From the NCBI RefSeq assembly GCF_025061645.1, contig NZ_JANYMP010000039.1:25596-59736 (forward strand): 34,141 nt of DNA, written 5' to 3'. This document shows positions 1-34,141 of this stretch, one piece after another (the first letter of the stretch is position 1; the number at the start of each line of letters is the position of its first letter). The notes under the pieces are model-generated. The model worked only from the letters and a program-made list of their open reading frames with translations. It ran no database searches and was not told where the DNA came from. Source of the DNA: Umezawaea endophytica. Its GTDB lineage: Bacteria; Actinomycetota; Actinomycetes; Mycobacteriales; Pseudonocardiaceae. The translations under genes and the position numbers were made by a program.

Positions 1-24
1 CCCACGCCCCTCCTCCGTGTTCGA

Positions 25-372
25 CTACGCGCCCGGCTTCTGCTTGTCGTGCTTGCGCGGCTCGCGACGGGACTTGGCGTCCTCGATCTGGCGGATCATC
101 TCCTTGCGCACCTCGGTCAGCGCGATGTCCAGCTCGGCCTCGTGCGACGTGGCGACGAACGGCGGCCACCCGGAGAGGAACGCCTCGAACGTGACCTTCT
201 GGTCCTTCTGCCCGCGTTCCTTCACCGACAGCGCCAGGTCGACCTGCGCGGGCTGCCAGGTGTTGAGGTGCGGCGCGAGGTTGGCCAGGGCGTGGACCAC
301 CCGGCCCTGGTCGCTCGGGCCGAACCCGTTGCCCAGTCGGAGTCGCTGCTCAAGGACTTCGGTGTCACTCAT
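25..372 (-). CDS. HPF/RaiA-like ribosome-associated small protein
   Basis: A 115-residue soluble protein. The middle and C-terminal part (residues about 40-105) carries features I associate with the actinobacterial HPF/RaiA-like family: a V-L-L-x-V-K-E-R strand, a K-V-T-F-E-A strand, the phrase W-P-P-F-V-A-T-S and a charged helix ending R-R-E-P-R. Proteins of this family bind the small ribosomal subunit, but that role is inferred here from resemblance only. It starts with ATG 20 bases after the stop of the methyltransferase gene on the same strand, so it is probably the last gene of that operon. The ribosome binding site is weak, which suggests coupling to upstream translation. It could instead be a lineage-specific protein with the same fold. 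Confidence 0.6.
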   Translation of the reverse strand: MSDTEVLEQRLRLGNGFGPSDQGRVVHALANLAPHLNTWQPAQVDLALSVKERGQKDQKVTFEAFLSGWPPFVATSHEAELDIALTEVRKEMIRQIEDAKSRREPRKHDKQKPGA

Positions 373-392
373 GGAACCACGCTACTTGCTCT

Positions 393-1199
393 CTAGTCCC
401 GCCGCGCGACTGCCGCGTAGAAGCCGACGTGTTCCGTCCTCTGGGTGAGTTCGGGAGTGTGGTCGTGGTGCCACTGGGTCGCGTCGACCAAACCGGGCGG
501 GACCAGCTCCAAGCCGTCGAGCATCGCGGTGATCTCGGCGTGGCTGCGGGTGTACACGGGGTTGGCGGATCGCTTGTAGACGGCCAGCGCGCCCGCGGCC
601 TGCTCGGGGTTGTGGTCGGACGTCACGTGCGACATCACGACGTAGCTGCCGGGCACGACGACGTCGCGGTAGGCGCCGAGGACGTCCTGCGGGCGGCGCT
701 CGTCGGGCAGGAAGTGCAGGACGGCGACGGCGAGGACGGCGACCGGCTTGCTGAAGTCGATCATCTCCAGCACGGCGGGCGCGGTCAGGACGTCCTCGGA
801 GACCGTCAGGTCCGCCCTGGTCACGGTGGCGTTCGGGTTGTCGCGCAGCAGGTGCTTGCTGTGCGCGTACGCGACCGGCTCGATGTCGACGTAAGCGACG
901 CGGCTCTCCGGGGCCAGGCCCTGGGCGACCTCGTGCACGTTGCCGACCGTCGGGATGCCGGACCCCAGGTCGAGGAACTGGCGGATGCCCTGCGACACGC
1001 AGAAGCGCACGGCGCGCGCCAGGAACGCCCGGTTGGCCCGCACGGCTTCCCGCATCCACGGCATGACCTGGATCGCCTGCTCGGCGAGCGTCCGGTCGGC
1101 CTGGAAGTTGTGCGCCCCACCCAGGTAGTAGTCGTACATCCTGGCCGGGTTCGGCTGCTCGAGGTCGATGTCGTCGACCCCGTACCGCTCCTGTGTCAC
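393..1199 (-). CDS. SAM-dependent methyltransferase, DUF574 type
   Basis: A 268-residue protein of the S-adenosylmethionine methyltransferase family formerly called DUF574 (Methyltransf_19), abundant in actinomycetes with mostly unknown substrates. Family hallmarks visible are the N-terminal P-N-P-A-R-M-Y-D-Y-Y-L-G-G-A-H-N signature (about residues 16-31), the SAM-binding loop F-L-D-L-G-S-G-I-P (about 95-103), an acidic strand end V-A-Y-V-D-I-E-P and a central V-L-H-F-L-P motif. The GTG start overlaps the stop of the UPF0303 gene in a GTGA junction, so the two are translationally coupled. It is probably cytosolic. Nothing in the sequence identifies the methyl acceptor. Confidence 0.88.
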   Translation of the reverse strand: MTQERYGVDDIDLEQPNPARMYDYYLGGAHNFQADRTLAEQAIQVMPWMREAVRANRAFLARAVRFCVSQGIRQFLDLGSGIPTVGNVHEVAQGLAPESRVAYVDIEPVAYAHSKHLLRDNPNATVTRADLTVSEDVLTAPAVLEMIDFSKPVAVLAVAVLHFLPDERRPQDVLGAYRDVVVPGSYVVMSHVTSDHNPEQAAGALAVYKRSANPVYTRSHAEITAMLDGLELVPPGLVDATQWHHDHTPELTQRTEHVGFYAAVARRD

Positions 1200-1672
1200 T
1201 GCGCCTCCTGTAAACCGAGGAACTCCTCGAGCTGGGCCACGACGAACGCGTGGTCCTCCGCCTGGGGCAGCCCGGAGACGCCGACCGTGCCGACGGGGCC
1301 GACACCTTCGACGATGACCGGGAACACCCCGCCGTGGGCAGCGTAGAGGCCGGGATCCAGCCTCGACGACTCCTCGAAGGTACTTCCTTCGACCTTGAAC
1401 TGGGTGCCGACGTAGTACGAGCTGTGCCCGTAGCGGTCGACGACCCGCGTCTTGCGGTCGATCCAGTCGTCGTTGTCGGCCGACGTCCCCGGCAGCGCGG
1501 CGTGGTAGATCCGCTGCCCTCCCCGGCGCACGGAGATCGTGACGGCCAGTTCCTCGGCGCGCGCGGCCTCCAGCAGGTGGGCGCCGAGCGCGAGCGCGGT
1601 GTCGTTGTCGAAGCGGGTGAACCGCAGTCGTTCTTCCTGGGCCGCCAGTTCGGCGAGCAGTTCGGCGCTCAC
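1196..1672 (-). CDS. UPF0303 (HbpS/heme-degrading-domain-like) protein
   Basis: A 158-residue protein matching the UPF0303 family, a compact fold related to the heme-binding HbpS/GlcG group. The family pattern is visible: an L-G-x-H-L segment, a beta hairpin with I-S-V-R-R-G-G-Q-R-I-Y-H, a conserved D-D-W-I-D-R-K block, Y-A-A-H-G-G-V-F-P-V-I-V, and a C-terminal V-S-G-L-P-Q-A-E-D-H motif. Biochemical function is uncertain; heme binding or small-ligand sensing is family-based speculation. The start chosen is the GTG at 1672, because it makes a 4-base GTGA overlap with the oxidoreductase stop and gives the usual family length; the open frame runs further upstream, but that extension is low-complexity shadow of the neighbouring gene. 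Confidence 0.82.
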   Translation of the reverse strand: MSAELLAELAAQEERLRFTRFDNDTALALGAHLLEAARAEELAVTISVRRGGQRIYHAALPGTSADNDDWIDRKTRVVDRYGHSSYYVGTQFKVEGSTFEESSRLDPGLYAAHGGVFPVIVEGVGPVGTVGVSGLPQAEDHAFVVAQLEEFLGLQEAQ

Positions 1673-2715
1673 ACCGCCACGACCTGACCGGTGTTGGCGG
1701 ACTCGAACGCGTCCTCGATGATCTCCAGCGCGGCGATGGACGACTCGGGGTCCACGGGCAGCGGGCCGCCGTCGCGCAGCGCCGCCACGAGCTGGACGTA
1801 GAACTGCTCGTACCCGCCGTTCTCGCTCGGGACGGGCTTCGTGTCGTCCCCCAGGCCGAGGGAGCCCCACGCGGACTCCGGCTCGACGCCCCAGCCCTCC
1901 TGGCCGGGACGCCTGCCCGCGAGGAGCGCGTCCTCCTGGCCGTCCATGCCGTGGCTGGTGAACGCGGCCTGGTCGCCGAGGAGGCGGAAGCGCGGGCCGT
2001 TGTTCGCGGCGGCGGCGCTGGCCCACAGGTGCGAGCGGACGCCGTTGGTGTGCGTGAGCGCGACGAACACGTCGTCGTCCACGAGCGCGCCGGGGCGGCG
2101 GCGGTTCAGCTCGGCGTACACGCTGCGGACCGGCCCGTTGAGCTGGAGGGCCTGGTCGACGAGGTGCGCGCCGAGGTCGTAGAGGAGGCCGCCCGCTTCC
2201 TCGGGGGCGCCGAACTCGCGCCAGTTGTCCCAGATCTCCGGGACCCAGCGCTCGTAGCGCGACTCGAACCGGCTGAGGGTGCCGAGCTTCCCGCTCCGCA
2301 CGACCTCCTGCACGGTCCGGAAGTCGCTGTCCCAGCGGCGGTTCTGGAAGACGGTGAGCGGGACGCCCTTGGCCTTCGCCGCTTCGACGACGCGCCGGGC
2401 CTCGGCGGCGGTCGGGGCGAACGGCTTGTCGACGACGACCGGGATGCCCCGGTCGATCGCGGCGAGCGCGAGGTCGACGTGGGTCTTGTTCGGGGTGCCG
2501 ATCACGACGAGGTCGACGCCCGACGCGAGGAGGTCGTCCGCGGTGTCGAGCAGGTCGACGTCCGGGTACGCGGCGGTCGCCTGTTCGCGGCGTTCGGGGC
2601 TGGTGGTCACGATCGCGGAGAGGGCGAGGCCGGGTGTGGAGCTGATCAGCGGCGCGTGGAAGACGCGGCCCGCGATCCCGTACCCGATCACGCCGGTGCG
2701 GAGGTCATCTGCCAT
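1669..2715 (-). CDS. Gfo/Idh/MocA family NAD(P)-dependent oxidoreductase
   Basis: A 348-residue dehydrogenase of the glucose-fructose oxidoreductase/inositol dehydrogenase family. The N-terminal Rossmann motif G-V-I-G-Y-G-I-A-G is at about residues 8-16; the cofactor-proximal D-K-P motif (V-V-V-D-K-P-F-A) is near residue 95; the C-terminal domain has Y-D-L-G-A-H-L-V-D-Q, where the His is the usual catalytic residue. It most resembles the YdgJ/scyllo-inositol dehydrogenase-like branch, so a sugar or inositol derivative is the likely substrate, not proven. It heads a leftward operon with the UPF0303 and methyltransferase genes (GTGA overlaps) and is divergent from a ROK regulator 69 bases away, which makes a sugar-responsive switch plausible. 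Confidence 0.9.
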   Translation of the reverse strand: MADDLRTGVIGYGIAGRVFHAPLISSTPGLALSAIVTTSPERREQATAAYPDVDLLDTADDLLASGVDLVVIGTPNKTHVDLALAAIDRGIPVVVDKPFAPTAAEARRVVEAAKAKGVPLTVFQNRRWDSDFRTVQEVVRSGKLGTLSRFESRYERWVPEIWDNWREFGAPEEAGGLLYDLGAHLVDQALQLNGPVRSVYAELNRRRPGALVDDDVFVALTHTNGVRSHLWASAAAANNGPRFRLLGDQAAFTSHGMDGQEDALLAGRRPGQEGWGVEPESAWGSLGLGDDTKPVPSENGGYEQFYVQLVAALRDGGPLPVDPESSIAALEIIEDAFESANTGQVVAV

Positions 2716-2784
2716 GTGGAGTATTAAAGCAACGCTGTGGTGTAATCGCCAGCCAAAACGGACAACTCATGCGATCATGGCGCC

Positions 2785-3861
2785 GTGGCGAACTTGCGGT
2801 TCCTGCGTGGCTACAACGACGCGGTGGTGCTCGGACTCGCTCGCCGTGGCGAGCCCCTGACGAGGGTCGAACTGGCCGAGCAGAGCGGGCTCACCCCCCA
2901 AGCGGTGTCCAAGATCGTCAGCAGGCTCATCGCCGACGGTCTCCTCGTCGACTCCGGGCGGCGCAACGTCGGCGTCGGCAAGCCCCGGACGCTCGTGCGC
3001 CTGGTGTCCTCCAGCAGGTTCGCGCTCGGCGCGGCCGTCGAGCGCGACGAGCTGCGGGTCGTCCTCGCGGACCTGTCGGGCGCGGTGGTGGACCGCACGG
3101 TCACCGCGCTGCCCCGCGACTTCGGGCCCGCCGTGTTCGTGGAGGAGCTCGCCAACCTGGTCGACGTCCTGCGCTCCCGCAACGACGTGTCCGACGAGCG
3201 GCTGCTCGGCGTGGGCATCGGCTTCGTCGGCCCGCTGGACCACCGGGACGGCGTGGTGCACGACGCCACCGGCCTCGTCGGCTGGCACGACGTGCCGCTG
3301 CGCGACCTGGCCGCCGACCGGCTCGGCCTGCCGGTCGTGGTCGACAAGGACACCAACACCGCGATGATCGCCGAGGCCTGGCGCCGCGGTGACGAACTGC
3401 GGCACGCGGCGCTGGTGATCGTCGGCACGGGTGTCGGCGTCGGGCTGCTGCTCGACGGGCAGGTGCACCGGGGCGCGCGCACGAACGCGGGGGAGTACGG
3501 GCACACGACCATCCAGCTCGGCGGTCCGCGCTGCGCGTGCGGCCGGTCCGGGTGCGTGGAGATCGTGCACAACCTCGCCGTCGCCGCCGGTGACCTCAAG
3601 GGTGCGGTGACGGTGCTCGGCATGGCCGTGGCGGGGCTGGTGCAGTTGCTGGACCTCGACCACGTCGTGCTCGGCGGCCGGGTCGTGCAGGGCGCGCCGG
3701 ACTTCTACGCCGACGCGATCCGCGAGGTCGTGCGCGAGCAGGTGCCGCGCTCGGACTGGCTGGAGGTCGAGATCAGCGTCAGCCCGCTGGGTGACGACCT
3801 GGTCGCCGCCGGGGCCGCGATGCTCGTGCTGAGCGAGTTCTACAGCCAGCGCGGACCGTAG
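2785..3861 (+). CDS. ROK family transcriptional regulator
   Basis: A 358-residue ROK repressor. The N-terminal winged helix (residues about 20-65) includes R-V-E-L-A-E-Q-S-G-L-T-P-Q-A-V-S-K-I-V as the helix-turn-helix. The C-terminal sugar-kinase-like domain keeps D-K-D-T-N-T-A, V-G-T-G-V-G-V-G, the N-A-G-E-Y-G-H motif and the zinc-binding C-A-C-G-R-S-G-C-V-E motif near residues 250-259. It probably binds DNA and releases it on binding a sugar. The start is the GTG at 2785; nearby ATGs are in other frames. It is somewhat shorter than the usual 380-400 residues. It is divergent from the Gfo/Idh/MocA gene and likely controls it and itself from the 69-base AT-richer gap, although I could not define a clear operator there. 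Confidence 0.9.
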   Translation: MANLRFLRGYNDAVVLGLARRGEPLTRVELAEQSGLTPQAVSKIVSRLIADGLLVDSGRRNVGVGKPRTLVRLVSSSRFALGAAVERDELRVVLADLSGAVVDRTVTALPRDFGPAVFVEELANLVDVLRSRNDVSDERLLGVGIGFVGPLDHRDGVVHDATGLVGWHDVPLRDLAADRLGLPVVVDKDTNTAMIAEAWRRGDELRHAALVIVGTGVGVGLLLDGQVHRGARTNAGEYGHTTIQLGGPRCACGRSGCVEIVHNLAVAAGDLKGAVTVLGMAVAGLVQLLDLDHVVLGGRVVQGAPDFYADAIREVVREQVPRSDWLEVEISVSPLGDDLVAAGAAMLVLSEFYSQRGP

Positions 3862-3865
3862 TGGA

Positions 3866-3891
3866 GGAAAGTACTTTCCAAGTTGGAAAGT
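3866..3891. promoter_or_regulatory. Two overlapping palindromes, probable operator
   Basis: Bases 3866-3879 form a perfect 14-bp palindrome (ggaaagtactttcc). Bases 3873-3891 form a second, odd-length palindrome with 9-bp perfect arms around one central base (actttccaa g ttggaaagt). They share the central half-site, so three alternating half-sites lie in 26 bases just upstream of the membrane-protein/winged-helix regulator pair. This is the expected layout for an autoregulated operator with two dimers bound side by side. The binding protein is inferred to be the winged-helix regulator at 4415. Confidence 0.7.
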
Positions 3892-3935
3892 TAGTGGCAT
3901 CCTGATCTCGTCGCCCCACGAGGTCAGGAGACGCC

Positions 3936-4418
3936 ATGCACGAACAGCCACCCCCGCGCGAAGCCGCCGAGGCGCTCGCGGAGATCCGTCAACGGCACGA
4001 GCAGGTCCTCGACCGGTCGCTGACCCCGAACTGGTTCTGGTGGGCGGTCGGCCTGCTGGTCGTCGGCTTCTCGACCGCCGTCGAGACGGAGAACGGCCTG
4101 GTGATCGGCATCGGCACCACGGTGTTCGTCCTCGGCCTCTGCGCCGCCGTCGGCGTCGTGGTGGTGCGCTCCCTGCGCCACGCGCAGCCGCGCAGCGAAC
4201 TGCTCGGCTCCGCGGGCGCCCGGCAGATCGCGGTGTTCGTCCTCGGGGTGCTGGCCGTGACGCTGCCCGCGTCCCTCGTGCTGGGGGCCCTCGACACGCC
4301 GTACGCGGCGACGTGGGGCTCGCTCGTGTGCGCCGTGCTGCTGGGCGTCGGAGGGCCGATCCTGATGCGCCGCGTGCGGGCCACGATGCTGGACCGCGCC
4401 ACGAAGGGATCCCGATGA
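3936..4418 (+). CDS. Four-helix integral membrane protein, unknown function
   Basis: A 160-residue protein with a charged, coiled N-terminus (residues 1-30) followed by four hydrophobic segments at about 33-50, 57-77, 94-114 and 122-141, and a basic C-terminal tail. I recognise no catalytic motif. The stop overlaps the start of the following winged-helix regulator as ATGA, so the two proteins are made together. Membrane protein plus small winged-helix regulator is a recurrent pair in actinomycetes, but the signal sensed is unknown. The ATG at 3936 is preceded by an AGGAG-type ribosome binding site (caggagacgcc). An overlapping palindromic operator lies upstream. Confidence 0.8.
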   Translation: MHEQPPPREAAEALAEIRQRHEQVLDRSLTPNWFWWAVGLLVVGFSTAVETENGLVIGIGTTVFVLGLCAAVGVVVVRSLRHAQPRSELLGSAGARQIAVFVLGVLAVTLPASLVLGALDTPYAATWGSLVCAVLLGVGGPILMRRVRATMLDRATKGSR

Positions 4419-4726
4419 CCGAAGCCAAGTTCGACGACCTGGTGCACGCCCCCACCCGGCTGTCCATCGTCTCGCTGCTGGCCGCGGCGGAGTGGGCGGA
4501 CTTCAAGTTCCTCCGCGACACCGTCGGCATGTCGGACTCGGCGCTGTCCAAGCAGCTCACCACGCTGGAGGACGCGGGGTACGTGGAGATCCGCAAGCAC
4601 TTCGTCGGCAAGAGGCCGCGCACCTCGGCGAGGCTCACGGACGCGGGCCGCACCGCGTTCGACGGGCACGTCGCCGCGCTCCAGGAGATCGTGGCGCGCG
4701 CGGGCGCCACCGTGCTGCCGGGCTAG
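4415..4726 (+). CDS. Small winged-helix transcriptional regulator
   Basis: A 103-residue single-domain DNA-binding protein of the MarR/ArsR-like winged-helix class (HTH_34-like). The pattern is clear: V-H-A-P-T-R-L-S-I-V-S-L-L at residues 10-22, a recognition region M-S-D-S-A-L-S-K-Q-L-T-T-L-E-D-A-G-Y-V near 39-57, then the wing with G-K-R-P-R-T. No effector domain is present. The start is the ATG in the ATGA overlap with the membrane-protein gene; the longer open frame upstream is shadow sequence. Its stop TAG overlaps the stop of the convergent kinase gene within a single CTAG. It likely represses its own two-gene operon through the palindromes at 3866-3891. Confidence 0.87.
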   Translation: MTEAKFDDLVHAPTRLSIVSLLAAAEWADFKFLRDTVGMSDSALSKQLTTLEDAGYVEIRKHFVGKRPRTSARLTDAGRTAFDGHVAALQEIVARAGATVLPG

Positions 4727-5619
4727 TCCTCCAGCACGCGGCCGACGGCCCGCGCGTACATGCGGTCCGGGCTGGGAGTGGTCGACGGGGTCAGGAAACC
4801 GGGCAGCATCGGCAGGTCCACGGCGAACGGCAGCAGCCCCTCGAACAACGTCGTCGCGTCGGCGGGCCTGCGCTCCGGGTCCTTCTCCAGCATGTCCTGC
4901 AACAACTCGTCCAGCGCCACCGGGATCCTCGGCACGGACGACGGCCGCTGCTTCACCTGCTTGTCGAACACCGTGTACGCCGTGTCGCCGGTGAAGAGCT
5001 GCCTGCCCGTCAGCATCTCGTGCAGCACGCAGCCCAGCGCGTACAGGTCGCTGCGCGGTTCGGCGTTGCCGCGCTGGATCTGCTCCGGCGCCATGTACGC
5101 CGGGGTGCCGAGCATCTGGCCCCACCGGGTGAACTGGGCGACGTCGGACTCCCGCAGCACCGCCAGGCCGAAGTCCAGCACCTTCACGCTGCCGTCCGGG
5201 CACAGCATCAGGTTCGTCGGCTTCAGGTCGCGGTGGCAGATCGACAGGCTGTGCGCGGCGGCCAGCACGGCGCACGCCTGCGCGGCGATCGACGCGGCCC
5301 ACGGCACCGGCAGCGGGCCGTGCTCGCCGACCAGGTCGGCGACCGTGACACCGTCGATGAACTGCATCACCTGGTACATGCGGTACTCGAAGACGCCGAA
5401 GTCGTAGAGGACCGGCGCGCCCGCGTGCTCCAGCTTCGCCAGGATGCGGGCCTCGCGGGTGAAGCGGTGCTCCATCTCCTCGTCGCGCCTGCCGGGTAGC
5501 TGCAGGAACTTCACCGCGACGCGGCGGTCCAGGTGGCGGTCGTACCCGCCGTGCACCGCGCCCATCCCACCCTGGCCGAGCGGCAGGTCGTCCAGCTCGT
5601 ACCTGTCGGCGATGAGCAT
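4723..5619 (-). CDS. Soluble Hanks-type Ser/Thr protein kinase
   Basis: A 298-residue kinase consisting of the catalytic domain and a short tail; no transmembrane helix or PASTA repeats, unlike PknB. Motifs are complete: glycine loop G-Q-G-G-M-G (15-20), lysine in V-A-V-K (K37), catalytic loop H-R-D-L-K-P-T-N (129-136, D131), D-F-G (149-151) and A-P-E (177-179), so it should be active. The ATG at 5619 has a GGGAGG site just upstream and lies 17 bases after the stop of the DNA methylase, so the two genes form an operon. A PP2C phosphatase gene is divergent from that operon. I infer that the kinase acts on the methylase or its neighbours; nothing in the sequence proves it. Confidence 0.93.
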   Translation of the reverse strand: MLIADRYELDDLPLGQGGMGAVHGGYDRHLDRRVAVKFLQLPGRRDEEMEHRFTREARILAKLEHAGAPVLYDFGVFEYRMYQVMQFIDGVTVADLVGEHGPLPVPWAASIAAQACAVLAAAHSLSICHRDLKPTNLMLCPDGSVKVLDFGLAVLRESDVAQFTRWGQMLGTPAYMAPEQIQRGNAEPRSDLYALGCVLHEMLTGRQLFTGDTAYTVFDKQVKQRPSSVPRIPVALDELLQDMLEKDPERRPADATTLFEGLLPFAVDLPMLPGFLTPSTTPSPDRMYARAVGRVLED

Positions 5620-5636
5620 CCGGCCTCCCGTCCGCG

Positions 5637-7379
5637 CTAGTCCCCCGGTCGGAGGTGACCGTCCATCAGGCCGCCGAAGCCTAGCCGGATCACGCTTTCC
5701 CCCAGCGCCGCAGTCTCGCGCAGCGCGTCCTCCAGTGTGCCCAACTGCCGGAACGCGCGTCCGTAGGCCTGCTGTTCGGCCAGCGGCAGCCGCGGCACCT
5801 GCGTGCGGCGGGCGTCGACCCGGCTGGAACCCTGGTGGGCCCGCGACGCGGCCGCGCGCAGCACGCCCGCGAGGAAGTACGGGTCGAGCCTGGTCGGGTC
5901 GACCCGGTAGACCGCCAGGTACGGCCCCAGGATCGCCTGGTAGCCGACGACCCGCGCGGTGCCCATCGGCGACGCCACCACGTCACCCGGCTCCACCTCG
6001 ACCAGGTCCGGGTCGGGTGCCGTGCGCTCCGACGGCTCCACGCCCGCCGCCAGGTCGTCCGCGGTCAGCACCGGCAGTTCGCCGTTGCCGGTGGTGAGCT
6101 TTGCGCCCGCGTGCTTCATCGTCAGCAGCCCGGCCTTGGCCAGTTCGCCGATCGTCGTCATGGGCGGCGCCTGCTGCGACGCCTTGTCCAGCTCCGGCGT
6201 CGGCAGCACCGTCTTCGTCAACGCCGTGAGCGCCTCGACGAACGCCAGGTGCGTGTCCTCGCCACCGCTGCGCCGCAACGACTGCACGGCGGGGCTCAGG
6301 TCGACGTCCTCGTCCAGCAGGTCCACGATCGGCACGGAGTGGCCGCCCGCGTGGTCGGTCTGGAACGCCGCCCACCTGCGGTCCACAGTGGACAGGTCGT
6401 CGACCTCGGTCAGCAGCACGTGCGACGGCGTGCGGTCACCGGCGTCGGGACGGCGGAGCAGCCACAGGTCCGGCCCGGCGGGCAGCGTCACGATCGCCCG
6501 GAGCGCCCCGGCGCGCAGCAGGTTCGCCCTGATCCGGCGCCCCGGCCGTCGGCTGGCCGCCGCCGACGGCATCAGGATCGCCACCAGGCCACCGGGTTTG
6601 GCGTGGCTCAGGCAGTGCTGCACCCAGGCCAGCTCCGACTCGCCGCGCGGCGGCAGCCCGTACTCCCAGCGCGCGTCGCCCGCCAGCTCCTCGTAACCCC
6701 AGGAGCGTTCGGTGAACGGCGGGTCGCACACGACCGCGTCGGCCAGCTCGCCCGCGAAGCCGTCCTGCCGCAGCGCGTCCCCGACGCTGATCTCGCCGGG
6801 CTGTGAGCGAAGTCGCAACCGGTGCGACGCGATGGTCGCGGTGGTGTCGTCGATCTCCTGCCCGAGCACCCGCGCGGCGGGCGTGTCCACGAGCATCGTG
6901 CCCAGGCCGCACGCCGGGTCGTACAGCGTGCCGCCATCGGGCCTGGTCAGCCGCACCAGCAGGGCCGCCACGTCCGCGGGTGTCGCGTCGAGCTGGCGGG
7001 AGTGCGCCTCCAGGTAGCGCGCGCAGAGGAACTCGAACGCCTCCAGGGCACCGCGTTCGGCCGCCAGGGGTGCCAGCGTGCCGCCGTCCTCCGACAGCAG
7101 GTCCGCGCCCGCGCCCGCCACCCGGTCGCCGAGGCCCAGGTCGTCGCCCGCTCCGCGCAGCCACTGCCAGGCCCGCTCCACGGGGGACACGTCGACGCGC
7201 TTCCCGTTGCGCCGCAACCAGTCCTCGACCTCGTTGAGGGAGAACAGCGGGCTGGACGCGGTGCCGCCGACGGGCTGGGGGAAGTCCTCGTGCCGTCGGC
7301 GCCAGTTGCTCACGGCAGCACGCCCCACGTCGACGAGGCGGGCGATGTCGCCCGCGCTCACGGTGGCGTCCTGGTCCAT
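5637..7379 (-). CDS. Single-chain N6-adenine DNA methylase with HTH and specificity-like C-terminus
   Basis: About 580 residues in three parts. Residues about 8-57 form a helix-turn-helix (V-D-V-G-R-A-A-V-S-N-W-R-R-R followed by F-P-x-P-V and E-V-E-D-W-L), as in AlpA/MerR-like DNA readers. Residues about 110-380 are an HsdM-type methylase with motif I D-P-A-C-G-L-G-T (154-161; usual form G-S-G) and catalytic motif IV D-P-P-F (219-222). Residues about 395-560 resemble an HsdS target-recognition half: G-D-V-V, L-D-P-Y-F-L-A-G-V-L-R, V-P-R-L-P-L-A-E-Q-Q-A-Y. No restriction subunit is nearby. I chose ATG 7379 over an in-frame GTG at 7388; neither has a good ribosome site, and a TAGTGT hexamer seven bases upstream of the ATG suggests a leaderless message. 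It may be an orphan epigenetic regulator or part of a defence module. Confidence 0.9.
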   Translation of the reverse strand: MDQDATVSAGDIARLVDVGRAAVSNWRRRHEDFPQPVGGTASSPLFSLNEVEDWLRRNGKRVDVSPVERAWQWLRGAGDDLGLGDRVAGAGADLLSEDGGTLAPLAAERGALEAFEFLCARYLEAHSRQLDATPADVAALLVRLTRPDGGTLYDPACGLGTMLVDTPAARVLGQEIDDTTATIASHRLRLRSQPGEISVGDALRQDGFAGELADAVVCDPPFTERSWGYEELAGDARWEYGLPPRGESELAWVQHCLSHAKPGGLVAILMPSAAASRRPGRRIRANLLRAGALRAIVTLPAGPDLWLLRRPDAGDRTPSHVLLTEVDDLSTVDRRWAAFQTDHAGGHSVPIVDLLDEDVDLSPAVQSLRRSGGEDTHLAFVEALTALTKTVLPTPELDKASQQAPPMTTIGELAKAGLLTMKHAGAKLTTGNGELPVLTADDLAAGVEPSERTAPDPDLVEVEPGDVVASPMGTARVVGYQAILGPYLAVYRVDPTRLDPYFLAGVLRAAASRAHQGSSRVDARRTQVPRLPLAEQQAYGRAFRQLGTLEDALRETAALGESVIRLGFGGLMDGHLRPGD

Positions 7380-7392
7380 GCCATACACACTA

Positions 7393-7428
7393 GTTCACAA
7401 CCGATGCACAGTGGTTCTGCTTGTGAAC
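7393..7428. promoter_or_regulatory. Inverted repeat between DNA methylase and phosphatase genes
   Basis: The 8-bp arms gttcacaa (7393-7400) and ttgtgaac (7421-7428) are perfect inverted copies separated by 20 bases, in the 76-base gap between the divergent methylase and PP2C genes. The position suits a shared operator. The methylase's own N-terminal helix-turn-helix is a candidate binder (inference). Confidence 0.5.
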
Positions 7429-7455
7429 CGAATCAACCAATGTTTCACTGTTGTC

Positions 7456-8208
7456 ATGACGCACAACCGGCTCGCCCACGCCGTTGGCACCCATCCAGGG
7501 CTCCGCCGCGAGCTGAACGAGGATTCCGCCTGCGCCGAGCCGCCGCTGTTCGCCGTCGCCGACGGCATGGGCGGACACGCGTTCGGCGAGATCGCGAGCG
7601 CCACGGCCATCGACGTGCTGGCCCACTACGACGTCAGCGGCGACCCCGTGACCGCGCTGACGGCGATGATGGACGAGGTCGCGCTGCGGCTCACCGACAT
7701 GGCCGAGCAGGACCTGCGGATGCGCGGCATGGGCACCACCCTGACCGCCCTGCTGTGGGTCGACGGCGCCAAGTTCGCCGTCGCGCACATCGGCGACTCC
7801 CGGTGCTACCTCGTCCGGGACGGCGAGATCCAGCAGGTCACGCGGGACCACACGATGGTGCAGGCGCTGGTGGACGAGGGTCGGATGCCCGCCGAGCAGG
7901 CCGCGCTGCACCCGCGCCGGTCGATGCTGATGCGCGCGCTCCAGGCGGGCAACTCGCCCGAGCCGGACGTGTTCCTGCACGAGGCGCAGGTGAACGACCG
8001 GTACCTGCTGTGCTCCGACGGCCTGTCGGACGTCGTGCCGCCCGAGGCGATCCTGGAGGTCCTCGCGGGGACCGAGGACCGCGACGAGGTGGTCGTGAAG
8101 CTGATCGCGCTGGCCAACGAGGCCGGTGGGCCGGACAACATCACCTGCGTGCTGGTGGACGTCGTGAACGACGAGTGGCTGGCCCACTGGAGCGGTCGAC
8201 TGCTCTAG
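7456..8208 (+). CDS. PP2C-family Ser/Thr protein phosphatase
   Basis: A 250-residue soluble metal-dependent phosphatase (PPM/PP2C; PstP/PrpC-like). All core motifs are present: N-E-D-S (21-24), V-A-D-G-M-G-G-H (34-41) with metal-binding Asp, G-M-G-T-T-L, I-G-D-S-R-C-Y-L, T-R-D-H-T-M-V, L-C-S-D-G-L-S-D and G-G-P-D-N-I-T-C near the C-terminus. It should reverse phosphorylation by a Hanks-type kinase. The start is ATG 7456; the open frame extends further left only as shadow of the methylase. It is divergent from the methylase-kinase operon, which makes a dedicated kinase/phosphatase pair likely. Its TAG stop shares a CTAG with the stop of the convergent pentapeptide-repeat gene. Confidence 0.93.
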   Translation: MTHNRLAHAVGTHPGLRRELNEDSACAEPPLFAVADGMGGHAFGEIASATAIDVLAHYDVSGDPVTALTAMMDEVALRLTDMAEQDLRMRGMGTTLTALLWVDGAKFAVAHIGDSRCYLVRDGEIQQVTRDHTMVQALVDEGRMPAEQAALHPRRSMLMRALQAGNSPEPDVFLHEAQVNDRYLLCSDGLSDVVPPEAILEVLAGTEDRDEVVVKLIALANEAGGPDNITCVLVDVVNDEWLAHWSGRLL

Positions 8209-9179
8209 GCCCCCGCCGGGGTCGGTCGGACGTCGGCGTGCTGGACGGGCCACGACGTGGCCTCGTCCACCAGCGCGCCCTCGAGCCTCGCCCCGGTGAG
8301 GTCGGCGTCGCGCAGGTCCGTGCCGCGCAGGTCGGCGCGACGGAGGTCGGCGTCCCGCAGGTCGGCGCCGGACAGGTGCGCGAGGGCCAGGTTGGCGTCC
8401 ACGAAGCTGGTCTCCCGCAGGAAGCTCCCGCGCAGGTCGGCCGACTTCAGGTCGCTGCCGTCCAGCACGGTGCCCTGCATCCACGAGTGGGCGAGGTCGC
8501 TGTGCCGGAGCTGGGTGTTGATCAACCCGCCCTGGTACACCTGCACGCCGCGCAGGTTCACCCTGGACAGGTAGAGCTTCTTGTCGTCCGGGAACTTCCG
8601 GCGGGTGCTCGGCCGGTCGGCGCGGTGGCGCGGGAACGAGATCCGCTGGGCCAGCACCTCCACGGCCGTCTGGATGTCGGGGTGGGCGATGAGCAGCCAC
8701 CGCCGCTCCTCCGGGAGACCGTCGTCGTCCCCGCGCGGTGAGTTGTTGCGGATGAACGCCCCCAGGATGAACTGGACGGTGTCCCGGTCGGCGGGCGAGT
8801 TCACGGCGATGCGCTTGAGCGCGTAGATCCCGCCGATGCGGACGTCGACCTTGTCGCTGCCGATCTGCTCGACGGCCTTGGTGAACCGGTCGGTGAGCTG
8901 GCCCTCCCGGTTGACCTGGACCTGCCACCAAGTGGCCGCGGCGCCGATGACCACCAGCAGGCCTGCGCACATCTGGAGCAGGGCCGAGCGGACGTTGTTC
9001 TGCAACTGCCCCTGCGCCTGCTGGAGCTGGATGCGGGTCTCGGCGTTCGCCACGCCCCGCAGGTCCGCGTCCGTCAGCGACGGGTGGAACAGCGGCGGCA
9101 GGACCTCCAGGCTGGCGACCACGACGAGCGCCAGCAGGATGATCGCCGCGGACACGGCGCGGAACGTTCGACTCGTCAC
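8205..9179 (-). CDS. Membrane-anchored pentapeptide-repeat protein
   Basis: A 324-residue protein with two hydrophobic helices (about residues 9-29 and 66-87), a conserved linker of the type Q-L-T-D-R-F-T-K-A-V-E-Q-I-G followed by R-I-G-G-I-Y-A-L-K-R-I-A (about 93-123), and a C-terminal pentapeptide-repeat helix (about 205-300) with repeats such as A-D-L-R-D, A-D-L-R-R, T-D-L-R-D, A-D-L-T-G. The family is common in actinomycetes and cyanobacteria; function is usually unknown and the linker region is a family hallmark. The repeat domain is probably cytosolic. It starts with GTG 13 bases after the ArsR-type gene on the same strand, so the two may be co-transcribed. It overlaps the phosphatase gene tail to tail by four bases. 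Confidence 0.88.
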   Translation of the reverse strand: MTSRTFRAVSAAIILLALVVVASLEVLPPLFHPSLTDADLRGVANAETRIQLQQAQGQLQNNVRSALLQMCAGLLVVIGAAATWWQVQVNREGQLTDRFTKAVEQIGSDKVDVRIGGIYALKRIAVNSPADRDTVQFILGAFIRNNSPRGDDDGLPEERRWLLIAHPDIQTAVEVLAQRISFPRHRADRPSTRRKFPDDKKLYLSRVNLRGVQVYQGGLINTQLRHSDLAHSWMQGTVLDGSDLKSADLRGSFLRETSFVDANLALAHLSGADLRDADLRRADLRGTDLRDADLTGARLEGALVDEATSWPVQHADVRPTPAGA

Positions 9180-9192
9180 GAGCCGATCTTCG

Positions 9193-9885
9193 TCAGTCGA
9201 GCCCGGCCGCGTCCAGGTCGAGCAGGTCCCGCAACGCCGCCGCGCCCGCCGGGGTCACGCGGACCGCCCGGCCCGTGCCGGTGCGGCGGACCCAGCCCCG
9301 GTCCTGGAAGTGGGCGCACACGTGGGCTCCGGCCGTGCCCGCCAGGTGGGTGCGCCGTTCCGTCCAGTCCAGGCAGGGACGGCCGAGCGGGCGTCTCGCC
9401 GTGCGGAGCGCGGTCGGGTCGGCGGCCAGCGGGCCGGTCAGCCACGCCAGACCGGCCTCGGTGACGGTGAAGCCGTCGGTCTGGGCCAGGTAGCCGTTGG
9501 CGGTCATGGCGTCGGTGATCGCCACGCCGAGGCGTCCGGCGAAGTGGTCGTAGCAGGTGCGGCCCCTGGCCAGCGCGGCGGACGCCGTGGAGGAGCGGAG
9601 GGTCCGCGCGGGCTCCGCCGGTTCCACGTGCGCCACCAGGTCTTCCAGCAGGTGCGCCACGCGCTGGTCCGCCAGTTGCACGTAGCGGTGGCGGCCCTGC
9701 CTGCGCTCCACGAGCAGACCGCCCGCCACCAGGCGGCCCAGGTGCTCGCTCGCCGTGGACGGGGCCACACCCGCGTGGGCCGCCAGTTCGCCCGCCGTCC
9801 ACGCGCGGCCGTCCAGCAGGGCAACGCAGAACGCGGCCCTGGTGCGGTCCGCCAGCAGTCCAGCCAGGTTCGCCAGTCCTTCCAC
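9193..9885 (-). CDS. ArsR-type helix-turn-helix transcriptional regulator
   Basis: A 230-residue regulator. Residues about 10-75 form an ArsR-like winged helix: L-A-D-R-T-R-A-A-F-C-V-A-L-L-D, then E-L-A-A-H-A-G-V-A-P-S-T-A-S-E-H-L-G-R-L, then the wing Q-G-R-H-R-Y-V. The long C-terminal domain (about 85-230) has C-Y-D-H-F-A-G-R-L-G-V, typical of a widespread actinobacterial subgroup with an unknown ligand. I place the start at GTG 9885 because the domain begins there; the open frame continues upstream only antisense to the next gene. It is divergent from the P450-like/PEP-mutase pair and separated from it by a perfect 32-bp palindrome, its probable operator. The pentapeptide-repeat gene follows 13 bases downstream. 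Confidence 0.87.
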   Translation of the reverse strand: MEGLANLAGLLADRTRAAFCVALLDGRAWTAGELAAHAGVAPSTASEHLGRLVAGGLLVERRQGRHRYVQLADQRVAHLLEDLVAHVEPAEPARTLRSSTASAALARGRTCYDHFAGRLGVAITDAMTANGYLAQTDGFTVTEAGLAWLTGPLAADPTALRTARRPLGRPCLDWTERRTHLAGTAGAHVCAHFQDRGWVRRTGTGRAVRVTPAGAAALRDLLDLDAAGLD

Positions 9886-9902
9886 GGGGACGACGGTAGG
9901 CC

Positions 9903-9934
9903 GTCGACGGTTCGGCGCGCGCCGAACCGTCGAC
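9903..9934. promoter_or_regulatory. Perfect 32-bp palindrome, probable ArsR operator
   Basis: Every base of 9903-9934 pairs with its mirror: gtcgacggttcggcgc followed by its exact reverse complement. The core is ttcggcgcgcgccgaa. It lies between the divergent ArsR-type gene (start 9885) and the P450-like gene (start 9952), where a regulator can control both. ArsR dimers usually bind such even palindromes. It could also form a hairpin in the RNA of the rightward transcript. Confidence 0.75.
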
Positions 9935-9951
9935 CGCTTAGCGTTCCGGGC

Positions 9952-10512
9952 ATGCTGACCGATCCGGAGTACACCGTTCCGCCGGTGCCCGACGCCGTTG
10001 ACGGCGTGGCGTGGTTGCGGGCGTCCGTCGCGCGCTTCAGCGAAGGCGTGCCGCACCGGCGGCGGCGGGCGGTGGTCGAGGCCGAGCTGGCGGCCGTCGA
10101 CCCAGGAGCGCTGCGGGACCTGGCCGCGCGGAGGCGGAGCGGCCCCGTGGAGGTGCTGGCGGAGGCGCTGGGGCTGTCCGTGGCCGCGGAGGACGTCGAG
10201 GTGGTCGCGCGGTCCTACCAGCCCCACACGGCGATCACCGACGAGGCCGACGAGGCACTGGCTCGGCTGGTGGCCGCGTGCGGGGCGTACGACGAGGTCA
10301 CCGCGAACCGGATCGGGTTGCTGGTGCAGGCCTGCGCGGCCACGGCGGCGCTGGTCGCGGGCGTCCACCCGCCCGTGCCGACCACCCGGCGGGTCGCCCC
10401 GGACGGCGCGGTGGTGGAGGTCGACCTGACCGACCACCCCTTCGGGCTCGGCGCGCACGCCTGTCCCGGTGAGCGGCACGCGCTCGCCATCGCGGAAGGG
10501 CTGGTCCGATGA
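9952..10512 (+). CDS. Truncated cytochrome P450-like protein retaining the heme-Cys loop
   Basis: Only 186 residues, less than half a normal P450 (about 400). Pieces of a P450 appear in the right order: a C-helix-like segment with R-F-S-E-G-V-P-H and HxxxR at H35-R39; an I-helix-like segment L-L-V-Q-A-C-A-A-T-A-A-L (123-134); the post-K-helix phrase H-P-P-V-P-T-T-R-R (139-147); and an intact heme loop F-G-L-G-A-H-A-C-P-G (164-173) with cysteine C171. The ExxR motif and helices J/K between the I-helix and the P-P-V segment are absent. The frame is open throughout with an ATG start and ATGA coupling to the next gene, so it looks like a maintained protein, not debris. Function is unknown; heme sensing or a reduced enzyme are possible. 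Confidence 0.78.
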   Translation: MLTDPEYTVPPVPDAVDGVAWLRASVARFSEGVPHRRRRAVVEAELAAVDPGALRDLAARRRSGPVEVLAEALGLSVAAEDVEVVARSYQPHTAITDEADEALARLVAACGAYDEVTANRIGLLVQACAATAALVAGVHPPVPTTRRVAPDGAVVEVDLTDHPFGLGAHACPGERHALAIAEGLVR

Positions 10513-11294
10513 CGTTCCACGACCTGCACCACGCCGACCGGCCGCTGGTGCTGCCCAACGCCTGGGATTTCGCGTCCGCCGCCGCGCTGTGCGCCGCCGG
10601 GTTCGCGGCGATCGGGACGACGAGCCTCGGCGTGGCCGCCGCTGCCGGGCTGCCGGACGGCGAGGGGGTCACGCGGGACGAGACGGTGGCGCTGGCCCGG
10701 CGGATCGTGGGGCTGCCGGTGCCGGTGACCGTGGACATCGAGTCCGGGTTCAGCGTCGACGTCCGGGAACTGGCGGCGGAACTGACCTCGCTGGGCGTCG
10801 CGGGCGTCAACATCGAGGACGGGCGGCCCGGTGGGGTGCTGGCCGATCCGGTGGAGCAGGCCCGGCTGGTGCGCGCGGTCAAGGACGGCGGGCCGGGGTT
10901 GTTCGTCAACGCCCGCGTGGACACCTACTGGGTCGGCGCGGATCAGGGGTCCACAGTGGACCGTGCGTTGAGGTACCGGGACGCGGGCGCGGACGGGGTG
11001 TTCGTGCCGGGATTGGCGCGGGAGCTGGAGATCGCCGCCGTGGTCGAGGCGGTTGACTTGCCGCTGAACGTCCTGCACGTGCCCGCGCTCGGCGTGGAGC
11101 GGTTGGCGGGACTGGGGGTTCGGCGGATCAGCACGGGATCGCTGCTGTTCCGGGCCGCGCTGCACGCCGCGGTCGAGACGGCGAAGGCCGTCCGCGACGG
11201 TGGTCCCGTCGCGGACGGCGTGCCGACCTACGCCGACGTGCTGGCCCTGACTACGCCGGGTTCTGGGCGTGGGTCAGGGTTTCCCAGGCGATGA
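10509..11294 (+). CDS. Isocitrate lyase/PEP mutase superfamily enzyme
   Basis: A 261-residue TIM-barrel protein. Visible family features are L-P-N-A-W-D near residue 15, the strand T-V-D-I-E-S-G-F with Mg-binding acidic residues, V-N-I-E-D-G, F-V-N-A-R-V-D-T-Y and a C-terminal strand R-I-S-T-G-S. The superfamily makes or breaks C-C or P-C bonds in alpha-oxo acids such as oxaloacetate, methylisocitrate or phosphonopyruvate. The exact reaction is not assignable; a lyase or decarboxylase is more likely than a true PEP mutase. It is translationally coupled (ATGA) to the P450-like gene, so the two probably share a pathway. Its 3' end overlaps the convergent alginate-lyase-family gene by 44 bases. 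Confidence 0.87.
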   Translation: MTFHDLHHADRPLVLPNAWDFASAAALCAAGFAAIGTTSLGVAAAAGLPDGEGVTRDETVALARRIVGLPVPVTVDIESGFSVDVRELAAELTSLGVAGVNIEDGRPGGVLADPVEQARLVRAVKDGGPGLFVNARVDTYWVGADQGSTVDRALRYRDAGADGVFVPGLARELEIAAVVEAVDLPLNVLHVPALGVERLAGLGVRRISTGSLLFRAALHAAVETAKAVRDGGPVADGVPTYADVLALTTPGSGRGSGFPRR

Positions 11295-12468
11295 ACAGGT
11301 TGTCGGTGCCCTGCGGGCGCTGCTGCTCGGTGTAGCGCTGGGTGTTGGCCATCGCGATGCCCAGGCGGGTGTTGAGCGCGTTGAAGGCGACCTCGGTCGT
11401 CGGGCCGAGGTTCTGGTTGCGGGTACCGCCGCACAACCAGGACGGCATCGCCTCCAACTGGTAGCGGGCGTGCAGGCCGTACGCGTGGCGCATCCGGTCC
11501 TGGTTCTCGCCCCACAGGTCCTGGCCCTGGTGGTGGGCCGTCTCGGCGATGTGCGCCGCGGCGGCCAGGCCGTAGCCGGTGTGGGTGAAGTCGCGGCACG
11601 TCTCCTGGCTGACGCCGTCCTGGAACGTGGACTGGTTGTGCCAGTAGGAGACGATCTCCGCGCGGGTGTCGATGCCGCTGCCGGGCGGCGTCTTCGGCAG
11701 GGCGCCGTCGCTGGTCAGGTAGATGTACGCGGGCAGCCTGGTGCGGAAGATGGACACCGCCCTGTCGTAGGCGGCCTTGTCCTCCAGGAAGACCGCGATG
11801 CCGATCGAGGCCTCCATCATGCTGAGTTCCCAGTTGCCGTTCGTGTTCGCCAGGCCCGCCTGGATCTCCGGCAGGTAGACCGTGCGCAGCATCGTGGCGA
11901 ACCGGGTCGCGTTCGCGGCGGGCCAGCCCGTGTAGGTGTAGCGGATGATCTCGGCGGCCTTGGGCCACGACGAACCGGACCACGCCGTTTGCAGGCGGGC
12001 GTTGCTGTTGGTGTGGTCCTTGATCACCGGGGACCACGCGTCCATGATCTGGATCGCCTTGTCCGCGTACCGGGCGTCCTTCGTGACGTACCAGGCGAGC
12101 GACAGCGTGTACGCCGCGATGGCGTCCTCGCGTTCATCGGTGCAGCCGTAGTTCGGGTTCGAGTAGGAACCGCATTCGACGACCGCGCGCGGCTTCGGCG
12201 TGCGGGTCAGGGACGCGTACTTGCTCCCCATCATCTGGTCGTAAGCGGATTTCCACGGTTGTGCGTTCGCGAGCACCTTGGTGCGCATGAACTCCAGTTG
12301 TGGCCTGCTGACGAGCACGCCGGGATGGGTGAACGTCGCGGGCGCCGCGATGGCCACACCTCCGGCGGGTGGCGGGGCCGCGGCGGTCGCCACCTGGGTC
12401 CCGGCTACCGTGAGCAGGGTCGACAGGGCGGCCACGATGATTTTCCGACGCAGGGGTGAACGGGTCAT
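11251..12468 (-). CDS. Secreted alginate-lyase-family polysaccharide lyase
   Basis: A 405-residue exported protein. Residues 1-30 form a signal peptide (R-R-K start, hydrophobic core, A-T-A-A-A cleavage region). The mature part is an alpha/alpha-toroid of the alginate lyase family: T-H-P-G-V-L-V-S near the N-terminus, D-A-W-S-P-V, Q-T-A-W-S-G-S-S-W-P-K-A-A-E-I, N-G-N-W-E-L-S-M-M-E-A-S-I-G, and C-R-D-F-T-H-T-G-Y-G-L with probable catalytic His and Tyr. The substrate is a uronic-acid-type polysaccharide by family, not confirmed as alginate. The ATG at 12468 has an AGGAG site upstream. A DasR-like operator lies 39-54 bases before the start, suggesting control by amino-sugar signals. Confidence 0.87.
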   Translation of the reverse strand: MTRSPLRRKIIVAALSTLLTVAGTQVATAAAPPPAGGVAIAAPATFTHPGVLVSRPQLEFMRTKVLANAQPWKSAYDQMMGSKYASLTRTPKPRAVVECGSYSNPNYGCTDEREDAIAAYTLSLAWYVTKDARYADKAIQIMDAWSPVIKDHTNSNARLQTAWSGSSWPKAAEIIRYTYTGWPAANATRFATMLRTVYLPEIQAGLANTNGNWELSMMEASIGIAVFLEDKAAYDRAVSIFRTRLPAYIYLTSDGALPKTPPGSGIDTRAEIVSYWHNQSTFQDGVSQETCRDFTHTGYGLAAAAHIAETAHHQGQDLWGENQDRMRHAYGLHARYQLEAMPSWLCGGTRNQNLGPTTEVAFNALNTRLGIAMANTQRYTEQQRPQGTDNLFIAWETLTHAQNPA

Positions 12469-12506
12469 CAGGTCTCCTCGCAGGGGTTGGGGAGACGGCC
12501 AGTGTT

Positions 12507-12522
12507 AGTGGTCCAGACCAGT
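12507..12522. promoter_or_regulatory. DasR-responsive-element-like operator
   Basis: The 16 bases agtggtccagaccagt match the published DasR (GntR/HutC family, GlcNAc-phosphate responsive) consensus A(C/G)TGGTCTAGACCA(C/G)T at 15 positions, the exception being C for the central T. The site sits upstream of the alginate-lyase-family gene, inside the 163-base gap shared with the divergent alpha/beta hydrolase gene. Control by DasR or a close paralogue is inferred. Confidence 0.7.
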
Positions 12523-12631
12523 TAGGTCAATGGTTTCGAGAACCGGAACTTTTCCCCCGCTTTATGCGCGACCAGGCAAGCTGCGAATTCATCCATGTGA
12601 ACAGAATTGATTTCCGGAAAGGCCGCCGCAC

Positions 12632-13504
12632 ATGCCAAGAGTGACGTTCCAGGACCTCGAACTCGAGTACGACTCCTTCGGCGACCCGGCCGACCCGGTG
12701 CTGCTGCTGGTGATGGGGCTCGGCGCGCAGATGACCAACTGGGACACGAGGCTGTGCGAGCTGTTCGCCGCCCAGGGCTTCCACGTCGTGCGGTTCGACA
12801 ACCGGGACATCGGCCTCTCGACCGAGTTCGGCCACCTGCCACTGCCGGACTTCGCCGCGCTGTCGGCGGGGGACACCTCCAGCGCGCCGTACCTGCTGTC
12901 CGACATGGCCGCCGACGTCGTCGTCCTGCTCGACGGGCTCGGGGTCGAGCGGGCGCACCTGGTCGGCGCGTCGATGGGCGGCATGATCGCCCAGCAGGTC
13001 GTCGTCGACCACCCCGAGCGCGTGCTCAGCCTGTGCTCGATCATGTCCACCACCGGCGACAAGACCGTCGGCCAGGGCAGGCCGGAGATCGTGGCGACGT
13101 TCGCCCAGCCCGCCGCCACGACCCGCGAGGCCGTCATCGAGCAGCGGCTGGTCGCGTCGCGCATGACCCGCTCGCCGGGGTTCGCGGTGGACGAGGACGC
13201 GGCGCGCGAGCGGATCGCCGCGAGCTACGACCGGTCGAACCGGCCGATGAGCACGCTGCGGCAGCTCGCCGCGGTCATCGCCTCGCCCGACCGGACCGAG
13301 GGCCTGCGCGGCGTGACCGTGCCGACCGTGGTGATCCACGGCTCCGACGACCCGCTGGTCCACCGGTCCGGTGGCGAGGCGACGGCGGCGGCGGTCCCGG
13401 ACGCCGAGCTGATCATCATCGACGGCATGGGCCACGACCTCCCGCTCGACGTGTGGCCGACCGTCGTGGAGGCGGTGGCGGCTAACGCCAAGCGTGCGCG
13501 ATAA
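12632..13504 (+). CDS. Alpha/beta-hydrolase
   Basis: A 290-residue single-domain hydrolase. The oxyanion strand V-M-G-L-G is near residue 28, the R-F-D-N-R-D-I-G-L-S motif near 55, the nucleophile elbow G-A-S-M-G-G near 111, the acid within V-I-H-G-S-D-D-P-L near 237, and the His in D-G-M-G-H-D near 267, so the Ser-Asp-His triad is complete. The sequence falls in the group that includes aclacinomycin methylesterase RdmC-like proteins and general carboxylesterases; the substrate is unknown. The ATG at 12632 follows a ggaaagg ribosome site embedded in a 10-bp palindrome (tttccggaaa, 12611-12620). It is divergent from the polysaccharide lyase gene. Confidence 0.9.
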   Translation: MPRVTFQDLELEYDSFGDPADPVLLLVMGLGAQMTNWDTRLCELFAAQGFHVVRFDNRDIGLSTEFGHLPLPDFAALSAGDTSSAPYLLSDMAADVVVLLDGLGVERAHLVGASMGGMIAQQVVVDHPERVLSLCSIMSTTGDKTVGQGRPEIVATFAQPAATTREAVIEQRLVASRMTRSPGFAVDEDAARERIAASYDRSNRPMSTLRQLAAVIASPDRTEGLRGVTVPTVVIHGSDDPLVHRSGGEATAAAVPDAELIIIDGMGHDLPLDVWPTVVEAVAANAKRAR

Positions 13505-13614
13505 GACGTGAGGGTTCATCGTCTGTTCACCGGTTGTCCCACGTTGTCAGCGCTCCTGCCTGGACATACTCCGCGACGACGTAGCTGCCGACCCGCGAAC
13601 GGTGAGCCCCAGAC

Positions 13615-15303
13615 ATGTCGCACCACCATCACGATGGCCACGAGCACCACCACCACGAGGTAGAGCCCGTCGAGGGAAGTTGGCAGGACCCGGCGGACGA
13701 CCGCCCCATCGCGGTCGCCCGCCGGAGGTTCCTCGCCGGGCTCGGTGTCGCCGTCGGCGGCGCCGCTCTGGCGAGCGCGGGCGCGGGCGAGGCCGCCGCG
13801 ACGCCGCTGCCGACGAACCGGTGGGGGACGCCGCAGCGCTGGTACGCGGGCGACCACCACATCCACACCCAGTACTCCGGCGACGGCCAGTACACGGTCT
13901 CGCAGCAGGTCGCCAAGGCCCGCGAGCACGGCCTCGACTGGATGGTCATCACCGACCACGGCGGTGTGGCGCACCAGAAGTTCTCCCTCGACCAGGTCAC
14001 GCCGGACATCGAGAAGGCCCGCCGGTCGAACCGCGACGTGCTGGTCTACCAGGGGCTGGAGTGGAACATCCCCGGCGCCGAGCACGCGACCGTGTTCCTG
14101 CCGCCGGACCGCCACACCGTCGACATCCTGCGCGCGTTCGAGGCGGGCTACGACGGGGGCATCCTGTCCACCGCGGTCGCCAACGGCGGCAAGGGGCTCA
14201 TCACCCGCTCCACGTCGGCCGACGGCGAGCCGTACGCGCTGGCCGCGCTGCGGTACCTGGAGTCGCAGGTCCTCAGTGGACGGACCGAGATCGCGCTGAT
14301 GTTCGCCAACCACCCGTCGCGGCGCGGTGTCGACAGCCCGCACGAGCTGCGCGGCTGGCGCGACGCGGCGCCCGGCGTGGCCGTGGGCATGGAGGGCGCG
14401 CCCGGCCACCAGGCCGCGGGCATCTCGAAGGCCTCCGGCGGCCGTGGTGGCGCTCGCGGCTACTACGACTCGTCGCCCGGTGTCGACAGCCACCCCGGCT
14501 ACGCGCCCAGCGCGACCGAGAACCCCTACCGCACCTACGGCGGGTTCGACTGGATGACCGCCAAGGTCGGCGGGCTCTGGGACTCGATGCTGGCCGAGGG
14601 CAGGCCGTGGTGGATCACGTCGACCTCCGACGTGCACCAGGTCTTCAACGACACGCTGACGCCCGGCCCGCAGGACTACGACAAGACCGGCAGCAAGGGC
14701 GCGCCGGTCGACTCCGGCGTGAAGCAGACCGGTTTCGGCGACTTCTTCCCCGGTTTCTACAGCCGGACCGTCGTCGGCTCGCGGTCGCGGTCCTACGTGG
14801 ACGTGATGCGCGGACTCCAGGCGGGCAAGGTGATCGCGGTGCACGGCAGGCTGATCGACGGCCTCGACCTGCGCGTGCGGGCCCTGGGCGAGGGTGACAA
14901 CCAGGGCGTCACGCTGGGCGGGCGCACGTTCGTCAAGCGCGGCGGTTCGGTGGAGGTCACCGTCGAGGTGACCGGCGCGGGCGGCCCCAACTTCGCCGGT
15001 GTGGTGCCGAGGTTGGCCAAGCTCGACCTCATCGCGGGCCCGGTCACCGGGCCCGTCACCGACCGCGACACGCTGTCCGCGCCGGGCACGACCGTGGTGA
15101 AGTCGTTCGAGGTCACCAAGAACCGGTCGAGGTTCACCTACGTCTTCAAGGACGTCCCCGGCCCGTTCTACCTGCGCGTGCGCGGGTCCGACGGCCGGAA
15201 GCTGACGTCCGACGGCGGTCCGGTCATGGACGTCATCGCTGATTCCGACCCGTGGAGCGACCTGTGGTTCTACGCCAACCCGGTGTTCGTGGACGTGATC
15301 TAG
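13615..15303 (+). CDS. Tat-exported PHP/CehA-type metallohydrolase with His-rich leader
   Basis: A 562-residue protein. The first 14 residues hold nine histidines; a twin-arginine signal (A-R-R-R-F-L-A-G-L-G followed by a hydrophobic stretch) lies at about residues 36-63, so the mature protein is exported folded. The PHP metal site begins with G-D-H-H-I-H-T-Q-Y-S-G-D-G (about 81-93), then V-I-T-D-H-G-G and E-W-N-I-P-G-A-E-H-A-T-V-F, as in CehA/McbA carbaryl-hydrolase-like proteins. A late S-T-S-D-V-H completes a multi-metal site, and the C-terminal 150 residues form beta-rich sequence. It is likely an extracytoplasmic phosphoesterase or esterase; the substrate is unknown. The next gene begins at its stop codon. 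Confidence 0.87.
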   Translation: MSHHHHDGHEHHHHEVEPVEGSWQDPADDRPIAVARRRFLAGLGVAVGGAALASAGAGEAAATPLPTNRWGTPQRWYAGDHHIHTQYSGDGQYTVSQQVAKAREHGLDWMVITDHGGVAHQKFSLDQVTPDIEKARRSNRDVLVYQGLEWNIPGAEHATVFLPPDRHTVDILRAFEAGYDGGILSTAVANGGKGLITRSTSADGEPYALAALRYLESQVLSGRTEIALMFANHPSRRGVDSPHELRGWRDAAPGVAVGMEGAPGHQAAGISKASGGRGGARGYYDSSPGVDSHPGYAPSATENPYRTYGGFDWMTAKVGGLWDSMLAEGRPWWITSTSDVHQVFNDTLTPGPQDYDKTGSKGAPVDSGVKQTGFGDFFPGFYSRTVVGSRSRSYVDVMRGLQAGKVIAVHGRLIDGLDLRVRALGEGDNQGVTLGGRTFVKRGGSVEVTVEVTGAGGPNFAGVVPRLAKLDLIAGPVTGPVTDRDTLSAPGTTVVKSFEVTKNRSRFTYVFKDVPGPFYLRVRGSDGRKLTSDGGPVMDVIADSDPWSDLWFYANPVFVDVI

Positions 15304-15770
15304 TGCGCTGGGTGCGGTTGGTCCCGGCGTTCACCTCGGTGGGCGCGCACTTCGACCGCGAAGTGCTGTCCGCGCTGGACAAGGCGGGTGTGTCGGCCGA
15401 CCTCGTGCTGACCCACGTCGAGCGCGAGGACTCGGTCGCCGTGACCGCGGTGTCCGCCCGGATCACCAGCGGGCTCGCGCCCGGCACCGAGATCGACCCG
15501 CCCGTCGAAGGGCGGTGCGCCCGGTTTCCCGGCCAGTCGATCCTGACCGGCGTGCACCACGTCGCGGAGATCGTCGAGGCGACGGCGATCGACGAGGTGG
15601 TCGGCATCGGGGCGGCGGTCACGCCGGACACGCGCGTGGACACCGGCGGGTTCGTCCGGCCCGAGTACCGCGACGGGCTGCTGGTGCTGCTGGTCGAACC
15701 CGCGGCGGGCGGGGTGTTCCAGCCCGCCGAGGTCGAGCAGCCGCACGAGTGCTGCGCGGGATCGCATTGA
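15303..15770 (+). CDS. Hypothetical 155-residue protein coupled to the PHP metallohydrolase
   Basis: I do not recognise the family. The GTG at 15303 overlaps the stop of the PHP gene by one base (TAGTG), so translation is coupled; the frame also runs a little upstream inside the PHP gene, but no better start is seen. The protein is soluble, with no signal peptide or membrane helix, with alternating short beta and alpha stretches, and ends in a P-H-E-C-C-A-G-S-H tail that could bind metal. A strong terminator follows directly. Its stop-to-start link to an exported metal enzyme suggests a role in its maturation or in the same process, which is inference. Confidence 0.72.
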   Translation: MRWVRLVPAFTSVGAHFDREVLSALDKAGVSADLVLTHVEREDSVAVTAVSARITSGLAPGTEIDPPVEGRCARFPGQSILTGVHHVAEIVEATAIDEVVGIGAAVTPDTRVDTGGFVRPEYRDGLLVLLVEPAAGGVFQPAEVEQPHECCAGSH

Positions 15771-15818
15771 CGGGTGCTCCTTGGCCGGTCAGCGTCCTGA
15801 CCGGCCAAGGAGCACCCG
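15771..15818. terminator. Bidirectional 22-bp stem-loop terminator
   Basis: Bases 15771-15792 (cgggtgctccttggccggtc plus ag) are exactly complementary to 15797-15818, with a four-base loop cgtc. The hairpin lies between the convergent ends of the 155-residue protein gene and the SDR gene. There is no U-tract, as is common in actinomycetes. The perfect stem serves either strand. Confidence 0.9.
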
Positions 15819-15824
15819 CAACCG

Positions 15825-16718
15825 CTAGGACCGCGCGGGCGTGAGCAGGTCACCGAGTCCGATGCGCTCCAGGAACTCGACCCGGATCCGGTCGGCCACC
15901 GCGGAAACCTCCTCCGCGCCGTCGTGGGACGGGTCGACGTGGGTGCGGAACGGCCTGGTGCCATGGGGTAGCCCGACCACCTCGACCACGGCCTCCGCGA
16001 CGGCCGACACGTCGGCGTCCGGCGGCGCGAGGGCGGCGAGCCGCTCCGCGACCTGCTCCGACAGCCCGGCGTAGCGCGCCTCGTAGGCGGCGACCCTGGC
16101 CTGGTCGGCCGGACGCCCGCTGTTCGGGAAGTGGTTGGTGCCCGCGGTGAACGCGCCCGGCACGATGATCGCGGTCTCGATGCCGAAGCGGGCGACCTCG
16201 GCGGCGTAGCTGACCGCGATGGAGTCCATGGCCGCCTTGGCCGCGAAGTACGGCGCGAGGTACGGCGGGGTGCCGCCGCGGGTGCTCGTGCTGCCGGTCC
16301 ACAGCAGCAGACCGTGACCCTGGGCGCGGAGCAGTGGCAGGACCGCGCGGTTCACCCGTTGCGCGCCGAGCACGTTGGTGTCGTAGACCTGCGCCATCTC
16401 CTCCGGCGTGAACGCCTCGGTCGGGCCGGTCACCATGTGGCCCGCGTTGTGCATCACGACGTCGACGCGGTCGTGGGCGGCGTGCACGGCGGTGATGGCG
16501 GCGTCGGCGGACTCCTGGCTGGACACGTCCAGCTCGACCGACCGCAGGTCGACCCCGTTGTCCCGCGCGTGCTCCGCGTACTCGGCGACCTTGGACGCGT
16601 TGCGCCCCTTGGTGTTGCGCATCCCGGCGTAGACGGTGTGGCCGGCTCGGGCGAGGGCCTTGGCGGAGAGTTCACCGATACCGCTGGACGCCCCGGTGAT
16701 GACGATGACCTTGCTCAT
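15825..16718 (-). CDS. SDR family oxidoreductase
   Basis: A 297-residue short-chain dehydrogenase. The NAD(P) loop G-A-S-S-G-I-G is at residues 9-15, the H-N-A-G motif near 91, the catalytic Ser in W-T-G-S-T-S-T and the Y-x-x-x-K as Y-F-A-A-K near 161-165, followed by the usual P-G-A-F-T. The length and the long C-terminal region resemble the classical SDR group of ketoreductases with extended substrate loops; the substrate is unknown. The ribosome site aaagga lies well placed before ATG 16718. It is last in the TetR-SDR-SDR unit, 24 bases after the preceding SDR, and ends just before the 22-bp terminator. Confidence 0.9.
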   Translation of the reverse strand: MSKVIVITGASSGIGELSAKALARAGHTVYAGMRNTKGRNASKVAEYAEHARDNGVDLRSVELDVSSQESADAAITAVHAAHDRVDVVMHNAGHMVTGPTEAFTPEEMAQVYDTNVLGAQRVNRAVLPLLRAQGHGLLLWTGSTSTRGGTPPYLAPYFAAKAAMDSIAVSYAAEVARFGIETAIIVPGAFTAGTNHFPNSGRPADQARVAAYEARYAGLSEQVAERLAALAPPDADVSAVAEAVVEVVGLPHGTRPFRTHVDPSHDGAEEVSAVADRIRVEFLERIGLGDLLTPARS

Positions 16719-16742
16719 GACGTGTGTCCTTTCCGGACGGTG

Positions 16743-17471
16743 TTAGACGATCCCGCCGTTGGAGCGGATGACCTGGCCGTTGATCCACCGGGACGGGCCC
16801 GCGAGGAACGCGACGAGGTCGGCGAGGTCGGTGGGCTGGCCGAGGCGCTCCAGCGGGGCGGCCTTAGCCATGGTGGCGATGGTCTCGTCGTCCTTGCCGT
16901 CCAGGAACAGCGCGGTGGCGGTGGGGCCGGGGGCGACGGTGTTGACCGTGATGTCCCTGCCGCGCAACTCCTTGGCCAGGATCATCGTGATGGCCTCGAC
17001 GGCGCCCTTGGTGGCGGCGTACGGGGCGTAGTTCGGCATCCGCAGGCCGAGCACCGACGTGGAGAACGTGATGATCGCGCCACCCTCGCGGACCCGGCGG
17101 GAAGCCTGCTGGCCGACGACGAACGTGCCTCGGATGTTGGTGCGGTGCATGCGGTCCAGGGCGTCGAAGTCGATGTCCGCCACCGGCGCCAGGTACATGG
17201 TGCCCGCGGCGTGGACGACCACGTCGACCCCGCCGAACGTGGACTCGGCCGCGTCGAACAGCGCGGTCACCTGGTCGACCTCGGCCACGTCCGCCTTGAC
17301 GGCGATGGCCTCCCCGCCCGCGCCGGTGATGGCGTCCACGGCGGCCTTCGCCTCGGTCTCGTTGCCCGCGTAGTTGACGACGACGGCGAAGCCGTCCCGG
17401 CCGAGCCGCTCGGCGCTCTCCCGGCCGATGCCGCGGGAACCACCGGTGACGATCGCGACGCGCTTGCTCAT
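16743..17471 (-). CDS. SDR family oxidoreductase (3-oxoacyl reductase-like)
   Basis: A 242-residue classical SDR. Residues 10-16 are G-G-S-R-G-I-G; V-V-H-A-A-G replaces the usual N-N-A-G near residue 88; the catalytic region has F-S-T-S-V and Y-A-P-Y-A-A-T-K, giving the Y-x-x-x-K pair; P-G-P-T-A-T follows, and the C-terminus has I-N-G-Q-V-I-R-S-N-G-G. It resembles FabG-like or sugar/xenobiotic carbonyl reductases. The AAGGAG site sits eight bases before ATG 17471. A 78-base gap to the TetR gene contains a small inverted repeat (tgtcgc/gcgaca at 17506-17522) that could be a weak attenuator or an extra operator. Confidence 0.9.
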   Translation of the reverse strand: MSKRVAIVTGGSRGIGRESAERLGRDGFAVVVNYAGNETEAKAAVDAITGAGGEAIAVKADVAEVDQVTALFDAAESTFGGVDVVVHAAGTMYLAPVADIDFDALDRMHRTNIRGTFVVGQQASRRVREGGAIITFSTSVLGLRMPNYAPYAATKGAVEAITMILAKELRGRDITVNTVAPGPTATALFLDGKDDETIATMAKAAPLERLGQPTDLADLVAFLAGPSRWINGQVIRSNGGIV

Positions 17472-17549
17472 GGTCTTCTCCTTCGGGGTGTGGGGTATCG
17501 CCGGGTGTCGCTCGGTGCGACAACCGCTGGTGCTGCTGGACTTGGGGTA

Positions 17550-18221
17550 CTAGTCGGTGAGGCGGGTCAGCCACTCCTGGAGCAGGCCCGTCTCGGCCGC
17601 CGTCAACTTCTCCTGCGGCGACCGGCGCAACTGGGCGCCGAGCGCGGACGCCGTGCCGCCGTTGTCGGCGACCGGGGTTCCGCCCGGAACCAGGATCGCC
17701 GCGTGGATCGCGTCCCGGACGCGGGTGGAGACCTCCGGCGCGTAGAGCTCGCGCCGGGTGATGAGGACCAGCGCGACACCGGTGTTGGCCGACATGACCA
17801 TCTGCGCGGCCACCTCGGGTGACACGCTCAGCCTGCCCGCGGCGGCACACCGCTCGACGACCCGCAGCAGGAGCTGGTGGGCCTCGACCGCCGCGGCGGG
17901 CGTGCCGCTCACGGTGGGGGAGTACATGAGCCGGTAGTAGCTGGGGTTCTCCAGCGCGAACGCCACGTGGGAGTCCCAGCCGTTCCGCAGGTCCCGCACG
18001 GGGTCCTCGGAGGGCACGGCGGCCCGCTTGCCCGCCAGGTACTTCTCGAAGCCGTGGTCCACGACCGCCGAGAGCAGGCCTTCCTTGTCGCCGAACTGCC
18101 GGTACAGCGCGGGGGCGCCGACACCGGCGGCCTCGCAGACCGCCCTGGTCGACACGTCGGCGATCGGCGACTCGGCGAGCAGCTCGGCCGCTGCTTCCAG
18201 TATCCGTGCTCTCGTGCTCAT
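17550..18221 (-). CDS. TetR family transcriptional regulator
   Basis: A 223-residue TetR repressor. The DNA-binding part is residues about 3-50: R-A-R-I-L-E-A-A-A-E-L-L-A, D-V-S-T-R-A-V-C-E-A-A-G-V-G-A-P-A-L-Y-R-Q-F-G-D-K-E-G-L-L. The rest is the helical ligand domain, with F-A-L-E-N-P-S-Y-Y-R-L-M-Y as in many TetR proteins that sense small hydrophobic compounds. It is the first gene of a unit with two SDR oxidoreductases on the same strand, so it likely senses their substrate. Three operator-like repeats lie directly upstream and support autoregulation. Confidence 0.92.
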   Translation of the reverse strand: MSTRARILEAAAELLAESPIADVSTRAVCEAAGVGAPALYRQFGDKEGLLSAVVDHGFEKYLAGKRAAVPSEDPVRDLRNGWDSHVAFALENPSYYRLMYSPTVSGTPAAAVEAHQLLLRVVERCAAAGRLSVSPEVAAQMVMSANTGVALVLITRRELYAPEVSTRVRDAIHAAILVPGGTPVADNGGTASALGAQLRRSPQEKLTAAETGLLQEWLTRLTD

Positions 18222-18224
18222 GGA

Positions 18225-18279
18225 AGCAACGCTAACACAAGGATCGTAGCGACGCTACCTCTGAGGTGGAAGCGTTGCT
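18225..18279. promoter_or_regulatory. Three operator-like repeats spaced 23 bp upstream of tetR
   Basis: The pattern AGC-N3-GCT occurs at 18225-18233 (agcaacgct), 18248-18256 (agcgacgct) and 18271-18279 (agcgttgct), each start exactly 23 bp after the last. The outer two are inverted copies of each other, and the middle one extends to a 13-base odd palindrome gtagcgacgctac (18246-18258). The array fills the 114-base gap before the TetR gene and is the probable TetR operator. Confidence 0.72.
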
Positions 18280-18335
18280 AACGCCGCTGGGGGCCGCTCC
18301 CGACGTTCGGCAGCGACCCCCGGCGTTTACGCTGG

Positions 18336-20582
18336 TCAGGAGTGCTGTCGCACCTCCACGACCGTCAGCTCCGGCGACGCGAGGACGTCCCGCTCGCAGA
18401 AGCGCTCGGTCACCCACTGCTCCTTCGAGTACAGCTTCGTCTGATCGCTGAAGTGCGCGGACGTCGAATCGGACGACTGGGAGTACGCCAGCAGCGTCGC
18501 CGCGTCGGGGCACCCGTCGCCGTCGAACGACACCACGTGCAGGTAGGTGGCCCCGTGCTGCATCTCGGTGTAGCCCCTGGCCGGGTCCCAGGGACCGCGG
18601 ATGGAGTTGAAGACGCCCAGCCCGGCCGTGCCACCGTTGATCGGGATCCGCTCGCCGTTGCGCACGACGTACTGGTTGTCGCCCAGGGGCGCGTTGAGCG
18701 GGATGCCGGCCGCGCGCAGTTCGCCGACGGCGGCGGTCAACGCCTGCCCGATGGCCGGGAGGTCGGTGTTCAGCGTGTTCGGCGTGCCGATCGGATCGGC
18801 CGCGTTGAACGGCACCTTCCACGCCGCGCTGCCCGCCGTGGTCCGGACCTTGGCCCAGAACCGGTCGAACAGCAGCGCGCCACGGCTGTCCACGTCGTGG
18901 TCCCGGTCCCAAGTGGACAGTGCTTCACACGCTTCCGCGAGGTCGGCGGACATCGTGCGGCACAGCCGGACGGTGTCGTCGACCGCCAGGTCCGCCACGA
19001 AGTCGTGGTTGGAGAACATCAGGTCCTGCACCGACTGCCGGGTGTGCTTCGCGCCCTTCGCCAGCTCCGTCAACGCTCCGCGGGTGCGGGCGGTGCGCTC
19101 GGTGCCGGTCGTGCCGAAGATCCGCGAGAAACCCGTGACCGGCTGCGCCGGGTTCGTCAGCCAGTAGCTGTCGTTCGAGTTCTCCAGGAAATCGTCGCGC
19201 CGCAGGGAAGGCAGCTCCGACGGCCCGAACACGCCGGGCTGCACGGCGTCGCCGTCCCGACCCCACGCGCAGTCGCCCCGCGACCCGTCCAGCACCGCGA
19301 GCCCGTCCGCGGCCCACATCTGCTTCCCCAACTCGGTGTTGCACCGCGCCGCGCGCTCGTCGGTCACGTTCGGCACGGTGTGCAACTGCGAGTACCGGGC
19401 CTTGCCGCGCGAGTCCGTGATGAAGATGTTCATCCACGGCAGGCCCTGCGTCTCCTCCAGCGCCCGGAACGCCGACGCCGTGTCACCGGCCCGCGACAGC
19501 CGTTCCATCGAGTTCGCGAACCGCAGGTTCTCGGCGTTCGCGTCGGCCAGCGAGTACGCGGTCTCGGCCGTCCACGGCAGGTCCCGCCCGTTGGCCGCGG
19601 TCACGACCGGCCCGTACCGGCTCCACCACCGCGGCTTCGTCACGGTCGTGCCGTCCTGCACGGTGACCGTCACGTCGCGGCGCACCATGTCCTCCGCCTT
19701 GCCGTCCACCAGGTACTTCGTCGGCGATCCCGGCACCAGGTCCAGCGCGAACAGCGTGAACGTCTTCGTCGTGTCCGCCGCCGTGCCGCTCCACGCCATC
19801 GTGGAGTTGTGGCCCAGCCACAGGAACGGGACGCCGACGATGCCGGCGCCCGCCACGTCCAGCCGTCCGGGGATCGTCAGGTGCGACTGCCACAGCCGCA
19901 GGTCGGGCGTGTTCCACGGCAGGTGCGGGTTCGCCAGCGACAGTCCCCGCCCGTTCGCCGTCCGCTCGGAGCCGAGCGCGATGGCGTTGCTGCCGATCGA
20001 CAGTTCCGGGTCCTGCACCGCGATCCCGTCCGCCGCTGATCCCAGCCCGAACACCATGCCCAGCGCGTACATGTGCCGGTAGACGTCGATCTCCGTCATC
20101 GGCCGCAGCCACGCCGCTCCGGCGCACGCCGGGTCGGTGATCTTGGTCAGGCGTTCCGACACGCCCGCCGCGTACCCGGCGACGGCTTCCCGCACCTCGG
20201 GTGACGGGCCCATCCGGTCCCGGCGCGCGGCGAGCCGCTCCACGACGCCGGTGTCGTTGATCCCCTGGAAGTACAGGTCGCTGGCCAGGTTCGTCCGCGC
20301 CCGCGACAGCCCGCTGCCGGGGTTCGCGTCGGCGCCCAGGTACCGCGACCGCGTGCCGGACGTCGTCAACATCGTCTGCGCCAACGAACACGCGTTGTCC
20401 GTGGCGGCGGCGTATCCCTGGCCGAACCCGAGTCGCCGGTAGTCCGTCGCCACGACGTGGGGGATGCCGTACTCGGTGTACCGGATGGTCGCGCTCAGCC
20501 CTCGTGCCTCGGCTGCCGCGGCCCCCGTCCAGATCAGGGCCACCGCTGTCGCGGCGGCCGTCAACTTGCCTAGGAGCAGCAC
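18336..20582 (-). CDS. Secreted penicillin-acylase-family Ntn hydrolase
   Basis: A 748-residue precursor. Residues 1-27 form a signal peptide ending A-E-A-R. The alpha chain has Y-G-I-P-H-V and G-F-G-Q-G-Y-A-A-A-T-D-N; self-cleavage is expected between G197 and S198 in S-I-G-S-N-A-I-A-L-G, making Ser198 the N-terminal nucleophile; A-N-P-H-L-P-W and G-H-N-S-T-M-A-W-S-G-T follow as in the beta chain of this family. It is closest in style to the aculeacin A/acyl-homoserine-lactone acylase branch, so deacylation of a lipopeptide or lactone signal is plausible. GTG start with AAAGGAG upstream. The TetR promoter region lies beyond its stop. Confidence 0.92.
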   Translation of the reverse strand: MLLLGKLTAAATAVALIWTGAAAAEARGLSATIRYTEYGIPHVVATDYRRLGFGQGYAAATDNACSLAQTMLTTSGTRSRYLGADANPGSGLSRARTNLASDLYFQGINDTGVVERLAARRDRMGPSPEVREAVAGYAAGVSERLTKITDPACAGAAWLRPMTEIDVYRHMYALGMVFGLGSAADGIAVQDPELSIGSNAIALGSERTANGRGLSLANPHLPWNTPDLRLWQSHLTIPGRLDVAGAGIVGVPFLWLGHNSTMAWSGTAADTTKTFTLFALDLVPGSPTKYLVDGKAEDMVRRDVTVTVQDGTTVTKPRWWSRYGPVVTAANGRDLPWTAETAYSLADANAENLRFANSMERLSRAGDTASAFRALEETQGLPWMNIFITDSRGKARYSQLHTVPNVTDERAARCNTELGKQMWAADGLAVLDGSRGDCAWGRDGDAVQPGVFGPSELPSLRRDDFLENSNDSYWLTNPAQPVTGFSRIFGTTGTERTARTRGALTELAKGAKHTRQSVQDLMFSNHDFVADLAVDDTVRLCRTMSADLAEACEALSTWDRDHDVDSRGALLFDRFWAKVRTTAGSAAWKVPFNAADPIGTPNTLNTDLPAIGQALTAAVGELRAAGIPLNAPLGDNQYVVRNGERIPINGGTAGLGVFNSIRGPWDPARGYTEMQHGATYLHVVSFDGDGCPDAATLLAYSQSSDSTSAHFSDQTKLYSKEQWVTERFCERDVLASPELTVVEVRQHS

Positions 20583-20661
20583 GGGTGCTCTCCTTTCCGT
20601 GGGGAGTTCGAACTCGGTGAAGGCACGTCCCTCGGGACGTGTTGGGTGCGCGCTTCCCCTT

Positions 20662-20695
20662 CCTGGGTCGTCGAGTTGCCGCTCGGCGACCCAGG
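20662..20695 (-). terminator. Stem-loop after the ArsR gene
   Basis: The 9-bp arms cctgggtcg (20662-20670) and cgacccagg (20687-20695) are perfectly complementary, with an inner cgag/ctcg stem, five bases past the stop of the ArsR-type gene. A second hairpin, cacgtccc/gggacgtg at 20624-20641, follows. Together they should separate transcription from the downstream penicillin-acylase gene. Confidence 0.65.
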
Positions 20696-20699
20696 GCCC

Positions 20700-21248
20700 C
20701 TACTCGGGTTTGGGGAAGGCGATGAAGCGCAGCAGGACTTCCCGCGCGTCAGCCGGGACGTCCTCCCGCCAGTACCTCTTCAGCAGGGCCAGGTAGTCCT
20801 CGAAGAACTCCCCCAACTCCTCCTGCGTGACGACGATCGACCCGCGCGAGTACGGGACCGCGTCCCCCCAGGACCCCATTCCCCCGCTCTGCGCCTGGAA
20901 CTCCTTCCAGGCCGCGAGGTCCTCGGCGAGTTGAACGGCGTTCAACTCGTCCAACGCCGCCGCCATCTCCGCGCTCTGCTCGTACCGCCGCGGATACCGC
21001 AGGTCCCGCTTGACCACCCGCCACCACCGCTCCTTGCCCTTGCCGAGCGAGGGCTCGTCCTCGACGAACCCGTGCTTGGCCAGCTCACGGAGGTGGTAAC
21101 TGGTCGACCCGGTGTTCTCCTGGAGCGCCGCGGCCAACGTCGTGGCCGACGCGGGCCCACGCCGCAGTTCGGCCACGATCCGCCGCCGGAGCGGGTGGGC
21201 CATGGCCTTGAGCACCGCCGGGTCGGTGATCTCCTCGGGCTGCGACAT
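20700..21248 (-). CDS. ArsR-type winged-helix regulator (HTH_20-like)
   Basis: A 182-residue regulator. Residues about 8-70 are the winged helix: D-P-A-V-L-K-A-M-A-H-P-L-R-R-R-I-V-A-E-L, then T-L-A-A-A-L-Q-E-N-T-G-S-T-S-Y-H-L-R-E-L, then the wing G-K-G-K-E-R-W-W. The C-terminal half is helical with acidic and aromatic residues, common in this actinobacterial subgroup. The start is ATG 21248; the longer frame upstream is antisense to the NACHT gene. It is divergent from the NACHT ATPase gene, with a 20-base imperfect palindrome between them, so it may control that gene. A stem-loop terminator follows its stop. Confidence 0.87.
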   Translation of the reverse strand: MSQPEEITDPAVLKAMAHPLRRRIVAELRRGPASATTLAAALQENTGSTSYHLRELAKHGFVEDEPSLGKGKERWWRVVKRDLRYPRRYEQSAEMAAALDELNAVQLAEDLAAWKEFQAQSGGMGSWGDAVPYSRGSIVVTQEELGEFFEDYLALLKRYWREDVPADAREVLLRFIAFPKPE

Positions 21249-21262
21249 GGGGCGACCGTAGC

Positions 21263-21282
21263 GTGCAGAGATTTCTTTGCAC
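21263..21282. promoter_or_regulatory. Imperfect palindrome between ArsR and NACHT genes
   Basis: Bases 21263-21282 (gtgcagagatttctttgcac) are symmetric at 16 of 20 positions. They lie in the 91-base gap between the divergent ArsR-type and NACHT genes, in the only AT-richer stretch there. A further half-site, caaagat, occurs about 12 bases to the right. It is a candidate operator for the ArsR-type regulator. Confidence 0.5.
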
Positions 21283-21339
21283 AGGTTTCTCGGCAAAGAT
21301 CGGGGTGATCCCTGAGACCGTTGGCTACCGTGACCACCC

Positions 21340-24246
21340 GTGAGACGAGACCCGGCCATCTCCTTCCGCGGCGCCCTCCAGATCCTCGGGCACCACGACC
21401 GACCTTGGCTCGACCGGATGAACGGACTGCTCGGCGGCGTGATCCTCGCGTCCGGCCCGATCCCGGCCGCCGTCGGCGCGCTGTGGGGCTGGGTGGACCA
21501 GAAGAACGAGGCCACCGCCCTGCTCCGGTCGGTGCTGGACGGGGTGTCGGACCGGGTCCGCCCGTCGCACGGGCTGCTGCGGCACGAACTGGTCGTGGCG
21601 GCGCACTCGACGATCGTGCTGACGGCGTTCTTCGAGGCGCTGCGCGAAGGCCTGGGCGACACCTACGACGAAGCGCTGATCACCGACGCCGAGAAGCTGT
21701 CGATCGGCAACGGCGAGTGGCGGTCGACGGCCGAACCGCTGGTGCGGCGGCTGTACACGAGCGACCTCCCGGCGCCGTCCGCCCTGCGCGGGTTCGAGGA
21801 GAACGTCGTGAACGTCCAGCACTGGTGCTCGAAGACGGTGAACGAGGTGCGGAAGTTCCTCGACGGCCTGCACCTGGCCCAGCGCCGGGCGTTCGACCCG
21901 GTGACCGTCGCGCTGACCGGAGCGGCCCGCTACCGGTCGCACTACCTGGAGCTGGCGGCGAAGGTGCCCGAGTTCGCCCTGTGGGCGGATCTCGGCGAAC
22001 ACGCCGCGACGCGGTCGGCGCTCGCCGGGCTGGAGGGCCTGCTGTCACGGGCGGCGGTGCCCGCACGCGACCTCCGGGAGGTCGTCCGCCGCACCAACCA
22101 CGCGGTGCTGGGGCAACCGGTGATCGACGTCGGCGCCGACGGCTACGGGACCGGCACGGTCTTCCCCGCGGTGGAGGACATCTTCGTCACGCCCCGGTTC
22201 CGGGTGGCCGAGGCCGGGCCCCAGGCGAACCTCGCGGGTGAACGGTGGTGGTCCGGCCGCGGGGTGCACCACGACCTGGACCTGGTGCTGGCCAGGCACT
22301 TCAGCACCGACCAGTCGACCCGGTTGCCGCTCCTGCTGCTGGGCCACCCAGGAGCCGGGAAGTCGTTGCTGGTCAAGGTGCTGGCCGCGCGCTTGCCGGA
22401 GGACGGGTACACGGTCGTCCGGGTGCCGCTGCGGGCCGTCGGCGCCAACGACGTCATCGCGGAGCAGGTCCAGCAGGCACTCGACCTGGCCACCCACCGC
22501 CGGGTCCGCTGGTCCGAGCTGGCCGACCAGTGCGCGGACGTCATCCGGGTCGTGCTGCTGGACGGCCTGGACGAACTGCTCCAGGCGACCACCCACGACC
22601 GGGCCGGGTACCTCCAGGAGGTCGCCGAGTTCCAGCGCGTGGAGGCCGTGATGGGCAGGCCCGTCGCCGTCGTCGTCACCTCCCGGACCCTGGTGGTCGA
22701 CCGGGTGGCGGTGCGGGCGGGAACGCCCGTGGTGAAGTTGGAGGAGTTCGACGAGAGGCAGGTCCGGAAGTGGGTGGGGGTGTGGAACGGCCACAACCGG
22801 CCGATGCCCGCCGCGTTCGCACTGGGCTACCCGGACCTGGCGTCGCAGCCGCTGTTGCTGCTGATGCTCGCGCTGTACCACGCGGAGTCGGCGGGGGAGG
22901 TCGACCCGACGTTGTCCAAGGCCGAGTTGTACGAGCGGCTGTTCGACACCTACGGCCGCCGTGAGACGACCAAGATCGCCGGACGGGTGCTGCACGGCCG
23001 CGAAGGCGAGGCAGCGCTGGACGAGCAGCTCCGCAGGCTCGCCACGGCCGCGCTCGGCATGATCAACCGCGGTCGCCAGGACATCACCGAGGCGGACCTG
23101 TCCAGCGACCTGGCGGCACTCGGTGAGCCTGCCACCGGTGACCGGGTGCTCGGCGAGTTCTTCTTCGTGCACGTCGCCGAAGCGCGGGCCGGGACCTTGC
23201 GGCGGTGCTACGAGTTCCTGCACGCCACCTTCGGCGAGTACCTGGTTGCCACGCGGGTGGTGGAGGTGCTCCGGGACGTCGCGGAAGGGGTGTACGGGCG
23301 CAGGCGTGAGCACGACCCGGAGGACGACCTGCTGTTCGCGTTGCTGAGCCACCAGCCGCTGGCGATCCGGTGGCCAGTGCTGGACTTCATCGGCCAACGC
23401 CTCCGGGCCTTGGACCCGGACGAACTCGACCGGGTGGTCCGGACCCTCGACGTGCTGATCCGGTCGTACCGGAGCCGGAAGCCGTCACGGGACTTCGGCG
23501 AGTACCGGCCGCTCCCGCAGGACGCCGTTCGGGCGCTCGCGGCCTACTCGGCCAACCTGGTGCTGCTGCGGCTGTGGGCCGAGCGCCGGGTGCCCGTCGA
23601 GGCGTTGTGGCCGGAGAACCCGATGGGCCAGTGGCGGTCCACGCTGAGCCTGTGGGAAGCGGGACTGGACGCACAGGGTTTCCAGGCGATGATCGTCGCC
23701 ATCAGCCACTCCGGGGGAGCCCTGCACGCCTACACCGAGACGTTCATCGTGAACGTGCCCCCGGTGGAGATCCAGCGGTTGAGGATCCGCGGTGAGCTGG
23801 AACTGGAGGAGCGACTGCGCACCGGGCTCGCCATCCACGACAACCTGCACTACCTGACCGACCACGGTCCGGGTGCGGTGCAGGCCAAGGATTGGCTGCG
23901 CTACACCGAAGGATGGTTGATGGCGGCCCTGCTGCGCGGGGGTTGGCCCGATGCGCAACTCCTGCCCGCTCCCAAGGAGGTTTCGGTCAGGTCGCGGCGC
24001 GCGGTGTCGGCCTCCGCGCACGAGCTGATCGAGAAGAACTGGCGCGGGTGGGGAGACGCGTTTCTCGTGAAGTACCTCGAGTGGTTGGTGAACCTGTCGG
24101 ACTTCAGGGACAACAGGGTGTTGAACCGGATCGTCGTACAGATCGGCCGGGTAGTCCCGGACTGGCTTTCGCGCGCCTTGGAAGAGGGTGCGGACTGGTC
24201 GTACGAAGACGAAGGACAGTCGTTGCCGTTCAACCACAGGCCCTGA
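21340..24246 (+). CDS. NACHT STAND NTPase with NNH7-like N-terminal domain
   Basis: A 968-residue protein. The helical N-terminus (about 5-230) resembles the NACHT N-terminal helical domain 7 class: G-A-L-Q-I-L-G, L-L-G-G-V-I-L-A, W-G-W-V-D-Q-K-N-E-A and A-A-H-S-T-I-V-L-T-A-F-F-E-A-L. The NACHT core follows: Walker A G-H-P-G-A-G-K-S (335-342), Walker B V-V-L-L-D-G-L-D-E-L (D408/D411), then V-V-T-S-R-T, and winged-helix/helical arm regions including Y-E-F-L-H-A-T-F-G-E-Y. The C-terminal 350 residues are helical with no repeat I recognise. Such STAND ATPases act as oligomerising sensors, several in phage defence. GTG start; divergent ArsR-type gene; the 3' end overlaps the convergent mutarotase-fold gene by 17 bases. 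Confidence 0.88.
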   Translation: MRRDPAISFRGALQILGHHDRPWLDRMNGLLGGVILASGPIPAAVGALWGWVDQKNEATALLRSVLDGVSDRVRPSHGLLRHELVVAAHSTIVLTAFFEALREGLGDTYDEALITDAEKLSIGNGEWRSTAEPLVRRLYTSDLPAPSALRGFEENVVNVQHWCSKTVNEVRKFLDGLHLAQRRAFDPVTVALTGAARYRSHYLELAAKVPEFALWADLGEHAATRSALAGLEGLLSRAAVPARDLREVVRRTNHAVLGQPVIDVGADGYGTGTVFPAVEDIFVTPRFRVAEAGPQANLAGERWWSGRGVHHDLDLVLARHFSTDQSTRLPLLLLGHPGAGKSLLVKVLAARLPEDGYTVVRVPLRAVGANDVIAEQVQQALDLATHRRVRWSELADQCADVIRVVLLDGLDELLQATTHDRAGYLQEVAEFQRVEAVMGRPVAVVVTSRTLVVDRVAVRAGTPVVKLEEFDERQVRKWVGVWNGHNRPMPAAFALGYPDLASQPLLLLMLALYHAESAGEVDPTLSKAELYERLFDTYGRRETTKIAGRVLHGREGEAALDEQLRRLATAALGMINRGRQDITEADLSSDLAALGEPATGDRVLGEFFFVHVAEARAGTLRRCYEFLHATFGEYLVATRVVEVLRDVAEGVYGRRREHDPEDDLLFALLSHQPLAIRWPVLDFIGQRLRALDPDELDRVVRTLDVLIRSYRSRKPSRDFGEYRPLPQDAVRALAAYSANLVLLRLWAERRVPVEALWPENPMGQWRSTLSLWEAGLDAQGFQAMIVAISHSGGALHAYTETFIVNVPPVEIQRLRIRGELELEERLRTGLAIHDNLHYLTDHGPGAVQAKDWLRYTEGWLMAALLRGGWPDAQLLPAPKEVSVRSRRAVSASAHELIEKNWRGWGDAFLVKYLEWLVNLSDFRDNRVLNRIVVQIGRVVPDWLSRALEEGADWSYEDEGQSLPFNHRP

Positions 24247-24988
24247 TCGTCGTCCGGCACACGTCGGTCACGGGGTGGCCGACGGTGGCGGCCGGGCTGT
24301 GGTGTTCGAGTTCCGCGTAGCCGCCGTAGTGGCCGTCGTCCTCGAAGACCTGCACGGCGTCGCCCTGGCCGGTGGCGCCGACGGGCAGGTCGCAGTACAC
24401 CGCGTCCGGGTGCACGGGGAAGGCGCGGTCGATCCGCAGGCCGTTGACGGTGTAGCTGAGCCGGCCCCGGACCGAAGTGGGGAGGAAACCCAGCTTGGTC
24501 ATGACGTCGCCGGTCAGGTGGAGGTGCAGGACGTCGTCGGACACCTCCAGGCGGGTCGGGTCGATCGGGGTCAGGTAGTCGCGGTGGTGGAGCGGGCCGG
24601 ACAGGGGGAGTTCGAGCAGGCCGCCCAGTGGGACGGAGACGATGCTCCACGCGTCGACCGGGCGGCCACTGTGGACGGTGACCGTCGTGCGGGTTTCGTA
24701 CACCACGCGGGACGGGGTGTCCTCCAGGACCTCGATGGTGCGGGTGACGCTCGCGGAGGTCGTGTCGCCGGTGAGCCGGTGGACCAGGCCGCGAGAAGGG
24801 CCGGGGTTCATCGACGCGGGTACGACGTGGTCGGCCAAGCCGCCCGAGGCGTAGAACCAGTCGCGTTCCGGGCCCAGCCAGAGGCGGTCGCCGCCGAGGT
24901 TCCAGTCGGTGGCGGACGGGTTGGTCCAGAACGCGTCCAGGCCGTTCACGCGCACCTGGAGGACGCGGTCCCCGGCGAGTTCGATCAC
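24230..24988 (-). CDS. Galactose-mutarotase-fold protein, last gene of the galactoside operon
   Basis: A 252-residue beta-rich protein with the look of the aldose-epimerase superfamily (DUF4380/DUF6786-like): an N-terminal V-L-Q-V-R-V-N-G strand, G-G-D-R-L-W-L-G-P-E-R-D-W-F-Y, D-A-W-S-I-V-S-V-P-L-G-G, and a C-terminal Q-V-F-E-D-D-G-H-Y-G-G-Y-A-E-L-E-H-H-S-P. No signal peptide. The GTG at 24988 overlaps the alpha-galactosidase stop as GTGA, so it is coupled to it. A role in anomer interconversion or binding of the released galactose is inferred from fold and context; catalytic His and Glu residues cannot be assigned with confidence. It overlaps the NACHT gene tail to tail by 17 bases. Confidence 0.78.
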   Translation of the reverse strand: MIELAGDRVLQVRVNGLDAFWTNPSATDWNLGGDRLWLGPERDWFYASGGLADHVVPASMNPGPSRGLVHRLTGDTTSASVTRTIEVLEDTPSRVVYETRTTVTVHSGRPVDAWSIVSVPLGGLLELPLSGPLHHRDYLTPIDPTRLEVSDDVLHLHLTGDVMTKLGFLPTSVRGRLSYTVNGLRIDRAFPVHPDAVYCDLPVGATGQGDAVQVFEDDGHYGGYAELEHHSPAATVGHPVTDVCRTTIRACG

Positions 24989-27015
24989 GGTTGCCGGTCC
25001 AGCACGACCACGTCGGCGTCGTGGGTCGCCGTGAACGTGATCGGCAGGCCGGCGTGCACGAGGTGAGCGCCGCTGTACTCGACGCCGTCGGATGTGCGGT
25101 ACGTGGCGGTGACGTCCAAGCCGCGCAAGGGGAACCGGGATCGCCTGCCGGGCAACGCGGGGACGCCGTTCAGGTCGCCGGTCTGCCACGCCAGCACGAC
25201 CGTTCGGGCGCCGTGATCGTACTGGGCGGCGCAGCTCGGGTCGGCCGGGGAGCCGATGAGGTGCAGTGACCCGTGGTGGATCGTGGACCGGATCTCCTTG
25301 TACAGGGTGACCAGGGAGGCCGCTTCCGAGCGCTGCTCGGGAGTCCAGAGGCGGATGTCGGCACCGATGCCCAGCACACCCGCCATGGCCGTGACGAACC
25401 GGAACCGCAGGGACTTCGGCCTGGTGTCGAAGAAACCGGGGTGGTCGGTCACCCACGACAGCATCACGTGCGGTGCGTGCGCGTGCAGGAAGCCGTACTG
25501 GATGTTCAGCCTGTCCATCGGCGCGGTGTTGTCGCTGGGCCACACGACGTCCGTGCGGGCGATCGTGGCCAGGTCGGTGCGACCGCCGCCGCCCGCGCAG
25601 CCCTCGACCAGCACGTGGGGGTGGTTGGAGCGCAGGTGGTCCAGCAGGCGCCAGTAGTTCCGCACGTGCTCGCCGTCCAGGTCGGCCCCGACCGCGCCCG
25701 GACGGCCGCGCGGGGTGGGCGGGCGGTTCATGTCCCACTTCACGTAGTCGATCGGGTAGTCGGTCAGGAGCCGGTCGAACACCGCGCGCACGAACTCGAA
25801 GACGTCCTCGCGGCCGAGGTCGAGCAGGAGCTGGTTGCGGATCAGGGTGGCGGGGCGGCCGTCGACGCGGTACACCCAGTCCGGATGTTCCTGGTACAGC
25901 AGGGACTTGGGGCTCACGGCCTCGGGCTCCACCCACAGGCCGAAGCCCAGGCCGAGGGCTTTCACGCCGTTGACGAACGTCGCGAAGCCGTTCGGGAACG
26001 CGGCCGGGTCGGGGTGCCAGTCGCCGAGGCCCGCGGTGTCGTCGTGGCGGCCGGTGAACCAGCCGTCGTCGACGACGAACAGCTCCGCGCCCAACTCCGC
26101 GGCCAGCGAGGCGAGGGCGAGCTGGCCCTCCTCCTCGACGGCGAACTCCGTCGCCTCCCAGGAGTTGTACTGCACCGGCCGGACGAGGTCGCGCGTCAAC
26201 GACCGCTCGTGGGTGTGCAACGCGCGTGACACGCCGTCCAGGCCGTCGGCGCTGTACGCCGCGGCGACCTGCGGCGCGATCAGTGTTTCGCCCGGTGCCA
26301 AGGAGATCCCGGACACGGCCCGCCCCGCGCGCACGCGGGTCGCGCCGGTCACCTCGACGTCCACGGCGATCCGCCACGAGCCCGACCACGCGAGGGACAC
26401 GGCCCAGGCCTGGCCGTCGACCGCGTCCCGCACCGCGAGCCACGACGCGAACTGGTGGCCGGGAACCCCCTGGGAACTCCCGATCTCGAAGCGGCCCGCG
26501 GGGAGGACGAGCTGCTCGCGCTGGAACTCGTGGGCCCAGCGGCCGGTCAGGAACGTCAGCTCCGGGGACTCGACCGGCAGGCAGAACCCCGCCGAGCCGA
26601 GCTGGTCTACCACCAGGTCGCCGGTGCCGCCGTTGGTCAGCTCGACCCACCGGAGCAGCACGTCGGTGGACGGGCTGGTCCGGTAGCAGAGGACCGTGCG
26701 CAGGCCGGTCAGGTCGTCCACGAACGCCAGGCGCAACGACGTCGGCGTCGAGTCCTCACCGTCGAACCGCCAGAACAGCTCCTGGTCCAGGACCAGGTCC
26801 GCTCCGGTGAACGGGCGGAGCCCGAACGGCGCGTACTCGACCGGAGCGCCGTCCGCCGCGGTCATGTACGGCGTGCGGCCCGCGTTCGCCGTCGGCGACG
26901 GCCCGTGCTCGACACCCGTTGGGCCCCAAGCGATCTGCTCCAGCCAGCCCTCGTGCTCGGGCAGCCCGACCGTGTACGTGGTCGTCGCCATCCGCAGTGT
27001 CCACCGACGCGTCAC
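24985..27015 (-). CDS. GH36 alpha-galactosidase, probably cytosolic
   Basis: A 676-residue glycoside hydrolase of family 36. After an N-terminal beta-sandwich (about 1-280) the barrel shows the nucleophile motif Y-V-K-W-D-M-N-R and the region G-G-G-R-T-D followed by V-W-P-S-D-N-T-A-P-M-D-R, which supplies the acid/base Asp; F-V-V-D-D-G-W-F and W-V-E-P-E-A are also typical. It should release galactose from melibiose- or raffinose-type alpha-galactosides imported by the adjacent ABC transporter; no signal peptide is visible. I place the start at GTG 27015, overlapping the permease stop as GTGA and giving a full first strand; ATG 26991 is the alternative. Confidence 0.92.
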   Translation of the reverse strand: MTRRWTLRMATTTYTVGLPEHEGWLEQIAWGPTGVEHGPSPTANAGRTPYMTAADGAPVEYAPFGLRPFTGADLVLDQELFWRFDGEDSTPTSLRLAFVDDLTGLRTVLCYRTSPSTDVLLRWVELTNGGTGDLVVDQLGSAGFCLPVESPELTFLTGRWAHEFQREQLVLPAGRFEIGSSQGVPGHQFASWLAVRDAVDGQAWAVSLAWSGSWRIAVDVEVTGATRVRAGRAVSGISLAPGETLIAPQVAAAYSADGLDGVSRALHTHERSLTRDLVRPVQYNSWEATEFAVEEEGQLALASLAAELGAELFVVDDGWFTGRHDDTAGLGDWHPDPAAFPNGFATFVNGVKALGLGFGLWVEPEAVSPKSLLYQEHPDWVYRVDGRPATLIRNQLLLDLGREDVFEFVRAVFDRLLTDYPIDYVKWDMNRPPTPRGRPGAVGADLDGEHVRNYWRLLDHLRSNHPHVLVEGCAGGGGRTDLATIARTDVVWPSDNTAPMDRLNIQYGFLHAHAPHVMLSWVTDHPGFFDTRPKSLRFRFVTAMAGVLGIGADIRLWTPEQRSEAASLVTLYKEIRSTIHHGSLHLIGSPADPSCAAQYDHGARTVVLAWQTGDLNGVPALPGRRSRFPLRGLDVTATYRTSDGVEYSGAHLVHAGLPITFTATHDADVVVLDRQP

Positions 27016-27842
27016 TTCACCGCTCCCAGCGCGAGTCCTGCCACGAAGTGCTTCTGGAACCTCAGGAACACCGCCACGGTAGGGATGGCCGCGATGACCG
27101 ACCCCGCCGCGATGACGTTCCACATCGACACGAACTGGCCCTGCAACCCGAGCAGCGCGGGCGTGACCGGCATCCGGTCCTCGCTGCGCAGCACGGTGAT
27201 CGCCCACAGCAGGTCGTTGAACACCCAGGTGAACGCCAGCGCGGACAACGCGGCCAGCGCGGGCCTGGTCAGCGGCAGGATGATCCGCAGGAAGAGCTGG
27301 CCCGCGCCCGCGCCGTCGATCACCGCCGCCTGCTGGATCTCCGCCGGGATGGCGCGCATGAACCCGTGCAGCACGAACGTGTAGAAGCCGAGGCCGAACC
27401 CGACCTGGACGACCACCAGCGCCACCAGGCTGTCGTAGAGGCCCAACACCTCGCTGAGCTTCGCCACCGGCACCAGCAGGATCTGCGGCGGCAGCAGGTT
27501 CCCCGCCAGCATCAGCAGCAGGACCGTGCGCCGGAACGGGATGTCGTAGCGGCTCAGCGCGAACGCGGACACCGACGCCAGCGCCAGCGTGATCACCACG
27601 GTCGGCACGGTCACCAGCATGCTGTTGACCAGCGCCCGCGCCGCGCCGCCGTCCGTCCACGCCTGGGCGAACCCGTCGAACGTGAACGAGCGCGGTAGGC
27701 TGCCCACGCCGTTCCGGGCGACGTCGTCGAAGGACCGGAAGGCCGTGACGACCACGAGGATGATCGGCAGCAGCCACAGCAGGGAGATCGTGCTCGCGGT
27801 GACGTGGTAACCGATCTCCCGCAACGGGTTCCGCCTGGTCAC
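27012..27842 (-). CDS. Carbohydrate ABC transporter permease, MalG type
   Basis: A 276-residue inner-membrane permease with six hydrophobic segments. The cytoplasmic EAA loop that docks the ATPase is visible as E-I-Q-Q-A-A-V-I-D-G-A-G near residues 164-175, followed by F-L-R-I-I-L-P-L-T-R-P. With the MalF-type partner it forms the channel for an alpha-galactoside-type sugar (substrate inferred from the neighbours). GTG start in a GTGA overlap with the partner permease, and its own stop overlaps the GH36 start the same way. No ATPase gene is present in the window, so a shared MsiK-type ATPase is presumed. Confidence 0.93.
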   Translation of the reverse strand: MTRRNPLREIGYHVTASTISLLWLLPIILVVVTAFRSFDDVARNGVGSLPRSFTFDGFAQAWTDGGAARALVNSMLVTVPTVVITLALASVSAFALSRYDIPFRRTVLLLMLAGNLLPPQILLVPVAKLSEVLGLYDSLVALVVVQVGFGLGFYTFVLHGFMRAIPAEIQQAAVIDGAGAGQLFLRIILPLTRPALAALSALAFTWVFNDLLWAITVLRSEDRMPVTPALLGLQGQFVSMWNVIAAGSVIAAIPTVAVFLRFQKHFVAGLALGAVK

Positions 27843-28774
27843 GAGTCACTCTCCTGGAACGCCCGCACGAGGTACGTCACGATGACGCCGAACGCCAGCA
27901 GGAAGATCACCACGGCCAGCGCGGACGCGTAGCCGAGCCGCAGCGACTGGAACGCCGTGGCGTACATGTAGGTGCTCAGCAGCTCCGACGAGTGGAACGG
28001 GCCGCCCTTCGTCAGCGACCACACCACGTCGAACGACCGGAGCGAGTCGATGACGATCACCGAGAGGACCACCGCGTTGACGCTCCTGAGCTGCGGCAGC
28101 GTGATCCTGGTGAACTGCTGCCACCTCGAAGCACCGTCCACGGTGGCCGCTTCGTACAGGACCGGGTCGATGCCCTTGAGCCCGGCCAGGTACAGCACCA
28201 TTACGTAGCCGATCTGCCGCCACAGCGCGGGCAGGATGACCGCGTACAGGGCCGTGTCGGACTCCGAGAGCCACGACCGCTGCCAGCCCTCCAGACCGAG
28301 CCCGCCGAGCACGGTGTTGATCAGGCCGTCCGGCTGGTACATCGACTGCCAGATCAGCGAGGTCGCGACCAGCGAGAACACCACCGGCGTGAACAGCGCG
28401 GCGCGGTAGATCCCGACGCCCCGCCGTTCGCGCTGGAGGAACATCGCCGCGCCCAGGCCGCCGACCGCGGACACGCCGCCGAACAGCACCAGCCAGATCA
28501 CCGTGTCCAGCAGGGCCTTCCCGAAGACCGGGTCACCCGCCATCTCGACGTAGTTGTCGAAGCCCACGCCCGTCGGCGGGCTGATGCCGTCCCAGTTCGT
28601 GAACGACAGGTACACGCCCTGGATCGCGGGCCAGAAGACCCAGAAGGCCTCCACCGCGAGGGGCACCAGGACGAAGGCGATCAGCAGTGGGGAGACCCGG
28701 CGGTTGGGCTTGTTCCGCCGCCGGTTTCCCGACGTCGGCGGCCGTTCCACCGGCGGTGCTGTCAGGGTGACCAC
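27839..28774 (-). CDS. Sugar ABC transporter permease, MalF type
   Basis: A 311-residue permease with a basic cytoplasmic N-terminus (R-R-R-N-K-P-N-R-R) and six hydrophobic segments. The EAA loop reads Y-E-A-A-T-V-D-G-A-S near residue 213, then F-T-R-I-T-L-P-Q-L-R. A Y-L-S-F-T-N-W-D-G segment after the first helix is typical of the CUT1 class for oligosaccharides. The GTG start follows the solute-binding-protein stop after a single base, and the stop overlaps the next permease start. It forms a heteromer with the MalG-type partner. Confidence 0.93.
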   Translation of the reverse strand: MVTLTAPPVERPPTSGNRRRNKPNRRVSPLLIAFVLVPLAVEAFWVFWPAIQGVYLSFTNWDGISPPTGVGFDNYVEMAGDPVFGKALLDTVIWLVLFGGVSAVGGLGAAMFLQRERRGVGIYRAALFTPVVFSLVATSLIWQSMYQPDGLINTVLGGLGLEGWQRSWLSESDTALYAVILPALWRQIGYVMVLYLAGLKGIDPVLYEAATVDGASRWQQFTRITLPQLRSVNAVVLSVIVIDSLRSFDVVWSLTKGGPFHSSELLSTYMYATAFQSLRLGYASALAVVIFLLAFGVIVTYLVRAFQESDS

Positions 28775-28775
28775 G

Positions 28776-30056
28776 TCAGGACGACCAGACCTTCTCGGCG
28801 GCCGCCTGCCACGTGGCCAGGATCGAGTCGACCTGGTCGGGCTGCGCGAAGAACTGGAGCAGCGCGGCGTCGGCGGTGGGCTGGAGGGCGTCGCTGGAGT
28901 CGCGGTTGAAGAACTGGGTGATCTCGGCCGCGTCGTTCAACATCTTGCGGCCCTTGGCCACCAGCGGTGTGCCGGAGTCCTTGGCCTTCGGGTTCACCGG
29001 CAGGACGGTGCCCGCCGAGTTCTTGATGAACAGCTCCTGCGCCTCGGCCGTCGCCAGGTACTTCAGGAACTCCTTGACCTCGGCGCCGCGAGGCGTCTTG
29101 GCGCTGGCGAAGAACCCGTCCGTCGGGCCCTCCTCGGCGATCGGCACCTTCGGGTCGATGATCGGGAACTGGAAGAAGTCGATGTCGTCCAGCGCGTCCT
29201 TCGGGGCGGCGTCGGCGAAGAACGTGCCGATCAGCATCATCCCGGTGCGCCCTTGGAGCAGCGACGTTGTCGCGTCCTGGAACGGGATCGCGGTCGCGCT
29301 CTTGTCGAAGTGCGGCAGCACCTCCTTCCACTTCGCGAAGACCGCCTTGACCTGCGGGTCGTCGAACCGGTGCCGCCCGGCGAGCAGTTCGCGGTGGTAG
29401 ACGGCGCCGTTGATCCGGATGTTCAGGTAGTCGAACCACGCCGAGGCGACCCACGGCGTCGTACCGCCCGCGCCCATGCCGATCGGCTCGACCCCCTTGG
29501 CGCGCAACGCTTCGCAGACCGCGAGGAACTCGTCCCACGTGGTCGGCGGCCGAACGCCCCACTTCTCGAAGTTGGACTTCCGGTAGAACATCCCCCACCA
29601 GTAGTAGGTGATCGGCACGATGATCTGCTTGCCCGCGTCGTCGCCGCTCAGCGTCCTGGTCGCCGCGCTGTAGTCGGTCAGGCCGCTCCACACGTCGCTC
29701 AGGTCGAGCAGCAGGCCCTTCTTCGCGTACGACCGGCCGACGCTGCCCGCGTACCAGGTGTAGAGGTCCGGCGGGTTGCCCGAGGTCAGGTACGACGGGA
29801 GCTGCGTGCGGAAGGTCTCCGCGGCGACGGTGTTCAGCACAGCCTGCGCACCGCCCTTCTGGTTGAACGCCGCCACCACGCTCTCCATCGCGGCCTTCGG
29901 CAGCGGTGCGGAGAGGTTCGACTGGAGGGTGACCGCGCCACCCGCCTGGCCGGTGCCGGTGGAGGCGGATGTGGCGCAACCGCCGAGGATCGCGGCGGCA
30001 CCGACCCCACCCAGTCCCGCCAGGAAGTTCCTACGACTCAGGCCGTCGATGCTCAT
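28776..30056 (-). CDS. Extracellular sugar-binding lipoprotein with Tat-type signal
   Basis: A 426-residue solute-binding protein of the CUT1 (MalE/family 1) type. The signal is S-R-R-N-F-L-A-G-L-G-G-V-G-A-A-A-I-L-G-G-C: twin arginines at 8-9 and a lipobox ending at Cys27, so it is probably exported by Tat and lipid-anchored. The mature part has N-P-P-D-L-Y-T-W-Y, I-I-V-P-I-T-Y-Y-W-W-G-M-F-Y-R-K, W-D-E-F-L and a long C-terminal helix region, as in oligosaccharide binders. It is the first gene of the transporter/alpha-galactosidase operon; AGGAG ribosome site before ATG 30056 and a recognisable promoter further up. Confidence 0.93.
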   Translation of the reverse strand: MSIDGLSRRNFLAGLGGVGAAAILGGCATSASTGTGQAGGAVTLQSNLSAPLPKAAMESVVAAFNQKGGAQAVLNTVAAETFRTQLPSYLTSGNPPDLYTWYAGSVGRSYAKKGLLLDLSDVWSGLTDYSAATRTLSGDDAGKQIIVPITYYWWGMFYRKSNFEKWGVRPPTTWDEFLAVCEALRAKGVEPIGMGAGGTTPWVASAWFDYLNIRINGAVYHRELLAGRHRFDDPQVKAVFAKWKEVLPHFDKSATAIPFQDATTSLLQGRTGMMLIGTFFADAAPKDALDDIDFFQFPIIDPKVPIAEEGPTDGFFASAKTPRGAEVKEFLKYLATAEAQELFIKNSAGTVLPVNPKAKDSGTPLVAKGRKMLNDAAEITQFFNRDSSDALQPTADAALLQFFAQPDQVDSILATWQAAAEKVWSS

Positions 30057-30098
30057 CGATGGGTCTCCTCACGGGCTGACCACGGGTGAATGACAGGA

Positions 30099-30127
30099 AG
30101 GTTGCAACGCGGGTAAGCCACTGTCAA
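30099..30127 (-). promoter_or_regulatory. Promoter of the galactoside transport operon
   Basis: On the minus strand a perfect -35 hexamer TTGACA (30127-30122) is followed after 17 bases by CAACCT (30104-30099), a partial match to TANNNT. It lies 43 bases before the solute-binding-protein start. The 8-bp palindrome gttgcaac (30101-30108) overlaps the -10 region and an ATTA/TAAT repeat lies just upstream of the -35. Confidence 0.6.
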
Positions 30128-30132
30128 GATGT

Positions 30133-30145
30133 ATTAGTAAATAAT
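30133..30145. promoter_or_regulatory. AT-rich inverted repeat, possible FadR-type operator
   Basis: The bases attagtaaataat hold inverted ATTA/TAAT arms around five bases, in an unusually AT-rich patch of otherwise very GC-rich DNA. It lies between the divergent transport operon and the GntR-family regulator, six bases upstream of the TTGACA element. It is a plausible site for the regulator at 30238. Confidence 0.45.
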
Positions 30146-30237
30146 CCCGGTCAGCGCGGGTGGCGGGGCGGCCACGTGCGGTGACCCGTCGGCGTGCACG
30201 GGATACTGGGTCCACGACAACCCGAGGGGAGGGATTG

Positions 30238-30930
30238 GTGGCGGACTACCAACTCCGCGGCATCCACGGACAGACCGTGGAGACGCTCGCGCGGCGGATC
30301 CTGGCGGGGGAGATCCCCGAAGGGGCGACGCTGGACCTGCTCGCGTTGCGGGAGGAGTTCGACGTGAGCCTGACGGCGTTGCGCGAAGCGCTGAAGGTGT
30401 TGTCGGCCAAGGGGATCATCGACGCTCGCCAAAAACGCGGCACGTTCGTCACGCCGCGGTCGTCGTGGAACGTGCTCGACGGCGACGTGATGCGGTGGCG
30501 GTCGTCCGGGCCGGTGGACCTCGGCCTGCTGGAGAACCTGGACGAGGTGCGGTCGATCGTGGAGCCCGCGTCGGCCAGGCTGGCGGCGGAGCGGGCCACC
30601 GCCGAGGACGTCGCGGCGCTGGAGGACGCGTTGGGGCGGATGGCGTCGGCCTCCGACGCCGCCGGGGCGGTGGAGGCCGACCTGGACTTCCACCGGTCGC
30701 TGCTGTCGGCCACGCACAACCCGTTCCTGGCGCAGATGGAGCGGGTGATCTCGAACGGGCTGGCGATGCGGGACAAGGTCGTGCACGACGCCGACCCGGC
30801 CGACGACCCGGTCCCCAGCCACCGGGCGGTGCTGGAGGCCATTCGCGGCAAGGACCCCGCAGGGGCCGAGGTGGCCATGCGGGCACTGGTGGACAAGGCG
30901 AGCGAGGACTTCCGGCGGGTCGCCGGGTAG
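30238..30930 (+). CDS. GntR-family (FadR/FCD) regulator, DgoR-like by context
   Basis: A 230-residue repressor. The N-terminal winged helix (about 10-75) has V-E-T-L-A-R-R-I-L-A-G-E-I-P-E-G-A, L-R-E-E-F-D-V-S-L-T-A-L-R-E-A-L-K-V-L and the wing R-Q-K-R-G-T-F-V. The C-terminal FCD domain has the metal- or ligand-binding pattern E-V-R-S-I-V-E-P, D-L-D-F-H-R-S-L and H-R-A-V-L-E-A-I. I chose GTG 30238 because a gaggggaggga site precedes it; an in-frame region further left has no ribosome site. Lying between the transporter operon and the galactonate genes, it probably responds to galactonate or a derivative and represses both. It ends three bases from the convergent kinase gene. Confidence 0.9.
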   Translation: MADYQLRGIHGQTVETLARRILAGEIPEGATLDLLALREEFDVSLTALREALKVLSAKGIIDARQKRGTFVTPRSSWNVLDGDVMRWRSSGPVDLGLLENLDEVRSIVEPASARLAAERATAEDVAALEDALGRMASASDAAGAVEADLDFHRSLLSATHNPFLAQMERVISNGLAMRDKVVHDADPADDPVPSHRAVLEAIRGKDPAGAEVAMRALVDKASEDFRRVAG

Positions 30931-30933
30931 GGG

Positions 30934-31851
30934 TCAGCGCTTGGTCTCGCCGTGGAGGGTGAGCAGTTCCGCCCTCGTCGGCAGCCCCTCCCAGTCGCCC
31001 GTGGTGGCGATGGCCGTCGCCGCCACGGCGGTACCCCTGGCCAGCCGCTCCGCCGGGCCCAGGCCGTCCAGCAGGGCGGAGAGGTAACCCGCGACGAACG
31101 CGTCCCCGGCGCCGATGACGTCGGTGACGGTGGTGGGCGCGGCCGATGTCGCCCAGTGGCCCGTCGGCGTGGTGGTCTCGGCGCCCTCGGCTCCCCGTTT
31201 GGTGACGACGTCACCCACCCCCTTGGCCAGCAGGGATTCCCGGCCGCCCACGAGGTCCAGTTCGGACTGGTCGCCGAAGACGGTGGTGGCCACGGCCGCG
31301 AGCGGGGTGAGGACGTCGGACGCCTCCTCCCGCGTCCAGAGCTTCGAGCGGTGGTTGACGTCCAGGCACACCGCCCAGCCGTGGGCCACGGCGTGCGCCA
31401 CGGCCGCCTCCGTGGCGGCTCGCGCGGTGTCCGAGAGCGCCGGGGTGATGCCGGAGACCAGGAGGACCCTGGCGCCGTCCCGGAGGGGTTCGCGCAGGTC
31501 GTCGGGGGACAGGCGGGACCCGGCCGACCCGGCCCGGTAGTACGCGACCCTGGCCAGGTCCGCCGTGCGCTGCTCGCGCACCAGCAGCCCTGTCGGAGCG
31601 GCCGGGTCCTCGTGGGCGACGACGTCCACCCGTTCGGCCAGCAACCGTTCCACCACGAGCGCGCCGAACTCGTCTGCGCCCACCCGGCCCACCCACCTCG
31701 CCCGGTGGCCGAGCCTGGACAGTCCTATCGCGACGGTGCTCTCCGCACCCGCCAGCGCGAGGTCCAGCGACCGGGCCAGCCGGAGCGGCCCCGGTGTGGT
31801 CGCGCGCAGCACGGCCATCGTCTCGCCGAACGTCAGCACGTCCACGGTCAC
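30934..31851 (-). CDS. PfkB-type 2-keto-3-deoxy-gluconate/galactonate kinase
   Basis: A 305-residue ribokinase-fold sugar kinase. The N-terminus has L-T-F-G-E-T-M-A-V-L; residues about 33-65 contain G-A-E-S-T-V-A-I-G-L-S-R-L-G and V-G-R-V-G-A-D-E-F-G; V-T-K-R-G-A-E-G lies before the catalytic D-V-I-G-A-G-D-A-F near 244-252. This is the KdgK/DgoK-like branch; substrate 2-keto-3-deoxy-galactonate is inferred from the adjacent dehydratase and aldolase. The family differs from the enterobacterial DgoK, which has another fold. GTG start in a GTGA overlap with the aldolase gene; last gene of the operon. Confidence 0.88.
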   Translation of the reverse strand: MTVDVLTFGETMAVLRATTPGPLRLARSLDLALAGAESTVAIGLSRLGHRARWVGRVGADEFGALVVERLLAERVDVVAHEDPAAPTGLLVREQRTADLARVAYYRAGSAGSRLSPDDLREPLRDGARVLLVSGITPALSDTARAATEAAVAHAVAHGWAVCLDVNHRSKLWTREEASDVLTPLAAVATTVFGDQSELDLVGGRESLLAKGVGDVVTKRGAEGAETTTPTGHWATSAAPTTVTDVIGAGDAFVAGYLSALLDGLGPAERLARGTAVAATAIATTGDWEGLPTRAELLTLHGETKR

Positions 31852-32453
31852 GCCGACGCGCCGATCGCGTCCAGGAAGCGCTTCGCCCTGTCCGGCAGCC
31901 CCGCCAGGTCGTCGCCCAGCAGCGGCGAACCGACGCCGACGGCCACCGCCCCGGCCCCCAGGTACGCCACCGCCTCCTCCACGCCCACCCCGCCCACCGG
32001 CACGAACGGCACGTCCGGGAACGGCGCCCGGAGCGCCTTCAGGTAGTCGACGCCGCCCAACGACGCCGGGAACAGCTTCGCCGCGTCGGCCCCGTAGCCC
32101 AGGGCCGTCTCCACCTCGGTGGGCGTCAGCACGCCCGCCAGCACGGGGAGCCCCGCGGCCACCGACGCTCGCACGGCGATCGTCGTGGCCGGGCTGACGG
32201 CGAACGCCGCCCCGGCCGCCAGCGCGCCGTCGACATCGGCGGGGGTGCGGATCGTGCCGACTCCCAGCAGGCCGTCCTCTGGCACCTCCGACGCGAGGTC
32301 GGCGATCACCTCCAAGGCGTCCGGGCTGGTCAGCGACACCTCCACCAGTCGCACGCCGGACTCGAACAGCACCCGCACGGCCGCTCTCGCGTCGCCGCCG
32401 CGAACGATGGCCACCAACCGGTGGGTCGTCAGCGCGTCCTTGAAGCTCACCAT
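31848..32453 (-). CDS. KDPG/KDPGal aldolase
   Basis: A class I aldolase of about 201 residues of the Eda/DgoA family. L-V-A-I-V-R-G-G lies near residue 13, V-E-V-S-L-T-S-P carries the general-base Glu, G-V-G-T-I-R-T holds the Thr of the active site, and the Schiff-base Lys is in D-A-A-K-L-F-P-A. It splits 2-keto-3-deoxy-6-phospho-galactonate or -gluconate into pyruvate and glyceraldehyde 3-phosphate. The galactonate form is likelier here because of its DgoD neighbour. ATG 32453 overlaps the dehydratase stop by seven bases; GTG 32450 would give the same 4-base GTGA overlap seen elsewhere in the operon. Confidence 0.9.
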   Translation of the reverse strand: MVSFKDALTTHRLVAIVRGGDARAAVRVLFESGVRLVEVSLTSPDALEVIADLASEVPEDGLLGVGTIRTPADVDGALAAGAAFAVSPATTIAVRASVAAGLPVLAGVLTPTEVETALGYGADAAKLFPASLGGVDYLKALRAPFPDVPFVPVGGVGVEEAVAYLGAGAVAVGVGSPLLGDDLAGLPDRAKRFLDAIGASA

Positions 32454-33595
32454 TCCGCCACGCTCCCGTCGTCGTGCCGCCACAGCGGCGACCGCCAGCG
32501 GTGGCCGGTCTCCGCCGCTCGTCGTACCGCCACCTCGTCCACCTCTACACCCAGTCCCGGACCCGACGGCCTGCCGGCGTACCCGTCGACGAAGTCGAAC
32601 GGCGAGGAATCGGTCAGGTAGTCGGTGTACTCGGCGCCGCCGTTGTAGTGGATCCGGAGGCTCTGCTCCTGGATCAGGAAGTTGGGGGTGGCGAAGGCGA
32701 CCTGGAGGCTCGCCGCCAGGGAGATCGGGCCCAGCGGGCAGTGCGGGGCGATGCTCGCGCCGTAGACCTCCGCCAGCGCGGCGATCCTGCGCAGCTCGGA
32801 GATGCCGCCCGCGTGGGACGGATCCGGTTGCAGCACGGCCACACCCGCGTCCAGGACGGGTTTGAACTCCCAGCGGGAGTACAGCCTCTCACCGGTCGCG
32901 ATGGGGACGCCGCTGGCCGCGACCACCGAGGCCAGGGCGTCACCGCCCAGCTCGGGCAGGACCGGCTCCTCCACGAACAGGGGCTGCACCTCCTCCAGCA
33001 TCCGCACCAGCCGTCGCGCCATGGCGGGGGAGACGCGGCCGTGGAAGTCGATCGCCAGGTCGCGGTGCGGTCCCAGCACCGCGCGGGCTTCACGGGCGCG
33101 GTCCAGCACCCCCTGGGCCTCCGCCGGGGTGGCGATGGCCGCCATCGGACCGCAGGCGTTCATCTTCACCGCGGTGAAGCCCTGTTCCACCTGCGCGGCA
33201 ACGGCTTCGCCGACGTTGGTCGGCCGGTCGCCGCCCACCCACGAGTACACGCGGACGCGGTCGCGGACCGGGCCGCCCAGGAGTTCGTGGACCGGGACGC
33301 CGCGGACCTTGCCCGCGATGTCCCACAGCGCCTGGTCGTAGCCCGCCGCCGCGCTCGACAGCACCGGGCCGCCGCGGTAGAAACCCGCGCGGCGCAACAC
33401 CTGCCAGTGCTCCTCGATGCGCAGCGGGTCCTGGCCGACGAGCAGGTCCGCCATCTCGTGGACGGCCGCGCGCACGGTCTCCGCGCGGCCCTCCACGACC
33501 GGTTCCCCCCAGCCGACGACACCCTCGTCCGTGCTGAGCTTCAGGAACAGCCAGCGCGGCGCCACCAGGAAGGTCTCTACGTCGGTGATCTTCAC
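32447..33595 (-). CDS. dgoD: D-galactonate dehydratase
   Basis: A 382-residue enolase-superfamily enzyme that I recognise as close to E. coli DgoD along its whole length: W-G-E-P-V-V-E-G-R-A near residue 29, A-G-F-Y-R-G-G-P-V-L, Y-S-W-V-G-G-D-R-P, the metal and acid/base motif I-D-F-H-G-R, F-V-E-E-P-V-L, A-T-G-E-R, Q-P-D-P-S-H-A-G-G-I, H-C-P-L-G-P-I, Q-E-Q-S and the C-terminal W-R-S-P-L-W-R-H-D-D-G-S-V-A-E-W. It turns D-galactonate into 2-keto-3-deoxy-galactonate, the first committed step of the De Ley-Doudoroff route. The ATG at 33595 lies 10 bases after the upstream SDR gene stop. Confidence 0.95.
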   Translation of the reverse strand: MKITDVETFLVAPRWLFLKLSTDEGVVGWGEPVVEGRAETVRAAVHEMADLLVGQDPLRIEEHWQVLRRAGFYRGGPVLSSAAAGYDQALWDIAGKVRGVPVHELLGGPVRDRVRVYSWVGGDRPTNVGEAVAAQVEQGFTAVKMNACGPMAAIATPAEAQGVLDRAREARAVLGPHRDLAIDFHGRVSPAMARRLVRMLEEVQPLFVEEPVLPELGGDALASVVAASGVPIATGERLYSRWEFKPVLDAGVAVLQPDPSHAGGISELRRIAALAEVYGASIAPHCPLGPISLAASLQVAFATPNFLIQEQSLRIHYNGGAEYTDYLTDSSPFDFVDGYAGRPSGPGLGVEVDEVAVRRAAETGHRWRSPLWRHDDGSVAEW

Positions 33596-33605
33596 CTGTG
33601 CTCCT

Positions 33606-34141
33606 TCAAGCCGAGTCCTTGTGCACGGACCAACCGCCGTCGACGACCAGGTCCGCCCCGGTCACGAACGACGCCGACGGCGAGAGCAGGAACGCGATCA
33701 CCTCGGCCACCTCGGCCGGATCTCCCAGCCGTCCCAACGGGGTCGCGTGGGCGCTGCGCTCGCGGTCCGGCTCGGGGACACGGTCCCACGCCCCGGTGAG
33801 GACCGGGCCGGGCAGGACGGCGTTGACGCGGACGTCCGGGGCGTACTCGACGGCGAGCTGCCTGGCCAGCGAGACCAGCGCGCCCTTCGTCGCGGCGTAG
33901 GCGGGGTGACCGGGCAGGCCCGTGGTGGCGTGCACCGACGAGACCAGCACGATCGCGCCCCGCCGAGCTGCCAGCGACGGCAGGCAGGTGTGCGCGCCGA
34001 GGTACGCGGCGGTGAGGTTGACCTCCACCTGCCGCGTCCACTCGGCGCGCGTGGTGTCGTGCAGCGGTTTCACCACCACCGCGAAGGCGTTGCTCACCAG
34101 CGCGTCGACACCGTCGTGGGCGGCCCCCCCCCCCCCGCCCA
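33606..34141 (-). CDS. SDR oxidoreductase, 5' end cut by window edge
   Basis: The last 178 codons or so of a short-chain dehydrogenase; the nucleotide-binding N-terminus lies outside the window. Visible are V-S-N-A-F in place of N-N-A-G, a V-S-S-V-H strand, the catalytic Y-A-A-T-K, and V-N-A-V-L-P-G-P-V with a C-terminal V-D-G-G-W. A GTG at 34097 is not the real start, since the frame and homology continue left of it through a glycine run caused by 13 consecutive C bases on the plus strand. In this operon it could be a galactose (D-galactose 1-) dehydrogenase or a galactonate-related dehydrogenase; this is inference from its DgoD neighbour. Confidence 0.85.
   Translation of the reverse strand, partial: GGGGGAAHDGVDALVSNAFAVVVKPLHDTTRAEWTRQVEVNLTAAYLGAHTCLPSLAARRGAIVLVSSVHATTGLPGHPAYAATKGALVSLARQLAVEYAPDVRVNAVLPGPVLTGAWDRVPEPDRERSAHATPLGRLGDPAEVAEVIAFLLSPSASFVTGADLVVDGGWSVHKDSA
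34124..34136. repeat. Run of 13 C bases near the window edge
   Basis: Thirteen consecutive C bases lie inside the partial SDR gene. The frame stays open through the run (glycine codons on the minus strand). A run of this length this close to the end is either a slippage-prone tract or a sequencing/assembly artefact. Confidence 0.6.

Follow-up and report, generated by a model that had tools for sequence, protein, structure and literature searches.

The closest described systems each share some part of the locus analyzed here. PMC3978073 describes M.SsoII as binding an intergenic quasi-palindrome, repressing its own gene and stimulating the gene of its cognate restriction enzyme; M.SsoII and M.Ecl18kI combine an N-terminal HTH with a methylase and include their own gene in the circuit. 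Pgl/type 2 BREX systems have a core of PglZ, BrxC/PglY and PglX, as listed in PMC12839542. We found no description in the open-access literature of the three-gene arrangement (triad) reported here, which lies in a window of 34,141 nucleotides (the whole stretch of DNA that was analyzed) and comprises the following genes:

4723..5619, minus strand: soluble PknB-like Ser/Thr kinase of 298 aa (Pkinase PF00069, E 2.3e-45)
5637..7388, minus strand: methylase of 583 aa, with an HTH, an HsdM-like N6-adenine methylase domain, a predicted single HsdS-like TRD and a C-terminal helix
7456..8208, plus strand: divergent PP2C Ser/Thr phosphatase of 250 aa (PF00481, E 9.1e-13)

Pfam and the open reading frame coordinates agree with the initial annotation that all three genes are complete at these positions and that 17 bases (5620-5636) separate methylase and kinase. 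The kinase sequence contains the G-loop and the VAVK, HRDLKPTN, DFG and APE motifs; its best relative among solved structures is PknB, and its own predicted model is moderate only (pLDDT 73). With this kinase domain and a PP2C which is Stp1-like (NCBIfam NF033484, 218 bits, just below the cut-off of 230), the triad resembles the housekeeping PknB/PstP pair; however, no PASTA or TPR part was found in the 298-aa kinase, and its gene is located with that of a DNA methylase. The catalytic domain of the methylase is N6_Mtase (PF02384, E 1.8e-27), and its translation probably begins at residue 4 of the listed open reading frame, an ATG at 7379. The AlphaFold model (mean pLDDT 88) bears out the two accessory regions that had initially been proposed for this protein: the HTH appears as helices 9-15, 20-29 and 48-57 counted from that ATG and has weak PADLOC matches (MAD1, PDC-M06B), Pfam giving no HTH match in the methylase at E 0.01, and the specificity-like region looks in the model like one HsdS-like TRD (residues ~407-529) with a long C-terminal helix (533-572). 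The window's methylase is 91% identical to that of locus L039, and the genome is close to Umezawaea tangerina.

The best Foldseek matches of the methylase were PacII M1M2S (7vru) and type I M proteins, and CamA entries were also among the structure matches. The likeness to type I RM systems and PacII M1M2S lies in the HsdM-like catalytic domain and in a predicted TRD and helix resembling half an HsdS; the differences are that M and S are fused, that an HTH is added and that no HsdR was found at the triad loci by tblastn with the HsdR of locus L107 in flanks of up to 8 kb (1.5 kb at some G loci). Like M.SsoII and M.Ecl18kI, the triad methylase has an N-terminal HTH and may include its own gene in the circuit; M.SsoII, however, is a C5-cytosine methylase with a restriction enzyme, whereas the triad combines an HsdM-like N6-adenine methylase with a PP2C and a kinase, and no restriction gene was found. 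A solitary adenine methylase is the feature shared with CamA-type systems. CamA has a role in sporulation, and we know of no HTH, kinase or PP2C partners of it.

These parts could also be read as a defense module of Pgl/BREX, MADS or RM type, with a kinase that detects infection and a methylase that marks the cell's own DNA, a reading that we judge quite unlikely. The Pgl likeness which the initial annotation had raised extends to a Ser/Thr kinase and an N6-adenine methylase lying together in an actinobacterium and goes no further: the 298-aa kinase scored 44.9 bits against a PglW cut-off of 990, the PglX model had no match to the triad proteins at E 0.01, and membership in Pgl/BREX was rejected. 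As that annotation had also stated, no PglZ, PglY/BrxC, helicase or nuclease family was found, here by Pfam in 31 chosen ORFs of the 139 in the window (E cut-offs of 0.01, 1e-5, 1e-5 and 0.001); a STAND-type NTPase (21340-24246) and a PHP-domain protein (13615-15303) lie in the window at least 5 kb from the triad. With MADS the triad shares methylase and kinase parts, its matches being weak to MAD1 and MAD2 and moderate to MAD6; however, it has three genes only, a PP2C among them, and at 22.4 of 720 bits for MAD2 and 126.7 of 460 for MAD6 (NCBIfam) membership was likewise rejected.

PADLOC models that match the kinase (PD-T4-6) and the methylase (MTase_I) speak for defense; PD-T4-6 denotes a single-gene anti-phage kinase, and the kinase reached 308 bits with one model of that name, a label which stood on 22 of the 25 models shown and is hence broad. 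So do sister methylase-kinase pairs that lie directly behind HsdR and a YgjP-like peptidase at L107 and, judged by gene ends, at L161 and L162, where only the HsdR end falls inside the fetched stretch. Since this arrangement is like a type I RM operon, the methylase family probably has RM ancestry. At the triad, by contrast, no nuclease, helicase or HsdR was found alongside, the window flanks hold mostly carbohydrate and other metabolic genes, and flanking genes in common are largely genus-specific. RM-style TRD swapping was not seen among close relatives: over 352 pairs with catalytic identity of at least 80%, TRD identity never fell below 0.59 (at 60-65% it went down to 0.11).

In order to compare gene neighborhoods, loci were picked by methylase similarity alone, as the best 80 of 353, from named genomes with flanks of up to 8 kb; by NCBI taxonomy they comprise Streptosporangiaceae (64), Pseudonocardiaceae (10), Thermomonosporaceae (5) and Nocardiaceae (1), and thus lean to one family. 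Among these best 80, 70 had a PP2C together with a same-strand downstream kinase of at least 65% identity, the PP2C being divergent in 69 and on the same strand in one. The other ten consisted of four with a divergent PP2C but no adjacent kinase, four with a same-strand PP2C and no kinase, one with a more distant kinase type only, and one with neither partner. A downstream kinase of any type was present in 71 of the 80, and the median methylase-kinase gap was 38.5 bases, the individual gap figures for L032 and L040 being wrong owing to overlapping start choices. Locus L018/G009, whose kinase is split, was counted as a triad. Locus L048 (Nocardia aurea, 8.6-kb contig) has a Nonomuraea-type intergenic region and a neighbor cluster that is otherwise Nonomuraea only (13 of 14), and may be contamination; it was counted in the 80 loci and in the 113 tree rows below, and dropped from the 94-locus distance test.

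Kinase genes are frequent, with 34 Pkinase matches in the 11.0-Mb genome that holds the window, and an ordinary solitary methylase might simply have come to lie beside common actinobacterial kinase and phosphatase genes. At that frequency, and with about one gene per kb, the estimated chance of a kinase in a given downstream slot is well under 1%. Gene order and adjacency are kept across two orders, and every row of the methylase clade described below has the PP2C. No other neighbor cluster convincingly spans both orders: the large clusters common to triad loci cover one genus, or Nonomuraea plus Thermoactinospora or the doubtful L048, and the wider-reaching ones include frames overlapping the triad antisense, in a clustering that recovered only 49-54 of 70 triad gene copies and can miss neighbors. 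The association is not a matter of chance, and a mere neighborhood of unrelated genes is exceedingly improbable.

The inheritance of the triad was followed on a FastTree phylogeny of 178 family methylases, which carries long-branch warnings and was built without 11 loci fetched twice and without L128, a triad with a split hit. The PP2C-linked methylases fall into a single clade (113 rows, local support 100); these rows hold 107 distinct sequences (six pairs are identical), and L170, a split hit, was counted by hand. All 113 rows have a PP2C and 104 an adjacent kinase, which leaves nine without one, and on this tree the comparison shows a single gain of the PP2C link. Genus g128 was taken to be Nonomuraea, since the methylase of G463 equals that of Nonomuraea maritima L101; each of its 54 genomes had a single copy of the kinase at E 1e-120. 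The methylase was found at E 1e-145 in 43 of the 54; among the other 11, fetching the region showed it next to the kinase in 10, some of these regions being cut by contig ends, for totals of 53 genomes with the methylase and 52 with kinase and methylase adjacent by coordinates. PglZ, the only defense gene so compared, was patchy in the same genus (9 of 54 genomes, 8 over cut-off).

With the kinase in every g128 genome while PglZ is in nine, and the PP2C in every clade row, the module looks core and vertically inherited in one genus at least, which sets it apart from an accessory Pgl/BREX island. Together with the 70 triads among the best 80 of 353 relatives, this genus-wide presence carries the co-occurrence of the three genes well beyond the strain from which it had been proposed. 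The initial annotation had left the choice between a switch and a defense module; a phosphorylation-controlled epigenetic switch stays the best reading, whereas the defense half is weakly supported, since the kinase is found throughout g128, no adjacent effector was found and TRDs are not swapped.

Among 150 genomes of the organism's own family, 35 had a triad-type methylase. A kinase of at least 70% identity was present in 32 of the 150 (one a partial match), all of them among the 35 with the methylase, and in these 32 it adjoins the methylase by coordinates; none was found in the remaining 115 genomes, although kinases of 54-60% identity occur in 11 of them. Across the class, methylase relatives at E 1e-40 or better were found in 78 of 394 genomes, and the 29 best new loci of that scan included 10 triads, all in family code f19.

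These distributions bear on another explanation, in which kinase and PP2C form a general signaling pair with substrates elsewhere and the methylase is only their transcriptional controller via the operator. Conservation among the three proteins is by far the strongest in the kinase, with a mean pairwise distance over 94 triads of 0.217 compared with 0.388 for the methylase and 0.414 for the PP2C, which is thus as diverged as the methylase, and the operator described below is embedded in the probable PP2C -35 box. Additionally, the kinase lies ~7 kb from the methylase at L091/G573, G541 has the kinase with no methylase found in the fetched stretch, and around related kinases of 52-58% identity with longer frames, none of the 10 fetched loci has a family methylase inside 6 kb. 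All of this would suit such a pair; it would be odd, however, for an independent kinase that at 70% identity or more it never occurs without the methylase clade in the 150 family genomes, and we regard this explanation as doubtful. The distances of the three proteins also co-vary (methylase-kinase r 0.82, with a maximum of 0.19 in 500 permutations; methylase-PP2C r 0.93, not permuted), and such co-variation would also arise if the genes had simply descended vertically.

Between the divergent methylase and PP2C genes, the following elements were recognized:

7421..7437, minus strand: operator-like inverted repeat GTTGATTCGGTTCACAA
7421..7449, plus strand: probable PP2C promoter, with -35 TTGTGA (7421-7426), a 17-bp spacer and -10 TTCACT (7444-7449)
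7387..7398, minus strand: third half-site GTGAAC (7393-7398) abutting the methylase -10-like TAGTGT (7387-7392)

The repeat consists of half-sites GTGAAC/GTTGAC with a 3-bp spacer. At up to two mismatches from a consensus read from the same loci, it precedes 130 of the 141 family methylases that were left after removal of nine loci obtained from two sources, namely at 104 of 104 loci with a PP2C and 26 of 37 without, the latter leaving 11 at which it was not found. In controls it appeared in 1.3% of shuffles, which kept base composition and nothing more, and at 0 of 141 far-upstream positions (400-555 bp upstream, inside the PP2C coding sequence for triad loci). A second set, which shares some strains with the first, gave 38 of 49 fetches (not found in 11), or 31 of 39 places once the ten places present twice were reduced to one. 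Its independent part, the 14 f21 loci L188-L201 that were not used to define the repeat, yielded 13. Three loci at which the repeat is missing (L107, L161 and L162) start directly behind an upstream gene. Some Pseudonocardiaceae have a perfect 19-bp palindrome, TTGTGAACTGAGTTCACAA, and distant methylases without an adjacent PP2C, many of them also without a kinase, have the same repeat type, e.g., TGTGAACTCTGTCAACA.

Two features of an M.SsoII-like arrangement are found, an HTH ahead of the methylase domain and an inverted repeat in the promoter region. Because the repeat follows the methylase even where the partners are absent, and because the recognition helix of the HTH (GRAAVSNWRRR) is kept in every methylase group, in contrast to the more divergent TRD, the repeat is likely to be bound by the HTH of the methylase itself. 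The genome that holds the window has a single perfect match to its repeat pattern, which speaks for a dedicated site. A wide regulon was rejected for now, given this one perfect site and two with one mismatch; within two mismatches there were 47 sites compared with 26 for the reversed pattern.

The geometry around the repeat is promoter-like. The -35 TTGTGA of the probable PP2C promoter lies inside the operator repeat and is present in 98 of 99 divergent loci, where the hexamer 17 bp further on is TTTACT (70), TTCACT (12), TCTACT (7) or another (9); the start codon follows that hexamer by 6 nt in the window and by 6-7 nt in 96 of the 98. On the methylase side, the half-site abuts TAnnnT in 45 of 99 loci, with an ATG usually 7-8 nt further on, and the methylase mRNA looks leaderless because the -10-like TAGTGT stands just upstream of the ATG at 7379. 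The strongly conserved PP2C-methylase intergenic stretch contains TTCACAA in 98 of 99 divergent loci, and this conserved element could partly be promoter rather than operator.

The catalytic motifs of kinase and PP2C are intact. The kinase V/I-A-V/I-K motif is present in 95 of 95 triads and HRD in 94, the exception being the split L018, and D149-F150-G151 is invariant in 27 aligned sequences; the PP2C retains DG(M/I)GG, GDS and DHT in 95 of 95. For the methylase, the SAM motif DP(A/S)(C/A)GxG is also kept in 95 of 95, and motif IV varies, being DPPF in 95 of the 113 clade rows, DPPV in 5, NPPF in 4, EPPF in 3, DPPW in 3, HPPF in 2 and EPPT in 1. The accepted active form of this motif is (N/D/S)PP(Y/F/W), and 102 of the 113 keep a form that may be active. 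In the remaining 11, (N/D)PP(F/W) is replaced by EPPF, EPPT, HPPF or DPPV; they fall in five tree groups, the forks between four of which are unresolved on the tree; over the whole tree, parsimony gives 19 changes of the first motif IV residue. Given this degraded motif in some lineages, the word epigenetic needs caution.

Degradation is not tied to the kinase, as relatives that lack the kinase are also degraded. Rows with neither partner (32) had NPPF (10), DPPF (7), EPPF (4), HPPF (2), other motifs (six) or were unread (3). The three loci beside HsdR keep NPPF. A group of f21 loci, probably from Streptomyces, in which the methylase is followed by a membrane-type protein and a kinase, shows HPP(F/Y) in 12 of 12 tree rows. 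These patterns suggest that the protein can go on binding DNA and keep its partners after methyl transfer has been lost. It is possible, and we put it forward tentatively, that a former RM protein is turning into a SAM-binding, phosphorylation-gated transcription switch, having kept its HTH, SAM motif and TRD, gained a dedicated kinase and PP2C, become core in at least one Streptosporangiales genus and widespread in Pseudonocardiaceae, and lost catalysis more than once. The degraded motifs of relatives that lack the kinase, and the 102 clade rows with a possibly active form, speak against this reading. Prediction of phosphosites by conservation proved weak and was set aside: no kinase-specific site is evident, as the best-conserved residues (S27, T43, T136 and T412) are kept in most kinase-less relatives too; of the conserved Ser/Thr residues in the methylase, S50, S68, S130 and S522 alone are clade-typical.

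Taken together, the best reading of the triad, which we hold to be somewhat more likely than not, is an autoregulated, phosphorylation-controlled DNA-binding methylase switch. In this model, drawn from sequence comparison, the methylase HTH would bind the inverted repeat between the divergent promoters, and the bound methylase would limit its own transcript, with which the kinase would be co-transcribed, and compete with polymerase at the PP2C -35 box. The autoregulation would be expected to be M.SsoII-like, with a phosphorylation pair added. From their near-exclusive co-occurrence with it, we infer that kinase and PP2C act on the methylase: the soluble kinase and the PP2C would together control the phosphorylation of one common substrate, for which the methylase is the strongest candidate, and phosphorylation would switch the methylase between binding its operator and methylating or binding DNA elsewhere. 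Genome methylation would then be the output in the DPPF lineages.

What is new here is the family-wide inverted repeat, the lineage-wise degraded catalytic motif and the HsdR-adjacent relatives. If the model is true, the triad would connect Ser/Thr phosphorylation directly and reversibly with the modification or binding of DNA, and this in bacteria noted for their complex development and their antibiotics. Three dedicated genes would then explain how a solitary DNA methylase can be made to respond to a signal, and the path by which a restriction-modification system became a core regulator could be traced. The triad is thus probably a built-in, phosphorylation-controlled DNA switch of two large groups of soil bacteria rather than a chance neighborhood or a defense against viruses.

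Related methylases and kinases are arranged in several ways. U. endophytica itself carries a second HTH-methylase (L137, contig C55), a 36% identical relative with catalytic motif NPPF, where a kinase lies convergent with the methylase, 40 bases apart, and an operator-like repeat with one mismatch is present. At the f21 loci L188-L190 and L193-L201, probably from Streptomyces, an HPP(F/Y) methylase, a small membrane-type protein and a kinase follow one another in the same direction; the operator, an inverted repeat upstream of family methylases, is predicted in 11 of the 12 and is mostly CTGTGAACCGAGTCAACAC-like, and the membrane-type protein had no Pfam match when that of L194 was searched.

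At L136, L138, L140, L144, L145, L148 and L150-L155, a distant HTH-methylase is accompanied in the same direction, about 0.4-0.6 kb away, by a second N6-methylase match (27-30% identity over the catalytic part), and these pairs are read as tandem methylases. The kinases of L208-L217, with 52-58% identity to the triad kinase and long frames of more than 530 aa, had no family methylase within 6 kb. The 8.6-kb Nocardia aurea contig L048 is probably a contamination of that assembly, because its triad is of the Nonomuraea type and it has a neighbour in common with Nonomuraea loci.

Two further genes in the window were considered:
8205-9179, minus strand, pentapeptide-repeat protein, convergent with the PP2C phosphatase and overlapping its stop by 4 bases
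21340-24246, plus strand, STAND-type NTPase of 968 aa, with an N-terminal NACHT helical domain NNH7 (E 1.7e-60) and an AAA domain

The former had no match near the triad in Umezawaea tangerina (L039). The latter, which had no PADLOC match at 1e-10, is of a kind linked to bacterial immunity.

Restriction-type genes accompany the methylase and kinase at three loci:
L107, 4115-11265, type I RM-like operon of HsdR, YgjP-like metallopeptidase, HTH-M-S fusion methylase (NPPF; HTH, HsdM-like methylase and single HsdS-like TRD in one protein) and Ser/Thr kinase
L161 and L162, operon as in L107 with its start cut, HTH-M-S methylase (NPPF) and Ser/Thr kinase

The L107 kinase carries TPR. These operons, which combine HsdR, methylase and kinase, may represent a kinase-linked restriction system.
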